A DNA stretch of 58,774 nt, from positions 1 to 58,774 of the forward strand of contig JAFTWQ010000016.1 in assembly GCA_017465225.1 (NCBI GenBank), given 5' to 3'. Positions 1 through 58,774 of this stretch are shown piece after piece. The DNA is from Bacteroidales bacterium. GTDB lineage: Bacteria; Bacteroidota; Bacteroidia; Bacteroidales; UBA932. Under the pieces are notes generated by a model. That model had not been told where the DNA came from and did not search any database. It saw only the letters and a program-made list of their open reading frames with translations. A program made the translations under genes and the position numbers. The first letter of the stretch is position 1. Each line of letters opens with the position of its first letter.

Positions 1-43
1 TCGCCTCCAGAAGCCTAGGCATCCGCCGTTCGCTCTTGTAACC
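1..43 (-). rRNA. rrl: 5' end of 23S rRNA gene (cut by window edge)
   Basis: Read on the minus strand, the first bases form the start of a bacterial 23S rRNA: a GGTTA start, then GCGAACGGCGGATGCC, then TAGGCTTCTGGAGGCGA. This matches the conserved ACGGTGGATGCCnnGGC...GAGGCGA block that opens 23S genes. The gene runs leftward out of the window, so only about 43 bases are present. The exact 5' end is estimated from the GGTTA. No 16S gene, tRNA-Ile or tRNA-Ala lies upstream; a 210-base leader, a promoter and then a protein gene follow instead (see Part 2). Identity rests on known 23S consensus. Confidence 0.82.
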
Positions 44-253
44 TTCTCTCTGAATGAATTTTCTTTGAATCACAAGCCAAATGCTTACACACTTGATCTC
101 ATTTCTCACTCGTTGCCTTGAAATTGCAGTCCACAACATTTCTAAATAGACTCTCTATCTCTCTTGTTACAGACTAATTAATTTCTTCTTCTATTACCTC
201 GTTATCTTTTCTCAAACTTGTCAATGAACTTCCGTTTTCTCTCAAACGGGCTG
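44..253 (-). other. Leader of the 23S transcript
   Basis: On the minus strand this stretch lies between a strong promoter and the 23S 5' end. It contains no open frame and no 16S or tRNA sequence. Close to the promoter it reads GTTCATTGACAAGTTTGAG, which resembles the TTCTTTGACA-type box found before 16S and 23S genes in Bacteroidota and thought to act in rRNA antitermination or processing. The rest is purine-rich. It is most likely the processed leader of a 23S-only transcript; the function of the box is inferred from position and resemblance. Confidence 0.55.
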
Positions 254-284
254 CAAAGATACGGACTTTTTTTTATCCTCCAAA
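254..284 (-). promoter_or_regulatory. Promoter of the 23S rRNA transcript
   Basis: On the minus strand a TATCTTTG (-7 box, complement of 254-261) is preceded by TTTG (-33 box, complement of 281-284) with a 19-base spacer. This is the full Bacteroidota sigma-ABfr consensus (TTTG, 19-21 bases, TAnnTTTG) and one of only three complete matches in the window; the others serve tRNA-Leu and the cysteine-rich lipoprotein. It points at the 23S gene about 210 bases away. The adjacent protein gene at 396-1034 reads in the same direction but ends upstream of it. Confidence 0.75.
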
Positions 285-395
285 TTTTTCTGCAATATTT
301 TTGCAAAAATTTTTAAACTTTTTTGAGCCCATTTTTACAAACACCTCATTTTCATACATTTACAAAAATCGGCATTTTTCAACATTTTTTCGCCA

Positions 396-1034
396 TCAAT
401 AATAATATGGGCGGAAATCTATATCGCAATAGTTTTTCTTTCCGAACGGATATTCCTCATCAATGGACAAATCATCATATCTGCTGAAATAGCAACGGAG
501 CCTGAAATTCTCCTGCGCCATATACTCCGTACCCATGACAAAGCACAGAGATGATATCAATGACTCATTATATCCTTTGTCCCAGAAATCAGATGTAAGA
601 TGGAAATGCCAGTCCACAGCACCATATCTGATATTGTCTGACGCCGGCTTGACGAAATCATCCTCCTCAAACAATTCAAGTATGCGCTCAAGGTCATATT
701 CAGGATCGACCTCGTGCCTGCGTTTCTCCCTCAATTCTTTCAGAAGGGCCGAATAATCTGCCTTGCTGTCATTGCCTGCACTGACCTTTACTATAAAAGG
801 CTCATCTCCATCAGCCAGATAAACGACAAGTTCAAAATCATCCGACTCCTTTGCGCGCTCATACCTCGCATCGAGATATTCCGTCAGGGAGCTGACAGCC
901 GTCATCTCCGAATGTGCTATATAGACAAAGCAAAGGGTCTTTTCAGAAACATCCCCGCCGGCATAAGCCCTCTGAGGCATCAGGGCAGCTGACATAAGCA
1001 GCGCCACCACTATATTATATATATATCTTTTCAT
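396..1034 (-). CDS. Secreted protein of unknown function
   Basis: A 212-residue protein that I do not recognise. It opens with a Sec signal peptide (MKRYIYNIV, a hydrophobic run, cleavage likely after AYA near residue 25), so it is exported. The mature part is rich in Asp, Glu and aromatic residues, has few cysteines and shows no known catalytic motif. It starts 12 bases after the end of the 525-residue gene at 1047-2624 on the same strand, so the two are probably one operon and may act together at the outer membrane. Its 3' end lies about 110 bases before the -33 box of the 23S promoter. Confidence 0.7.
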   Translation of the reverse strand: MKRYIYNIVVALLMSAALMPQRAYAGGDVSEKTLCFVYIAHSEMTAVSSLTEYLDARYERAKESDDFELVVYLADGDEPFIVKVSAGNDSKADYSALLKELREKRRHEVDPEYDLERILELFEEDDFVKPASDNIRYGAVDWHFHLTSDFWDKGYNESLISSLCFVMGTEYMAQENFRLRCYFSRYDDLSIDEEYPFGKKNYCDIDFRPYYY

Positions 1035-1046
1035 AATCTGATCATG

Positions 1047-2624
1047 CTAAAATCTGAACACCAGACCGAAATCCACCCATATGGCCTTGCGCTTCAGATG
1101 GAATGTATCCGTCATGGAACGATAGGCCACATCATAACCCAACTCTTCCGAATATGCGATAGGCTTCCTGTAACTCTTATAGTCAACCAGCGATTCACCC
1201 TTGAGAGGAGCCTGATAATAGTAGTTCAGTCCCTGCTCATATTCAAGACCGAATGAGAACATCATCGACTTGCTGATGCTGTAGCTCAAGCCCACACCCG
1301 CCTCTACGCTGAAAGGACACGGCCATACATCCGGCTTGAACTCAACCTTGTTCACGATGGTCTCTTCCCTGAAATGGCCTTTAAGATGTACTGTTTCCTT
1401 TGAACCTGCATACAGGACCTTGTAATCGCAATACATATCCCCGACTTTTGACCACAGGTTGTAATAGGCCTTCGCACCGAACTTGAGATCCACATTCCAA
1501 CGCCTTGCAAAGGCATACTCGAACGCCAGACCTCCCGAAAGGACTCCATCCGCCATATGATAACGCTGACCTATCACATCAAAAACATATGAATGTTTTT
1601 TCTCCAGCGTCTGGACATACACATATGACATGTCATTCACTGCCACATCCACATAATTGTACGCAACGCCAAGCGAACCGTATATACCGGCATTGAAGCG
1701 ATGGCCGAGATCGAACATGTATCTCATCTCAACTCCGATCTCATCCGAAAACGAAACCTTCCTGTCAGCGCTGCCCTCTATGGCAAATGCACCGGCTGCA
1801 GCAGCGGAATTATAGACTTTTACGCGAAACGGATTCTTCTTTGCATCAAAATACACGAAGCCACCGGAAGATGCGGTCACATCAAGATGCACATCCGGAT
1901 CCCATCCTTCCGAAACATCCTGCATATAGTACCAGTCCTCCTGCGTCACGGAAGCAGGGATGAACGCCTGACCATTCGAATCAAATCCGATAGGAGAACA
2001 CTCCTCCTTTTTATAATAACCTTTCCTTGCCGGAACATCAGGATTCCTGAACATGATCCCCTTGTTGTCTTCCCTTGCACGGCACACGAGATATTCCTCA
2101 CCACTGTCACGGCAGCTGTCCACGCAGCCGGTCAAAGACTCTATGAGGCATGTACCGTCAAAATCATCATAAGAGAAAACCACCTTGATCCTGTACGGAC
2201 TGCCGTGGAATTCTTCAGACGAATAGAACACCGACCTCGTGTCACGATAGCTTATGGACTTGTCGAATGTGACGTCCACACATATGCTTCCAGCCGCAAT
2301 ATACGGCTTCGACTTGACCACATCGGAAAAGACGACGCTTACATCCGACATCCTGCCGACCTCCTCCACGTATTCATGCAGAGGGAGCATATCCTCGCCT
2401 GGACCGCCTATAAGGTCATTGAACACCATCTGGTGCGGATCCCTGAACATAGACACATATTCATCCACCATAGCCGGATCAGAAAGCACTGATATCTTTT
2501 CCAGCCTCCCGATGGTCTCGAGCAAAGCCAGATTCATATCTCTCCTTACTGAATTCGAGATATTCTGGGCCGCCGCCATGGCCCCAATCAGGCCCAGCGA
2601 CAAAACAATTATAAATCTCTTCAT
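1047..2624 (-). CDS. Probable outer-membrane beta-barrel protein
   Basis: A 525-residue protein with a signal peptide (MKRFIIVLSLGLIGAMAAAQ, cleavage after AAA/AAQ). The first half is a soluble-looking periplasmic or surface domain. From about residue 290 it alternates short amphipathic strands rich in Tyr, Phe and Gly (FDLGHRFNAGIYGSLGV, FSFGLEYEQGLNYYY) and ends in the strand WVDFGLVFRF. A terminal aromatic residue is the usual beta-barrel signature recognised by the Bam complex. No family name can be assigned. It is transcribed divergently from the OPT transporter and heads a two-gene operon with the secreted protein at 396-1034. Confidence 0.7.
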   Translation of the reverse strand: MKRFIIVLSLGLIGAMAAAQNISNSVRRDMNLALLETIGRLEKISVLSDPAMVDEYVSMFRDPHQMVFNDLIGGPGEDMLPLHEYVEEVGRMSDVSVVFSDVVKSKPYIAAGSICVDVTFDKSISYRDTRSVFYSSEEFHGSPYRIKVVFSYDDFDGTCLIESLTGCVDSCRDSGEEYLVCRAREDNKGIMFRNPDVPARKGYYKKEECSPIGFDSNGQAFIPASVTQEDWYYMQDVSEGWDPDVHLDVTASSGGFVYFDAKKNPFRVKVYNSAAAAGAFAIEGSADRKVSFSDEIGVEMRYMFDLGHRFNAGIYGSLGVAYNYVDVAVNDMSYVYVQTLEKKHSYVFDVIGQRYHMADGVLSGGLAFEYAFARRWNVDLKFGAKAYYNLWSKVGDMYCDYKVLYAGSKETVHLKGHFREETIVNKVEFKPDVWPCPFSVEAGVGLSYSISKSMMFSFGLEYEQGLNYYYQAPLKGESLVDYKSYRKPIAYSEELGYDVAYRSMTDTFHLKRKAIWVDFGLVFRF

Positions 2625-2661
2625 ATTCTCAACATACTACACCGCCCGAAGCGGCGGAACA

Positions 2662-2669
2662 CAAAGTTA
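2662..2669 (-). promoter_or_regulatory. Bacteroidota -7 box for the 525-residue gene
   Basis: The minus strand reads TAACTTTG, an exact TAnnTTTG match 38 bases before the ATG at 2624. No clear TTTG lies at the -33 distance. It sits 13 bases from the divergent plus-strand -7 box at 2683-2690, so the two promoters overlap. Confidence 0.55.
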
Positions 2670-2682
2670 TACTTTTTTTCCT

Positions 2683-2690
2683 TATATTTG
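2683..2690 (+). promoter_or_regulatory. Bacteroidota -7 box for the OPT transporter gene
   Basis: TATATTTG is an exact TAnnTTTG match 38 bases before the ATG at 2729. A -33 TTTG is not obvious. It is divergent from, and overlaps, the promoter at 2662-2669. Confidence 0.55.
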
Positions 2691-2728
2691 CATTTATCCA
2701 CAAGTCAAAACTATAACTCTTTTATAAT

Positions 2729-4711
2729 ATGGAAAACAAAAAGACACAATTGCCGGAGAACGCCCACAGGGAACTCAAGCCGGGCGAGGAGTATCAGCCG
2801 CTGCTGTCTCCCCAGAAGACCTACCCGGAAGTGACCCCATGGTCAGTGACCCTCGGACTCATCATGACCGTAGTATTCTCTGCTGCTGCAGCCTATCTCG
2901 GTCTCAAGGTGGGACAGGTATTTGAAGCCGCGATTCCGATTGCAATCATCGCCGTAGGCCTTTCCAGCGCCCTCGGACGCAAGAACGCCCTCGGTGAGAA
3001 TGTGATGGTGCAGTCGATAGGTTCATGTTCAGGAGCCATCGTGGCAGGAGCCATCTTCACCCTTCCTGCACTCTTCATCCTCCAGGACAAATACCCTGAA
3101 CTTACAGTCAACTTCACAAAGGTATTCTTCTCGTCTCTCCTCGGAGGTATCCTCGGAATCCTCTTCCTGATCCCGTTCAGAAAGTATTTCGTGAAGGAGC
3201 AGCACGGAAAATATCCGTTCCCTGAAGCTACAGCCACAACCCAGGTTCTCGTCAGCGGCGAGAGCGGCGGCAAGGGAGCCAAGACCCTCCTCGTCAGCGG
3301 ACTCATCGGAGGTCTCTATGATTTCATCGTATCCACATTCGGTCTCTGGGGCGAGACCCTCACCACAAAGATCCTCCCATGGGGAGCCGCTATCGCCGAC
3401 AAGGCGAAGGTTCTCCTCAAGGTCAACACAGGAGCCGCAGTCCTCGGACTCGGATACATCGTCGGCCTCAAATACGCATTCATCATATGCTGCGGAAGCT
3501 TCCTCGTATGGCTCGTGATCATCCCGCTCATGAACCTCATCTGGGGCGGTCAGGTCATCGACCTCATGAACACAGGCGTGACCATGACCATCGGCGAGAT
3601 GTCGCCTGACATGATCTTCAAGGACTATGCAAGGCACATCGGCATCGGAGGCATCGCGACAGCAGGTATCGTCGGCATCGTGAAGTCGTTCGGCGTGATC
3701 AAGTCGGCGGTAGGTCTCGCGGCAAACGAATTCAAGAGAAAGAAGACCGGAACTGAAGCAGAAGTGATCAGGACCCAGAGGGACATCTCGATGAAGATCA
3801 TCGTAATCGGTATCGCAGTGGCCCTTCTCGCAGTATTCGCATTCTTCGCAGTCGGCGTCGTAGACAACATCTGGCACGCCGTGGTAGGTCTGCTCATCGT
3901 AGGCATCATCGCATTCCTCTTCACTACCGTTGCAGCCAATGCCATTGCGATCGTAGGATCGAACCCTGTCAGCGGAATGACCCTCATGACCCTCATCCTC
4001 GCATCGCTCATCATGGTTGCTGTAGGCCTCAACGGCACAGCCGGCATGACAGCGGCCCTCATCATCGGCGGAGTGGTATGTACAGCACTTTCTGTTGCTG
4101 GAGCATTCATCACCGACCTCAAGATCGGCTACTGGATCGGATCCACTCCAAAGAAGCAGGAGACATGGAAGTTCCTCGGAACACTCGTTGCAGCTGCAAC
4201 AGTCGGCGGAGTCATGCTCGTGCTCAACAAGACATACGGATTTACAGGTGAAGGCGCGCTTGTGGCACCGCAGGCCAACGCAATGGCAGCCGTGATCGAG
4301 CCTATGATGAACGGCGGAAGCGCTCCATGGCTCCTCTACGGCATCGGAGCAGTCATCGCCCTCGTGCTCACATTCTTCAAGGTCCCTGCGCTTCCTTTCG
4401 CACTCGGAATGTTCATTCCTATCGACCTCAACATGCCTATGCTCATCGGTGGAGCGGTATCATGGTTCGTAGGAAGCCGCAGCAAGGACAAGGAACTCAA
4501 TGCGGCACGCACAGAAAAAGGCACGCTCATTGCTTCCGGATTCATCGCCGGTGGAGCACTCATGGGAGTGGTCAGCGCCATCCTCAGATTTGCAGAGGTT
4601 GACATGTACATGAAGCCATCTCCATGGACAGAGCCTGTGGCTATCATCCCATATACAGCGATCATCGTCTACATGATCTACGCTGCATTGAAGGCGAAAA
4701 AAGACAACTAG
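2729..4711 (+). CDS. OPT-family oligopeptide transporter
   Basis: A 660-residue polytopic inner-membrane protein. It opens with a soluble tail and then the hallmark block PEVTPWSVTLGLIMTV, SAAAAYLGLKVGQVFEAAIP and GENVMVQSIGSCSGAIVAGA, which is typical of bacterial members of the OPT superfamily. Many hydrophobic segments follow (about 15), and NPVSGMTL near residue 413 is another OPT motif. The family moves oligopeptides or metal chelates by proton symport; the substrate cannot be told from sequence. The length is normal. The metal-ion transporter ZupT begins 38 bases downstream on the same strand, which fits a shared transcript. Confidence 0.92.
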   Translation: MENKKTQLPENAHRELKPGEEYQPLLSPQKTYPEVTPWSVTLGLIMTVVFSAAAAYLGLKVGQVFEAAIPIAIIAVGLSSALGRKNALGENVMVQSIGSCSGAIVAGAIFTLPALFILQDKYPELTVNFTKVFFSSLLGGILGILFLIPFRKYFVKEQHGKYPFPEATATTQVLVSGESGGKGAKTLLVSGLIGGLYDFIVSTFGLWGETLTTKILPWGAAIADKAKVLLKVNTGAAVLGLGYIVGLKYAFIICCGSFLVWLVIIPLMNLIWGGQVIDLMNTGVTMTIGEMSPDMIFKDYARHIGIGGIATAGIVGIVKSFGVIKSAVGLAANEFKRKKTGTEAEVIRTQRDISMKIIVIGIAVALLAVFAFFAVGVVDNIWHAVVGLLIVGIIAFLFTTVAANAIAIVGSNPVSGMTLMTLILASLIMVAVGLNGTAGMTAALIIGGVVCTALSVAGAFITDLKIGYWIGSTPKKQETWKFLGTLVAAATVGGVMLVLNKTYGFTGEGALVAPQANAMAAVIEPMMNGGSAPWLLYGIGAVIALVLTFFKVPALPFALGMFIPIDLNMPMLIGGAVSWFVGSRSKDKELNAARTEKGTLIASGFIAGGALMGVVSAILRFAEVDMYMKPSPWTEPVAIIPYTAIIVYMIYAALKAKKDN

Positions 4712-4714
4712 GAG

Positions 4715-4735
4715 ATTCCCGGTCAAGCCGGGAAT
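4715..4735. repeat. Short palindrome between OPT and zupT genes
   Basis: ATTCCCGG, five bases, CCGGGAAT: a perfect 8-bp inverted repeat filling the gap between two co-oriented genes, followed by GACG. There is no U-run, so it is not a standard terminator. It shares the GGGAATGAC/GGGATGAC motif with the intercistronic repeats at 40704-40778 and 42461-42517, suggesting one family of small intergenic palindromes. Confidence 0.55.
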
Positions 4736-4749
4736 GACGTGATACAATT

Positions 4750-5583
4750 ATGAACGGAGTATTGGGCGCATTGATATTGACGTTGATTGCCGGTTCCGCA
4801 ACCGGCATCGGCGGCGCTCTTGTGCTCTTCAGGAAGAAGCTCAGCAGCAATTTTCTGGCGGGAGCGCTCGGATTGAGCGCGGGTGTGATGATATTCATAT
4901 CCCTCGCAGAGCTCTTTCCGGAAGCACAGGCGATGATCGCGGACACGCAGATGCCTCATGGCAAGGCGTTCGTCCTGCTGGCATTCTTCGTCGGCATGGG
5001 TATAATAACCCTTATCGACTTCACGATTCCGGAATATGAGAATCCGCATGAAGCCTCCGGCCTGTCTCTCGACTCAAGGACAGCAGCGGTCGGAGTACTG
5101 GAGCAGACAGGAAGCGAGAAGGCTTTGCACCGTCTCGGGATCATGTCCGCCCTGGCCATCGCCGTCCACAACTTCCCGGAAGGCATCGCCACATTCATCG
5201 GAGCCCTCAATGACCCGGAAATGGGAGCGGGCATCACATTCGCCATCGCCATCCACAACATTCCTGAAGGAATTGCCGTCGCCATACCTATATATTATGC
5301 GACAAAAAGCAAGGGCAAGGCCCTCCTGTACGCGACACTCTCCGGACTCAGCGAACCTGTCGGAGCGCTTCTTTGCTGGGGCGTGGCAGCCATCTTCGGA
5401 GTGGAGCTTGACGGCGGCGGCCCGGCTTTCCCGCTTGTACTGGCGGCCGTGGCCGGCATCATGATATACATCTCGCTTGACGAGCTGCTCCCGACAGCGG
5501 AGAAATACGGCAAGCACCACATCGCCATCGCCGGCGTAGTCGGCGGCATGGCCATTATGGCCGTCAGCCTGCTCATAATGTAG
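4750..5583 (+). CDS. zupT: ZIP-family divalent metal transporter ZupT
   Basis: A 277-residue inner-membrane protein of the ZIP family, which imports zinc and other divalent metals. The two metal-binding signatures are present: HNFPEGIATFIGAL in membrane segment 4 (near residue 138) and HNIPEGIAVAIPIYYATKSK in segment 5 (near residue 173). About eight hydrophobic segments are seen. Length and motif order match ZupT rather than eukaryotic ZIPs, which have a His-rich loop. It lies 38 bases after the OPT transporter gene, possibly in one metal or peptide uptake operon. The hairpins at 5603-5674 follow it. Confidence 0.93.
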   Translation: MNGVLGALILTLIAGSATGIGGALVLFRKKLSSNFLAGALGLSAGVMIFISLAELFPEAQAMIADTQMPHGKAFVLLAFFVGMGIITLIDFTIPEYENPHEASGLSLDSRTAAVGVLEQTGSEKALHRLGIMSALAIAVHNFPEGIATFIGALNDPEMGAGITFAIAIHNIPEGIAVAIPIYYATKSKGKALLYATLSGLSEPVGALLCWGVAAIFGVELDGGGPAFPLVLAAVAGIMIYISLDELLPTAEKYGKHHIAIAGVVGGMAIMAVSLLIM

Positions 5584-5602
5584 CGTTCAAGGCTGAAGTT
5601 TT

Positions 5603-5674
5603 ATCAGTATCTGATACTGATGATTGATTTTGAAGATTGTATGGAGAAGACATGCCACCCCCGGCTAGGGGGTG
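5603..5674. repeat. Two hairpins after zupT
   Basis: Two inverted repeats sit in the 171-base gap before pepT. The first is ATCAGTAT-CTG-ATACTGAT at 5603-5621. The second is CACCCCC-GGCTA-GGGGGTG at 5656-5674 and is followed by a CGAAGGCGGGGGTCTTC stretch. Neither has a strong U-run. They may act as terminator or processing signals for zupT. The second resembles the GC-rich intergenic repeats elsewhere in the window. Confidence 0.45.
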
Positions 5675-5754
5675 CCTGAGCACAGCGAAGGCGGGGGTCT
5701 TCGGAATACAACTTCAAATCAATCCCAACAAGACAATAAAAAACACCAACAAAT

Positions 5755-6975
5755 ATGGAAAAGATTTTAGACAGATTTCTCAGATACGTGGCTGTAGACA
5801 CACAGTCCGACCCTGAATCAGACTCGCAGCCAAGCGCCGCAAAGGAACTCAACCTCCTCAAGATGCTCCGCGACGAGCTTCTTGCAATGGGAGTGGAAGC
5901 GACTCTGGACGAATACGGCTATGTAATGGCCAGCATCCCGTCAAACTGCGGCAAGGACGTACCTGCAGTAGGTTTCATCGCCCATGCAGACACCGCACCT
6001 GACGCATCAGGAGCCGACATCAAGCCACAGATCATCGAAAACTACGACGGAGGAGAGATCCCTCTCAAAGGCGTTCCCGGCCTCAGCCTGAAGCCAAGCG
6101 AATTCCCAGAGATGGAGCTCTACAAGGGCCAGACCCTCATCACGACCGACGGCACCACCCTCCTCGGAGCAGACGACAAGGCCGGCATCGCAGAGATCAT
6201 GAACGCAGTCCAGTACATCGTGGAGCACCCTGAATTCAAGCATGGTGACATCAAGATCGGATTCACTCCGGACGAAGAGATCGGACGTGGCGTAGTGAAG
6301 TTCGACGTACAGAGATTCGGAGCGAAATACGCATACACCCTCGACGGAGGTCAGATCGGCGAGCTCGAATATGAAAATTTCAATGCAGCCGGAGCGACCA
6401 TACGCATCCAGGGCCGCAACGTACATCCTGGCACAGCAAAGGGCAAGATGAAGAACGCCATCCTCATCGGAATGGAGCTCAACGCCCTTCTCCCTGTCGA
6501 CCAGCGTCCGGAATACACCAGCGGCTATGAAGGCTTCTTCCACCTCATCAGCTTCAAGGGCGAGGTCGAGACCGCTACATTCTCATACATCATCCGTGAC
6601 CACGACATGGGCCTCTACGAACAGAAGAAGGCGTATATGCAGAAATGCGTCGACTTCATCAACGAAAAATACGGCGAAGGCACAGCACTTCTCGACATGA
6701 AGCATCAGTACTACAACATGCGCAAGGAGGTCGAGCCTCATTACCATATCGTAGAGAAAGCGATGAAGGCGATGGAAATGGAAGGCATCACCCCGAAGAT
6801 CCAGCCTATCCGCGGCGGCACAGACGGGGCCAACCTCTCATTCATGGGGCTCCCATGTCCGAACATCTTCGCCGGCGGCCACAACTTCCACGGCAAGATG
6901 GAATATGTCCCTCTTGAAAGCATGGAAAAGGCCAGCAAGGTCATCCTCAACATCATCCAGCTTTACGCGGAGTAA
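5755..6975 (+). CDS. pepT: Peptidase T (tripeptide aminopeptidase)
   Basis: A 406-residue cytoplasmic M20B zinc aminopeptidase that releases the N-terminal residue of tripeptides. The di-zinc site is visible: HADTAP near residue 75 (His-x-Asp), GADDKAG near 140 (bridging Asp), DEEIGRG near 173 (Glu pair), DGG near 198 and a C-terminal GGHNFHG near 380 giving the last His ligand. The length is as expected (about 405-410). It starts MEKILDRFLRYVAVDTQSD, the usual PepT opening. It probably has its own transcript and is followed by a strong hairpin at 6997-7033. A peptide-recycling role next to an OPT transporter is plausible. Confidence 0.96.
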   Translation: MEKILDRFLRYVAVDTQSDPESDSQPSAAKELNLLKMLRDELLAMGVEATLDEYGYVMASIPSNCGKDVPAVGFIAHADTAPDASGADIKPQIIENYDGGEIPLKGVPGLSLKPSEFPEMELYKGQTLITTDGTTLLGADDKAGIAEIMNAVQYIVEHPEFKHGDIKIGFTPDEEIGRGVVKFDVQRFGAKYAYTLDGGQIGELEYENFNAAGATIRIQGRNVHPGTAKGKMKNAILIGMELNALLPVDQRPEYTSGYEGFFHLISFKGEVETATFSYIIRDHDMGLYEQKKAYMQKCVDFINEKYGEGTALLDMKHQYYNMRKEVEPHYHIVEKAMKAMEMEGITPKIQPIRGGTDGANLSFMGLPCPNIFAGGHNFHGKMEYVPLESMEKASKVILNIIQLYAE

Positions 6976-6996
6976 CAGGAAACAGCACAAATAAAG

Positions 6997-7033
6997 AAGC
7001 AGCCACGAAGCAATAAAGGTTTCGTGGCTGCTT
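6997..7033. terminator. Hairpin terminator after pepT
   Basis: AAGCAGCCACGAA, 11 bases, TTCGTGGCTGCTT: a perfect 13-bp stem, 22 bases after the pepT stop and ahead of the convergent gene at 7062-7592. The flanks are A-rich on the left and T-rich on the right, so it can serve both directions. Confidence 0.8.
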
Positions 7034-7061
7034 GTTGTAACATCATTGAATGCCGCAGTTA

Positions 7062-7592
7062 TCAGAAATTCAAGGCAAAGCCGATTCCGTTGTTCTTGCG
7101 ACCAAAGTTGAGAGATACATCTTGATTTCGGTGTCCTTCGTTGTAATCTCTTGCAAGTTGCTTCAGGCGTGAGTTGTATACGCATAGTGTCGGTATTCCT
7201 GCTATAAGACATGGTATTGCTAAGCAAGCTGAATGAATGCAGGTAATGCCCGAATAACATTTGGCAGCAACAGGATCCAAAAGCAACGGTTCGTGCTTTG
7301 TCCGAAAAAACGCATATGAAGCAAGTGCTTGGACGGTTAAATACGAGCCAGCGATTGTCAATCCCAGACCAACCTTATATCCGGTATTCGTCTTCCTCCA
7401 TCGCTCATAATCCTCCGCCATCACTTCTGGTGCATTATTTCTAAGGACCTCCACTCCATCAAGTACCAGAGTCCCTCCCTTCTTCACCATTATACCGTCA
7501 AGAGAATCAACAGCAACATCATTCCTGTACTGCGCTGATGCACATACCGACGCCAGAGCAAACGACAGGACAATCATCAAAAGTCTTTTCAT
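7062..7592 (-). CDS. Exported small membrane protein, paralogue A
   Basis: A 176-residue protein with a signal peptide (MKRLLMIVLSFALASVCASAQ). After it comes a short segment (DSLDGIMVKKGGTLVLDG), then ERWRKTNTGYKVGLGLTIAG, hydrophobic stretches near residues 70-85 and 110-130, the motif PTLCVYNSRLKQLARDYN and a C-terminus in FALNF. I do not recognise a named family. The neighbour at 7805-8362 is a paralogue: the first 30-odd residues are almost identical, and the GYKxGLGLTIAG block and the VYNSRLK block are shared, while the middle has diverged. The ending in a strand with a terminal Phe and the signal peptide suggest an envelope location. Part of an AT-rich secreted-protein block. Confidence 0.72.
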   Translation of the reverse strand: MKRLLMIVLSFALASVCASAQYRNDVAVDSLDGIMVKKGGTLVLDGVEVLRNNAPEVMAEDYERWRKTNTGYKVGLGLTIAGSYLTVQALASYAFFRTKHEPLLLDPVAAKCYSGITCIHSACLAIPCLIAGIPTLCVYNSRLKQLARDYNEGHRNQDVSLNFGRKNNGIGFALNF

Positions 7593-7629
7593 AACAATCT
7601 GATTAATGGGTTAAACATTCTATAGATGC
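7481..7629. repeat. Long direct repeat, copy 1
   Basis: 149 bases covering the first 30-odd codons of paralogue A and 37 bases upstream of its ATG. It is repeated at 8251-8399 with two differences that I can see (7491 T against A, 7568 G against C). Sequence on both sides differs, marking the extent of recent duplication or gene conversion. Confidence 0.85.
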
Positions 7630-7687
7630 CGATTCTTGGGCAATCGTTGCATCACATTATCAATAATTACCATATGACTACTTAATG

Positions 7688-7718
7688 AAAGTGCAAGAAA
7701 AAATAAATCTTACACTTT
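7688..7718 (-). terminator. Hairpin after paralogue B
   Basis: On the minus strand AAAGTGTAAGA and TCTTGCACTTT form an 11-bp stem with one U-G pair. On the plus strand that pair would be an A-C mismatch, which favours a minus-strand RNA. It lies 87 bases beyond the stop of the gene at 7805-8362. The 16 bases TAAATCTTACACTTTT (7704-7719) recur exactly in the hairpin at 11664-11695. Confidence 0.5.
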
Positions 7719-7804
7719 TCTAAACGGGTAATTATAAAACATCCACAAAGCATCGGTGTACTTCGTGAATGTTCATTTATCAGTTCAAGGCCTCTTCTGA
7801 ATCA

Positions 7805-8362
7805 TCAGAAATTCAAAGCCAGGCCTATGCCATTGGCCTGTCCGCCGAAAGTAAGGTATGCATCATTTGAATATCTTCCTGCATTATAATCAGATGCTAT
7901 GTGTTTCAGACGTGAATTGTACACGCACAACGTAGGGACACCGGCAAGAATACAAGGAATTGCAGTCCAGAAAGTTGCAGTCATCAGATATCCTGAAAAT
8001 ACAAAAAATGGGTCCTCAAAATCCTTATTGATAGGAAATAACCAGCCCGGGGGATCTTGCCTGACTGCCTCACACAGAGGCCAGTAACTTACTACGTGGA
8101 TCGCACCTAAAGCACATCCGGCGATTGTCAAGCCCAGACCGGTCTTATAGCCGGCATTCGCCTTTCTCCAACGGTCGTAATATTCCGGAATATGAAGCTG
8201 AGCCCCTTCCTTGGCTATCTTCATGCCATCAAGCATCAGTGCACCACCTTTCTTCACCATAATACCGTCAAGAGAATCAACAGCAACATCATTCCTGTAC
8301 TGCGCTGATGCACATACCGACGCCAGAGCAAACGACACGACAATCATCAAAAGTCTTTTCAT
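7805..8362 (-). CDS. Exported small membrane protein, paralogue B
   Basis: A 185-residue paralogue of the protein at 7062-7592, with the same signal peptide apart from one residue (MKRLLMIVVSFALASV), the DSLDGIMVKKGG block, ERWRKANAGYKTGLGLTIAG's counterpart, PTLCVYNSRLKHIASDYN and a C-terminus in LALNF. It differs in the central loop (about residues 75-125), which is longer and carries WLFPINKDFEDPFFVF. It has at least two hydrophobic segments and no enzyme motif. Function unknown. Its 5' region is the second copy of a 149-base repeat, so the pair arose by tandem duplication or is being kept alike at the 5' end by gene conversion. Confidence 0.72.
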   Translation of the reverse strand: MKRLLMIVVSFALASVCASAQYRNDVAVDSLDGIMVKKGGALMLDGMKIAKEGAQLHIPEYYDRWRKANAGYKTGLGLTIAGCALGAIHVVSYWPLCEAVRQDPPGWLFPINKDFEDPFFVFSGYLMTATFWTAIPCILAGVPTLCVYNSRLKHIASDYNAGRYSNDAYLTFGGQANGIGLALNF

Positions 8363-8399
8363 AACAATCTGATTAATGGGTTAAACATTCTATAGATGC
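8251..8399. repeat. Long direct repeat, copy 2
   Basis: Partner of the repeat at 7481-7629, offset by 770 bases. It includes the start codon, signal peptide and 37 bases of upstream sequence (ending TATAGATGC), so the two genes probably share regulatory signals as well as the export signal. Confidence 0.85.
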
Positions 8400-8463
8400 A
8401 ATTGACAGCTGTTTCGTTGCAATCATGATACCCAAAAAGATGTCAGTTTGATTCCCTTTTTTG

Positions 8464-9225
8464 TCATGTATAATAATCTATCTCGTAAATCGCACCACCT
8501 TCAACTTCTATTCTAATAATATCATTCTCAGCATTGCGTTCATATCGGATTTCTTTGAAAATGGCCTCGCCATCATTCCCGTTTACTATTTTTATCTTCG
8601 AGGCCAGATTACGAGAACCTGTATAACCACTTAACAACGGGTCAATCAACTGAATACCATAGAACACATTAGTCAAATACGGAACAGGCACATTGAAGTT
8701 ATCAATTATATCGCTATAAAAGTATTGATGGGACACACCATCTTGGAAACTGCGTTCAGCCATATTACCATCATCCCAGGTGTAAGACACACGAGAAAAC
8801 GTCTCAAATCCATCAATCTGACACTCAGACAATCTGTCACATGAATAAGCAAACGTCAATTCCATCACATTCTCGTCTTCAAAGTATAATGCATACTTTT
8901 CAAGACGATCTGATTGGTCATATTTCAGACTCCACTCGAAACCTGTAATACCAGATATGCTGTTCAAGAACCCTTCACTATACTCATAATCAAAATGGTA
9001 TGGACTAAGATCAACTGAAGCGACACGCCCATTTTCATCGTAAGAGTAATTCCACTCATAAGAGCAATTGCCATCTCCCCCATACAGCCTGATCGTCTTG
9101 ATCAATTTGCCGGAAGAGACCGCATAACGATAATCATCATTATCCTTAACGACATCTTCAACCTGCACACAAGAGATCGCAATAAGTAATAAGAAGACAG
9201 AAAAGATTTTTGACATGATACACAT
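8464..9225 (-). CDS. Lipoprotein with YD-like repeats
   Basis: A 253-residue protein with a lipoprotein signal: hydrophobic run FSVFLLLIAIS then Cys (lipobox IAISC, Cys near residue 19), so it is lipid-anchored. The mature part has repeated short strands of the form YSYDENGRVASVD, WSLKYDQSDRLEKY and RNAENDIIRIEVEGG, which resemble the YD/RHS-like repeats of Bacteroidota DUF4595-type lipoproteins. Start: the ATG at 9225 gives MCIMSK; the ATG at 9216 (MSKIF) is an equally good start. It begins 14 bases after the 635-residue metalloprotease-like gene ends, so it is the third gene of that operon. Confidence 0.68.
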   Translation of the reverse strand: MCIMSKIFSVFLLLIAISCVQVEDVVKDNDDYRYAVSSGKLIKTIRLYGGDGNCSYEWNYSYDENGRVASVDLSPYHFDYEYSEGFLNSISGITGFEWSLKYDQSDRLEKYALYFEDENVMELTFAYSCDRLSECQIDGFETFSRVSYTWDDGNMAERSFQDGVSHQYFYSDIIDNFNVPVPYLTNVFYGIQLIDPLLSGYTGSRNLASKIKIVNGNDGEAIFKEIRYERNAENDIIRIEVEGGAIYEIDYYT

Positions 9226-9239
9226 ATAGCTATAGTAAT

Positions 9240-11147
9240 TTAAAGAATTCTCACCAATTCAATTCGATCCTCTGGAACAACGAACGCGTAATAGCATAAA
9301 TACTTTGTAAGGGTATTATTCTCCATGCCTATCAGTTCACTATCTACCACTAAACAAGGCACATCAACGGTCAAGGATGATGGCGCACCCTCCTCTATGA
9401 TAATAGTAGTATAAGAAGTTGTATCAACGAGATCTCTAACATCCATTCTTCTTGCATAACCAGACAATCGTCTATATTTACGATACTTTTTTACGCAATA
9501 ACGATGAGGCATGAGACACGAACCTGAAAACCGGATTTCAAAAGCATTATTTATAGTCGACTGTAAATTCACAAGACTCATGTCATCGGTACATATTTCA
9601 TTACCCAGACTGAAGCAAGGGGGTTCAAATCCCAATTCATCTGAGATTTGAGTCACTTCGTTAACACCCGATCGATAAAATTCATCTATGAATAACCTAT
9701 ACTGCCTCAATACAGCACCTTGTTTATTTTTTGCGCTAATAGTTATCTCATACTTTCCAGCATCTTTTATTTTTATATATTTATTATTTCGTATTTCTAT
9801 ATTAGCCCCATTACCATCAAACAAAGTCTCCGTTCCTACTATCTCGATATCAGCTATAAAGTCATCCTTATCCGATGGATCATAATATATCCAATCAATT
9901 GAAAATTCATCACCTATAGCGACTGAAGATGGATAATCTGGTTTACTGCTCACTACACTGAAAGTCTTTTGATAACTACTAATAGTAGGTAAGACAGCAC
10001 TTGTTGATTTAAGGGATGCTTTAACAGTATACTTTGCTTGTTCTTTGAAAACAATCCTTACAGTACTATCATTGATCTGGCTTGAAGTATACTTTCCACC
10101 TGAAACCTCATACTTATATTGAACCGAGGCATTTTTAAAGCATTTGATTGTGGATTGAAAATCATATGATTTACCCTTCAGCAATAACCCATCAGACAAT
10201 GTTGGTTCCGATGGGAATGTAACGACATAATCGTCAATCAGAAGCGGATACATTGTATTTAAATCCTCAATATCAGAATACGAGAATCCATTACAACCCA
10301 TCATTTCATCCATAAAATAGTTGGTATTCATAATGGTGTATTCTGTTTCATTACTTGTCGCCTCGACCCAACCTGCATTACTTGAAGTATCGTTCAAACC
10401 GATCAGGTGTCCTAAAGCATGCATAATAGCATATTTTTTCTGCTCATCAGTCAAGGATTTATAAGCACTGTGGTCGACGTCAACAAGCATATACGATCCA
10501 GGGAAACATACTTCATCTAATGACGGCACGATTACTATACCATATTCAAGGGACTTAGCAATATTAGGGTTATAGCTTGAATTTGTCTTTCCTCCTATAT
10601 ATATCGTAACAGGATACCAATCACTTGTATCATAAGCGCAGTCGCCATCAACCCCAAAATACAGATTACAATTATTTAAACTATTCCATTCGGCCAAAGC
10701 AGACCGAAATGGTGCCGCAATATCTATTTCATTTACCCAGGCGTCATCATATCTGATTTCAGCATTTACATTCAACAACATATGCTGGGCCGAAGTATGT
10801 AGGACTCTTCCAAACATTCGAGATTGAGGCTTATTACGGCGCAAAAACAAGTCCTCTTTAGAAAACAACATATCGCCATTTACAATGTATACTAAACTAT
10901 CACATACGATATTGAAAATCCTCCATCCCAGTGACTCGATAAAAAGACTATCCTCTTCAATCGAAAAAGGATAAGTATTTATATCAAATATTTGATCTTG
11001 AGATAATGTTGTCGATCTTGTTTTTATATTTAAAATATCCGATTCGTTTTGCACATTATCAATTTGAGTGTTTACTGTAGTTTGAATCGATTTTTCGCAT
11101 GACAAAAACACAAATAAACACATTGCCAAACTTAGTATTTTCTTCAT
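9240..11147 (-). CDS. Metalloprotease-like lipoprotein lacking the catalytic Glu
   Basis: A 635-residue lipoprotein starting MKKILSLAMCLFVFLSC; the open frame runs further upstream into the neighbouring gene but lacks a signal there, so I take the ATG at 11147. Near residue 240 it has HALGHLIGLND, the shape of the metzincin-like zinc motif HExxHxxGxx(H/D) of the M57/HEIGH peptidases, followed near 271 by a Met-turn-like YTIMNTN. The catalytic Glu is replaced by Ala (codon GCT), while both His and the third-ligand Asp remain. It may bind zinc but should not cleave peptides by the usual mechanism. After the domain come several beta-rich segments (about 300-520), possibly Ig/PKD-like, and a C-terminal domain with a few Cys. 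It follows the DUF3244-like gene by 7 bases. AT-rich. Confidence 0.75.
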   Translation of the reverse strand: MKKILSLAMCLFVFLSCEKSIQTTVNTQIDNVQNESDILNIKTRSTTLSQDQIFDINTYPFSIEEDSLFIESLGWRIFNIVCDSLVYIVNGDMLFSKEDLFLRRNKPQSRMFGRVLHTSAQHMLLNVNAEIRYDDAWVNEIDIAAPFRSALAEWNSLNNCNLYFGVDGDCAYDTSDWYPVTIYIGGKTNSSYNPNIAKSLEYGIVIVPSLDEVCFPGSYMLVDVDHSAYKSLTDEQKKYAIMHALGHLIGLNDTSSNAGWVEATSNETEYTIMNTNYFMDEMMGCNGFSYSDIEDLNTMYPLLIDDYVVTFPSEPTLSDGLLLKGKSYDFQSTIKCFKNASVQYKYEVSGGKYTSSQINDSTVRIVFKEQAKYTVKASLKSTSAVLPTISSYQKTFSVVSSKPDYPSSVAIGDEFSIDWIYYDPSDKDDFIADIEIVGTETLFDGNGANIEIRNNKYIKIKDAGKYEITISAKNKQGAVLRQYRLFIDEFYRSGVNEVTQISDELGFEPPCFSLGNEICTDDMSLVNLQSTINNAFEIRFSGSCLMPHRYCVKKYRKYRRLSGYARRMDVRDLVDTTSYTTIIIEEGAPSSLTVDVPCLVVDSELIGMENNTLTKYLCYYAFVVPEDRIELVRIL

Positions 11148-11154
11148 GGTATTT

Positions 11155-11536
11155 CTAATTAATCTCAAATAATCCCCTATAAACTTCCTTAGACGCTGTC
11201 TCATAAACAATCTCATACCATCCCGGAGTTCCGGAAATCGGAGTAACCACCTGCGGCTGAACTCCCGAATCAAAAATGTCATACCAAACTTCACCGGTAG
11301 AGTGGTTTGTAACCGTCAGAGAGATCTCACCAAGATCACTGAACACATTAGTAATAATTGTGTTCATTAAGCCATAATAATAAGACTCAATAGGTTCCTC
11401 CTGAAGATTGCGATTGATTTTCGTTCCTTGTTCAAATTTCAATGGAATCTTCATTACCACTTTTTCATTTTCGTCATTCATCCCGAATAACGAAAGAGGC
11501 AGCAGTACAGCCATCAATAATAGAATTTTTTCTCAT
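11155..11536 (-). pseudogene. DUF3244-like secreted protein, frameshifted in the signal peptide
   Basis: The mature part (MNDENEKVVMKIPLKFEQG to a C-terminus YRGLFEIN) resembles the small beta-sandwich secreted proteins of the DUF3244 family of Bacteroidales; function unknown. An ATG at 11536 reads ATGAG, then six A, then TTCTATTATTGATGG. With five A the frame gives MRKILLLMAVLLPLSLFG, a perfect signal peptide joined to the rest; with six A it leaves the frame. The intact length would be 126 residues. Without the shift the only starts are TTG at 11517 or ATG at 11514, giving a 119-120 residue product with a much weakened signal. It could be a sequencing error, a real mutation or slippage at the A-tract. 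First gene of an operon with 9240-11147 and 8464-9225. Confidence 0.6.
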
Positions 11537-11559
11537 GATAAATTAAGTTTAAAACGCCG

Positions 11560-11567
11560 TAAAGATA
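11560..11567 (-). promoter_or_regulatory. Near-consensus -7 box for the DUF3244 operon
   Basis: The minus strand reads TATCTTTA, one base off TAnnTTTG, 24 bases before the ATG at 11536. An ATTG about 22 bases further upstream is a weak -33 candidate. Confidence 0.4.
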
Positions 11568-11663
11568 TCGTGATATATCCACAGCAGAACAATTTACCAG
11601 AAGAAAAAAACTTACAAAAACAGAAATACCACACTTATATATTATTGATAATCAATAAAATAC

Positions 11664-11695
11664 AAAAGTGTAAGATAATTAAATCTTACACTTTT
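11664..11695 (-). terminator. Hairpin after the TPR regulator gene
   Basis: AAAAGTGTAAGAT, six bases, ATCTTACACTTTT: a perfect 13-bp stem. It lies 53 bases beyond the stop of the minus-strand gene at 11748 and 97 bases ahead of the operon promoter at 11560. It shares the 16-mer TAAATCTTACACTTTT with the hairpin at 7688-7718, so both ends of the 7.7-11.7 kb block carry the same hairpin sequence. Confidence 0.6.
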
Positions 11696-11747
11696 AACTA
11701 AGCAGCTGTTTATCAACGGATTAACAAAAGACCGTTTGCCCCATCTG

Positions 11748-13400
11748 TCAGGAGATCATGTCAAGAAACTGAACATAATGCTCCGGTTTCTTATCCTCTA
11801 TCTTGAGCTTGAGGCGTCGCTTGTATGCATAAACATTATTCAGAGGTATATCCATCAGTCTGGAAATCATCGTTGCATCAAAGCCTGCAACCAGATAACT
11901 GAACATCGTGACCTCCCATTCTTTTGACTTCGGCATCTCATTACGGAAGTTCTGCATGATTCCGTCCAATTCGGAATTCAGCAAAGACTCAAACTTGACC
12001 TTGCGGACATTATCGTTACGGATATCCTCTATCATCAGAAGCATCTTCTGATACATCACCTTCTCCACATCATTCCTATCCTTATTCTGGAGATACTGTT
12101 CACATAAAGTACCTATAGTCTCGAAACGGGATTTATACAAATCGATAAAGCGCTTTTTCAACAAAGGATAGTCTTCGTCTTTGGCCTGAACCAACTGGCG
12201 CTTTATCTCCTCAACATACTCCATCATCTTTTCTCTCTCCACTCTCTGCCTGTTGACATATCTATTAACCATATAGCATAACAGTAAGATGAGTAATATC
12301 GACAAAGAAAGCACTAGAACTATCATTTGATTTCTCAAACGGACCAGTAGAGCAGCTTCACGATATTGACTCTCATAATAATCCTTTTGGATGCGAGCAA
12401 CAGATTGTTTCAAAGTTTCTGTAACCTCAATATTATTTTTGATTAAAGCTTTTTCCAACAAGGGCAACGCCGCCAAATCATTCCCTTTATACTTTTCAAT
12501 CCTATAACGCCAATAATATGCTGTAACCGATGAATCTATCTGAAATAGTTGAGATACAATATCTTCAGACTCTCCACTTCTGCCAATCTGCTCTAATGAA
12601 AAAGCATATGCCCAATAATCTTTAGGTTTCATAAACCTTCCATTGTATTGTTCATAGATTTCAGAGTAGTACTCCGTTGCAGCTCTATAATCAGGGTTCT
12701 CTTGAGTCGCTTTCATAAAAGCATAGGTTACAATAGCCGATAGTCTTGCATCTTCATTAATCTGATTTGCATAAATCAATTTATGTAAAATAGATTCGCC
12801 ATCGTAGAAATTACCTTGATTTAATAAAGCTTGAGCTAACCTCAATTCAGCTACCATCAAGTAATAATCTGATTCTATATCCTTATAAATTTCAACAGCT
12901 TGCATCAAAGCTCCGGACTCATCAACATCATTATGTGTTTTCGAATAAATGTCAGCTTGAAGCACTTTAACAAAACCCAAATAAAGGCTATCATTTCCCA
13001 CAGCCACTTCCTCGGCATTTGTCGTTTCCAGAATCGCCTTACTTAAATCCCCGGCATAAAAGTAAGACAGTCCCAGATAATACCGTGAACGGGCTTCATA
13101 TTTCTTCGGTCCTTTACGAGAATAATAGTCAAGCGCGACGCTGGCGAGAGAATCATCGGTGACATCTATATAGTTCTTGTCCAAGGCCATGGCATGCAGA
13201 AGAGCATGATGTGCCTTCAGACGATCTGTTGTCAGAAGGGCACGGTCCATGGAATCCAATACAGCCAAGGCGCTGTCAGGGCGCTCCATGATATACGATT
13301 CGACGTCCTTCAGCCTGTTCTTCATTTCTGAAACACCACATGAAAGCATGGAAAATAATACGCAGACAACGAATCCGATTCTAAAAAACAGTTTATTCAT
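11748..13400 (-). CDS. Membrane-anchored TPR regulator with C-terminal HTH
   Basis: About 550 residues. The ATG at 13400 gives MNKLFFRIGF and a lipobox-like FSMLSC; the ATG at 13412 lies only a few bases from a -7 box, so 13400 is preferred. Residues about 30-340 are tetratricopeptide-like helical repeats (RYYLGLSYFYAGDLSKAI and similar). A transmembrane segment follows (MIVLVLSLSILLILLLCYMV, about 360-380), then a charged coiled coil and a C-terminal helix-turn-helix (MISRLMDIPLNNVYAYKRRL, about 510-535) of the LuxR-like type. This layout is common in Bacteroidota one-component regulators that sense in the periplasm and bind DNA inside. It lies upstream of the DUF3244/metalloprotease-like operon and probably regulates it; that target is inferred. 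Confidence 0.8.
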   Translation of the reverse strand: MNKLFFRIGFVVCVLFSMLSCGVSEMKNRLKDVESYIMERPDSALAVLDSMDRALLTTDRLKAHHALLHAMALDKNYIDVTDDSLASVALDYYSRKGPKKYEARSRYYLGLSYFYAGDLSKAILETTNAEEVAVGNDSLYLGFVKVLQADIYSKTHNDVDESGALMQAVEIYKDIESDYYLMVAELRLAQALLNQGNFYDGESILHKLIYANQINEDARLSAIVTYAFMKATQENPDYRAATEYYSEIYEQYNGRFMKPKDYWAYAFSLEQIGRSGESEDIVSQLFQIDSSVTAYYWRYRIEKYKGNDLAALPLLEKALIKNNIEVTETLKQSVARIQKDYYESQYREAALLVRLRNQMIVLVLSLSILLILLLCYMVNRYVNRQRVEREKMMEYVEEIKRQLVQAKDEDYPLLKKRFIDLYKSRFETIGTLCEQYLQNKDRNDVEKVMYQKMLLMIEDIRNDNVRKVKFESLLNSELDGIMQNFRNEMPKSKEWEVTMFSYLVAGFDATMISRLMDIPLNNVYAYKRRLKLKIEDKKPEHYVQFLDMIS

Positions 13401-13420
13401 AGTATCAGTCATTATATGTA

Positions 13421-13428
13421 TAAAGATA
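13421..13428 (-). promoter_or_regulatory. Near-consensus -7 box for the TPR regulator gene
   Basis: The minus strand reads TATCTTTA, one base off TAnnTTTG, 9 bases before the ATG at 13412 and 21 bases before that at 13400. The distance supports the latter as the real start. Confidence 0.4.
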
Positions 13429-13440
13429 CGGAAAATTCAT

Positions 13441-13448
13441 TAACTTTG
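13441..13448 (+). promoter_or_regulatory. -7 box reading toward the candidate structured RNA
   Basis: TAACTTTG is an exact TAnnTTTG match on the plus strand, in a 417-base stretch without any plus-strand protein gene. It would start a transcript about 50 bases before the palindrome at 13509-13620. No -33 TTTG is evident. Confidence 0.4.
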
Positions 13449-13508
13449 TTGCTGAAAGGTTGAGTTTTATACAATCTACAGAATAGAAATATTATTTACC
13501 CCTATCGT

Positions 13509-13620
13509 CACCTCTCTAAATTACCACAAATTGAATGATTGATAGGGCGATAGGTGGTCTTGTACCCTTGGTGCAGGACGACCTATCTATCAATCGAGCC
13601 GTGGTAAGCTTAGAGAGGTG
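13509..13620 (+). ncRNA. Candidate long-hairpin RNA, 6S-like in shape
   Basis: A 112-base imperfect palindrome with no coding capacity. From outside in: CACCTCTCTAA/TTAGAGAGGTG (11 bp), TTACCAC/GTGGTAA (7 bp), an asymmetric bubble, ATTGATAG/CTATCAAT (8 bp), ATAGGT/ACCTAT (6 bp), GTC/GAC and TGTACC/GGTGCA with a 3-base loop. One inner pair is U-G on the plus strand but would be A-C on the minus, favouring a plus-strand RNA. A GGACTGCACC then TTTTTATT lies just downstream. The long rod with a central bubble resembles 6S RNA in outline, and the Bacteroidales-1 motif is another possibility; neither is established. It could instead be a DNA palindrome such as a mobile-element remnant. Confidence 0.45.
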
Positions 13621-13664
13621 TGGGCCGGACTGCACCTTTTTATTATAAGGTAATGAACAATACC

Positions 13665-13732
13665 GGGAAGGCAGATTTTCTCATGACAATAAGTTTAAAA
13701 CATGGCATTACTGCCAATTCATCTGCCTTCCC
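13665..13732. repeat. Inverted repeat in the 13.4-13.8 kb gap
   Basis: GGGAAGGCAGAT (13665-13676) and ATCTGCCTTCCC (13721-13732) form a perfect 12-bp stem around a 44-base loop. The loop itself holds TGGCA/TGCCA. On the plus strand it is followed by TTATATAT. It may be a terminator for the RNA before it or a separate element. Confidence 0.5.
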
Positions 13733-13741
13733 TTATATATA

Positions 13742-13792
13742 ACTGACACCTCGGACAAATCTGATCAGATAAATGTCTGAGGTGTCTCAGTT
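13742..13792. terminator. Hairpin after the OstA-like gene
   Basis: GACACCTCGGACA and TGTCTGAGGTGTC form a 13-base stem with one mismatch, extended by flanking ACTGA/TCAGT. It lies 38 bases beyond the stop of the minus-strand gene at 13830. On that strand it is followed by TATATAT, so it probably ends the guaB-to-OstA operon. The plus side has TTTT, allowing use in both directions. Confidence 0.6.
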
Positions 13793-13829
13793 TTAAGAGG
13801 AGAAACGGCCAAGGTATGCAAGTGAAGAA

Positions 13830-16490
13830 TCAGCTATGTAGAGACTTGGCAGATTTGCGGGCTGCCCTGGCATCTTCCTTGGCTTTCTGCTTTTCGTATT
13901 TCATGCGGAACTTTTCGAGAGCGCGGGCATCCTTCTCGGCCTGTCGGGCAGCATCTTCAAGTGCCTTACGCTTACGCTTGCGCTCCTTTTCGAGCTTCTT
14001 GGCTGCCTTCTTGGCTGCCTTGTCGGCATCACGCTTGTCAAGTTCAGCCCACCGGGCTTCCCGGGCCTCCTGCTTTTTCTTTCTCTTCTCCTCAAGAGCC
14101 GCCTTCTTCTCGGCCTTCAGCCTTTCCTTTTCAGCCTTGGCCTCTGCCTTGAGGCGCTCCTCCTCTGCCTTCTGCAGGGCAGCCTGCTCTTCCGGAGTCA
14201 GTTCCTTGACTACAGTCGAATCCTTGACCGCAAGACTGTCAGATAGTTCCGGAACTGCAAGATCAAGAGAATCCTTCATGGATGTCACAAGAGAATCTGC
14301 TATTGCAAGGCTGTCAAGTCCGGCAGCCAATAAGTCCGGAACGGCAAGCGAGTCTGCAAGCATCAGACTGTCTGCCCTGAACAGGCTGTCCATACGTGCG
14401 CGCTCCTGCGCCTCACGCTCGGCGATGGCTCTGTCGCGTTCACGCACCTGACGGAGCGAATCCCTTACCTCGATCTGCCTGTAAACATCATTCATGTATC
14501 CAGGGAAATAAATGTCGGTCTGACGGAACTTCGCCTTTGGACGGGCTCTGTAGCTCAATCTCTGGCTCGGACGGAGAGAGAGCGGAGTCACGGCATTCCT
14601 GTCGGCCGGACGCTTCTCCGGCTGCCAGTTGAATCCCTTCAGCTTGCTCTCCTCATCTGAAAGCTGGACTACAGGATAGCCGTCATTCTTCGGCTGGTCG
14701 AAATAATATATCCTCTGGATGTCGCCGTCCTTGAATACAGCTGACAGCATCTTGGAATCCGTCTTGTTGACTGTTGCCAGGGTACCGTTCTCCTCGAGAT
14801 AGAAGAGAGCCGATGCGCCTCCAAGCACGTCGAACCGCTTCAGGCCTCCCTTGTCATCGAAGTATGCCAGCATTTCCGCACCCTTGATCTGGTCGAAATG
14901 AGATGTATCTTCCTGGATCACGATGAAGGCGTTGGACATGAGGCTGGCCTTCTCCATAGCACCATTATTGACGACGAGCGAGACGCTGTCGGCAGAATAC
15001 TGACGGGTCACCTCCTGCCAGATAAGCGGTTCCTTGAAGAGCCTTGCCAATGAATCCAGGTCGCTGTAAAGAAGGGAATCACAGACCACCTGCATGTTCT
15101 TCTTGTATATCCTGACTCTGCCAATCGCCTCGAGGAAGCCTATCTTTGTCGTATCTATCGGTTCGGCCAGACTATCTGTAACAGCAAGCGAGTCCGAAAC
15201 CGCCAAAGAATCGGTAACGGCCAATGAATCAACCACATTCAATGAATCCGCAACATTCAACGAATCCTTCAGAACCGGAACGGAAGGTGCGGCAGGCAAG
15301 GTTGCAAGAGAATCCTTTACCGGAGGTGCTGCCGATGCCTTCGGACGTGCTCCTGCCGGCGGACGGTTAGGGTCATTCTTTGCTGCCTCTTCTGCAGCCT
15401 TGGCCGCTTCCTCTGCAGCTTTCCTGCGGAACTCTCCTACAGGATCGACTTCAAGAGATTTGAGTCTTGACTCTGCGTCCGTTATTACAGACGGAGCTAT
15501 CAGGCCTTTCTTCAAAGTATAGTAAACCAGCTTGTCCGCTCCCAGATATACCGTATCTACAGATCCGTCTTCCTCCTCGGTCTCTGATATGACGGCCGGG
15601 TCACGGGTCAGGGTCACTTTCGATATGGAATCCAGATAATGGATCCTTCCGGCCAAGGCGAAGACATTTCTCGTGGTATCGGTCACCTGGGCATTGCCGA
15701 GCATCTCCACATCCGAAGTGTTCCTATAGAAGAAAAGGCTGTCTGACCATCCTTCCTGATCCTCGGACATCACATGGACATCCTTCGAGAAAAAGAATAT
15801 CTCCTTTCCCCTGTCATACCATCCGGCATTTGCCGAGAGCATGTTCTCTTCCTTCCAAGCATCAGTCCTCTGCCCGAATGTAGCGAGATTGTAGTCGGAC
15901 TCGTACACAAGCCTGTTGGTCTTGACGAAAATGGAATCTGTGAACATGTTCACGTCATTCTCGAATGTGAACGTGCTTATCTTCGAATCATATGTACCTG
16001 TACGGCTCTCGATGATCTGGCCGTCCTTGTCTCGCATGGCACCGCCATTCATGAACACGGCTACGGAGTCCTTCGTATTATAGTCCAGATGCCTGGTCCT
16101 CAAGGTATTATGATCCTTGTCGGTCAGCTGCACGACCGAGCCTCTGAACTTCGCGAGGTCTTCGTTGATCAGGTACTGGAGATTGTCGCTGGTAAGTACG
16201 GTCTCTTCCTGGAGTATGCTTACATGTCCCCATGCGTCGATTATCTGCGTCTCCACATTCCACAATGCGGTGTCGCAGATCAGGTATGTATTGTTGTGAA
16301 GGAATCTGGCCGGGCCGACAACCTTTCTGTAGCGTGCACCTTCCACATCCACCATCTGCGCGGATTTGGAACTGAGCAGCACGACAAGGCTGTCCTTTTC
16401 CTCCTGCTTCTGGTTCTGGGCATGGAGGGAAAGGGATGCCGCCAAAGCGGCAAGGACTAATGACAGTTTCTTCAACAGGCGCATAGGCAT
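13830..16490 (-). CDS. OstA/LptA-like outer-membrane biogenesis protein
   Basis: About 886 residues from the ATG at 16490, which overlaps the SurA-like stop codon as TAATG, a translational-coupling arrangement. A signal peptide (LVLAALAASLSLHAQ) is followed by an OstA/LptA-like domain (about residues 40-330) with repeated short beta-strand units such as VDVEGARYRKVVGPARF, which fits a beta-jellyroll that shuttles LPS across the periplasm. A second stretch of similar strands lies at about 440-620. Residues about 407-440 carry tandem DSLAV-type repeats (SDSLAVTDSLAVSDSLAVTD). Residues about 765-885 are a highly charged Ala/Lys/Glu/Arg coiled coil. Both low-complexity parts are unusual additions. 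The family name is confident; the role of the tail is unknown. Confidence 0.85.
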   Translation of the reverse strand: MPMRLLKKLSLVLAALAASLSLHAQNQKQEEKDSLVVLLSSKSAQMVDVEGARYRKVVGPARFLHNNTYLICDTALWNVETQIIDAWGHVSILQEETVLTSDNLQYLINEDLAKFRGSVVQLTDKDHNTLRTRHLDYNTKDSVAVFMNGGAMRDKDGQIIESRTGTYDSKISTFTFENDVNMFTDSIFVKTNRLVYESDYNLATFGQRTDAWKEENMLSANAGWYDRGKEIFFFSKDVHVMSEDQEGWSDSLFFYRNTSDVEMLGNAQVTDTTRNVFALAGRIHYLDSISKVTLTRDPAVISETEEEDGSVDTVYLGADKLVYYTLKKGLIAPSVITDAESRLKSLEVDPVGEFRRKAAEEAAKAAEEAAKNDPNRPPAGARPKASAAPPVKDSLATLPAAPSVPVLKDSLNVADSLNVVDSLAVTDSLAVSDSLAVTDSLAEPIDTTKIGFLEAIGRVRIYKKNMQVVCDSLLYSDLDSLARLFKEPLIWQEVTRQYSADSVSLVVNNGAMEKASLMSNAFIVIQEDTSHFDQIKGAEMLAYFDDKGGLKRFDVLGGASALFYLEENGTLATVNKTDSKMLSAVFKDGDIQRIYYFDQPKNDGYPVVQLSDEESKLKGFNWQPEKRPADRNAVTPLSLRPSQRLSYRARPKAKFRQTDIYFPGYMNDVYRQIEVRDSLRQVRERDRAIAEREAQERARMDSLFRADSLMLADSLAVPDLLAAGLDSLAIADSLVTSMKDSLDLAVPELSDSLAVKDSTVVKELTPEEQAALQKAEEERLKAEAKAEKERLKAEKKAALEEKRKKKQEAREARWAELDKRDADKAAKKAAKKLEKERKRKRKALEDAARQAEKDARALEKFRMKYEKQKAKEDARAARKSAKSLHS

Positions 16491-17872
16491 TATTTGCGGA
16501 ACTTCTCTTTCCAACCCTCACGCTCGAATTCGCAATCTGCAAACATAGGGTCGATCACGATGTATGTCGTCCCGATCTTCGAGTCTATGAACTCATCGAT
16601 CGCATCCATCTGCATCTTCTGCTCAGCCTGCTGGAGAAGAAGAGTATAGTCATGGCTGAATGAAGCCGGATGCGCCGGGATGATCTTGTCTACCTTGATG
16701 ATCTTGTACACGAGGTTTCCGTCGCGTCCCTCATTGTCAAGAGACGAAACAGGCTCCGAGATCTCGCCTTCCTTGAGGTCCTTGATCGCAGCATAATCCT
16801 GCGGTTTGAGCTGGTCGATCTCGAAATATGTCGATCCTGTGTATGGGTCTGCCATCTGGCCTCCGTTTGTTCTGGTAGCAGGGTCCTCCGAGAAGAATCG
16901 TGCAGCAAGGCTGAATGTCACGGTCTCGTTCTGGAGCTCTGTCCTGAGGCTGTCAAGCACATGGAAACCCTTCTCCATGTCTTCAGATGTGTATTCCGGC
17001 TTGAGAAGGATATGGCGCGCATTGAACATGTCGCCCTTCTTCTCGAGCACCTCGATGATATGGAATCCGTCAGGAGTCTCGACAATCTGCGAAACCACTC
17101 CCGGCTTGAGAGACATCGCGGCATCAGAGAAAGCCGGCCAGAAGATTGACTTCGAGGCCATTCCGAGCTCACCACCCTTTCTGGCAGAACCGGGGTCCTG
17201 TGAATAGATACGTGCAAGCGTAGAGAATTTCTCTCCATTGATGATACGCTCACGGATAGCGAGAAGACGTTCCTTCACGGCAATGTTCGCAGCCTCACGG
17301 TCGGGATAGATGCAGATCTGGCTGAGCTGGTACATTATCGGAACCATCGGAAGGTCGGAAGGATCGGTCGCATCCACATATTTCTGCACATCATATGGAG
17401 TGAGATCAGGAATCTTGCTTGCGATCTCCTGCTGCATCTGCTGTGTAAGAGTCTGGTCCTCAAGGGTCTTGCGCCACTCCTGGCGAAGCTTGTATACAGG
17501 CTTTCCGAAAACCTTCTCTACACCCTCGTCTCCGCCATAGTAGCTGCGGAGCTGGTCCATACGGTCGCTGAGGTTGCTCTCCACCATGTCGGCGTTCACT
17601 TCAAGCGAGTCCACACGCGCCTGCATGAGGAAAAGCTTCGCAGTCATCATCTGCTCCAGAAGCTCGCACCTGTTGGTCTTGTCTGATGTGAATCCTGTCA
17701 TCTGTACCTGCACTTCCTCTTCAATATCGGAAATCGTGATGACCTCATTGCCCACGACAGCAACAGTCTTGTCCACCACACCGCCTGAATATTTCTGCGC
17801 CGAAGCAACGAAGGTCATGGCCATAAAAGCCATAACCGCCGCAGCGGCTCTCATAATACGGAGATTCTTCAT
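16490..17872 (-). CDS. SurA-like periplasmic peptidyl-prolyl isomerase
   Basis: A 460-residue exported foldase. It has a signal peptide (AAAAVMAFMAMTFVASAQ), then a SurA N-terminal chaperone domain (DKTVAVVGNEVITISDIEEE and onward) and two parvulin-type rotamase domains. The first is marked by ARIYSQDPGSARKGGELGMA with PDGFHIIEVLEK (about residues 180-275). The second is marked by RFFSEDPATRTNGGQM (about 285-390). This is the usual SurA layout: it binds unfolded outer-membrane proteins. It lies 4 bases after the lipoprotein gene at 17877 and overlaps the OstA-like gene by one base, forming an outer-membrane assembly operon. Confidence 0.92.
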   Translation of the reverse strand: MKNLRIMRAAAAVMAFMAMTFVASAQKYSGGVVDKTVAVVGNEVITISDIEEEVQVQMTGFTSDKTNRCELLEQMMTAKLFLMQARVDSLEVNADMVESNLSDRMDQLRSYYGGDEGVEKVFGKPVYKLRQEWRKTLEDQTLTQQMQQEIASKIPDLTPYDVQKYVDATDPSDLPMVPIMYQLSQICIYPDREAANIAVKERLLAIRERIINGEKFSTLARIYSQDPGSARKGGELGMASKSIFWPAFSDAAMSLKPGVVSQIVETPDGFHIIEVLEKKGDMFNARHILLKPEYTSEDMEKGFHVLDSLRTELQNETVTFSLAARFFSEDPATRTNGGQMADPYTGSTYFEIDQLKPQDYAAIKDLKEGEISEPVSSLDNEGRDGNLVYKIIKVDKIIPAHPASFSHDYTLLLQQAEQKMQMDAIDEFIDSKIGTTYIVIDPMFADCEFEREGWKEKFRK

Positions 17873-17876
17873 ATCG

Positions 17877-18737
17877 TTAAAAAATTACTAATTGTCCGGT
17901 TTCGCGCGCGTCTTTGAGCAAATCCTGTTCCAAAGTCGAAATCAGCGACTGCTTGCGTGCGCTTATTATCATATCCCTGATGGAAGGAGTGCAGTACTCG
18001 ATCGGAGCAAGCCTGCCCGCACTCATCATCTCCGACACATATGCCACGCTCACCCTTCCTGATGTGTCACGTCTTGTGATCCACTTCCCTTCCATCCAGT
18101 CAAGCATCGTCTCATGATCGGCCCCGAATTCTCTCGCGAGGGTCGAAGCGTCAATCCATTCGTTGCCCCATGTAAGGAACTTCAGCGCAGACGAATAAGC
18201 CAGACTGTCGGCATCCACAAGATCCTGCACCTCGTCGGACGCCATCTTCTTCTTTATCTTGTCGAGGCTCGGCGAATCCTCCGAGATGAGCAGGAAGCGC
18301 GCCTTTACCACAGGCCTCTGAAGAATGAACTTTTCCTCATGGTCCTGATAATACTGCTCGATCCTGTCATCAGACACGGAAGTATCAAGCCTCTCATTCA
18401 CAAAAAGCTGCTCGTAACGGTACTTCAGGAGGGATTTCCTGTAGTCCTCCAGCTCTTTGCTAACATCCTTTTCAGACTTGGAGAGCTGCTCCTCGGCAAC
18501 CGCAAGGAACACCTGGTCCAAAGCCCATGTATTTATGTACATCTTCGCAAGACGGACGCTGTCTTCAGCCGGTATTCCCCTAGGAATCAGCTCATTAAGC
18601 TCACTTCTGTAAAGCTTGGCCTGGCCGACTTCAGCGATTGTCTCATCGGCACTCAAAAAGGAGGAAATCGCCCTGCACGACATAAATGCCGGCAAGACGA
18701 TCCCTATGAGTGCTATGATATGGACAATCCGCCTCAT
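17877..18737 (-). CDS. PPIase-like periplasmic lipoprotein
   Basis: A 286-residue lipoprotein: hydrophobic run then lipobox PAFMSC (Cys near residue 21). The mature part starts like a SurA/PrsA N-terminal domain (DETIAEVGQAKLYRSELNEL) and continues with long charged helices and a DDRIEQYYQDHEEKF segment, which often precedes a rotamase domain. A clear parvulin motif is missing, so it is probably a chaperone rather than an enzyme. It lies 7 bases after guaB and 4 bases before the SurA-like gene, so the two may work together. The N-terminal family assignment is good; the activity is inferred. Confidence 0.78.
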   Translation of the reverse strand: MRRIVHIIALIGIVLPAFMSCRAISSFLSADETIAEVGQAKLYRSELNELIPRGIPAEDSVRLAKMYINTWALDQVFLAVAEEQLSKSEKDVSKELEDYRKSLLKYRYEQLFVNERLDTSVSDDRIEQYYQDHEEKFILQRPVVKARFLLISEDSPSLDKIKKKMASDEVQDLVDADSLAYSSALKFLTWGNEWIDASTLAREFGADHETMLDWMEGKWITRRDTSGRVSVAYVSEMMSAGRLAPIEYCTPSIRDMIISARKQSLISTLEQDLLKDARETGQLVIF

Positions 18738-18744
18738 GAGCAGA

Positions 18745-21232
<2,488 letters not shown>

Positions 21233-21238
21233 ATGATG

Positions 21239-21246
21239 CAAAATTA
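21239..21246 (-). promoter_or_regulatory. -7 box for the radical SAM gene
   Basis: The minus strand reads TAATTTTG, an exact TAnnTTTG match that ends 7 bases before the ATG at 21232. The transcript would have almost no leader. Confidence 0.5.
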
Positions 21247-21258
21247 GTCATAATTTTC

Positions 21259-21266
21259 TATTTTTG
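21259..21266 (+). promoter_or_regulatory. -7 box for the NlpC/P60 gene
   Basis: TATTTTTG is an exact TAnnTTTG match on the plus strand. It ends 4 bases before the in-frame ATG at 21270, too close for that start, so translation more likely begins at the ATG at 21288. Confidence 0.5.
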
Positions 21267-21287
21267 TCAATGGATAAAAGGACACTT

Positions 21288-22199
21288 ATGAAACGGATGA
21301 CATACATGATAGCGGCGCTGCTCATTTGCCTGGGAGCTTCCGCACAGGAGAAAAGGATGGCTGTGGTTGAGTTCAGCACAAGCTACCTCAGGCTTCAGCC
21401 GGATTACGAATCGCCGCTCGAGACCCAGGAACTGATGGGAACGGTCGTCGAGATCGTCGGAGAGAAGAGCTACTGGCGCGAGGTCGTGACGCCGCAGCCT
21501 TACAGGGCATGGTGCACGGACCAGGGGCTCGTGGAAATGAACCAGGAGGAACTGGAGGCATATATGGCGGCACCGAAAGTCATGTTCATGCAGCTCTACG
21601 GCCACATCTACACCAAGCCGTCGTTCAAATCCGCCACATTGTGCGACCTCGTAGGAGGCGACATCATGAGATTCGCAGGCAGGAAAGGCAGGTGGACAAA
21701 GGTCATGCTCCCGTCAGGCAAGACAGGCTATGTCCCATCGAATGAACTGAAGGAACATAAGGGATTCATGTCCATCGCCATGGGAGAAGGCAATTCCGAG
21801 ACCATCTCTCCCGAGACTACCGAGGCCATCATCGCCGAGGCAGAAAAGCTGGTCGGAGTGCCATACCTCTGGGGAGGAATGTCGGCGAAGGGCGTGGACT
21901 GCAGCGGGCTTGTGCGCATCAGTCACATAATGAACGGCATCCTGCTGCCGCGAAACGCCTCCCAGCAGATAAAGTGCGGAGACAGGGTGGAGCTTGACCA
22001 GCTCCAGAGGGGCGACCTAGTATTCTTCGGAACGCCAGCCACCGATGAGAAGCCGATGAGGGTGACCCATGTCGGAATCTACCTCGGAGACGGACGCATC
22101 ATCCATTCCTCACACAGGGTCAGGATCAATTCCCTCACACCCGGAGAGGCCGACTATTATGAGAATGCCCATAGGCTGATAGCGGCCACAAGGCTCTAG
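21288..22199 (+). CDS. Exported NlpC/P60 peptidase with SH3 domains
   Basis: 303 residues from the ATG at 21288 (MKRMTYMIAALLICLGASAQ), chosen because it gives a clean signal peptide and clears the -7 box at 21259-21266. Two bacterial SH3-like domains (about residues 22-90 and 95-155) precede an NlpC/P60 domain. That domain has PYLWGGMSAKGVDCSGL (catalytic Cys near residue 205), THVGIYLGDG (catalytic His) and a following HSSH. Such enzymes cut the D-Glu-diaminopimelate bond of peptidoglycan stem peptides in the periplasm, often during cell-wall recycling. The order and length are usual for Bacteroidota. Confidence 0.93.
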   Translation: MKRMTYMIAALLICLGASAQEKRMAVVEFSTSYLRLQPDYESPLETQELMGTVVEIVGEKSYWREVVTPQPYRAWCTDQGLVEMNQEELEAYMAAPKVMFMQLYGHIYTKPSFKSATLCDLVGGDIMRFAGRKGRWTKVMLPSGKTGYVPSNELKEHKGFMSIAMGEGNSETISPETTEAIIAEAEKLVGVPYLWGGMSAKGVDCSGLVRISHIMNGILLPRNASQQIKCGDRVELDQLQRGDLVFFGTPATDEKPMRVTHVGIYLGDGRIIHSSHRVRINSLTPGEADYYENAHRLIAATRL

Positions 22200-22226
22200 A
22201 AGACCACTTTGAGAAGGATTTCAAAA

Positions 22227-22261
22227 TTTGGGTGCATGTTATGAAAAATTTACTATCTTTG
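22227..22261 (+). promoter_or_regulatory. Promoter of the 90-residue protein gene
   Basis: TTTG at 22227-22230 and TATCTTTG at 22254-22261, with a 23-base spacer, slightly longer than the usual 19-21. The ATG is at 22311, giving a leader of about 45 bases. Confidence 0.6.
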
Positions 22262-22310
22262 TGCCCAGTCCTTCAAGGACATGTGTTATAACCTTTAATT
22301 TTCAACAATT

Positions 22311-22583
22311 ATGAACCTTAGAGTTTTCAAAAAAGACATCGAGTATTTCGTAGGTGAGTTCATTGACGACTGCGCTCTTTTCGTTGCGCTCAACCCACAC
22401 AAGGACTCTGACGAGATCGCACAGATAATCGACGAGGCTGTAGACCTCTACAACGACCTCAAGCAGCGTGCAAACCACCCTGAGGGAGCAAAGAGAGCTT
22501 ACTACAACGGCCTCACAAAGGAGATGTTCGAGAAGATCGACGGTCTCTGCGAGAAGCTCAGCGCTGTAGTTTCAAAGCAGTAA
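22311..22583 (+). CDS. Small conserved alpha-helical protein
   Basis: A 90-residue soluble protein without a signal peptide: MNLRVFKKDIEYFVGEFIDD, then HKDSDEIAQIIDEAVDLYND and a C-terminal FEKIDGLCEKLSAVVSKQ. It is predicted almost wholly helical and acidic. I recognise it only as a conserved small protein of Bacteroidota without assigned function. It has its own strong promoter and a textbook terminator, so it is a single-gene transcript, probably well expressed given its preferred codons (CTC, AAG, GAG). Confidence 0.8.
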   Translation: MNLRVFKKDIEYFVGEFIDDCALFVALNPHKDSDEIAQIIDEAVDLYNDLKQRANHPEGAKRAYYNGLTKEMFEKIDGLCEKLSAVVSKQ

Positions 22584-22600
22584 GCTGATCCGAAGCACAC

Positions 22601-22641
22601 AAAACCGGCTCTGAAGTTGATTCAGCGCCGGTTTTGTTTTT
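22601..22641 (+). terminator. Rho-independent terminator of the 90-residue gene
   Basis: AAAACCGGC-T-CTGAA, five bases, TTCAG-C-GCCGGTTTT followed by GTTTTTG. The stem is 9 plus 5 bp around one mismatch and begins 18 bases after the stop codon. Confidence 0.88.
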
Positions 22642-22651
22642 GTAGGCCCTC

Positions 22652-22760
22652 CCGTTGAGCGGGAAATCCCGCGTCCAGCCTATCTGGCCGCTCAACGGTC
22701 CTGCTTTCTAACCCGTTGAGCGACTGGAATGTCTCCACACCGATTTTTCCGCTCAACGGG
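22652..22760. repeat. Four alternating copies of an 11-mer palindromic element
   Basis: CCGTTGAGCGG at 22652-22662, its complement CCGCTCAACGG at 22688-22698, CCGTTGAGCG again at 22713-22722, and CCGCTCAACGG at 22749-22759. Alternating orientation makes two nested hairpins, like a REP/BIME cluster. It lies between two convergent genes, outside both terminators. Confidence 0.7.
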
Positions 22761-22768
22761 TAAAAGAA

Positions 22769-22791
22769 GGAGAACCACGGGGTGGCTCTCC
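22769..22791 (-). terminator. Terminator of galE
   Basis: On the minus strand GGAGAgCCAC, three bases, GTGGtTCTCC, then TTCTTTT. It begins 8 bases after the galE stop codon. Confidence 0.7.
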
Positions 22792-22798
22792 ATCATTA

Positions 22799-23836
22799 CT
22801 ATTTTCCTGCCAGATGCTTTTCCCAGGCCCATGCCGAGGCGAGCGTCTCTTCAACCGTCCTTTCGGCCTTCCAGCCCAACTCCTCGTTTGCCAAAGAAGT
22901 ATCTGCCCAGATTGCCATGACGTCTCCCGGACGGCGGTCGACGAATCTGTAGTTGAGCTTCAGGCCGTTGACCTTCTCGAAGGCAGTGACAAGTTCATAT
23001 ACCGAAACCGGACGGCCGGTACCGATGTTGAAGATCTCATAGCCTTCCTTCATCTTGCCGTCAAGCATTCTTGAGACTGCCGCCACATGTGCCTTTGCGA
23101 GGTCTACGATATCGATGTAGTCCCTGAGGCATGTTCCGTCCTCTGTAGGATAGTCGTTTCCGAATATGCTCAGGCACTCCCTCTTTCCGATAGCCGTCTG
23201 GGTGATGAACGGCACAAGGTTGTTCGGTACACCGCGTGGAAGCTCGCCGATGAGGGCTGACGGATGGGCGCCGATAGGATTGAAATAACGGAGGGCGATT
23301 CCCTTGATGACGCCTTGTGAAGAAGCTGTCGCAGCAACCACGTCACGAAGGATGTCTTCGCACATCTGCTTTGTGTTTCCATATGGAGATGTCGCAGGAA
23401 GACGTGGAGTCTTCTCTGTTACAGGAAGGTCTTCCGCCTCACCATAAACAGTTGCCGATGAGGAGAAAAGCACATTGCATCCGCCATGTCTTCCGGCTGA
23501 CTCAAGGATATTGAGGAAAGACACGAGATTGTTCCTGTAGTACATGATAGGCTTGGCCACAGACTCGCCTACAGCCTTGAATGCAGCGAAATGGATGACC
23601 GCATCTATCTGATAATCAGTGAAAAGTTTCTCAACTGCAGCTGCATCACAGCAGTCGATCTGCTCGAACGGGATATCGTCCCTTCCCGTGATCTTCCTGA
23701 CTCCCTCGAAACATGTCATGTCGCAGTTGGACATGTTGTCTGCGACTACGACATCATAGCCGGCCGCTATAAGTTCCACAGTCACATGGCTGCCGATATA
23801 GCCGGCACCACCCGAAACAAGTACTCTCTTTGCCAT
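22799..23836 (-). CDS. galE: UDP-glucose 4-epimerase
   Basis: A 345-residue cytoplasmic SDR enzyme that interconverts UDP-glucose and UDP-galactose using bound NAD. The Rossmann motif VSGGAGYIGSH lies at residues 6-16. The catalytic Ser-Ser-Ala-Thr segment is LFSSSATVYGEA (near 125), and the YxxxK pair is SPYGNTKQ (near 151-155). HFAAFKAVGES (near 81) and the RYFNPIGAHPS motif are typical of GalE. The length is normal. It is transcribed alone, convergent with the 90-residue gene and divergent from dacB. Confidence 0.97.
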   Translation of the reverse strand: MAKRVLVSGGAGYIGSHVTVELIAAGYDVVVADNMSNCDMTCFEGVRKITGRDDIPFEQIDCCDAAAVEKLFTDYQIDAVIHFAAFKAVGESVAKPIMYYRNNLVSFLNILESAGRHGGCNVLFSSSATVYGEAEDLPVTEKTPRLPATSPYGNTKQMCEDILRDVVAATASSQGVIKGIALRYFNPIGAHPSALIGELPRGVPNNLVPFITQTAIGKRECLSIFGNDYPTEDGTCLRDYIDIVDLAKAHVAAVSRMLDGKMKEGYEIFNIGTGRPVSVYELVTAFEKVNGLKLNYRFVDRRPGDVMAIWADTSLANEELGWKAERTVEETLASAWAWEKHLAGK

Positions 23837-23867
23837 ATATTATATTGAATTTTCTTACGGATCATAC

Positions 23868-23875
23868 AAAGTTAA
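23868..23875 (-). promoter_or_regulatory. -7 box for galE
   Basis: The minus strand reads TAACTTTG, an exact TAnnTTTG match 31 bases before the galE ATG. Confidence 0.55.
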
Positions 23876-23907
23876 ATATAAATCCCGAATGGCTGAAACA
23901 TTTTTCC

Positions 23908-23915
23908 TATTTTTG
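23908..23915 (+). promoter_or_regulatory. -7 box for dacB
   Basis: TATTTTTG is an exact TAnnTTTG match, 19 bases before the ATG at 23935, divergent from the galE promoter. Confidence 0.5.
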
Positions 23916-23934
23916 CAGTTAACAGGACATTGAC

Positions 23935-25434
23935 ATGAAAAAGACATACATTATAATCATTTCCCTGATGATCGCCGGCATTTACGGAGCATCGGCGCAG
24001 AGCACTCTCGCAGGCAAGGCAGCACAGCTTCAGGCTGCTGTTGAAGGCATTACGGCCGACCCGGCATTGTCCGAGGCAGTCATGAGCATATGCGCAAGAA
24101 GCGGAGACGGCAGGACCCTCGTCGACATCGACGGAGACAACATGGTGATGCCAGCTTCCAACATGAAGCTCATCTCTACCGGAGCCGCCCTCCACGCACT
24201 GGGCTCAGACTATCGCTTCAAGACGGGTCTGGGCCATGACGGCAAGATCGTCGACGGAGTCCTGAAGGGCAACCTGTACATAATCGGAGGCGGTGACCCT
24301 ACCCTCGGCTCGAAGGACTCGATCGCCACATCACTCGACCGCACATTCTCGCAATGGGAAAAGATCGTCAGGGATGCCGGAATCAGGCGCATTGAGGGAA
24401 TGATCATCGGGGACGGAAGGTATTTCGAGGGCATGCCCGAGCATCCTTCATGGCTCTGGAGCGACATAGGGACATATTACGGCGCCGGTGCGACAGGACT
24501 TATGTTCTATGAGAACATGCAGTCATTCACGGCCAGCCCGGGCCAGAAGGTCGGAGACCCGGTAAACATAGCCCCAAGCTACCCTGAAACCCCATGGATG
24601 GAGTTCCGATACAACTGTGCGACCGGCAGCAAAGGCACCGGCGACCAGCTTTACATGTACGCAAGCGACCTCGCACCGATAGCGGAGATAAGGGGCACAT
24701 TCGGCGTTGACAGGGCAAGGAAAAGAGTGGACTGCAGCAACAAGTTCCCTGAATACACCTGTGCCAGCTATTTCGCCGATTACCTCAAGGGAAGAGGCAT
24801 ACCATCGGAAGGACCGGCCGATTTCAGGCTCTGCACCGATATCAGCGGCACACCTGCCGGAAACCTTACCATGATCGGCTCGACCTCCTCGCCATCACTC
24901 AAGAGAATCGCATTCGAGACGAACCACGCCAGCAACAACCTCTACGCCGAGACTCTTTTCAGGAGCATCGGAAAGGCAAAGACAGGAAGCGCATGCTACG
25001 ACTCTTCATACGTAGCATTGAACGATGTGCTTAAAGAGCTGGAAATCAACGTGTCGAAAGGCGTTCAGATCGTCGACGGAAGCGGCCTCTCAAGACAGAA
25101 TTACGTATCGGCGGATTTCATATGCGGTTTCCTTGCGGCCATGATGGGATCGCCATGTTTCGAGGACTATGTATCGTCACTTCCTTCGCCGGGATCGCAC
25201 GGGACTCTCGCATACAACATGCAGAACATCCCGGCCGAGACGAAGGCGAGGATAAAGGTCAAGAGCGGCTCCATGAACGGAGTGCGCTGCTACAGCGGAT
25301 ACATCATCCCTACCGAAGGATGCAAGGAAGACACCATCATCTTCTCGATAATGGTCAACAACTGTACTGCTCCTACATGGAAGATCAGGCCGCTGCTGGA
25401 CAAGATAATGGCAGTATTGGCAGAAGCCAACTAA
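23935..25434 (+). CDS. dacB: D-alanyl-D-alanine carboxypeptidase/endopeptidase (PBP4 type)
   Basis: A 499-residue exported class C penicillin-binding protein that trims or opens peptidoglycan cross-links. After a signal peptide (IIISLMIAGIYGASAQ), the three active-site motifs appear: SxxK as PASNMKL (near residue 73), SxN as HASNNLYAE (near 330) and KTG as VKSGSMNGV (near 440). The long insert between the first two motifs is typical of PBP4/DacB. Its last 4 bases overlap those of the convergent radA gene. Confidence 0.95.
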   Translation: MKKTYIIIISLMIAGIYGASAQSTLAGKAAQLQAAVEGITADPALSEAVMSICARSGDGRTLVDIDGDNMVMPASNMKLISTGAALHALGSDYRFKTGLGHDGKIVDGVLKGNLYIIGGGDPTLGSKDSIATSLDRTFSQWEKIVRDAGIRRIEGMIIGDGRYFEGMPEHPSWLWSDIGTYYGAGATGLMFYENMQSFTASPGQKVGDPVNIAPSYPETPWMEFRYNCATGSKGTGDQLYMYASDLAPIAEIRGTFGVDRARKRVDCSNKFPEYTCASYFADYLKGRGIPSEGPADFRLCTDISGTPAGNLTMIGSTSSPSLKRIAFETNHASNNLYAETLFRSIGKAKTGSACYDSSYVALNDVLKELEINVSKGVQIVDGSGLSRQNYVSADFICGFLAAMMGSPCFEDYVSSLPSPGSHGTLAYNMQNIPAETKARIKVKSGSMNGVRCYSGYIIPTEGCKEDTIIFSIMVNNCTAPTWKIRPLLDKIMAVLAEAN

Positions 25435-26816
25435 TTGCCTTTGAACAAGGTACGGCAGAGCGAAGGCACATCTGCAACCTTCACAACTTCTATTCCGTTT
25501 ACATCCTGACCCTCAAGTCCTTCCAGAGAACTGAAGCTTGACACGAATATCCGTCTGAAGCCAAGACGGGCCGCCTCTATTATGCGCCTGTCGGTCTGCG
25601 CCACAGGACGGATCTCGCCGCTGAGGCCGATCTCGCCGGCAAAGCATGTATCGGAAGGTATGGCGAAATCGAAATTGGAAGAAAGCACGGCTGATATCAC
25701 AGCAAGGTCGCAGGCAGGGTCGCTGACCTTCAGGCCTCCGGCCATATTCAGGAATACATCCTTTACGCTCAACTTGAATCCGGCCCTCTTCTCGAGCACA
25801 GCCAGAAGCATGTTCAGGCGGCGCACATCAAAGCCTGTCGCGCTTCGTTGAGGCGTGCCATATGCAGCCGAACTAACAAGTGCCTGGACTTCGATGAGGA
25901 AAGGCCTTGTACCGTCAAGCATTGCGCTCACAGCCACACCGCTGAGCCCCTCCTCATGCATCGGAATCAGCATTTCAGAAGGATTGCTCACCTCCCTCAA
26001 ACCCTTTCCTGTCATCTCGAACACAGCGAGTTCAGAAGTCGAGCCGAAACGGTTCTTTATGCTCCGGAGCAGCCTGTATGTACCTCTGTTATCTCCTTCA
26101 AACTGAAGGACGACGTCGACGATATGCTCCAGGATCTTTGGTCCCGCTATGCTTCCCTCCTTTGTGATGTGGCCGATCAGGATCACAGGGACGCCCGTCT
26201 CCTTTGCAAACCGGAGCAGCATGGCTGCAGTCTCCTTGATCTGGGTCACGGAGCCCGGAGATGATTCCACATTCTGCGAAAACATGGTCTGCACGGAATC
26301 GACGACCATAAGATCCGGCATCATGGCACGGGCCTCGGCAATGATGTTCTCCATCAATGTCTCACTGTATATCATGCAGCTGGAATCATCGCCGCCGATA
26401 CGTGCCGCACGTAGCTTCACCTGCTTTGCGCTTTCCTCTCCAGTCACATAAAGGGTCTTGAGATGGGGGCAATGCAGGGGAATCTGAAGCGAAAGGGTCG
26501 ATTTTCCGATGCCCGGTTCTCCTCCGATCAGCACCAGGGAGCCTTCGACCAGTCCGCCGCCGAGGATCCTGTCCACCTCGCCGTTATTCAGGGAAATGCG
26601 GTTCTCCACCGATGAATCGATATGGGACAGAGGCATCGGCTTATGGCCCGAACCGGGCACAGACACGGCTGCAGGGCCGTTTTTCTTACCGGTAGCCACC
26701 GTCTCCTCCACCATCGTATTCCACTCTCCGCACGCAGGGCACCGGCCCATCCATTTCGGGCTCTCATTTCCGCAGGCCTTGCAGAACCATACCGTCTTTG
26801 TCTTTACTGTCGCCAT
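25431..26816 (-). CDS. radA: DNA repair/recombination protein RadA
   Basis: A 461-residue cytoplasmic RecA-like protein that helps branch migration and processing of recombination intermediates. Zinc finger CKACGNESPKWMGRCPACG lies at residues 12-30, Walker A GGEPGIGKSTL near 98, the Walker B segment LMVVDSVQT near 175, the RadA-specific KNRFG motif near 250 and a C-terminal Lon-protease-like domain (from about 290) without the catalytic dyad. The length is normal. It is convergent with dacB with a 4-base overlap. Confidence 0.97.
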   Translation of the reverse strand: MATVKTKTVWFCKACGNESPKWMGRCPACGEWNTMVEETVATGKKNGPAAVSVPGSGHKPMPLSHIDSSVENRISLNNGEVDRILGGGLVEGSLVLIGGEPGIGKSTLSLQIPLHCPHLKTLYVTGEESAKQVKLRAARIGGDDSSCMIYSETLMENIIAEARAMMPDLMVVDSVQTMFSQNVESSPGSVTQIKETAAMLLRFAKETGVPVILIGHITKEGSIAGPKILEHIVDVVLQFEGDNRGTYRLLRSIKNRFGSTSELAVFEMTGKGLREVSNPSEMLIPMHEEGLSGVAVSAMLDGTRPFLIEVQALVSSAAYGTPQRSATGFDVRRLNMLLAVLEKRAGFKLSVKDVFLNMAGGLKVSDPACDLAVISAVLSSNFDFAIPSDTCFAGEIGLSGEIRPVAQTDRRIIEAARLGFRRIFVSSFSSLEGLEGQDVNGIEVVKVADVPSLCRTLFKGN

Positions 26817-26832
26817 ATCATTCTATTTTGTA

Positions 26833-26840
26833 CAAATATA
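26833..26840 (-). promoter_or_regulatory. -7 box for radA
   Basis: The minus strand reads TATATTTG, an exact TAnnTTTG match 16 bases before the radA ATG. Confidence 0.55.
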
Positions 26841-26843
26841 GAC

Positions 26844-26877
26844 AAAAAAAAGATATTGTTCTTTTCAGGACAATATC
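26844..26877 (-). terminator. Terminator of the cysteine-rich lipoprotein gene
   Basis: On the minus strand GATATTGT, 10 bases, ACAATATC is followed directly by TTTTTTT. It begins 38 bases after the stop codon and ends just ahead of the radA promoter. Confidence 0.85.
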
Positions 26878-26915
26878 TCAGCGGACGGCCAGGCCGTCAT
26901 CAGGTCAAGCAAAAA

Positions 26916-27137
26916 TTACTCAGCCTTGTTGCAGTCTACGCATGTGCTGTCACAAGCAGCGCACTTTGTGCTGTCGCAGCACTCCTTAGCGCAGCATGAA
27001 TCAGCCTTCTCGCAAGACTCTGTGCACTCAGTGCAGTCTGTGCACTCAGTTGCCTTCTCATTGTTGCTGTTGCAAGCGCATGAAGCAGCAGCGAACATAG
27101 CAGCTGCTACAGCAAGAGACATAAATACCTTCTTCAT
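26916..27137 (-). CDS. Cysteine-rich lipoprotein, possibly metal-binding
   Basis: 73 residues from the ATG at 27137 (MKKVFMSLAVAAAMFAAAS then Cys); an ATG two codons upstream is also possible. The lipobox AAASC means a lipid anchor at residue 20. The mature 54 residues hold 14 Cys counting the anchor, arranged as CTDCTEC, SCC, ECC, CAAC and CVDC, mixed with Asp, Glu, Lys, Thr and Ser and almost no hydrophobic residues. This looks like a metal-binding or redox-buffering coat lipoprotein, loosely like metallothionein, but no family is recognised. It has a canonical promoter at 27178-27209 and its own terminator, so it is a strongly expressed single-gene transcript. Confidence 0.8.
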   Translation of the reverse strand: MKKVFMSLAVAAAMFAAASCACNSNNEKATECTDCTECTESCEKADSCCAKECCDSTKCAACDSTCVDCNKAE

Positions 27138-27177
27138 GATCACTTAAAATTAACTGGTTAAACAAAACACTACCCGA

Positions 27178-27209
27178 CAAAGGTACTGCTAACATTTTTA
27201 AATTACAAA
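27178..27209 (-). promoter_or_regulatory. Full promoter of the cysteine-rich lipoprotein gene
   Basis: On the minus strand TTTG (complement of 27206-27209), a 20-base spacer and TACCTTTG (complement of 27178-27185): both boxes of the Bacteroidota consensus at ideal spacing. The leader to the ATG at 27137 is about 35 bases. Confidence 0.75.
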
Positions 27210-27228
27210 TTTTAATGCACTCAAACGT

Positions 27229-27720
27229 CTATCTTTCAAGCTCGAACACTTCCATGTCATGGATTTTCCCGTTATTGATATGAAATCGTAAGGCAGTCCT
27301 GACGATATGGAAGCCCTGGATTCCAGCCGCCCCAGGATTGACAACAAGCATATCACGCTTCGGATCACGCACGACCTTAAGTATGTGAGAATGACCACAA
27401 ACGAAAATATCCGGACAATATTCATCGATCAGTTTCCGGGCTTTCGGATCGTAACGTCCCGGATAGCCGCCGATATGGGTCATGAGGATCTTCATGCCCT
27501 CACACTCGAAGAATCTGTGAAGAGGATGGATGAAACGCAGTTCATGATTGTCACAATTGCCCGCCACCCCCAGCAATGGCTTGAATGCGGCGATCTCCTC
27601 TGCCAGCCCCATGCCCCCTCCGAAGTCTCCGGCATGCCATATCTGGTCGACCGGGGCAAGAAACTCCTTGAAACGGGCGTCAAAGACGCCATGGGTATCC
27701 GAAATCAGTCCTATGTACAT
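27229..27720 (-). CDS. YfcE-type metallophosphoesterase
   Basis: 163 residues from the ATG at 27720 (MYIGLISDTHGVFD); the frame is open further upstream but that part lies inside the preceding gene. The metal-binding motifs of calcineurin-like phosphoesterases are complete: SDTHG (residues 7-11), WHAGDFG (near 28), GNCDN (near 52), MTHIGGYPG (near 80) and CGHSHI (near 104). The YfcE/MJ0936 group hydrolyses phosphodiesters in vitro; the physiological substrate is unknown. The gene starts 2 bases after the stop of the NagX-like gene, so they form an operon. Confidence 0.9.
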   Translation of the reverse strand: MYIGLISDTHGVFDARFKEFLAPVDQIWHAGDFGGGMGLAEEIAAFKPLLGVAGNCDNHELRFIHPLHRFFECEGMKILMTHIGGYPGRYDPKARKLIDEYCPDIFVCGHSHILKVVRDPKRDMLVVNPGAAGIQGFHIVRTALRFHINNGKIHDMEVFELER

Positions 27721-27722
27721 GA

Positions 27723-28850
27723 TCAGAGCTTTATGAATATCTTTTTCCGGTAAAGGATGACCGCTATCAGCAGATGGAAGAGCACGAACAGCACGGCATA
27801 CAGAAGCGACATCCATTCATTTGCGCCGAAAACGGCCGCACTGTCCCAATGAAGGAATCTCGGAAGCGACTTGGCGACAAGGCCCGAAAGGACAAACATC
27901 GCCAGCGGGTTCATGCCGAGGGCCTGGAATGGGAAGAAAGGCTTCGTCACTCCCTTTATATCTATAAGATACATCAGGAATGCCATCACGAACATTGCCC
28001 AGCCGGCAGTATAGAAGACATACGACACCGACCATAAAGGCTTGCAGATCGGAATCCATATGCTCAGAAGCATCGCCCCTGCAAGCGACACGGCCGAAAA
28101 CGTATACATCCTGGCCACTAGTGAATACTGCAAAGATGGATCGCTGTTCTTCCTGATCATCTTCCCGACAAGATAGCCGATCAGAGCTGTGCAAGAGCCT
28201 GTCAGTGCGCCGAAGAAGCCTTCCGGATCGAAAGGTACCGGCACTCCTTCCGCATTGCTGTAACCATGGTAGACATGGCCTTCTCCCAATATGGCGATAT
28301 CCAGTCTTCTGCCGAAATTACCCTCCAGCGAGAAGGCCCCTTCCGGTCCTGCAAAGGCAAGAAGAAGTCCCACGTGCGTTATTGAAAGCACTGCAATCGC
28401 TCCCCATATCTTCTTTGGAGTCTGGAGCCACAGAGCCAGGATCGACGCGATCACATAACACATGGCAATCCTCGCAAGTATGCCCACAAGCCGCAGTTCA
28501 CCAAGCCATTGGGCATAGTTCTGCCACACAGTCAGATCCGGATCCATACGATACGGATAGAACGGGAAGGCAGTCAGCAGAAGCCCCACGACATACAGCA
28601 GGATTCCCCTTTTGAGCACCTTGCGCGATGCCTCCCATGAAAGCGAACTGAACTTCGACAATGAGAAAGCCATGGACACGCCGACACAGAACAGGAAGAA
28701 GGGGAAGACAAGGTCGCATGGTGTGCAGCCTTCCCAAGCGGCATGCCTCAACGGAGGGAAGATCGTGCTCCATGAGCCCGGATTGTTGACGAGGATCATC
28801 AGCGCCACGGTCATTCCGCGGAACACATCCAATGAAAGATATCTTTTCAT
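27723..28850 (-). CDS. nagX: NagX-like membrane N-acetyltransferase
   Basis: A 375-residue polytopic membrane protein. It starts MKRYLSLDVFRGMTVALMIL and contains NNPGSW and WEGCTPCDLVFPFFLFCVG, the signature of the NagX/heparan-alpha-glucosaminide acetyltransferase-like family (DUF5009 and relatives). About ten hydrophobic segments are present. Family members acetylate amino sugars such as glucosamine, using cytoplasmic acetyl-CoA across the membrane. Its neighbour is a metallophosphoesterase. A link to host or peptidoglycan amino sugars, like the GH20 at 45764, is inference. Confidence 0.85.
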   Translation of the reverse strand: MKRYLSLDVFRGMTVALMILVNNPGSWSTIFPPLRHAAWEGCTPCDLVFPFFLFCVGVSMAFSLSKFSSLSWEASRKVLKRGILLYVVGLLLTAFPFYPYRMDPDLTVWQNYAQWLGELRLVGILARIAMCYVIASILALWLQTPKKIWGAIAVLSITHVGLLLAFAGPEGAFSLEGNFGRRLDIAILGEGHVYHGYSNAEGVPVPFDPEGFFGALTGSCTALIGYLVGKMIRKNSDPSLQYSLVARMYTFSAVSLAGAMLLSIWIPICKPLWSVSYVFYTAGWAMFVMAFLMYLIDIKGVTKPFFPFQALGMNPLAMFVLSGLVAKSLPRFLHWDSAAVFGANEWMSLLYAVLFVLFHLLIAVILYRKKIFIKL

Positions 28851-28878
28851 AAACAGGTTAAATTCAGGATTCGTTCTG

Positions 28879-28886
28879 CAAAATTA
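28879..28886 (-). promoter_or_regulatory. -7 box for the nagX-like operon
   Basis: The minus strand reads TAATTTTG, an exact TAnnTTTG match 28 bases before the ATG at 28850; divergent from the rsmE promoter. Confidence 0.55.
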
Positions 28887-28896
28887 GCATTTTGAT

Positions 28897-28904
28897 TATA
28901 TTTG
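28897..28904 (+). promoter_or_regulatory. -7 box for rsmE
   Basis: TATATTTG is an exact TAnnTTTG match 22 bases before the rsmE ATG at 28927. Confidence 0.55.
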
Positions 28905-28926
28905 CGTATTCATTCCCTTCATCAAA

Positions 28927-29655
28927 ATGGAACTTTTCTTTTCTAGAGACATCGACGGCAGCATCTGCCGGCTGGACCAGGACGAGTCCGGACATTGCGT
29001 AAAGGTTCTCCGCCACAGAAGCGGAGACGAGATATCCGTGATCGACGGATGCGGAACATTGTACCGTTGCCGCATCACGGCCGACAGTCCCAAAGGTGTG
29101 GAAGCAATGGTCCTTTATTCCGAGGAAGGATGGGGCTCGCACCCGTACAGGCTTCATCTTGCCGTATGTCCTACAAAGAACAACGACCGTTACGAATGGT
29201 TCGCGGAAAAGGCATGCGAGATAGGGTTCGATGAGCTTTCTCCTGTCATCGGAGAGCATTCGGAAAGGCGCGTGCTGAAGACCGCCCGCGTAGAAAAGGT
29301 CCTGATCAGCGCTGCCAAACAGTCCCTCAAGGCTACGGTTCCCGCTGTCAATGAGCCGGTATCGGTCAAGGAATTCATAGAGGCGTATGGGGACGTGCAG
29401 GACGGCAGACTGAAGCTGATCGCCTACTGCTTTGAAGACGAAAGAGTTCCACGCCGCAGCATCAAGGAGGTCCTTGACGGATTCGATGGTTCCGAAATCA
29501 TAGTCATGATAGGCCCGGAGGGCGATTTCTCGAAGGCCGAGGCAGAACTGGCATTGGCCAAGGGCTTCATCCCCGTCCATCTCGGTTCTTCCCGTCTCCG
29601 CACCGAAACCGCAGCCCTGACCGCCGCCTCCGCTGCCTATTTCCGTTATATGTAG
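28927..29655 (+). CDS. rsmE: 16S rRNA m3U1498 methyltransferase
   Basis: A 242-residue cytoplasmic SPOUT methyltransferase that makes m3U at position 1498 of 16S rRNA from SAM. The N-terminal PUA-like domain contains HCVKVLRHRSGDEISVIDG (near residue 22). The SPOUT knot has VMIGPEGDFSKAE (near 198) and HLGSSRLRTETAAL (near 218), the two SAM-binding signatures of RsmE. The length is normal. It has its own promoter and a hairpin at 29705-29736. Confidence 0.96.
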   Translation: MELFFSRDIDGSICRLDQDESGHCVKVLRHRSGDEISVIDGCGTLYRCRITADSPKGVEAMVLYSEEGWGSHPYRLHLAVCPTKNNDRYEWFAEKACEIGFDELSPVIGEHSERRVLKTARVEKVLISAAKQSLKATVPAVNEPVSVKEFIEAYGDVQDGRLKLIAYCFEDERVPRRSIKEVLDGFDGSEIIVMIGPEGDFSKAEAELALAKGFIPVHLGSSRLRTETAALTAASAAYFRYM

Positions 29656-29704
29656 CCATCCCCCACCGCAACCGCCATATCGCTGAGAATCAGCACAATA
29701 CAAG

Positions 29705-29736
29705 AACTTCCTGCTCCCCTTTGGCAGCAGGAGGTT
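29705..29736 (+). terminator. Terminator between rsmE and feoAB
   Basis: AACTTCCTGCT, 10 bases, AGCAGGAGGTT: an 11-bp stem with one U-G pair on the plus strand, followed by TTCTAT. It lies 49 bases after the rsmE stop and 38 bases beyond the convergent feoAB stop. Confidence 0.65.
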
Positions 29737-29774
29737 TCTATAAAACATTGCACATCAATATTTTAGAGGGCACG

Positions 29775-32207
29775 CTAAATCAGAAGTGAGGCGATGCGGA
29801 AGGTGATGAAGGCGGCCACCCATGCCAGGAATATGGTATATACGGCCGTGACGATGGCCCATTTCCAGCCGCCGCTTTCATTCCTGATGGCGACGAAGGT
29901 TGCGATGCATGGGAAATACAGCAGGATGAAGACCATATAGGCCAGGGCGGCGGCAGGGGTCACCGAACGCACCAGAGCCTTCTGAAGCCTTGTCTCTCCT
30001 GCCGGCTCCACCGGCACCGGAATATCTTCACCCTCTGACTTGTCCACCCATGTTGAAAGTTCACCCATCGGCTGTTCGTCCGCATACATGACTCCGAGAG
30101 TGCTGACCACCAGCTCCTTGGCGCCAACGCCTGCAACGATGCCCACGCCCATCCTCCAGTCGAAACCGAGAGGCTCGAGCACAGGCTCCATGGCCTTGCC
30201 GACATAGCCGATGAACGAGTGTTCCTGCTGTTCCTGCACGGAATCATATGCATCGTGATTAGGGAAATATCCGAGGAACCATATCACCATCGAGCAGATG
30301 AGGATGATGCCGCTCATCTTCTGGAGATACTGACGTCCCTTTTCCCATGTATGGCGGAACACCGATTTCGCGGTAGGCACGCGGTACGGAGGAAGTTCCA
30401 TCACGAACGGAAGGTCATCCTCCTTGAAGAAGAAGCTCATAACCTTTGCGGCGATTATGGCCATGAGTATGCCCAGAGCGTAAAGTCCCAGCACCACAAG
30501 ACCGGCATGGCGAGGGAAGAACGCACCCGCTATGAGCACATACACAGGCATTCGTCCGGCGCAGGACATCAGAGGTATGATGAGCATGGTGATGAGACGG
30601 CTCTTGCGGTTCTCGATGGTTCTTGTAGCCATGATCGCCGGCACATTGCAACCGAATCCCATGACCATCGGGATGAAGGACTTGCCATGAAGGCCGATCT
30701 TGTGCATAAGCTTGTCCATGATGAATGCCGCACGGGCCATGTATCCCGAATCCTCCAGCAGGGAGATGAACAGATATAGGATCAGAATGTTAGGAAGGAA
30801 CACAAGAACGCTGCCCACTCCGCCGATGATGCCGTCGACAACCAGGTCCTTAAGCCACCCGTCCTTCATTGTCATAGCCACAAAAGCCCCGAAATGCTCC
30901 ACGACCCATTCGATCCATCTCATCGGATATTCACCGAAAAGGAATGTGCTCTGGAACACGACATATAGCAGGAAGAAGAAGATCGGGAAGGCCAGCCATT
31001 TATTGGTGATGACAGCATCGATCTTGTCTGTCAGGGTATGACGGCGCTTCTTGCCTTTGAAAGGCTCATACGTCTCAGCCAGCGCTCCCTGGACAAAGGC
31101 ATATTTCGCATCGACCAAGGCCGATTCCAGTCCCGAATTCAGCAGTGCCTCGATCCTTTTCTGTTCATCGAAGCGGGCTGAAATGATCTCGTCCCTGTTC
31201 GGAAGAGACTCCACCACCCTGTCGACCTCCTTGTCGTTCTCAAGATACTTTATGGCAAGATAACGGGTGGAATATTTATAGCGGATATCCGTATTCTTCT
31301 GAAGAAGATGCTTGATGCGGTCTATGCTCTGCTCGAGCTCGGCGCCGTGGTTGATATGGATATGACGTGCAAGATGAGGGTCGCTCTTTTCATAGATCTG
31401 CACGACGGTATCGAAAAGTTCGTCGATACCCTTGCCGGTACGGCTTACCGTAGGCACCACCGGCATTCCAAGAAGATATCCCAACTGCCTGATATCCAGC
31501 TTATCACCCTTGTCCTGAAGCTCATCATACATGTTCAGGGCCATGATGACACGAAGATTCATGTCGATAAGCTGTGTGGTGAGATACAGGTTTCGCTGGA
31601 GGTTTGAGGCGTCCACGACATTGATGACGACATCCGGCATGTCCTCGACAAGATTCCTTCTCACATACAGTTCCTCCGGGCTGTACGCCGACAATGAATA
31701 TGTGCCCGGAAGGTCCACGATAATGAACTTATATCCGCCATGCTCGAATATTCCCTCCTTTGCATCAACGGTCACTCCGCTGTAGTTGCCCACATGCTCA
31801 TGACTGCCGGAAGCGATGTTGAAGAGCGAAGTCTTTCCGCAATTAGGGTTTCCCACCAAGGCGACCTTTATGACCTTACGTCTTTCCTCCGCCAGAGAGG
31901 TCATCTCCCTTTCGAGATATGCCTCGCCTGCTGCATCCAACGCCGGCAGAGCCTCCCTTTCCGAAAGAAGCTCCTTCGCCTCCGACTCGCCGATGACCTC
32001 GATATTGTCGGCCTCGGCACGTCGGAGGGATATCTTGTATCCTATTATCTCATATTCTATAGGATCCCTGAGAGGGGCGTTAAGGATGACCTTGACCTTG
32101 TTGCCCTTCACGAATCCCATCTCAATTATTCTTTTGCGGAAGCTTCCGTGGCCGTTGACCTTCACTATCACGGCACGTTCTCCCGTCTTCAGTTCCGATA
32201 GTTTCAT
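29775..32207 (-). CDS. feoB: Ferrous iron transporter: FeoA-FeoB fusion
   Basis: An 810-residue inner-membrane iron(II) transporter. Residues 1-72 are a FeoA SH3-like domain (MKLSELKTGERAVIVKVNG, then FRKRIIEMGFVKGNKV). The G domain follows with GNPNCGKTSLFN (G1, near 119), DLPGTYSLS (G3) and NMYD (G4). Then come the helical GDI-like linker and a polytopic permease with MGFGCNVPAIMATRTIENRK, which carries the conserved Cys and gate residues. Fusion of FeoA to FeoB is common in Bacteroidota. The last 50 residues form a hydrophobic hairpin. No separate feoC is seen. Confidence 0.96.
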   Translation of the reverse strand: MKLSELKTGERAVIVKVNGHGSFRKRIIEMGFVKGNKVKVILNAPLRDPIEYEIIGYKISLRRAEADNIEVIGESEAKELLSEREALPALDAAGEAYLEREMTSLAEERRKVIKVALVGNPNCGKTSLFNIASGSHEHVGNYSGVTVDAKEGIFEHGGYKFIIVDLPGTYSLSAYSPEELYVRRNLVEDMPDVVINVVDASNLQRNLYLTTQLIDMNLRVIMALNMYDELQDKGDKLDIRQLGYLLGMPVVPTVSRTGKGIDELFDTVVQIYEKSDPHLARHIHINHGAELEQSIDRIKHLLQKNTDIRYKYSTRYLAIKYLENDKEVDRVVESLPNRDEIISARFDEQKRIEALLNSGLESALVDAKYAFVQGALAETYEPFKGKKRRHTLTDKIDAVITNKWLAFPIFFFLLYVVFQSTFLFGEYPMRWIEWVVEHFGAFVAMTMKDGWLKDLVVDGIIGGVGSVLVFLPNILILYLFISLLEDSGYMARAAFIMDKLMHKIGLHGKSFIPMVMGFGCNVPAIMATRTIENRKSRLITMLIIPLMSCAGRMPVYVLIAGAFFPRHAGLVVLGLYALGILMAIIAAKVMSFFFKEDDLPFVMELPPYRVPTAKSVFRHTWEKGRQYLQKMSGIILICSMVIWFLGYFPNHDAYDSVQEQQEHSFIGYVGKAMEPVLEPLGFDWRMGVGIVAGVGAKELVVSTLGVMYADEQPMGELSTWVDKSEGEDIPVPVEPAGETRLQKALVRSVTPAAALAYMVFILLYFPCIATFVAIRNESGGWKWAIVTAVYTIFLAWVAAFITFRIASLLI

Positions 32208-32229
32208 ATAGCTGTCTTTGCGCTGCGCG

Positions 32230-32259
32230 CAAATATATGGCTTTTATTCAATCTGCAAG
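32230..32259 (-). promoter_or_regulatory. Promoter of feoAB
   Basis: The minus strand reads TATATTTG (complement of 32230-32237), an exact -7 box 22 bases before the ATG, with a near-consensus CTTG 18 bases upstream (complement of 32256-32259). I see no clear Fur box. Confidence 0.55.
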
Positions 32260-32365
32260 CCTTGCAAGGCATGATCAAGGGGAAAAATCACGACATTTGA
32301 TGACAGGAAGCAAGATTTCCTCCCTACAATTTGGTAGGGTCCGGACATGATAGGAGAATAATTCA

Positions 32366-32373
32366 TATATTTG
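32366..32373 (+). promoter_or_regulatory. -7 box for the DUF4843-like lipoprotein gene
   Basis: TATATTTG is an exact TAnnTTTG match that ends 4 bases before the ATG at 32378. If this is the promoter, the transcript is leaderless or starts at the ATG. Confidence 0.5.
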
Positions 32374-32377
32374 CAGA

Positions 32378-33628
32378 ATGAAGAGAACATTCGCAATACT
32401 ATCCATAATCATGGCAGTCCTCGCCTCATGCCAGGACGAAATAAGCCTCAACCCGGCTGCATCGCTTTTTTCGGCACAGCCTGAAATGACAGACACCACA
32501 GCAATATTCAGACTCGCGGTAGCAAACGTGACGGACAGCACGCAGGCCATCAGCTTTCCTGTCGTCTTCGGAGGCACTGCAGAGCCCGGCATCGACTACA
32601 AGGTCTCTGCAGACGCATTTGTTTTCGGAGGGGAATCGCCGGTAGATTCGATTGTCGTGACAGCGCTGAAACTCGGTACAGACAAGACGATAAGCATGTC
32701 AGTGCAGCTCCCTGAAGGTTTCGAAGGAGGAAAGTATCTGACATCAGAATTCACGCTTCATGACAAGTTCGCATACATCTCATTTGCAAGAGATTACAAG
32801 ATGCTGACCGATTCTACGGACATTGCATTCGTGGTGACGGACAAATCCGGAAAGACCAGACAGGCAAAGGATTCCATAGAAGTGTTCCTGAGCGTCAATA
32901 CCGGGAAATCCACAGCCGTCGAAGGCGCGGACTTCATGTTTTCCGACAGCACGAGATTCGTAATAAGAGCGGGAGCAACCAGCGGTGCCCTTGAGCTTAA
33001 ATCCCTCATTCCTGAACCGGTGGAGGGAATGGACAAGATCGTTCTGAACATGAGATTCAGCGAGAATTTCGGTGCAGGAGAGGTTTCCGAAATGGAGGTC
33101 GGCATGCTGGACGGAAAGTGGAAGGCCCTGGAAGGCAAATGGCTGGCAGACACACTTGTCACCGATTCGGTCTACATGAAGAAATACTGGGAAGACGCAT
33201 GTTCCGGCTATGATCAGCTTTCACCGGTAAACAGGCTGGATGAGATCAACATTGACAGCGAGTTCGGCTTCGACTCGTTCTTCTTCTCAACATTCATGTA
33301 TTATTTCACAGGAGAGACACAGATGAAGAAAGGGCCGGTCATCGACCTGGAGCTGACAGACGGCAGCAATGCTCCTGTACAGACATTCCTGATAGGCAAC
33401 ACCAACCGTTATTTCTCCAAGACAGAAAAGAGCGAGGACCAGGAATCATATATAGGAATCAGGCTGCTTCCAGGAGAGGAAGACGAGCAGCTGATGGACC
33501 TTTATGTGATCGACCATACATCCCGTTCATTCATGCCAGAACTTGAAGCCGGCGGCAAATACGCCACGGAGAAACCTGTAGCGGCTTCTCCGGGACTGTA
33601 TCTGAATCTTATCCTTAAAAAGGAATAG
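32378..33628 (+). CDS. Surface lipoprotein, DUF4843-like
   Basis: A 416-residue lipoprotein (MKRTFAILSIIMAVLASC; Cys near residue 18). It has two similar beta-rich units in its first half, marked by EPGIDYKVSADAFVF (about 68-82) and EGADFMFSDSTRFVI (about 178-195), resembling the Calx-beta-like units of DUF4843 proteins. The second half (from about 230) contains SPVNRLDEINIDSEFG and a long acidic stretch. Such lipoproteins often accompany SusC/SusD pairs, but none is present here. Its end overlaps the convergent lipocalin gene by 14 bases. Function unknown. Confidence 0.75.
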   Translation: MKRTFAILSIIMAVLASCQDEISLNPAASLFSAQPEMTDTTAIFRLAVANVTDSTQAISFPVVFGGTAEPGIDYKVSADAFVFGGESPVDSIVVTALKLGTDKTISMSVQLPEGFEGGKYLTSEFTLHDKFAYISFARDYKMLTDSTDIAFVVTDKSGKTRQAKDSIEVFLSVNTGKSTAVEGADFMFSDSTRFVIRAGATSGALELKSLIPEPVEGMDKIVLNMRFSENFGAGEVSEMEVGMLDGKWKALEGKWLADTLVTDSVYMKKYWEDACSGYDQLSPVNRLDEINIDSEFGFDSFFFSTFMYYFTGETQMKKGPVIDLELTDGSNAPVQTFLIGNTNRYFSKTEKSEDQESYIGIRLLPGEEDEQLMDLYVIDHTSRSFMPELEAGGKYATEKPVAASPGLYLNLILKKE

Positions 33629-34157
33629 CGGTATTTATGTCCTGATCCACCCAGATCAGCTTTGATGTATCATATCCCCTTTCCTCTGCTTCCTTGAGGA
33701 CATCATCAATCACCGCATCCTTTGGAGCCGGCACACGCGACAGGATCCAGAGGTATTTCGGACTTTTGCTTCCCACCAGGGCTACCTGATAATTGTCATC
33801 CAGCATCAGGACATTGTAGTCACTGTAGAATGACAGGAAGAACGACACTTCAAGATGGGCAGGATCGGTAAGAGGATCGGCCTGCCGGGCCTTGCCTTCG
33901 GCCACCTTATACTTTCCGTTCTTCCAGCCGGAATTCAGGACCAGGATCTTTCCGTCATCGCGAAGAAGATACTCGGCCGCGACATTGTCCATGCCTCTTT
34001 CAAAACTGTGGTCGAAACGGGCGATCTCGTACCATACTCCCAGAAACCTGCCCAGGTCCAGACTAGGGATCGGAGAATTGTCATAAGACTTCTCCTGAGC
34101 GATAAGAAGGCCCGGGAACATGATTGCAGCCAGGGCCAAAGGAATCAGACTTTTCAT
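33615..34157 (-). CDS. blc: Lipocalin of the Blc type
   Basis: A 180-residue exported lipocalin. A signal peptide (LALAAIMFPGLLIAQ) is followed by the family's GxW motif in LDLGRFLGVWYEIARFDHSF (near residue 40). A KNGKYKVAEGKA segment, DYNVLMLDDNY and VALVGSKSPKYLWILSR give the remaining conserved strands. Blc-type lipocalins bind lysolipids or fatty acids in the envelope. Cleavage is after AQ and there is no lipobox Cys, so it is periplasmic rather than anchored. It follows the aldose-epimerase-like gene on the same strand, 54 bases downstream with a hairpin between them. Confidence 0.92.
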   Translation of the reverse strand: MKSLIPLALAAIMFPGLLIAQEKSYDNSPIPSLDLGRFLGVWYEIARFDHSFERGMDNVAAEYLLRDDGKILVLNSGWKNGKYKVAEGKARQADPLTDPAHLEVSFFLSFYSDYNVLMLDDNYQVALVGSKSPKYLWILSRVPAPKDAVIDDVLKEAEERGYDTSKLIWVDQDINTAIPF

Positions 34158-34163
34158 AATAAA

Positions 34164-34200
34164 CCTGCGTTTATGTTACACTAACTAACCTAAACGCAGG
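34164..34200 (-). terminator. Hairpin between the epimerase-like and lipocalin genes
   Basis: CCTGCGTTTA, 17 bases, TAAACGCAGG: a perfect 10-bp stem, followed on the minus strand by TTTATTATG, where the lipocalin start codon lies 7 bases further on. It could be a terminator for the epimerase gene or a structured leader of the lipocalin mRNA. Confidence 0.55.
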
Positions 34201-34211
34201 CAAATCAAAGA

Positions 34212-35087
34212 TTATGCTATTTCAATGGTATAGATGCTTGAAAATCTTTCTCCGGGTGCAATGCGGTTGATCCAGTCCTTGTCTTTGAACTCACCTTCAT
34301 AACCGGCCCTGTCACATCGGCCGTACCATGGCTCGATGCAGATGAAAGGTGCATTCTTTGTCGGAGGAGACCAGATTCCTACAACCGGTGCATCAAAAGA
34401 AAGGCTCAGCCAAGGCGATCCGTCAATGCGGTGGAAGGTGACCTTTCCGATCTGCGAATCCTGAAGCATTATGGTATCGATGGCATCGAATGTCTCGCGG
34501 GTGACCGGCAGAAGGCCGTCTGCAGGCACTTCCAGAGGATATTTCGTTTCCGCATCGACACAGCCCTTCTCCTTTATACGGATACATTCCAGTCCCTCTG
34601 ACCTGTCAAAAGAGAAGAATCCCCTCTCCTGTATGTCCGGATCATAATCGGGATAATTGAACGCAGGATGGGCTCCGATCTGGAAATACATGTCTTCAGT
34701 CCCGGGATTCTCCACTTCCCAGATGACATCAAGCTTATTGTCATGGAGTCTGTACGCTATCTCCAGTACAAAAGGCCAAGGATATTTTTCAAGAGTCTCT
34801 TCGGACGATTCAAGCCTGTAACGCACTTCCGCATCGCTTGAGCTGACCATGGAAAAGTCCATGTCCCTGGCAAAGCCGTGCTGGCCCAGTCCGTATTCCC
34901 TGCCGCCTACGCGATAACGTTTTTCCCACACGCTTCCCACAATCGGGAACAGTACGGGCGAATGTCTGCCCCAGAATGCAGGGTCAGCCTGCCATAGATA
35001 TTCGGTAGAGCCTTTTCTTATGCTGGCGAGCTCAGCACCATGTTCCTTTACCAGAACGGTAAGGATGTCATTTTTCAGTGTATGCAT
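34212..35087 (-). CDS. Aldose 1-epimerase family protein
   Basis: A 291-residue cytoplasmic protein (no signal peptide) of the galactose-mutarotase-like superfamily. It matches the LacX-like subgroup by GRHSPVLFPIVGSVWEKRY (near residue 40), GQHGFARDMDF (near 68, the catalytic His region), QIGAHPAFNYP (near 137, second His) and the C-terminal ICIEPWYGRCD (near 262, Glu). It interconverts anomers of hexoses or a related sugar; the substrate is not shown by the sequence. The length is normal. It sits next to the tRNA-Leu gene. Confidence 0.9.
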   Translation of the reverse strand: MHTLKNDILTVLVKEHGAELASIRKGSTEYLWQADPAFWGRHSPVLFPIVGSVWEKRYRVGGREYGLGQHGFARDMDFSMVSSSDAEVRYRLESSEETLEKYPWPFVLEIAYRLHDNKLDVIWEVENPGTEDMYFQIGAHPAFNYPDYDPDIQERGFFSFDRSEGLECIRIKEKGCVDAETKYPLEVPADGLLPVTRETFDAIDTIMLQDSQIGKVTFHRIDGSPWLSLSFDAPVVGIWSPPTKNAPFICIEPWYGRCDRAGYEGEFKDKDWINRIAPGERFSSIYTIEIA

Positions 35088-35149
35088 ATCAAACGGTTAT
35101 CAGTCCCGTAAAATTACAAAATAAATGACATTTCACATGCATATATAAC

Positions 35150-35179
35150 GAAAAAGAGACCAGCGTTTCTGCTGATCTC
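35150..35179 (-). terminator. Terminator of tRNA-Leu
   Basis: On the minus strand GAGATCAGC, six bases, GCTGGTCTC (one G-U pair), then TTTTTCG. It begins 5 bases after the tRNA 3' end. Confidence 0.8.
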
Positions 35180-35184
35180 CTTCG

Positions 35185-35267
35185 TGCGGTGGGCGAGACT
35201 CGAACTCGCACAGGATTGCTCCCACTACCCCCTCAAAGTAGCGTGTCTACCATTTCACCACCACCGC
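35185..35267 (-). tRNA. tRNA-Leu (anticodon GAG)
   Basis: An 83-base tRNA on the minus strand. Acceptor GCGGTGG pairs with CCACCGC and the discriminator is A. The D arm contains TGAAATGGTAGACAC. The anticodon stem CTACT/GGTAG encloses TTGAGGG, giving anticodon GAG (reads CTC/CTT). A long variable arm (GGGAGCAATCCT) marks the type II structure of leucine tRNAs, and the T arm GCGAGTTCGAGTCTCGC is intact. CCA is not encoded (CGA follows), so the tRNA needs CCA addition. It has its own promoter and terminator. Confidence 0.97.
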
Positions 35268-35286
35268 TTCTTTTGTTTTGGGATTG

Positions 35287-35317
35287 CAAAGGTACGACAA
35301 AATTTTAAACCTGCAAA
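35287..35317 (-). promoter_or_regulatory. Full promoter of tRNA-Leu
   Basis: On the minus strand TTTG (complement of 35314-35317), a 19-base spacer and TACCTTTG (complement of 35287-35294). The tRNA 5' end is 20 bases downstream of the -7 box. Confidence 0.8.
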
Positions 35318-35340
35318 CTTTTCTGTAAAAATTTTTAAAA

Positions 35341-35805
35341 TTATTTTATCCTCCTCCAATACATGGATTGCGAAAAGCCTAGTAATGAGCCTTTTACGCA
35401 AAGCGAGTCATCAGATAAAAATTCACATACGACATTGGCCCTGATGCCTCTTGTGGGATCATATACCTTGGTGCCGCCCCATTTCTGCTTGTCGCTGTCG
35501 TATTTCAGGCCTGACATAAGGACAATCTTATCGCATTCCACATGGCGCAGGCTCTTGTCCGGATTCTTCTCATCCAGGCGGACATTGCCGTCTTCATCAA
35601 GACGGTTCTCCACCCAGAAGACCTGAGCCCTGTAAGTCCCGTCCGTATCCTTGGTCACCCTCACTTTCGTATTCTCACCCTGATGGATGACCTCGTATTC
35701 ACCTGTTATCCCGTCAGGATCGGCATTACGGCTGCTCTGTGCCGCAGACATGACAGCAAAGGCCATGACCGAGTATATGATGGCAATTAATTTTCTCATT
35801 TTCAA
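35341..35805 (-). CDS. Exported DUF2147-family protein
   Basis: 154 residues, or 152 if the ATG two codons in is used (MRKLIAIIYSVMAFAVMSAAQ). A signal peptide is followed by a DUF2147-like domain: GITGEYEVIHQGENTKVRV, a Gly/Asn-rich segment with RLDEKNPDKSLRH, IVLMSGLKYDSDKQKWGG, then KVYDPTRGIRANV and a final SLLGFSQSMYWRR. The family is a small lipocalin-like beta barrel found in Gram-negatives; function unknown. Its start lies 22 bases from the -7 box at 35828-35835, divergent from rpsP. Confidence 0.85.
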   Translation of the reverse strand: MKMRKLIAIIYSVMAFAVMSAAQSSRNADPDGITGEYEVIHQGENTKVRVTKDTDGTYRAQVFWVENRLDEDGNVRLDEKNPDKSLRHVECDKIVLMSGLKYDSDKQKWGGTKVYDPTRGIRANVVCEFLSDDSLCVKGSLLGFSQSMYWRRIK

Positions 35806-35827
35806 TGATTTTTAACACGCGCAGTTG

Positions 35828-35835
35828 CAAATATA
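35828..35835 (-). promoter_or_regulatory. -7 box for the DUF2147 gene
   Basis: The minus strand reads TATATTTG, an exact TAnnTTTG match 22 bases before the ATG at 35805. Confidence 0.55.
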
Positions 35836-35847
35836 CTAAATTTTAAC

Positions 35848-35855
35848 TAATTTTG
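35848..35855 (+). promoter_or_regulatory. -7 box for rpsP
   Basis: TAATTTTG is an exact TAnnTTTG match, with GTTG 20 bases upstream as a near-consensus -33. The ATG is 65 bases further, leaving a leader of about 60 bases. Confidence 0.6.
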
Positions 35856-35920
35856 CGCGCTTTTCCTCGAGTAGGAGAACATAGGTATCATTTATTTAAC
35901 TTTATTAAAACAGATTCACA

Positions 35921-36481
35921 ATGGCTGTTAAAATTCGTCTTCAGCGCCACGGAAAGAAGAATTTCGCATTCTTCCACATTGTTGTGGCAGACTCACGTTC
36001 ACCTCGTGATGGTCGTTTCATCGAGCAGATCGGCTCTTACAACCCTAACACAAACCCTGCAACTATCGTCATCAACGACGAGCGTGCACTTGCATGGCTT
36101 AACGTAGGTGCACAGCCTACTCCAACTGCAAAGCGTATCCTTTCTTATGAGGGTATCCTCCTTGCAAAGCACCTCCAGGGTGGTGTAAAGAAGGGCGCTC
36201 TTACTCAGGAGCAGGCTGATGCTAAGCTCGCTGCATGGAAGTCTGAGAAGGCTGCCAAGGTAAGCGCAAAGAAAGAGGGACTTAGAAAGGACGCTGCTGC
36301 TGCCCAGAAGGCTGCTGCAGAGGCTGAGGCTAAGGTAAATCAGGAGAGAGCTGAGGCTATCGCTAAGAGAAAGGCTGAGGCTGAGGAGGCTGCACGTGCA
36401 GCTGCCGAGGCTGCCGCTGCTGAGAAGGCTGCTCAGGAAGCTGCTGCTGCAGAGGCTGAGGCTGAGAACACTGAGGCTTAA
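35921..36481 (+). CDS. rpsP: 30S ribosomal protein S16 with long Ala/Glu tail
   Basis: A 186-residue protein. Residues 1-82 are ribosomal protein S16 ([52 protein letters not shown]). Residues about 83-186 are an extension absent from the 80-90 residue E. coli protein: first a helical linker, then a run dominated by Ala, Glu, Lys and Arg ([20 protein letters not shown]). Such tails are seen in Bacteroidota S16. The codon use is highly biased (GCT, CTC, AAG), as expected for a ribosomal protein. rimM follows after 7 bases; trmD, the usual next gene, is absent. Confidence 0.96.
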
Positions 36482-36488
36482 TTCCGGC

Positions 36489-37067
36489 ATGGCAGGTTAC
36501 GACAACTTGCAGCAGGTAGCCCAGGTATTGAAATCTAACGGTACCGATGGGGAGTTCGTCATGGGCTTCCGCGAAATCGCTCCTGAAGATATCAACTTAA
36601 ACGAACCGGTGTTCATCGTTTTCGATGGACTGCCGGTTCCTTTTTTTATCGAATCATTCACAAAGAGGGGCAATTCCAAGGCCCTTGTCCGCCTGACCGA
36701 CATCTGTTCCATGGAAGATGTCGAGGAAATCACCGGAAAGGCGGTATATATCGAAGAGGACAATCTTCCTGAAATGTCGCTGGAGGAGGACGGCTATGCC
36801 GCGCTCATCGGCTGGACTCTGCTGATGCCGGAGATCCCCGATCAGGTCGGGGAGGACATGGAGGAGGATACGTCATTGCCGGCTTTGACCGGCAATATAT
36901 ACGAAGTCGGCGAGATCACAGACTTCATCGACATCCCGAACAACCCTTGCATAGAGGTGGAAACAGAAAGTGGAGCAGTAATGATACCGCTCCACGAAGA
37001 TCTGATTCTTTCTGTAGACCCTGAATATCAGGAAATCATAATGCAGATTCCTGCAGGACTCCTTTAG
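36489..37067 (+). CDS. rimM: 16S rRNA processing protein RimM
   Basis: 192 residues from the ATG at 36489 (MAGYDNLQQVAQVLK); an ATG inside rpsP is not used. The N-terminal RimM beta-barrel (about 1-85) has TDGEFVMGFREIAPED, PVFIVFDGLPVPFFIESF and KGNSKALVRLTDI-like strands. The C-terminal PRC-barrel-like part (about 90-190) has VGEITDFIDIPNNPCIEV, PLHEDLILSVDPEYQEI and IMQIPAGLL, the usual RimM ending. RimM binds S19 and helps 30S head maturation. The start lies 7 bases after the rpsP stop, so the two are co-transcribed. Confidence 0.93.
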   Translation: MAGYDNLQQVAQVLKSNGTDGEFVMGFREIAPEDINLNEPVFIVFDGLPVPFFIESFTKRGNSKALVRLTDICSMEDVEEITGKAVYIEEDNLPEMSLEEDGYAALIGWTLLMPEIPDQVGEDMEEDTSLPALTGNIYEVGEITDFIDIPNNPCIEVETESGAVMIPLHEDLILSVDPEYQEIIMQIPAGLL

Positions 37068-37237
37068 AGTCTGTTCCTGAGAAGGAAATAATACACAGCG
37101 AGGCCGATCCAGCTGAAGCAGAGAAGAGCTACTGTGAGAACGATCTTGATGACTGTGTCGAGATTCTTTGCCCATACATCCTTGATGCACCAGATGCAGC
37201 AGATGGCTCCTACGAGCCAGATGATAAATGATACCAT
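37064..37237 (-). CDS. Small two-helix membrane protein (57 aa)
   Basis: A short gene of 57 codons plus stop starting at the ATG at 37237. It encodes MVSFIIWLVGAICCIWCIKD, then VWAKNLDTV and a second helix IKIVLTVALLCFSWIGLAVY, ending YFLLRNRL. The two hydrophobic segments separated by a short charged loop fit a small inner-membrane protein of the superinfection-immunity/PLDc_N-like kind, but I cannot name the family. It starts 12 bases after the DUF975 gene ends, so it is probably in that operon, and its end overlaps that of rimM by 4 bases. Confidence 0.75.
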   Translation of the reverse strand: MVSFIIWLVGAICCIWCIKDVWAKNLDTVIKIVLTVALLCFSWIGLAVYYFLLRNRL

Positions 37238-37249
37238 AATGATTGTTTT

Positions 37250-37933
37250 TTAAAGATTAGTATTGTTGTTGATATAATCGTGTTTCACGTCCTGATAGAA
37301 TGCGGCAAGCGTAGTCTGCCAGTAAGGCATGAACCAGAACAGGCCGATTCCTAATGAAAGCATACAGAGCAGCACCCATCCCAGGAAGCTGAGCGTAAGC
37401 CAGAAAAGGTCGAATTTGCGGCCTTTCATCATCTTCATGCTGAGGTTGATGGCCTGGTTTGCCGAAAGCTCCGGATAATCCTTGATTATGAAAGGAGTCA
37501 TCGCATATGCAAGTGACTTGATGATGCCCGGGATGAACAGAAGCAGAGCCCAGAGGAATGTGAACATATACATCAGGAACATAGCCCAGACATTCCTGAG
37601 ATATCCGGAAAAAGTATGTCTGAAGGTATTTCCGGTCACTCTTGCGTCTCCTGAAACAAGAAGATCATTGTGCGCCACCTGATATCCGACCATCATAAGC
37701 GGATACAGAAGCAGAATATACCTGAAAGGGCCAGTCCAGTTGAAGACCTTCATAAGAGTCTCCGTCACCCACGCAAAACCCGGCTGTCTGAAGGCGGCCA
37801 TGTTCGCACAATAGGTAGGAGCTATGATGAGGCATATGACAAAAGTGACTGTTACAGAAGCCACCAGCGCCGGCGCCCAATTGCCCTTCAGGGCAGCTAA
37901 AGCCGCATTTTTATAATCCTGATTGTTTTTCAT
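37250..37933 (-). CDS. DUF975 family membrane protein
   Basis: 227 residues from the ATG at 37933 (MKNNQDYKNAALAALKGNW), the usual DUF975 opening; the upstream open stretch lies inside the neighbouring gene. Five or six hydrophobic segments are seen. Family features are the amphipathic N-terminal helix that ends in KGNWAPAL, LFIPGIIKSLAYAMTPFII (near residue 143), a segment KGRKFDLFWL and a final YQDVKHDYINN. Function unknown, probably an inner-membrane protein. Neighbours on both sides on the same strand are a 57-residue membrane protein and a DUF4465 lipoprotein, with gaps of about 10 bases. Confidence 0.85.
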   Translation of the reverse strand: MKNNQDYKNAALAALKGNWAPALVASVTVTFVICLIIAPTYCANMAAFRQPGFAWVTETLMKVFNWTGPFRYILLLYPLMMVGYQVAHNDLLVSGDARVTGNTFRHTFSGYLRNVWAMFLMYMFTFLWALLLFIPGIIKSLAYAMTPFIIKDYPELSANQAINLSMKMMKGRKFDLFWLTLSFLGWVLLCMLSLGIGLFWFMPYWQTTLAAFYQDVKHDYINNNTNL

Positions 37934-37943
37934 AGCTTGAACT

Positions 37944-38672
37944 CTAGTATTCGAGATTGATTTCCGCAACCATGCTGTCCATACAGAAATATGGCGGCAC
38001 ACCCGGCTTGCTTGAAATTATCTCGAAATCAACATATTCCACCGAACCGAGCTTTACAAGTTCAAAAGGAGTCCATGTAGATACGATAGAGTCCTTCTGC
38101 GCAGAGAAATCAGCCAGAGCCATTTCGGTCTCGCCGGTCTTCTGGCCGTTGAGATATCCGGTAGCCTTTACGGTCAGCCTGTCACCGAGAGTGAAATTAG
38201 CCTTTACATATTCAGCGACTTCCACTGTATTTGTGAGATAGCATCCTCCCATCGTGCATGTTCCGTTCACTGTATAAGGGAATGACACATCATGTGCAGG
38301 CATCTTTGAATTGTCAGGGTTCTGATAGAAGACTGTGTAGATATTGCCTGACGAAAGGCCTGCAGGGACATATGCTCTATAAGTCTTCATGAGACGTGAG
38401 ACATCGCCTGATTTTGGCATCTCGGCACCAGACAGGAGGAAGCCTCCTTCAAGCCTTGACAGATCATAGTTGAGGGTGTGATAGAAGTTCAGCACGTCAA
38501 AGCTGAAGCCTATAGTATCCTTTGCATTGACAAAGGTACTGTCAGACTTGAACGAGATGCCTGAATACTGGAATGATGCAATAAGTGAATATTTCTGGCC
38601 CATACCTGATCCCGTTTCAAGGCATGAGGTAAGTGTCAGCGCTGCGAGAGCAATCAAAAAGAAACGTTTCAT
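37944..38672 (-). CDS. DUF4465-family lipoprotein
   Basis: 242 residues from the ATG at 38672 (MKRFFLIALAALTLTSC, lipobox TLTSC, Cys near 17). The mature part is beta-rich. It matches DUF4465 through SGISFKSDSTF, the Cys pair segment GTCTMGGCYLTNT, RLTVKATGYLNGQKTG and WTPFELVKLGSVEYVDFEI. These proteins resemble secreted glycan-binding domains. It begins a small operon with the DUF975 and 57-residue genes and has a -7 box just upstream at 38691-38698, inside the gap to dapF. Confidence 0.85.
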   Translation of the reverse strand: MKRFFLIALAALTLTSCLETGSGMGQKYSLIASFQYSGISFKSDSTFVNAKDTIGFSFDVLNFYHTLNYDLSRLEGGFLLSGAEMPKSGDVSRLMKTYRAYVPAGLSSGNIYTVFYQNPDNSKMPAHDVSFPYTVNGTCTMGGCYLTNTVEVAEYVKANFTLGDRLTVKATGYLNGQKTGETEMALADFSAQKDSIVSTWTPFELVKLGSVEYVDFEIISSKPGVPPYFCMDSMVAEINLEY

Positions 38673-38690
38673 AATCATATTATTAAAAAG

Positions 38691-38698
38691 CAAAGTTA
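38691..38698 (-). promoter_or_regulatory. -7 box for the DUF4465 operon
   Basis: The minus strand reads TAACTTTG, an exact TAnnTTTG match 18 bases before the ATG at 38672 and directly after the dapF stop codon. Confidence 0.55.
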
Positions 38699-38701
38699 AC
38701 A

Positions 38702-39526
38702 TTATTTAATCAATATTTCAGCAACAAAAGAGGCCGGACCGGTCAGCCAGACATCTTCTGCCACTTCGGACGGGAGGAAATCGACTGCAAGAACATCCTT
38801 CTTTGCATGCACATCATAATGCACCCTGCCATCCTGATCCACATCCGAAGGCCTGACTCCGGCCTCATACGCAGCGATGCATGATGCTACTATGCCTGTT
38901 CCGCATGCATATGTCTCGTCTTCCACACCCTTCTCATATGTACGGACATTCAGGATTCCGTCAGAGGGTTCGACAAAATTCACATTAACCCCGACTGGCT
39001 GCAGCTGCACTGCATCATACCTGATCTCACGGCCTTCAGAGACGATGTCATATTCCTTCAAGCCCTTGACAAAACGCACATAATGTCGTGTGCCCGTATC
39101 AAGGAAATATCCTTCCGAAGGGACTGAAACGCCTTCCAGAGCTTCGTATCGGCAGATTTCCGACACATCCTTCATCTTAAGACGCACAGTCTTGACTCCA
39201 TCCTCATCCTTCAATATCCGGGCAGTATGGAATCCGTCGGCCGCATCGAAATCAAATTTCTCCAGCCCCATATCCGCAGCAAAAGCCACGATACATCTGC
39301 CTCCGTTTCCGCACATCATGCCTCCCGACCCGTCGGAATTGTAATATGTCATACGGAAGTCATGTCTGTCGCTTGTCTCAAGCAGCATGAGACCATCCGC
39401 GCCGACTCCATAACGACGGTCGCATACGGAAGCGATCTGATCCTTCGTCAGACTTATCGAACCGTCACGGTTGTCCGCAATCAGGAAATCGTTTCCTGCA
39501 CCCTGATATTTATAGAATTTCATCAT
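38702..39526 (-). CDS. dapF: Diaminopimelate epimerase
   Basis: About 274 residues from the ATG at 39526 (MMKFYKYQGAGNDFLIADN; the next ATG is one codon on). It converts LL- to meso-diaminopimelate without a cofactor. The two catalytic cysteines are in MMCGNGGRC (near residue 70) and YACGTGIVASC (near 207), and GAGNDF is the N-terminal signature. Its start overlaps the end of the aminotransferase gene by about 17 bases, indicating coupling. It is the last gene of the lysine/DAP operon. Confidence 0.96.
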   Translation of the reverse strand: MMKFYKYQGAGNDFLIADNRDGSISLTKDQIASVCDRRYGVGADGLMLLETSDRHDFRMTYYNSDGSGGMMCGNGGRCIVAFAADMGLEKFDFDAADGFHTARILKDEDGVKTVRLKMKDVSEICRYEALEGVSVPSEGYFLDTGTRHYVRFVKGLKEYDIVSEGREIRYDAVQLQPVGVNVNFVEPSDGILNVRTYEKGVEDETYACGTGIVASCIAAYEAGVRPSDVDQDGRVHYDVHAKKDVLAVDFLPSEVAEDVWLTGPASFVAEILIK

Positions 39527-40700
39527 AAAGCAGTCTTGCAAGCAGTTCAACCCCTTCCTTTATCTTCTGCGGAGACATGAATGAGAAATTCATACGCATC
39601 GTATTCTTTCCGCTTCCGTCGGGATGGAAGAATTCCCCGGCCACATAGGCCACTCCAGCATCAAGAGCCCTGTCATAGAACCTGACCGCGTCAAAGCCTT
39701 CCGGCATCGTCAGGAAAAGAAAAAGACCGCCTTCAGGATGAGTCCAGGTGATGCCTTCCGGCATATGCTCCTCCAGCTGTGAAAGAAGAAGGTCCCTCTT
39801 GCTCCTGTAAAGTTCTATGCTCTTCTTGAGATTTGCGTCAAGCCTTCCGCTTTTCAGGAACTCCGCCGCCACATATTGGTCGAAAATCGGCGGGCAGAGG
39901 TCCAACGACTGCTTGCATACATATATCTTGTCCAGGATGTCGGGGTGAGCTATCGCCCATCCGAGACGGAATCCCGGTGCGAATATCTTTGAGAAGGAAC
40001 CAAGATGGATGACCCTGTCAGGATCAAGCGAGTACATCGTAGGGATCGGCTCGCCTTCATATCTCAATTCCCTGTACGGGCTGTCCTCAACAATAAGGAA
40101 ATCATGCTTCTGCGCCAGCGAAACAAGCATTCTGCGTTCCTGAAGGGTAAGCGACTCACCTGAAGGATTCTGGAAATCCGGAATCATGTACAGGAACTTT
40201 ATCTTCTTTCCTTCCGCTTTAGCCTCGGTTATAACCTTCTCATATTCAGCCCTGAAAGCATCTACATCTGAATTATGGGCCACTCCCCTTATATCTGCAC
40301 GGTATGAGCGGAAAGACTGGAGTGCACCGAGATACGACGGGCTTGAGGTAAGGATCACATCACCCGGATCCACAAGCACCCTGGTGCACACATCGATTCC
40401 CTGCTGGGATGACGACGTGATCTGCACGCGCTCCACCGGCACGCCGCATCGCTCGGCCACAGCCTCGCGAAGATCCGGCACGCCCTGCGTAGCCCCGTAC
40501 TGGAATGCCTTCCCGGAGTACTTGTCTATGACTTCGGACATGGTCTGACGGATCTCCTCCAAAGGGAAGGTCTCCGCCGAGGGATAGCCTCCGGCAAAGG
40601 AGTATATGGCGTTGAGGTCAACCTTCTTGAAGATCTCCCTTACCGGAGACCTGAAGAAGGAACCGACGTCCTCTGAAAACATTTTGTCGTATATTTCCAT
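39510..40700 (-). CDS. PLP-dependent aminotransferase, candidate DapC
   Basis: A 396-residue fold type I aminotransferase of the class close to LysN/2-aminoadipate and MocR-type enzymes, not an ArgD-like one. The opening has PVREIFK and FAGGYPSAETFP (near 33). YGATQGVPDLREAVAER (near 68) is the family motif; PDFQNPSG (near 173) and DSPYRELRY (near 205) bind PLP. The Schiff-base Lys is in LGSFSKIFAPGFRLGW (near 235). It lies between dapD and dapF, where the succinylase route needs N-succinyl-LL-DAP aminotransferase (DapC). A role as a non-orthologous DapC is therefore likely, though an LL-DAP aminotransferase or general enzyme is possible. Confidence 0.88.
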   Translation of the reverse strand: MEIYDKMFSEDVGSFFRSPVREIFKKVDLNAIYSFAGGYPSAETFPLEEIRQTMSEVIDKYSGKAFQYGATQGVPDLREAVAERCGVPVERVQITSSSQQGIDVCTRVLVDPGDVILTSSPSYLGALQSFRSYRADIRGVAHNSDVDAFRAEYEKVITEAKAEGKKIKFLYMIPDFQNPSGESLTLQERRMLVSLAQKHDFLIVEDSPYRELRYEGEPIPTMYSLDPDRVIHLGSFSKIFAPGFRLGWAIAHPDILDKIYVCKQSLDLCPPIFDQYVAAEFLKSGRLDANLKKSIELYRSKRDLLLSQLEEHMPEGITWTHPEGGLFLFLTMPEGFDAVRFYDRALDAGVAYVAGEFFHPDGSGKNTMRMNFSFMSPQKIKEGVELLARLLYDEIL

Positions 40701-40703
40701 TAT

Positions 40704-40778
40704 AAAGATTCTTCATTTCACTTCGTTCCATTCAGAATGACAACCGTCTGTCATCCTGAGCGGCAGCGAAGGATCTTT
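40704..40778. repeat. Intercistronic palindrome between dapD and the aminotransferase gene
   Basis: A 75-base imperfect inverted repeat: AAAGAT at 40704 with ATCTTT at 40773, and TCAGAATGACA (40732) with TGTCATCCTGA (40749). It fills the whole gap, carries no frame or promoter, and resembles the TCATCCTGAG-type repeats common in bacterial intergenic DNA. Confidence 0.6.
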
Positions 40779-41547
40779 AACGGAGCATATCCTCCAGTGT
40801 TATAGAGCCGGAAGTCTTCTCGTCACGATACTTCACGATCACCGGACAATAGAGATGCACTCCCTGCTCCGCTCCCGGTCCCTTGCTGACCGGGCGGCTT
40901 CCCGCCACAACCACTGCACCGGCCGGAACCACCATCTGGCCGTTCTCGTTAGCCCTGATATATTCTCCGGTAGTAGCATCGAAGATCGCAGTAGACGCAT
41001 TGATGATCACGCCTGTGCCGATCACCGCATTCTCCTTGACGATGGTGCCCTCATAGATGCCGCAGTTTCCACCGATGAACACATTGTCCTCGATGATGAC
41101 CGGAAGAGCCCCTACAGGCTCGAGCACTCCACCAAGCTGCGATGCAGCCGAAAGATGCACGTGCTTTCCCACCTGGGCGCATGAGCCCACAAGAGCATGC
41201 GAGTCAATCATGGTTCCCTCATCCACATATGCACCGATATTCACATATGCAGGAGGCATCATGATCACAGACGGTGCGAGATATGCACCGGCACGCACGC
41301 TGCTTCCTCCGGGAACTATCCTGACACCGTTTTCAGCCGTGAACTTCCTTGCAGGGATGGTATCCTTGTCAAAGAAAGAGAACTGCCCCTGGGTCATGTC
41401 AGTGAGCTTTCCAAGGCGGAATCCCGAAAGGATCACCTCCTTCACCCATGAATTCACCTTCCACTGTCCGTCAACCTTCTCGGCTACCCTTACCTTGCCG
41501 CTTTCAAGGTCGGCAATCGTATTATGGATTTTTTCGATATCTGTCAT
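40777..41547 (-). CDS. dapD: Tetrahydrodipicolinate N-succinyltransferase
   Basis: A 256-residue cytoplasmic trimeric enzyme that transfers succinyl from succinyl-CoA to tetrahydrodipicolinate. The N-terminal helical part (about 1-85) contains [10 protein letters not shown] left-handed beta-helix of hexapeptide repeats follows (about 90-230), for example [40 protein letters not shown] and [16 protein letters not shown]. The length is near the family norm of 270. It starts 3 bases after dapA ends. Its presence shows that this organism uses the succinylase DAP branch. Confidence 0.96.
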
Positions 41548-41550
41548 ATT

Positions 41551-42432
41551 CTAAAGAAGTCCTAAATTCTTCACTGTCTCGACCATAAGGTCATAAGTCT
41601 TCTGCTGTGCAGGAACAAGAGGGAGGCGAAGCTCATTCTCCATCATGCCCATGGCCGCAAGGGCAGCCTTTGCCGGAATAGGGTTGCTCTCCACAAAACA
41701 GTTGCGGAAAAGCGGAGAAAGCTTCTCATGAAGTCCTGCCGCCTTCTCCACCTTGCCCTCGAGCATTGCATGTGCAAGCTTCGCCACCGGAACAGGAGCC
41801 ACATTCGAAGCCACGCTGATGACTCCGTCCGCACCGGCCTTCATCAATGGGAATGTCTCGTCATCGTTGCCGCTGAGCACGAGGAAACCTTCCGGACGTC
41901 CTGCGATGATGTCAAGGATCTGGCCTCTGTTGCTTGATGCCTCCTTGATGCCGATGACATTGTCTATCTGCGCAAGTCTCAATGTAGTGGCAGCCTCAAG
42001 GTTCGCACCCGTTCTGCCAGGCACATTATAAAGAAGCACAGGCTTACTTGTAGATTCGGCCACAGCCTTGAAATACCGGTACATGCCCTCCTGCGGAGGC
42101 TTGTTGTAATATGGAACCACCACGAGGAACACATCGACTCCGTGGGGTTCAAGAAGCCTTATGTTCGCGATGGTATGCTCAAGAGAGTTCGTTCCGACTC
42201 CGGCAACGACCGGCTTGCCGCATGAACGCTCCTTGGCAAGGGTCAGCACCCTGATCTTCTCCTCATCGGTAAGACAAGGAGTCTCTCCTGTGGTTCCGAG
42301 CGGTACAAGGAAATCGATTCCTGCAGCCACCTGTGAGTCCACCAATGCTGCAAACGCATCATAATCCACTTCTCCGTTCCGGAAAGGGGTCACAAGTGCG
42401 GTACCGCAGCCTTTAAGATTTATATTGTTCAT
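41551..42432 (-). CDS. dapA: 4-Hydroxy-tetrahydrodipicolinate synthase
   Basis: A 293-residue TIM-barrel lyase that condenses pyruvate with aspartate semialdehyde. GTALVTPFRNGEVDYDA opens the barrel, LGTTGETP (near residue 45) carries the Thr pair, YNVPGRTG (near 135) has the catalytic Tyr and GIKEAS holds the Schiff-base Lys (near 161). The length is as expected. It is followed by dapD after 3 bases; an 80-base gap with tandem repeats lies upstream, before dapB. Confidence 0.97.
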   Translation of the reverse strand: MNNINLKGCGTALVTPFRNGEVDYDAFAALVDSQVAAGIDFLVPLGTTGETPCLTDEEKIRVLTLAKERSCGKPVVAGVGTNSLEHTIANIRLLEPHGVDVFLVVVPYYNKPPQEGMYRYFKAVAESTSKPVLLYNVPGRTGANLEAATTLRLAQIDNVIGIKEASSNRGQILDIIAGRPEGFLVLSGNDDETFPLMKAGADGVISVASNVAPVPVAKLAHAMLEGKVEKAAGLHEKLSPLFRNCFVESNPIPAKAALAAMGMMENELRLPLVPAQQKTYDLMVETVKNLGLL

Positions 42433-42460
42433 TTATATTCTGTTTAGATCCCTCGACAAG

Positions 42461-42517
42461 CTCGGGATGACATTATTATTCTCGGGATGACATTATCATT
42501 CTTGGGACAAAATCATT
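42461..42517. repeat. 20-bp tandem repeat between dapB and dapA
   Basis: CTCGGGATGACATTATTATT (42461-42480) is repeated as CTCGGGATGACATTATCATT (42481-42500), followed by a degenerate third copy from 42501. A GATCCCTCGACAAG segment just before (42448-42461) pairs with the first unit's CTCGGGAT. It belongs with the GGGATGAC intercistronic family. Confidence 0.75.
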
Positions 42518-43181
42518 TGAGGATGACGTCACGGAATTCACGGACACCTTCAAGACCTTCAGTCTTGAGCGCAGCCTCGACCGCTCCTGCAGCGAAACCT
42601 TCACGCGAGAAAGCCTCATGAGTGAGCGTGATCCTGTCATTCAGGCCCTCGAAACCGATGGTATGGATACCAGGAATCTCGCCGCAGCGTACAGACTGGA
42701 TGTCAGTCCTGCAATCCATGTTGGCATCAACTATGTCAGCAAGCGACCTCGCGGTTCCGCTCGGAGCATCCAGCTTATGGCAATGATGCATCTCCACCAT
42801 GTAAGGACTGTATCCACCGGTCTCGCCGAGTGTCTTCGAGATATAATCCGTCACTGCGAAGAACACATTCACTCCGATGGAGAAATTTGACGCCCATATC
42901 ATCGGCGTGCCGCATTTCTCGAAATATGCGATGACTTCGTCCTTGATGTCGGCCCATCCTGTAGTTCCGATCACGACTGCCTTGAAATTCTCTGCAAGGA
43001 ACCTGTAATTCTCCCTGATTGCTGCAGGGGTAGTGAAATCTATGCATACGCATTCCTTTGCAAGAGCAGGGTCGGTCCCTGTCACAGCCTCGGTCCATCC
43101 GGCATAGTCCAGACCTCTGTCAAGAATGATCTTCTCGATCATTCTGCCCATTTTTCCGTATCCGCTGATAAATAACTTCAT
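42513..43181 (-). CDS. dapB: 4-Hydroxy-tetrahydrodipicolinate reductase
   Basis: A 222-residue reductase (NAD(P)H) that follows DapA. The nucleotide-binding segment is FISGYGKMGRMIE (residues 3-15), shorter than the usual GAxGRMG. GTTGWAD (near 73), the HHCHKLDAPSGTA motif (near 131, with the catalytic His and Lys) and a GIHTIGFEG segment are present. It is shorter than the E. coli enzyme (273), as in other Bacteroidota. It starts 3 bases after lysC ends. The stop overlaps the last base or two of the tandem repeat at 42461-42517. Confidence 0.94.
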   Translation of the reverse strand: MKLFISGYGKMGRMIEKIILDRGLDYAGWTEAVTGTDPALAKECVCIDFTTPAAIRENYRFLAENFKAVVIGTTGWADIKDEVIAYFEKCGTPMIWASNFSIGVNVFFAVTDYISKTLGETGGYSPYMVEMHHCHKLDAPSGTARSLADIVDANMDCRTDIQSVRCGEIPGIHTIGFEGLNDRITLTHEAFSREGFAAGAVEAALKTEGLEGVREFRDVILK

Positions 43182-43184
43182 GGC

Positions 43185-44561
43185 TTAAAACTGTTCAAGT
43201 TCTTCCTCAACCTCAAAAAGATGATAGTGAAGGTCCTTTACCACATCCTTAAGTTCCTCACGGTCAACGACAAAGCTGATATTCACAAATGACGCGCCCT
43301 GTGAGATCATATATACATTCGTCCTCTTGAGCGGAGCGAAGGTCTTCTTGAGCATGCCGTTGAGACGCACGATGTTCTTTCCGATCACAGACACCTGCGA
43401 CTTGTCATCATCCACGATGACATCCGCAAACTCCGAAAGCTGCTCGACCACCTTGTCAATCTTCTCCGCCGCATCTACAGTCACCGAAATGTTCGCCTCC
43501 GATGTACTGATGAGGTCGACTGAAACCTTGCTTTCGCTGAAGATCTCGAACACACGGCGAAGGAAGCCAGATGTGTTGATCATCTTCATCGAGAAGATGT
43601 TGATCACACGGATATTCTCCTTGAAAGAGACCGACTTCACTCCGTCCTCGATGAGCTCGCTGCGGAGAATCGCTGTTCCCTTGCCCGAAGGATTCATGGA
43701 GTTAAGCACATATATCGGAATATTCTTCTTCACGGCAGGCTCGATGGTGAGCGGGTGGAGCACCTTTGCACCGAAATGGGCCATCTCGGCAGCCTCTTCG
43801 AATGAAATCTTCTCAATATATTTGGTGTTCTCGACAGTCCTTGGATCCGCCGAACGCACGCCGTCCACATCTGTCCATATCTCTATGCGTTCCGCATCTA
43901 TCGCCATTCCGATAAGCGATGCCGAATAGTCGGATCCGCCTCTTCCGAGCACGGTCTGCTCTCCGGCGAGGTTGGAACCGATGAATCCCTGGGTGATCAC
44001 CGCATCCATGCCCTTGTAAGCCTCCTCGATGACACCCGGCACCCTTGCAACGATCTCGTCTATCACAGGCTCTCCCTTGAGATATTCATTGCTCGTGATC
44101 ATCATCTGACGTGCGTCGATGAAATTGGTCCTGATGCCCTTGGCATTCATCGTAAAGCAGATGATGGTAGAAGAAAGGAGCTCACCGTTCGAGATGATGA
44201 TCGCCTTGTTCCTGTCGGAAAGTTCACCGACTGCGCATACCGCATTCACAAGCTCTTCCAGAGAGTCGCATATCGCATTCACGCGGCCTACGGCGCTTTC
44301 CTTCAAGGCAGGACTCTGCTCGAGAAGGTCAGATGCGAGGTTGACATGACGGCTTCGGAGCTCGTTCATGAGGGTCTTTGTTTCCGAAACGTTTCTTGCA
44401 GCCGCTGCATCGGATATCCTGTACAGGAGATCCGTTACCTTTGACAGGGCTGACACTACTACTACAGGCTTCTTGTCCAGTCTGCCACCCACAATGAAGA
44501 TGGCTCTGGTGATTGCCTCGAAATTTGCGACGGAGGTGCCGCCAAACTTCATAACTATCAT
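43185..44561 (-). CDS. lysC: Aspartate kinase
   Basis: A 458-residue aspartokinase, the entry enzyme of the aspartate family. It begins MIVMKFGGTSVANFEAI. The kinase core (to about 270) includes GFIGSNLAGEQTVLGRGGSD (near 190) and WTDVDGVRSADPR (near 230). Two ACT domains follow (about 310-380 and 390-455), with RVINIFSMKMINTSGFLR and MISQGASFVNISFVVD. Presumably lysine is a feedback ligand. It is monofunctional, not fused to homoserine dehydrogenase or LysA. dapB follows after 3 bases. No lysine riboswitch is seen upstream. Confidence 0.95.
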   Translation of the reverse strand: MIVMKFGGTSVANFEAITRAIFIVGGRLDKKPVVVVSALSKVTDLLYRISDAAAARNVSETKTLMNELRSRHVNLASDLLEQSPALKESAVGRVNAICDSLEELVNAVCAVGELSDRNKAIIISNGELLSSTIICFTMNAKGIRTNFIDARQMMITSNEYLKGEPVIDEIVARVPGVIEEAYKGMDAVITQGFIGSNLAGEQTVLGRGGSDYSASLIGMAIDAERIEIWTDVDGVRSADPRTVENTKYIEKISFEEAAEMAHFGAKVLHPLTIEPAVKKNIPIYVLNSMNPSGKGTAILRSELIEDGVKSVSFKENIRVINIFSMKMINTSGFLRRVFEIFSESKVSVDLISTSEANISVTVDAAEKIDKVVEQLSEFADVIVDDDKSQVSVIGKNIVRLNGMLKKTFAPLKRTNVYMISQGASFVNISFVVDREELKDVVKDLHYHLFEVEEELEQF

Positions 44562-44606
44562 AATATTCGCTTCTATTTTAATTCTATTTACTGTTCCGGT
44601 GAAATT

Positions 44607-45686
44607 TCAGGATTTTGAGTTCACCAGAGTTTCGTACATCCTTACGTAATTGTCCTTTGCTGTCTCCAGATCGGCGAGGGCGATGTTCTCTTCCGGCCTG
44701 TGGGCGACAAGTATCGAACCCGGACCGCACAGGATCTTCCTTCTGAAGTTGGTGAGCTGCGGAGCATCGCTGCCGAAAGCCACCGGCTTGGTCGGAAAGC
44801 CTTCCAATGTCTCATATCTGGTCGGCGTGTCTCCTCCGAAAGCCTTCACCTTCATGCTTTTCTGCCACTGTGCCGCTTCCTTGGCCACTATATCCGAACC
44901 GTCCTGCACCCTTCTGCGCCCGAAACGGAGCCTCGCATCTTCACCCGCGATATTCTTCATCACATTGCAGACCATCTCATCCGACTCGAATGTCGTCCTG
45001 AAATATACCCTGCATGAAAGCCTGTCGCTGAGGATGTTCTGGGGATTGTCGCTGACGAGCTTTCCTACATTCCATGTCGTATTCCCCAGCAGCTCGTCAT
45101 GTGGGAAGCATATGCTCCTGAGCGCATTCATGAAGTCATTGAACATCTCGATGGCGCTCATGCCATATTCAGGATATCCTGAATGGAATGCCTTGCCTTC
45201 GAATGTCACCTCGAAAGATTTCGTTCCCTTGCTGGCCGATGCCATGCAATTGTCCGTCGGCTCGCCGACAATGACCCACTCCGCCCCTGGATGCTGCTCT
45301 CTGAATGCCTTGGCACCGAACGAACCGGTCTCCTCACCTGCGAGAAGCAGGAGTCCGAATCCGTCATAGCCCCTGGAATCCAGTTCCTTGCATGCCTCAT
45401 ACATGGCAAAGATCTGCCCCTTGGCATCGCACGATCCGCGGCCCTTCACCACGTCCCCTTCGATTACCGGCGGGATATATGGCGGAACCGTATCCAGATG
45501 AGAGCAGAAGACCACTTCAGGCTTTCCCCAGCTGAAAAGAAGGTTCACCGTACCATCTCCCACATCGAACTTCTCCACACGGCAATGCGGAGTAAGCAGC
45601 CTTTCCGCCAGAAAGTCCGCAAACCCTGCTTCCTTGCCGGAAGTAGAGTCGGTTTTCAACATATCCAGAAACAGTTCAGTATCCAT
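44607..45686 (-). CDS. dapE: Succinyl-diaminopimelate desuccinylase-like M20 peptidase
   Basis: 359 residues from the ATG at 45686 (MDTELFLDMLKTDSTSGKE); an ATG two codons upstream is possible. Metal ligands and catalytic residues of the M20/ArgE-DapE family are complete: FCSHLDTVPP (near residue 62), GRGSCDAKGQ (near 85), LLAGEETGSFG (near 117), GEPTDN (near 142) and the second His domain with FGSDAPQ (near 300). The operon context (first gene before lysC) points to DapE, but ArgE-like acetylornithine deacetylase or a related M20 amidase cannot be excluded by sequence alone. Confidence 0.83.
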   Translation of the reverse strand: MDTELFLDMLKTDSTSGKEAGFADFLAERLLTPHCRVEKFDVGDGTVNLLFSWGKPEVVFCSHLDTVPPYIPPVIEGDVVKGRGSCDAKGQIFAMYEACKELDSRGYDGFGLLLLAGEETGSFGAKAFREQHPGAEWVIVGEPTDNCMASASKGTKSFEVTFEGKAFHSGYPEYGMSAIEMFNDFMNALRSICFPHDELLGNTTWNVGKLVSDNPQNILSDRLSCRVYFRTTFESDEMVCNVMKNIAGEDARLRFGRRRVQDGSDIVAKEAAQWQKSMKVKAFGGDTPTRYETLEGFPTKPVAFGSDAPQLTNFRRKILCGPGSILVAHRPEENIALADLETAKDNYVRMYETLVNSKS

Positions 45687-45722
45687 TCTCATGCTATTTG
45701 CACATAGTCGTGCACAATCTGC

Positions 45723-45730
45723 AAATATAC
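45723..45730 (-). promoter_or_regulatory. -7 box of the DAP operon
   Basis: The minus strand reads TATATTTG, an exact TAnnTTTG match 36 bases before the dapE ATG at 45686. It lies in the 77-base gap after the GH20 gene and is the only clear promoter upstream of the seven-gene operon. Confidence 0.6.
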
Positions 45731-45763
45731 ACAATTTATCAATTGATACCTCGGTGGAAACAC

Positions 45764-47707
45764 TTAATTTACAACTATCTCATCAAGAAAAAGGAAGCCG
45801 CGCATGAGAGAGCGGGCGGCATGATAACGAATGTACCTTGCATCTACGTCGCAGGTCGTTTCAAAACTACGGAAAATGAGATCCTCATCATCAACGGAGA
45901 CATCATTAGGCACCTGGGCTATATGGGTGAAATCAGTCCCGTCTTCAGACACATATATGTCTACCTTATGCGGCATGAACACGCCCGGACCCTTAAGCTG
46001 CATGAACGTTCCTCCGACATAGCTTACATGCTTCACTACACCAAGATCGACGGTCACGTCTATATCCGACAGGAAGCCCTGCCAGCGGTTGTCGCTATAT
46101 GTCCAGCCTCCGATGACTCCGTCTGTGAAGGTCTTTTCGCCCGCCGCCGGATACCACTGCTGGACCGGCTTGCTGTATATGACCTTGCAGCCCTTGGCCA
46201 TATGATCCAGACCCGTAGTCACATATTCCCTCTCACCATATTCATTCTCAAGGTCAAAGGTCTGATATCCCTTAGATCTCATGAATTCCAGCATCGGCAT
46301 GACCCTACGCCTGAAATCCTTGATATCCTTGTTTTCCGGCAGGCTCCAGGCTGTCTCTGCTATGGCGATGGCGCGCGGCCAGTACATATATTCAGCATGT
46401 CCGTCCGTGACAACATACTCTGCCCAGAGATTTGCCTGGACGCCTTTTAGGTGATGGACCTTGTCGGCAGGCATCGACGGTTCAACAGGCTCGTACACAT
46501 ACACGGTATCCAGAGGGAGATAGCCTCCGATGGACTGCGGCTCCTTGAACGGAGCATCCTGCGTATGGTCAAGGTAGCAATAGCGGCCCGGCGACATGAC
46601 GACATCATGGCCCATGTTCATGGCGGCGATTCCGCCTTCCGTACCCCTCCATGACATCACCGCCGCGCCTTCGGCAAGGCCTCCGTCCAGGATCTCGTCC
46701 CAGCCGATCACCTTCCTTCCCTTCGACTCTACATATCGTGCCATACGCCTGATCATATAGCTCTGAAGCTCATCCACATCCTTCAATCCCTCCTCCTGCA
46801 TCCTCTTCTGACACTTCGGGCAATTCTTCCAATGCTGCTTTCCGGCCTCGTCGCCACCGATATGGATGTATTCCGACGGGAAGACCTCCATAACTTCGTC
46901 CAGAACAGTCTCCAGAAACCTGAATACTTCCGCATTGCCCACGCAGAAGTCGCTGTCCCGGTATGCCTCGCCGCTGCAGCCGAGCTCCGGATATGCCGCC
47001 AGCACCTCCTCGCTATGGCTCGGCATCTCGATTTCGGGAATTATCTCTATGTGTCTGGCACGGGCATAACTTACAAGATCCCGAATTTCTTCCTTGGTGT
47101 AATATCCTCCATATGCACCTTTTGAGCCTTCTTCGGCATAGTGCCTGTCACCGGCCCACCACTCTTTCCAGGTGTGCTGGGGACGCCAGGCGGCGAACTG
47201 CGTCAGACGCGGATATGCGTCGATCTGCATACGCCATCCGGCGGCATCGGTCAGATGGATGTGCATCCTGTTCATCTTGAACATTGCCATCGCATCAATC
47301 TGTTTCTTCAGGAAGTCCACGCTGCGGAAATGTCTTGAAACGTCGACATGGAGGCCTCTGTATGGAAAACGGGGATAGTCATATATCTCGCAGCACTGAA
47401 GTTCATGAATGGTTCCGTCAGAGCTCATCTGATTCAGGGTCTGGAGAGCATAGTCACGGCCCGCAGAATCAGAAAAAGTTATCGTAATGCCCTTTCTTCT
47501 ATGTATTTCGAGTCTGTATGATTCCGAAGGCATGGCATTTTCCGACACCTTCACCAGACACATTTCCGGCTGTGATCTGAACCTGTACGTACCTTTATTG
47601 ACGCTCACCTCTGCCGGAACCGGGATGACCACATCCGGCCCCTGGGCCATAATCAATGGGACAGGCAGGAGAATCAGCAGGACGGACAATAATATGCACT
47701 TCTTCAT
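45764..47707 (-). CDS. Beta-N-acetylhexosaminidase, GH20
   Basis: 647 residues from the ATG at 47707 (MKKCILLSVLLILLPVPLIMAQ), which gives a clean signal peptide; the frame is open for 17 more codons upstream, beyond the -7 box. A GH20b-type domain (about 30-140) precedes the GH20 barrel with HVDVSRHF (near residue 140), HIHLTDAAGWRMQ, EIEMPSHSEE and the catalytic Asp-Glu pair in HIGGDEAGKQHW (near 285). A C-terminal beta-sandwich (about 530-647) looks like a carbohydrate-binding discoidin-type domain. It removes terminal GlcNAc/GalNAc from glycans or mucins, in the periplasm or at the surface. Confidence 0.94.
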   Translation of the reverse strand: MKKCILLSVLLILLPVPLIMAQGPDVVIPVPAEVSVNKGTYRFRSQPEMCLVKVSENAMPSESYRLEIHRRKGITITFSDSAGRDYALQTLNQMSSDGTIHELQCCEIYDYPRFPYRGLHVDVSRHFRSVDFLKKQIDAMAMFKMNRMHIHLTDAAGWRMQIDAYPRLTQFAAWRPQHTWKEWWAGDRHYAEEGSKGAYGGYYTKEEIRDLVSYARARHIEIIPEIEMPSHSEEVLAAYPELGCSGEAYRDSDFCVGNAEVFRFLETVLDEVMEVFPSEYIHIGGDEAGKQHWKNCPKCQKRMQEEGLKDVDELQSYMIRRMARYVESKGRKVIGWDEILDGGLAEGAAVMSWRGTEGGIAAMNMGHDVVMSPGRYCYLDHTQDAPFKEPQSIGGYLPLDTVYVYEPVEPSMPADKVHHLKGVQANLWAEYVVTDGHAEYMYWPRAIAIAETAWSLPENKDIKDFRRRVMPMLEFMRSKGYQTFDLENEYGEREYVTTGLDHMAKGCKVIYSKPVQQWYPAAGEKTFTDGVIGGWTYSDNRWQGFLSDIDVTVDLGVVKHVSYVGGTFMQLKGPGVFMPHKVDIYVSEDGTDFTHIAQVPNDVSVDDEDLIFRSFETTCDVDARYIRYHAARSLMRGFLFLDEIVVN

Positions 47708-47730
47708 CTTTATGAGATTTTGCAGACATA

Positions 47731-47738
47731 CAAAGATA
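47731..47738 (-). promoter_or_regulatory. -7 box for the GH20 gene
   Basis: The minus strand reads TATCTTTG, an exact TAnnTTTG match 23 bases before the ATG at 47707. It lies inside the open frame upstream, supporting the shorter start. Confidence 0.6.
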
Positions 47739-47786
47739 ACAATATTCAAATGATTCATTATCTTTACACTCTAAAACATAACTGAC

Positions 47787-48647
47787 ATGAGACTTGACGG
47801 AAGAAGAGAAAGCCGCAACGTAAGAGACGTACGCGGAAAAGGAGGCAAGGCGGCAGGCCTTGGACTCGGAGGACTTGTAATCGTTGGACTTATAACATGG
47901 CTCCTTGGAGGAAATCCGCTTGACGTCATTCAGCAGGCGGGAGGTCTTGAGGGCATCACCGGGGGCGGACAGACAGAATACGTACCTACAGCAGAAGAGG
48001 AAGCGCTTGCAAAATTTTCAAAGCAGATTCTTGCCGGTACAGAAGACGTATGGACAGCCGAATTCAGAAGGATGGGACTCACATACGAACCTCCTACACT
48101 CGTGCTCTTCACCGGAAGCGTACAGTCGGCATGCGGAGGCGCCACATCCGCTTCAGGCCCGTTCTACTGCTCGGGAGACAAGTCCGTATACATCGACCTC
48201 TCGTTCTTCTCGACCATGAAGAAACAGTTCGGTTCGGCAGGTGATTTCGCATATGCATATGTGATCGCTCATGAAGTAGGTCACCATGTACAGAACCTCC
48301 TCGGAACTCTCCGCCAGGCACATACAGCCATGAGCCAGACATCGCAGACAGAGGCAAACAAGATCAGCGTCCGCCTCGAGCTTCAGGCGGATTTCTATGC
48401 CGGACTCTGGGCAAATCATGACAACGAGATGTTCAATTCTCTCGAGGAAGGCGACATTGAGGAAGGACTCGAAATCGCTTCAAGAATCGGAGACGACTAC
48501 CTGCAGAAGCAGGCGCAGGGCTACGCGGTGCCGGAGACATTCAACCACGGAACATCGGCACAGCGCGCACGCTGGCTCAAGAAAGGCTTCACCACAGGTG
48601 ACATCGAGCAGGGAGACACATTCTCGCCACGATATACAAGTCTGTAA
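47787..48647 (+). CDS. ypfJ: YpfJ/KPN_02809-type zinc metallopeptidase
   Basis: A 286-residue protein with a soluble N-terminal tail (RLDGRRESRNVRD), one transmembrane helix (GLVIVGLITWLLGG, about 31-44), a Gly-rich stretch GGLEGITGGGQ and a zinc peptidase domain. The domain has the VIAHEVGHHVQNLLGT motif (near residue 160) with a downstream ELQADFYAG carrying the third ligand, plus GPFYCSGDKSVYIDLSFF. It matches the YpfJ family of neutral metallopeptidases of unknown physiological substrate. A near-consensus -7 (TATCTTTA at 47759-47766) lies upstream, and the hairpin at 48655-48693 follows. Confidence 0.95.
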   Translation: MRLDGRRESRNVRDVRGKGGKAAGLGLGGLVIVGLITWLLGGNPLDVIQQAGGLEGITGGGQTEYVPTAEEEALAKFSKQILAGTEDVWTAEFRRMGLTYEPPTLVLFTGSVQSACGGATSASGPFYCSGDKSVYIDLSFFSTMKKQFGSAGDFAYAYVIAHEVGHHVQNLLGTLRQAHTAMSQTSQTEANKISVRLELQADFYAGLWANHDNEMFNSLEEGDIEEGLEIASRIGDDYLQKQAQGYAVPETFNHGTSAQRARWLKKGFTTGDIEQGDTFSPRYTSL

Positions 48648-48654
48648 TATGCTT

Positions 48655-48693
48655 AAATCCACAGAACCTGGTCGGTTTTGTGGATTTTTCTTT
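48655..48693 (+). terminator. Terminator of ypfJ
   Basis: AAATCCACA, 15 bases, TGTGGATTT then TTCTTTT. The stem begins 8 bases after the ypfJ stop codon. Confidence 0.75.
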
Positions 48694-48715
48694 TCCAGTC
48701 ATCACAAGTAACATC

Positions 48716-51514
48716 ATGAGAGTCAACATATTATTAGCCATCCTGCTGATTACGGCAGGGTGCAGTCAGGTAAATCAGGAACTGGATGAATTCCCGAAAG
48801 TCGGGCAGAAGGCTGTCAAGGGAGCATTCCCTCTGGCGGCTTCGGAAGCTGCGACGATATGCGTGGACAGCAGCGATGCGCGAGTTGTAAGCATAGCTGC
48901 CGGACTGCTTGCCGATGACCTCGAACGAGTGACTGGACTGAGACCTGCAGTCCAGGCAGACCTGCCCGAGGGTCCGGCTGTCATTGCAGGAACTGTCGGA
49001 CAATCATGTCTGATTGATGGCCTTGCTGCCAAAGGGCTGATCGACACCGACGCCCTGACCGGCAAATGGGAGTCGTACATGATACAGACCATCCATACTG
49101 ACGGACGCCCTCTGCTGGTGATCGCCGGCAGCGACCGCCGCGGAACGGCTTTCGGCCTCACATCGCTCTGTGAGGCTGCCGGAGTCTCGCCTTGGTACTG
49201 GTGGGCTGACGTGACTCCTGCGCGCAAGAAGGCGCTGTATGTGCAGCCCGGACGCTTCCTGCAGGAAGAGCCGGACGTGCAGTACAGAGGCATATTCATA
49301 AATGACGAGCGCTTCGGCGGCTGGGCGAAGTGGGTCGAGCAGACCTTTGACAAGGAGTCCGGGAAAGTTGGGCCGAAAGTATATGAAAAGGTCTTCGAGC
49401 TGCTGTTGAGGCTTCGCGGAAACTATCTGTGGCCGGCGATGCACAACGGTTCTCAGGCTTTCAACGCCGATCCCGAGAATGCCCGTCTTGCTGATGAATA
49501 TGCGATAGTGATGGGCTCGTCACACTGCGAGCAGATGCTCCGCAACAACGAGGATGAATGGAAGAATGCCGGTACATGGGGAGACTTCAACTACATCACC
49601 AACCGCGACAACATGATCCGCTACTGGGAAGAGAGAGTGAAGACAAATGGCAGATATGAGAACACCTACACGTTGGGACTCAGGGGAATCCATGACTATC
49701 CGATGGAAGGCGCCAGCACGACGCAGGAGCGTTGCGCCATCATGCAGCAGGCGATAAACGACCAGAGGGACATCCTCCGCCGCAACATCGACAAGCCGAT
49801 CGAGGAAATCCCGCAGGTGCTGTGTACATATGAAGAAGTCCTGGATGCATATCATGCAGGTCTGGAGATCCCTGACGAGGTCACTCTCCTATGGTCAGAC
49901 GACAAGCACGGATATACCCGCAACCTCTGCAACCCTGAAGAGATGAAAAGGAAAGGCGGAGCTGGCATATACTACCATCTGTCATACCACGGAGACCCTG
50001 CAAGCTGGATATGGCTCAGCCCGCTCTCACCTGCCTTCATTTCCACCGAACTCACAAAGGCTTATACATACGGGGCTCAGAAGATATGGATCTTGAATGT
50101 CGGAGACATCAAGCCTGCTGAGAAGGAGATCACCTTTGCCATGGAGCTCGCATGGGATCTGGAGCGATGGTCGCCTGAAAAGGCTCATGGATTCATAAAG
50201 GAATGGGCATCACGCACCTTCGGAGAGAAATATGCTGCAGAAATCAGTGCCATTCAGGACGAATACTATCGTCTGCAGGCATCTGGCAAGGATTCACATG
50301 TATGGTTCATAGAATATCCGGAGGCGGAAATAAGGGAGCGCCTGAAGCGTTGGGAGAACATCGCCCTGCGCGCGGAGGCTCTCAGGGAGGAGATCCCGGA
50401 GGACCTGCAGGCGGCATATTTCGAACTGGTGGAATACCCTGTCCGCGGAGCCTGGATGATCAATGAATACCAGCTGCTCGCACGCCTCAGCATGGCGCAT
50501 GGCACTTTCAACGATGCGGAAACCGCTCTGGCTGACGCAGCCCGCGCAACCGAAATGTACAATGCCCTTAATGACTGGACGGACAAATACAACAAGGAAC
50601 TCCTTGACGGGAAATGGGACAATTTCTTCCGCTGGGACCCATACCACTGGTATTATACACCGGGAATGGCCGCTTCCGTATGCACCGAGGAACTGCTGGA
50701 ACAGGCCAGGAAAGGTCCGGAGCCCGGATTCCTGAATGTAGCAGATGCCTTGGCTGAAGGCATCGTACTTGACAGCGATGTAGAGGGAGAGATTCCTCTG
50801 TGGATCCATGCGCTCACCCCGGTAGAGAACTTCTCGAAGGCCGCCAAGGACAACGAATTCTGCAAGGTGACACTCAACGGAGATTCATTCGTTGCATCCG
50901 CTACACCTATAAACAACATATGGCATTCGCCGCTTATAGGACCTATGTGGAACAAGGTCGGCACGTTGAAGCTGACCAAGGGCGAAAACCGTTTCAGAAT
51001 CACAGAGCTCAAGGCCGAGGCCGAGATTGACGCAATATTCATGGGCCTGTATCCTCCTTTCCCTGCGGAGGCTTTGGCCTCTCTTCCTGCGTCAGAAGGA
51101 AAGGTCATAAGGAATGCCGATGAGGGAACCATCAGGACCGTCAGACAGCTCGGTTTCAACGACGGCGTCGTGGTCCTTCCGTTTGACACGCCGTCATATA
51201 GCCCGGAAAATGCTCCGGCTATAGAATATGCAGTCGATATACCGGAGGGTGCCAAGAGTCTGGAATTCAGGACACTAGCCAATCTGCACGTCCATGAAGG
51301 AAGAGACGCAAGATATGCCGTAAGCATCGACGGATCTCCTGCAGAGGTCTTCTCCATCCACACCGGAGATTTCTCTGCCGAGTGGCGCTGGAACGTCCTC
51401 AGAGGATATTCATCAAGAAGCGTAGACATATCGTCACTCCAGCCAGGGAAACACAATGTGACTGTCTACCTGCTTGATCCGGGCATCGTCCTCCAGGAAC
51501 TGAATGTGAGATAA
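48716..51514 (+). CDS. GH115-family alpha-glucuronidase (lipoprotein)
   Basis: 932 residues from the ATG at 48716 (MRVNILLAILLITAGC), a lipobox start with Cys near residue 16. The GH115 signatures are WPAMHNGSQAFNADPENARL and IVMGSSHCEQM (about residues 235-270). They are followed by IHDYPMEGA, LLWSDDKHGYTRNL (near 400) and GIYYHLSYHGDPASW (near 425). A C-terminal beta-sandwich region (about 690-930) fits the GH115 C-domain. Known members remove (4-O-methyl)glucuronic acid from xylan side chains, or act on related glycans. The length is normal. A GH97 gene starts 17 bases later, so they are likely one operon for a xylan-like or glucuronidated substrate. No promoter is evident after the ypfJ terminator. 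Confidence 0.93.
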   Translation: MRVNILLAILLITAGCSQVNQELDEFPKVGQKAVKGAFPLAASEAATICVDSSDARVVSIAAGLLADDLERVTGLRPAVQADLPEGPAVIAGTVGQSCLIDGLAAKGLIDTDALTGKWESYMIQTIHTDGRPLLVIAGSDRRGTAFGLTSLCEAAGVSPWYWWADVTPARKKALYVQPGRFLQEEPDVQYRGIFINDERFGGWAKWVEQTFDKESGKVGPKVYEKVFELLLRLRGNYLWPAMHNGSQAFNADPENARLADEYAIVMGSSHCEQMLRNNEDEWKNAGTWGDFNYITNRDNMIRYWEERVKTNGRYENTYTLGLRGIHDYPMEGASTTQERCAIMQQAINDQRDILRRNIDKPIEEIPQVLCTYEEVLDAYHAGLEIPDEVTLLWSDDKHGYTRNLCNPEEMKRKGGAGIYYHLSYHGDPASWIWLSPLSPAFISTELTKAYTYGAQKIWILNVGDIKPAEKEITFAMELAWDLERWSPEKAHGFIKEWASRTFGEKYAAEISAIQDEYYRLQASGKDSHVWFIEYPEAEIRERLKRWENIALRAEALREEIPEDLQAAYFELVEYPVRGAWMINEYQLLARLSMAHGTFNDAETALADAARATEMYNALNDWTDKYNKELLDGKWDNFFRWDPYHWYYTPGMAASVCTEELLEQARKGPEPGFLNVADALAEGIVLDSDVEGEIPLWIHALTPVENFSKAAKDNEFCKVTLNGDSFVASATPINNIWHSPLIGPMWNKVGTLKLTKGENRFRITELKAEAEIDAIFMGLYPPFPAEALASLPASEGKVIRNADEGTIRTVRQLGFNDGVVVLPFDTPSYSPENAPAIEYAVDIPEGAKSLEFRTLANLHVHEGRDARYAVSIDGSPAEVFSIHTGDFSAEWRWNVLRGYSSRSVDISSLQPGKHNVTVYLLDPGIVLQELNVR

Positions 51515-51531
51515 CAATAATTACCAATAAC

Positions 51532-53448
51532 ATGAAAACCGGAATTATCTGCACACTTGCTGCACTGCTTCTTTGTTTTTCTGCGAATGCACAGGAAACA
51601 CACATTTCATCACCAGACGGACGCATCGTACTGACGGTGGATAACAGTTCCGATCTCAACTACCGGATCGCCTTCGACGGCGAAACCATTGTAGCCAGAT
51701 CTCCACTTGGCTTTGAATTCGTAGGAGAAGAACCAATGACAGGCGGCTTCATGCTCACAGAGAAACCTGCTGCAAGGATCATGAGTGAGGAATGGACTCC
51801 TGTAGTGAAAAACAAGCATGCCAAGGTTCACGAAGTATGGAATGAGGCTACACTTAAGCTTCAGGAAAACGGAGACCTCCGCAGAAAAATGGATATTGAA
51901 GTAAAGGTATTCGATGGAGGTCTGGCTTTCCGCTACCATCTCTACGATGACCATCGTCTTGTAACACGCGAGATATCCCGGGAGATGACAGGATTCTGCC
52001 TTCCTGATGGAGCCAATGCATGGGTAGCGGATTATGAAGGCCATGTAACCTCTCAGGAAAAGGAATTCTTCAAGACAGCGGTCAGCAGCATAAAGCCGGA
52101 AACGGTGGCCGGTCTTCCGCTTCTTGTCGAGGCAGGTCCACAGAAATGGCTTGCGATTACAGAAGCCCATATCGACAACTATCCTGGCTTCTTTCTAGGG
52201 GCAAAAGACGGCAGTCTGCAGACCATGCTGTCTCCTGTTCCGGGATATGAAAATGTAAAGGTACGTTTTGATGACGAGATCACTACTCCATGGAGGGTGG
52301 TCCTGATCGGTGACAACCCAGGGCAGTTCATAGAAAGCGAGATCATACGGACCCTCAATCCTCCATGTGCTATAGAAGACACAGAATGGATAAAGCCAGG
52401 CCTCTGCGCGTGGGATCACTGGTGGAGCGGAGAAGTCAGGATGGAGATGGATGTGATAAAGGAGTATATTGACCTGGCATCTGCCCAAGGCTGGCCTTAC
52501 ATGCTCATAGACTGGCAGTGGTACGGGCCATATAATGAAGCTAAGGCTGATATCACCAAGCCGGCTCCTCAGCTTGACATGCCTGAAATATTGAGATATG
52601 CTGAAGAAAAAGGGGTACGTATATGGCTATGGCTGTACAGCAGCGATGTAAACAGGAATGATGCTTACAAGGAAGCATTCAGACTTTACCAGAAATGGGG
52701 AGTTGCTGGTATAAAGATCGATTTCATGGACCGTCAGGACCAGTATATGGTCAATTGGTACCGCCGCATCATCGAAGAAGCAGCGAAATGCCAGCTCATG
52801 GTGAACTTTCACGGAGCATACAAGCCTGACGGCATAGAAAGGACATGGCCGAACATGGTGACACGAGAGGGTGTCATGGGTAACGAGTATAACAAATGGG
52901 GTACAGGAATAACAGCAGACCATAATGTCAAGCTGGCATTCACCCGTATGCTTGCCGGTCCTATGGATTACACTCCAGGAGGATTTCTGAATGTAACAGC
53001 AGATGGGCACAAGGCACAGCAGCCTGCACTTGTTCCAAACACGCGATGCGCAGAGCTGTCTAAATTTGTCGTATATGAGAGTCCTCTTACAGTAGTCTGT
53101 GATCATCCGGAACATATCATCGGACAGGCTGGCTCCGATTTCCTTAAGCTCGTACACACTCAATGGGATGAAATAAGGTTCATCGGCGGAACGCCTGAAG
53201 AATACATTGCCATGGCAAAGCGAAATGGAGAGGAATGGTTCATCGGAATAATGAACAACAGCGTCAAGCGAAGCGTTACCATAGATACATCTTTCCTCGG
53301 TGAAGGCAGTCATGTCATCACATATTGGTCGGACGGAAAGAATCCGACAGACGTTGTCAAAAAGACCATTAAGATCAAAGCCGGAAAACCGATAAAGGTA
53401 ACTATGAACTCCGCCGGCGGATATGTTGCTGTAATACGACCTGAATAA
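51532..53448 (+). CDS. GH97-family alpha-glycosidase
   Basis: A 638-residue exported enzyme (signal peptide LAALLLCFSANAQ). It has the three-part GH97 layout: an N-terminal beta-sandwich (about 22-270), a TIM barrel with WDHWWSGEVRMEM (near 300), MLIDWQWYGPYNE (near 325) and GVAGIKIDFMDRQDQY (near 395), and a C-terminal beta-sheet. The barrel continues with MVNFHGAYKPDGIERTWPN and REGVMGNEYNKW. The Asp in KIDFMD stands where retaining GH97 enzymes carry the nucleophile; inverting SusB-type enzymes use Glu residues elsewhere. That assignment follows the family pattern and is inference. Its likely substrate is an alpha-galactoside or alpha-glucoside. Co-oriented 17 bases after the GH115 gene. 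Confidence 0.94.
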   Translation: MKTGIICTLAALLLCFSANAQETHISSPDGRIVLTVDNSSDLNYRIAFDGETIVARSPLGFEFVGEEPMTGGFMLTEKPAARIMSEEWTPVVKNKHAKVHEVWNEATLKLQENGDLRRKMDIEVKVFDGGLAFRYHLYDDHRLVTREISREMTGFCLPDGANAWVADYEGHVTSQEKEFFKTAVSSIKPETVAGLPLLVEAGPQKWLAITEAHIDNYPGFFLGAKDGSLQTMLSPVPGYENVKVRFDDEITTPWRVVLIGDNPGQFIESEIIRTLNPPCAIEDTEWIKPGLCAWDHWWSGEVRMEMDVIKEYIDLASAQGWPYMLIDWQWYGPYNEAKADITKPAPQLDMPEILRYAEEKGVRIWLWLYSSDVNRNDAYKEAFRLYQKWGVAGIKIDFMDRQDQYMVNWYRRIIEEAAKCQLMVNFHGAYKPDGIERTWPNMVTREGVMGNEYNKWGTGITADHNVKLAFTRMLAGPMDYTPGGFLNVTADGHKAQQPALVPNTRCAELSKFVVYESPLTVVCDHPEHIIGQAGSDFLKLVHTQWDEIRFIGGTPEEYIAMAKRNGEEWFIGIMNNSVKRSVTIDTSFLGEGSHVITYWSDGKNPTDVVKKTIKIKAGKPIKVTMNSAGGYVAVIRPE

Positions 53449-53498
53449 GGAAGGGATGACAAAGAAAAAGAGGATGAGAAGAATACGAAAAGACAGTC

Positions 53499-53687
53499 CA
53501 GGAAGCCGGACCACATGCAGCCAGAAGAACATTCATCTGCTTTACCCTCTCGAATGGTGTGGCTGCTCAGGTCGTAATGAAGTGAACCGGCCACTCAGAC
53601 TACAAGGCAATGTGCCCATACATTGACATCACAGAAAAGACCAAAGCCGATGCCATGAAACTCATCGACAATGCATGGGCAATGTAA
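53499..53687 (+). pseudogene. Relic of a tyrosine-recombinase integrase (C-terminus)
   Basis: The gap after the GH97 gene encodes, in one frame, HAARRTFICFTLSNGVAAQ, then VVMK, a TGA stop, TGHSDYKAMCPYIDIT and EKTKADAMKLIDNAW before the stop at 53685. This is the end of a Bacteroidota phage-type integrase: the HxxR box, the TGHSDYKAM motif and the Tyr nucleophile in PYID are all recognisable. The TGA at 53583 replaces the family's Trp (MKWTGHSD) by one base change. No start or N-terminal part is present, so the gene is dead. It marks an old insertion at the left edge of the accessory island. Confidence 0.72.
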
Positions 53688-53758
53688 GAAAAGATTAAAT
53701 TTGCACTATTGATACTGCACAATCAGGCTATACATATTATAAGGTATAGAAGACGGAC

Positions 53759-54880
53759 ATGAAGACAAATGAAATCACAGAAATCAACATCGATTCTCTC
53801 TTTGAGAAGATTGCTTCAGTAATTGAGGAGGCTAGAAGAAGAGCATCGACAGCAATCAATCTCTCCGAAGTCTACGCGAAATTTAACGTCGGTAGATACA
53901 TTATAGAAGACGAACAGGGGGGAAAAGAAAGAGCAGCTTACGGAAAGCAAGTCCTCGAGCAACTCTCAAAGAAGATTGAAGACCGCTTCGGCGAAGGATG
54001 GTCAGTTGACACATTAAAGCGCTGTCGTAAGTTTTATCGTATATACTCGACTCCAGCAATTGGAGCAACAGTGTTGCCCCAATTGGAAACTACAGCATAC
54101 TTCTTGAATTCGGGCAACAGTGTTGCCCGAATTCAAGAGGCATCAGCTGAATCCCACAATTTCGTCCTTTCCTGGTCTCATTACCTTATACTTATGCGTA
54201 TCAAGGATGCCAATGCCCGCAGCTTTTATGAAATCGAGTGTGCCAAGCAGAACTGGGGAGTACGTTGGCTACAGCGACAGGTGAACAGCAGTCTCTACGA
54301 ACGTCTCGCACTCAGCAAAGACAAAGATGAAGTAATTCGCATGGCAACAGAAGGTCAGGTAGTAGAGAAGCCTGAAGATATAATCAAGAATCCAATTACT
54401 CTTGAGTTCCTGGGATTGAAGCCGGAAGCTGCATATTCAGAATCAAAACTGGAGAATGCCATTATCAGCAAACTGCAGCAGTTCCTCCTTGAACTTGGAA
54501 AGGGATTCCTTTTTGAGACCAGACAGAAACGATTCACATTCGACGAAGAAAACTTCTATGTAGATCTTGTATTCTATAACCGCCTTCTTCAGTGCTACGT
54601 CCTCATAGATCTCAAGATTGACAAACTTACACATCAGGATCTTGGCCAAATGCAGATGTATGTGAACTACTACGACAGACATGTAAGGCAGGAATGGGAG
54701 AAACCAACAATCGGAATCCTCCTCTGTAAAGAGAAAAAGGATGCACTCATCAAACTGACTCTTCCCGAGGATGCCAACATCTACGCGACAGAATATGCCC
54801 TTTATCTTCCGGACAAGAAGGAACTGCAAGAAAAACTGCAGCTGTGGATTCAGGAATTTGACAAAGAAGAAGATCTATAG
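53759..54880 (+). CDS. DUF1016 (YhcG-type) PD-(D/E)XK nuclease
   Basis: A 373-residue protein of the DUF1016/YhcG family. The N-terminal helical domain (about 15-150) contains INLSEVYAKFNVGRYIIED and ERAAYGKQVLEQLSKKIED. A conserved LSWSHYLILMRIKDANARSF (near 139) joins it to the nuclease domain (about 200-360). That has FYVDLVFYNRLLQCYVLIDL followed by KID (near 265): D, then D-x-K in place of the family's usual E-x-K. YhcG-like proteins are often found beside restriction systems, but their role is not settled. The gene is AT-rich. It also contains two palindromes (54057-54085, 54103-54137) in an insertion within the linker. Confidence 0.85.
   Translation: MKTNEITEINIDSLFEKIASVIEEARRRASTAINLSEVYAKFNVGRYIIEDEQGGKERAAYGKQVLEQLSKKIEDRFGEGWSVDTLKRCRKFYRIYSTPAIGATVLPQLETTAYFLNSGNSVARIQEASAESHNFVLSWSHYLILMRIKDANARSFYEIECAKQNWGVRWLQRQVNSSLYERLALSKDKDEVIRMATEGQVVEKPEDIIKNPITLEFLGLKPEAAYSESKLENAIISKLQQFLLELGKGFLFETRQKRFTFDEENFYVDLVFYNRLLQCYVLIDLKIDKLTHQDLGQMQMYVNYYDRHVRQEWEKPTIGILLCKEKKDALIKLTLPEDANIYATEYALYLPDKKELQEKLQLWIQEFDKEEDL
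54057..54085. repeat. Palindrome 1 inside the DUF1016 gene
   Basis: CAATTGGAGCAACA-G-TGTTGCCCCAATTG: 14-base arms around a single G with one mismatch, coding for about residues 100-109. It shares the core GCAACAGTGTTGC with palindrome 2. Confidence 0.8.
54103..54137. repeat. Palindrome 2 inside the DUF1016 gene
   Basis: CTTGAATTCGGGCAACA, G, then TGTTGCCCGAATTCAAG: a perfect 17-base inverted repeat around one G, in frame and coding (about residues 115-126, FLNSGNSVARIQEA). Confidence 0.85.
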
Positions 54881-54981
54881 TATAGGGTTCGAAACCACCG
54901 AAGCAGAAAGAGTTGTCATCCCTTACGCGAATTCCCCTCGACGGTGCAAATTTCTTCAATTCCACGCAAAACCTGCTTGAT

Positions 54982-55515
54982 TTATTTAAAGAGATTCTCA
55001 AGCAAGAACAGTTGTGCGTTAGCATCGTACGCAACCGCAAGATATTGTCCTTGCGTTCCATCTTTCCATGCAGAAGTGATTCCGATGGATGCTCCAAGTT
55101 CAGTTGGCGCCTTATATTTGTGGCCATCGCCTCTTTCTTTCTCTTCCAAATACCCAACAGACACTAACCACTGTGTTACCTTTGACGCAGACAAAGGCTT
55201 CATGTTTTCAGGAATCACCTTGTTGATTTCTTTGACGAACATAGCTATTCCAGTCTTCTCTGCAATATAAACATTTGAGGCTATTTCTGGAGTAAGTTGA
55301 AACTCCTGTTCATACTGCTTTTTCGAGGAGTGCTTTTTCTTGCCCATATCTTCAAGCAGATTAGATACAAAGAACAAACAGCGGGAAATGTGAACATTAT
55401 TCACTATATCACTATCAGGAAGAACACTACCATCAATAGGATTCATCCCGTTAGCGAGCTTGCTAATCCAATCAGTAGCAACACTCAATTTTTTCTGGTC
55501 AATGTCGGAGGACAT
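54982..55515 (-). CDS. Small winged-helix-like partner of the helicase
   Basis: A 177-residue soluble protein without a known family name. The second half has MKPLSASKVTQWLVSVGYLE and KYKAPTELGASIGITSAW (about residues 105-150), which resemble the winged-helix C-terminal part of phage antirepressor-like proteins. The first half is helical and carries a KKKHSSKKQYEQEF linker (about 58-72). The last residues end LFLLENLFK. It starts 36 bases after the helicase gene on the same strand, so the two are almost certainly co-transcribed. A DNA-binding or adaptor role is inference. AT-rich. Confidence 0.72.
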   Translation of the reverse strand: MSSDIDQKKLSVATDWISKLANGMNPIDGSVLPDSDIVNNVHISRCLFFVSNLLEDMGKKKHSSKKQYEQEFQLTPEIASNVYIAEKTGIAMFVKEINKVIPENMKPLSASKVTQWLVSVGYLEEKERGDGHKYKAPTELGASIGITSAWKDGTQGQYLAVAYDANAQLFLLENLFK

Positions 55516-55551
55516 AGTTAAATAAGGTTATAGATTTATATATAAACTATT

Positions 55552-58394
55552 CTATCTCAATTCTTCTTTAATTTCCTCAAATTTGGTATCGGTATTCCTC
55601 AGATAATAATCCATGGTCATGAATCCGGAACAACCTGTACCATCATGTTTATAGTTTGTGCAACCTAAGAACGGCGGCCTATCTCTCTTGCCTCGTTTCA
55701 CTATCAGGTATCCATCTCTACACTGATCGCATTTAATTATCGAGAGTTGTCCTCCGGATAAATCATTCGTCATGAAGTCACATAACTCAGGCTCATTGGT
55801 GCACATCCATAGTTTCAGTCCATAATTCTGCTTGTACCTCAATTGTAATGGATATCCGCAGATTGGGCACTTTTTGATCTCATGACTATCCTTATTTTCG
55901 TTCCTGTCTATATCACCATGCAAAACAACCTGCAAATAGTCATCAATCAACTCCAGCACAAAACTAGAAGGTCTCTCTTGAGGGACAATTAAGTAGACGC
56001 GGTTCTTTGTTCTTGTCAAAGCCACATAGAACAGGCGTCTTTCCTCTGCATACTCTATGCTATGATCATCTCGAACGACATATTTCAATACAGGATCATC
56101 CTGAACCTGTGATGGGAACCCATAAACCTCATTACGGGCATTGATGATAATCACATTATCATACCCCAAACCTTTGGCTCTATGGACTGTCATAAAATCT
56201 AAAACAACATTCGGGAATTTATTCGGTGTGACACTACCCGTCTTCTCATTATAGACAAACTTCCCGGAATGACACAAATGAAATGCGTCAAAGCCATACC
56301 GTCCCAACAATAGAATCGAAGATTTCGGATTTTCAAGGAGAATCTTTTCAACAATAGCCTCGACCTTCTCGCCAATCATATAATAGCGTCCACCCTTACC
56401 GGCAGTCTGTTTCCTATCAACGTTTTCTGAATATGACTCTATGATTATCGGCTGGTCAATATGTTTTGGAGAAATGAGCTCCTTACGCAGTTGTGAATGA
56501 TTCTTCTGGATAAAGCCTCCGGCAATATCGATAACTTCTTGAGCATTTCTGTATGTCTTGGTTATCTTCAACTCTAGGCCATACCCCATAGTCTGCTTAA
56601 AATGCGTAAACAAGGTAATATCTGATCCTGCATATGCATAAATAGACTGCCAGTCATCACCAACGGCTATAATTTTCGCCTTGCATATCTTTGACAATTC
56701 CTTTGTCAAATCAAATCTCTGACGTGAAATATCCTGATACTCATCAACTATTATATACTTGAAATCAAGCTCTGCTCCTATTCTCTGCTGCTCATTAAGA
56801 ATACGAACAGAATCATTGATCATATCCTCAAAATCAACAGCATTCTTTTCCTTAAGTCGCTTAGAGTATTCAAGAAAACACTGCTGGCAGATGCTCAAGA
56901 AAAGTTTTGTCCTTTCATTTGTAGACTTCCTTTCAAAACGTGAAAATTCATCAATTGAGAATCCATTAGTCTTGAAATTCTGAATGAAGGTGCATACCAA
57001 CTTAACGAGTTTCATGATATACTTGTTCTCCTCAGTGTTGACGATTTTCTCAAAGACCTCCTTGGAATCTCTTGCGATTAGTGTAAAACCGTGCTTTTCC
57101 AGATTCTCCCTTAGGTGTTCCAACAAACTTCGTCCATCAGAATAGCCGGAAAAAGTATAAATCAATTCGGTCTTATGCTTTTTATGCAGCTTTACCTTGT
57201 CGTTAATCTCCTGCTTGTATCGAGATAATTGCTCTTCATTATAGCGATTATTCCTACCATTTTCTGTGATACCAAAATGCTCAAGGTATGCCACTTTATC
57301 ACCTTGTGTTATCGTAAAATCAGGAGTGTATGGCTTTCGAGACTTCAAAATATGATATTCGTATGGCCTCTCATACTTATATTCAATCTGATTAAGATAT
57401 AAGAAGTTAGCAATCTGTACTTCTTGAGCAGAACGCATCCTCTCATGAGCAATTGAGATACACTTGCCAGTTCTTTTGTCAATTATCTCCTCCGTATACT
57501 CACTCATATTGCCCTTCAGGGTCGTAAAATCAGACTTCGATATGTAATTGAAGAAATCATTCAGATCCTCTCCCTCGTACGGAGCATCAAAATAAGAACC
57601 GAAGAATAGAATCAGTTTATCCACTAATTCCGGTTGTTCAAGAATATTTCCCTTTAGATAATTGTTGATAACATTATACATGAACCCACCATCCACTACC
57701 TGACGCTTCTCATTATCTTGCTTTTTGAGAATAGCATAACCTGTTTTATGGAAAGTAGTTACGGGGCAATTAATTTTGAGGGATTTGTTAATCTTATCTC
57801 TCAATTCTCCGACTGCCTTATTTGTAAAAGAAATTACAAGTATCTGTTCAGGCTTGACTCCTTTCTTCTCTACAAGATATTTTACTTTTGCAGCCACCGT
57901 TGTTGTCTTACCAGCTCCAGCACCAGCAATTACAAGAGTATAATCCTCATCCGAGAGGACAACCTTTCTTTGCTCCTCATCAAGTTTGATGACAGGATCA
58001 ACAGATTTAAGAATATTATCGAGATAGGTATTCTCTGCCCTGAGATGACTGTTCAGAAAATCTTCATTGTGTTTTGATATAAAGGATGGTACCTTTTGCA
58101 AGTCTCCTATCTCATGATAGTAATCCATTGCTATCTTGATTCTCTGAATATTCAAACAATTCTTTTGACAATACGCCTCCAACATATCAGAGTCACGAAG
58201 ATTATCAAAGAAGGAGACTACTTGATTATATTTCCCTATTGCCCTGTAATAATCGCTTCGTGAATATATTTATCCTTGCTCAGCAATTTTTCCATTCCTC
58301 CTAAAAACTCCATCAACCGGATAAACTCTTCAGTCTCATTTACCGAAGATGAATTTACTCGTTTTCTATTGAATATTTTTAAGAAGAAAGACAT
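55552..58394 (-). pseudogene. UvrD-type helicase with nuclease insert and zinc ribbons, frameshifted near the 5' end
   Basis: The main frame from 58185 gives 877 residues of superfamily 1 helicase: Walker A VIAGAGAGKTTT (near 87), DEYQD (near 482), GLGYDNVIIINARNEVYG near 685 and YVALTRTKNRVYL near 735. Residues about 265-335 are an insert with YTPDFTITQGDKVAYLEHFG, a PD-(D/E)XK-like nuclease shape (Asp near 289, Glu near 302) with a degenerate last motif. Near 773-850 two Cys4 zinc ribbons of the topoisomerase type follow (CPICGYP, CDQCRDG). Upstream, an ATG at 58394 reads MSFFLKIFNRKR to KDKYI and then leaves the frame; adding one T at about 58263 joins it to SRSDYYRAIGKYN and gives 947 residues. 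So either the gene carries a one-base deletion or the assembly does. Confidence 0.8.
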
Positions 58395-58424
58395 GTAATA
58401 CTAGGTTCATGTATGTCAAGAACA

Positions 58425-58432
58425 CAAAAATA
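58425..58432 (-). promoter_or_regulatory. -7 box for the helicase gene
   Basis: The minus strand reads TATTTTTG, an exact TAnnTTTG match 31 bases before the ATG at 58394. It supports that upstream ATG as the original start rather than 58185. Confidence 0.5.
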
Positions 58433-58517
58433 GCAAAAAAATGATTTAAAAATAGTCTTTCACCGAAGCAGATACATCGGAAAAGGTGAGTGCATTTTGA
58501 GCCAATAAAAAAGAAAG

Positions 58518-58547
58518 AACCCACTCGGAAGTGTCTCTGAGTGGGTT
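58518..58547 (-). terminator. Terminator of a lost tRNA or tmRNA gene
   Basis: On the minus strand AACCCACTC, 12 bases, GAGTGGGTT then CTTTCTTTTTT. The 9-bp stem begins 2 bases beyond the RNA-gene 3' end at 58549-58563, as expected for the terminator of that stable RNA. Confidence 0.75.
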
Positions 58548-58548
58548 T

Positions 58549-58563
58549 TGGTGGAGATAGTCG
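58549..58563 (-). other. Attachment-site candidate: 3' end of a tRNA or tmRNA gene
   Basis: On the minus strand CGACTATCTCCACCA is the last 15 bases of a structural RNA: the end of a T-stem (CGAC), an acceptor 3' strand (TATCTCC), discriminator A and an encoded CCA. The rest of the RNA is missing: the bases to the right do not form a T-loop. The RNA's terminator follows on the left. This is the usual appearance of an att site at one end of an integrated element. Because the window's tRNA-Leu lacks an encoded CCA, tmRNA (which always encodes it) is a good alternative. Confidence 0.6.
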
Positions 58564-58700
58564 CACCACTTTTAACCCCAAATCTGCAACCCCATTCAAA
58601 TCAAATTTTTCCTAAATAATTGATATACAACCGAATTTGCAAAACCCCTTTTGCAAATCATTGCACCACTTTGCAAAAATGTGGGTACAATGTGGGTACA
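58563..58700. repeat. Short repeats ahead of the integrase
   Basis: GCACCACTTT occurs at 58563-58572 and exactly 100 bases later at 58663-58672. TTTGCAAA occurs at 58636, 58650 and 58670, and the 11-mer ATGTGGGTACA is tandemly repeated at 58679-58689 and 58690-58700. These lie between the att candidate and the integrase and are plausible arm-type and core binding sites for it. Confidence 0.6.
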
Positions 58701-58715
58701 TTCGCAGATATTTTG

Positions 58716-58723
58716 TATATTTG
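58716..58723 (+). promoter_or_regulatory. -7 box for the integrase gene
   Basis: TATATTTG is an exact TAnnTTTG match 23 bases before the ATG at 58747. Confidence 0.55.
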
Positions 58724-58746
58724 TATTGACGAAAAATTTGAACATT

Positions 58747-58774
58747 ATGGCAGTTTCATTTGTACTTAGAACCC
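58747..58774 (+). CDS. Start of a tyrosine-recombinase integrase (cut by window edge)
   Basis: Nine codons, MAVSFVLRT, are visible before the window ends. The pattern is that of the N-terminal arm-binding domain of Bacteroidota tyrosine integrases (typically SFVLRKDK or similar near the start). The position agrees: it follows tandem repeats and an att-like RNA 3' end and reads away from it into the element. Identity rests on a very short stretch plus context. Confidence 0.6.

What the first reader, a model, noticed from the sequence alone, without database searches (positions are those of the whole stretch)
1..395. 23S rRNA gene with its own promoter and no 16S upstream
The minus strand from 284 to 1 runs canonical promoter (TTTG, 19 bases, TATCTTTG), about 210 bases of leader with a TTCATTGACAA box, then the 23S 5' end. 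Directly upstream of the promoter lies a protein gene. In ordinary rrn operons 16S and tRNAs precede 23S. Unlinked rRNA genes are known in several phyla but are not the rule in Bacteroidales, so this would be a notable arrangement. A misjoin at the rRNA repeat is the main alternative, yet the promoter in the expected place argues against it.
Basis: partly seen in the sequence, partly recalled or inferred. Interest (0 to 1): 0.72.

Follow-up and report, generated by a model that had tools for sequence, protein, structure and literature searches.

The report
23S rRNA unlinked from 16S
In this gut bacterium the large-ribosomal-RNA gene sits apart from the small one and appears to be switched on by its own promoter, and the same split recurs in its relatives, so methods that expect the two genes side by side would miss it.

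Summary
Confirmed and extended. The contig starts 43 nt inside a 23S gene read on the minus strand; upstream lie a ~205-nt leader, a Bacteroidota-type promoter (254-284) and protein genes, and no 16S in 58.8 kb. A second contig of the same genome repeats this with 879 nt of 23S. It is not a misjoin: of 68 loci in 66 public assemblies none holds 16S, and 65 of 67 with enough DNA carry the promoter. Conversely, 82 of 90 fetched 16S 3' ends of the family have at least 1.5 kb downstream without 23S, in all 18 genera represented, mostly as 16S-tRNA-Ile-tRNA-Ala-terminator. Single-contig relatives are mixed (G160, G227) or linked (G153). In the mixed ones the unlinked 23S leader matches the linked spacer from a boxA-like element onward, with a promoter before it. 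Best reading: a split operon, 16S-Ile-Ala and (by relatives) 23S-5S, made by recombination at that element. Unlinked rRNA genes are known elsewhere; nine paper searches found none reported for this lineage. Whether linked copies persist in the window's genus is open.

The parts
1..43 (-). 5' end of 23S rRNA gene, cut by the contig end
   Evidence: same letters as the 23S start of G136:C65, which Rfam calls LSU over 891 nt
44..247 (-). 23S leader RNA (transcription start near 247 is inferred from the promoter)
   Evidence: leaders of relatives listed
218..228 (-). boxA-like element TTCATTGACAA (the name boxA is recalled); similar elements stand in 23S leaders, 16S leaders and linked 16S-23S spacers of relatives
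254..284 (-). promoter: -33 TTTG (281-284), 19-nt spacer, -7 TATCTTTG (254-261); consensus recalled
   Evidence: motif in 65 of 67 loci of relatives
232..289 (-). 58 nt identical to the promoter region of the 16S-type leader at the end of contig C63 of the same genome
396..1034 (-). protein gene (212 aa, no Pfam family) directly upstream of the 23S promoter, same direction; same neighbour in L134, L135, L149
1047..2624 (-). 525-aa protein gene, no Pfam family; next gene upstream, same order in L134, L135, L149
2729..4711 (+). OPT-family oligopeptide transporter; found in the held DNA upstream of the 23S in 42 of 68 loci of relatives

Best explanation
The window carries the start of an autonomous 23S transcription unit (23S-5S by homology with complete relatives). 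It has its own Bacteroidota-type promoter and a leader with a boxA-like element. The 16S is made from a separate unit: promoter, 16S, tRNA-Ile, tRNA-Ala, intrinsic-terminator-like hairpin. SHOWN by sequence: both unit types exist, they are physically separate, promoter motifs precede them, and most 16S-Ile-Ala units end in a terminator-like hairpin. INFERRED: the 23S unit arose in a duplicated rrn operon by recombination between the boxA-like elements of the 16S leader and the 16S-23S spacer, removing 16S and tRNAs and placing an rRNA promoter before the 23S half; another copy kept only 16S-Ile-Ala. INFERRED: near-equal supply of the two rRNAs depends on matched promoters, which in this genome are identical over 58 nt between one 16S-type leader and one 23S leader. 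Whether linked copies also remain in this genus is left open (see first two rivals); it does not change this reading of the window.
For: Own genome: two 23S 5' ends (C15 = window; C42 with 879 nt LSU), both with promoter, box and non-rRNA sequence upstream and no 16S. Relatives: 68 loci of 66 assemblies, 0 with 16S, 65 of 67 with the exact promoter versus 0.3% of 1340 shuffles, 63 with at least 1.5 kb upstream, 42 with the OPT gene upstream. 16S side: 82 of 90 family loci unlinked, in 18 genera, 66 of them with Ile and Ala. Terminator-like hairpin (score >=10) after tRNA-Ala in 59 of 74 units versus 1 of 370 shuffles. G090 contig C8, window genus, holds 16S 3' end and 23S 5' end about 105 kb apart. 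Single-contig G227 and G160 each have one unlinked 16S and one unlinked 23S besides two linked operons. Breakpoint at the boxA-like element in both: unlinked leader and linked spacer identical at 118 of 118 and 164 of 172 aligned positions from the box to the 23S start, no longer aligning before it. 16S leader and trailer still pair in the unlinked 16S units of G160 and G227, and in G097 with leader and trailer taken from different contigs (0 to 1 of 200 shuffles as good). By eye, 5S and a terminator-like hairpin follow the unlinked 23S of G160 and G227 (printed).
Against: No transcript data. The window's own 23S is cut after 43 nt and its genome is a 78%-complete MAG with no full rRNA gene found; the genome searches are weak here, since one search also missed the 879-nt 23S piece on C42. 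In G097 (5 contigs) one 23S upstream junction and one 16S downstream junction are unassembled and could be a linked copy. Short-read MAGs should lose linked operons preferentially, so the unlinked share is inflated, and the pattern was built from this lineage's own junction. The recombination origin is inferred from two genomes of one sister genus. The closer promoter match within genomes (0.81 versus 0.75, 14 genomes) is not corrected for relatedness; in 8 of 14 another genome's 23S promoter matched better. The second 23S of the window's genome does not share the 58-nt stretch (longest exact match 11). 16S leader-trailer pairing was not above shuffles in G173 (76 of 200 as good).
Confidence: 0.93

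Rival explanations
1. Mixed state (compatible with the main reading of the window): the genome has unlinked 16S and 23S units and in addition one or more linked 16S-23S operons, as in G160 and G227.
For: G160 and G227 have two linked copies each; G153 has only linked copies. G097 has one unresolved pair of junctions. Linked copies would tend to be lost from short-read bins.
Against: 0 linked among 13 window-genus 16S loci and none in L061, L062, L063, L065. No contig with adjacent 16S and 23S matches among 55 genomes searched in the genus, 47 of which had any match. Both 23S starts found in the window's genome are unlinked.
Confidence: 0.4
2. Fully unlinked state (the other form of the main reading): every 16S and 23S copy of the window's genus is unlinked.
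For: As above: no linked copy seen in the genus, and two unlinked 23S starts in each of G000 and G136.
Against: No closed genome of the genus was available; G097 is unresolved; sister genera keep linked copies.
Confidence: 0.55
3. Assembly misjoin: the contig end joins unrelated sequence to a 23S repeat, and the real 23S follows a 16S.
For: The contig ends inside an rRNA gene, where assemblies often break.
Against: The 23S-promoter-ORF212-ORF525 order recurs in L134, L135 and L149. The promoter is present in 65 of 67 loci of relatives. Single-contig genomes show the same kind of unit.
Confidence: 0.02
4. The window's 23S is a stray, non-functional copy next to a chance promoter, while functional rRNA comes from elsewhere.
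For: Only 43 nt of this copy are visible.
Against: The promoter and leader recur across the genus; C42 (879 nt) and G136:C65 (891 nt) score as LSU; unlinked copies in G160 and G227 are full length.
Confidence: 0.03

Closest known systems
Unlinked rRNA genes of bacteria and archaea (Brewer et al. 2020, ISME J; not held, known through citations in PMC8178347 and PMC9045266)
   Same: 16S and 23S more than 1500 bp apart, separate transcription units; linked, mixed and unlinked genomes occur (passages of PMC8178347 and PMC7761764).
   Different: A gut Bacteroidales lineage. PMC8178347 (passages seen) cites that work as finding none in human gut, and mapped its own horse-gut unlinked reads to Cellulosilyticum or Anaerocolumna (Firmicutes).
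16S and 23S-5S units of Helicobacter pylori and Wolbachia (passages of PMC7761764)
   Same: 23S-5S transcribed apart from 16S, separate precursors.
   Different: Here 16S mostly keeps tRNA-Ile and tRNA-Ala and ends in an intrinsic-terminator-like hairpin; promoters are of Bacteroidota type and can be alike between the two units; some relatives keep linked copies. The tRNA arrangement of those two germs was not checked.
Ordinary Bacteroidales rrn operon (16S-Ile-Ala-23S-5S; seen outside the family)
   Same: Same genes and tRNA order.
   Different: Split after tRNA-Ala, 23S given its own promoter.

Membership tests
Unlinked rRNA genes (criterion quoted in PMC8178347: more than 1500 bp between 16S and 23S, or no 23S within 1500 bp after 16S) | No 23S within 1500 bp downstream of 16S | tested here: met
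   in relatives: 13 of 13 window-genus loci and 82 of 90 family loci; also L061, L062, L063, L065. The window's own genome gave no 16S 3' end to test
Unlinked rRNA genes | No 16S within 1500 bp upstream of 23S | tested here: met
   window contig 58.8 kb without 16S; C42 3.5 kb; 63 of 63 named loci with at least 1.5 kb upstream
Unlinked rRNA genes | Separate transcription units with their own promoters | tested here: met
   sequence motifs only: promoter before 23S in 65 of 67; promoter motifs before 16S in 23 genus genomes, from loci partly chosen by promoter similarity; terminator-like hairpin in 59 of 74
Unlinked rRNA genes | All copies unlinked in the genome | tested here: inconclusive
   both 23S starts seen in the window's genome are unlinked, but the genome is incomplete; sister genus mixed
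Unlinked rRNA genes | Separate transcripts observed in cells | not testable with these tools
   needs RNA data
Candidatus Cryptobacteroides (organism assignment) | Window genus equals this genus | tested here: inconclusive
   a Ca. Cryptobacteroides faecigallinarum contig (L129) has the same promoter-leader-23S arrangement, with the OPT gene 85% identical to the window's; no genome-wide comparison made; the GTDB family name UBA932 is recalled

The most novel reading that the evidence does not exclude
A whole gut family of Bacteroidales splits its rRNA operon by recombination at boxA-like elements, passing through a mixed state (linked operons without intact tRNAs plus separate 16S-Ile-Ala and 23S-5S units). 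The halves stay balanced because 16S and 23S promoters are repeatedly homogenised within each genome.
Probability: 0.35. Interest if true: 0.72.

Novelty: new member of a known kind. Interest (0 to 1): 0.57.

Why it matters
Unlinked rRNA genes have been tied to slow growth, reduced genomes and symbionts, and reported as not detected in human gut (passages of PMC9045266, PMC7761764, PMC8178347). Here they mark a diverse lineage assembled mostly from ruminant and horse guts (record titles). 16S-ITS-23S amplicon surveys would miss its unlinked copies. The family holds linked, mixed and unlinked arrangements, so how an operon breaks and how equal rRNA supply is kept becomes testable by comparison.

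Tried and rejected
Misjoin: rejected. Pseudogene: rejected. Rfam on the window alone finds no LSU because the stub is 43 nt. The whole-genome rRNA searches of the window's MAG gave nothing; one search missed the 879-nt 23S on C42 that Rfam finds when given the contig, so those zeros carry little weight. The genus-wide 16S search found 10 of 151 genomes. A protein-based scan with the neighbour gene found no relatives in genome contigs. A first motif matched no held locus; I take it that the box-to-23S distance varies. A loose terminator test was uninformative (68 of 74 versus 156 of 370 shuffles) and was replaced by a stricter score. 16S leader-trailer pairing failed in G173 (76 of 200 shuffles as good); G074 could not be tested because no 16S start was matched. 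Outside the family, 4 of 20 16S 3' ends lack 23S within 1.5 kb (L326 and L343 of G425, L333 of G374, L335 of G431); L335 shows no rRNA spacer or tRNA and may be a junction artefact. Of the 16 linked there, 4 are copies of one genome (G453), and L330 has the 16S end and tRNA order of another phylum. One linked family locus (L304) also has a different 16S end and tRNA order and may be a contaminant; it was counted as linked. One locus with 48 nt downstream (L267) was counted as undetermined. Of 91 places listed, 90 were fetched at length; the other (G328, L184) was checked with 1.5 kb and shows no 23S. Eleven unlinked family loci have no tRNA and several begin near a contig end, so they are weaker.

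Full report
What is there. The window is G000:C15:1-58774 of a 78%-complete, 90-contig MAG. On the minus strand it reads: protein gene (1034-396), promoter (TTTG at 284-281, 19 nt, TATCTTTG at 261-254), a ~205-nt leader with TTCATTGACAA at 228-218, and the first 43 nt of 23S, where the contig is cut. No 16S lies elsewhere in the window. Rfam does not score the 43-nt stub, but its letters match the 23S start of G136:C65, which scores as LSU over 891 nt. The promoter motif occurs once on that strand of 1-395; Markov simulations give it in 1.2% of cases.

The same genome has a second 23S. Contig C42 holds 879 nt of 23S with another promoter, the same box and leader, and no 16S in the 3.5 kb upstream. 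Contig C63 ends in a leader that resembles the 16S leaders of relatives, though the 16S itself is not on it. That leader shares 58 identical bases with window 289-232, the promoter region; with the C42 leader the longest exact match is 11.

Recurrence. Matches to window 1-400 were found in 138 of 151 genomes of the genus, 23S and 16S leaders together. A scan of genome contigs with a short 23S-start pattern gave 68 loci from 66 assemblies, mostly ruminant and some horse gut MAGs by title, and Ca. Cryptobacteroides faecigallinarum. None contains 16S by BLAST, and none has tRNA-Ile or tRNA-Ala in the 3 kb upstream; 67 have at least 350 bp upstream, 65 of these carry the exact promoter (0.3% of 1340 shuffles), and 63 have at least 1.5 kb. 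Of the two exceptions one is a base off in the -33 element; the other shows no box or promoter in the 330 nt printed, perhaps because of a long insert. The pattern came from this lineage's own junction, so the set does not sample linked operons fairly. The OPT gene is found upstream in 42 of 68, and L134 repeats the window's order of five genes. A misassembly would not do this.

The 16S side. Contigs with a 16S 3' end in the genus read 16S, tRNA-Ile, tRNA-Ala, hairpin and T-run, other sequence without 23S (L061, L062, L063, L065; G097 contig C5). A 16S 3'-end pattern in 199 genomes of the family matched 82 genomes in 18 of 25 genera. Of 90 places fetched, 82 have at least 1.5 kb downstream without 23S, 7 are linked, 1 is undetermined; unlinked loci occur in all 18 genera and in 79 genomes. 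Of the 82, 66 carry both Ile and Ala and 11 carry no tRNA. A strict terminator score is reached in 59 of 74 units with tRNA-Ala versus 1 of 370 shuffles. Outside the family, in 16 genomes of the order with matches (120 searched besides the window's, at a completeness floor of 97%), 16 of 20 loci are linked. Short-read MAGs should drop linked operons, so these shares are not frequencies of gene copies.

Physical separation. On G090 contig C8 (105,236 bases, window genus) a 23S start and a 16S 3' end sit at opposite ends on the same strand, about 105 kb apart. Single-contig G227 has an unlinked 16S ending at 1,120,830 and an unlinked 23S starting at 1,090,359 (30 kb); G160 has them at 430,518 and 539,750 (109 kb). 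Each also has two linked operons. Single-contig G153 showed only two linked operons. ARAGORN finds no tRNA in the linked spacers of all three. So the family holds linked, mixed and unlinked arrangements.

How it probably arose and works. In G227 the unlinked leader is identical to the linked spacer over 118 of 118 positions from the boxA-like element to the 23S start, and in G160 over 164 of 172 aligned positions. Before the element they no longer align, and in the unlinked copy a promoter stands there. 16S leaders carry a similar element after their promoter. Recombination between the two elements would delete 16S and tRNAs and leave promoter-box-23S. Processing seems kept within the 16S half: leader and trailer pair better than at least 199 of 200 shuffles in the unlinked units of G160 and G227, and in G097 with leader and trailer from different contigs, though not in G173. 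The 23S stem is weakly supported. By eye, 5S and a terminator-like hairpin follow the unlinked 23S of G160 and G227. Promoters of 16S and 23S are more alike within than between genomes (mean 0.81 versus 0.75, 0 of 20,000 permutations reach it, 14 genomes), but relatedness was not removed and in 8 of 14 another genome's 23S promoter matched better.

What stays open. In G097 one 23S upstream and one 16S downstream junction are missing and could be a linked copy. No transcript was seen. The organism name rests on one named contig and general similarity.

Known context. Unlinked rRNA genes are established (Brewer 2020, not held; passages of PMC8178347, PMC9045266 and PMC7761764 seen). PMC7761764 explored 15,898 genomes and reports 574 unlinked; its main text holds no word beginning 'Bacteroid', and its supplements were not seen. 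PMC8178347 says none were detected in human gut and mapped its horse-gut unlinked reads to two Firmicutes genera; two loci here come from records titled Horse_feces (L162, L168). Nine paper searches found no report for this lineage; of their hits I saw listings and, for PMC8178347, PMC9045266, PMC12603096 and PMC9723582, passages. Most subscription papers are not covered.

Noticed in passing
L216-L219 (G160, G227), between 16S and 23S: The linked spacers have no tRNA by ARAGORN but keep what looks like a degenerate tRNA remnant with a T-arm-like GGGTTCAAGTCCC; Ile and Ala tRNAs sit after the unlinked 16S.
   Followed up: partly
L279, L281, L283-L285, L287, L290, L291, L293, L296, L298: 16S 3' ends in three other genera of the family (g14, g15, g20) with neither 23S nor any tRNA in the 1.5 kb downstream.
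   Followed up: partly
L326, L343 (G425), L333 (G374): Outside the family, two other lineages of the order, one with a 1.2-Mb genome, have 16S with tRNA-Ile but no 23S within 1.5 kb: possible independent splits.
   Followed up: partly
window 44-247 and 23S leaders: A block like GGACTGCAATTTCA..GGCAACGAGT recurs in many 23S leaders of the genus, role unknown; seen by eye.
   Followed up: no
window 35184-35267: A single tRNA-Leu (GAG) gene, the only tRNA in the window.
   Followed up: no
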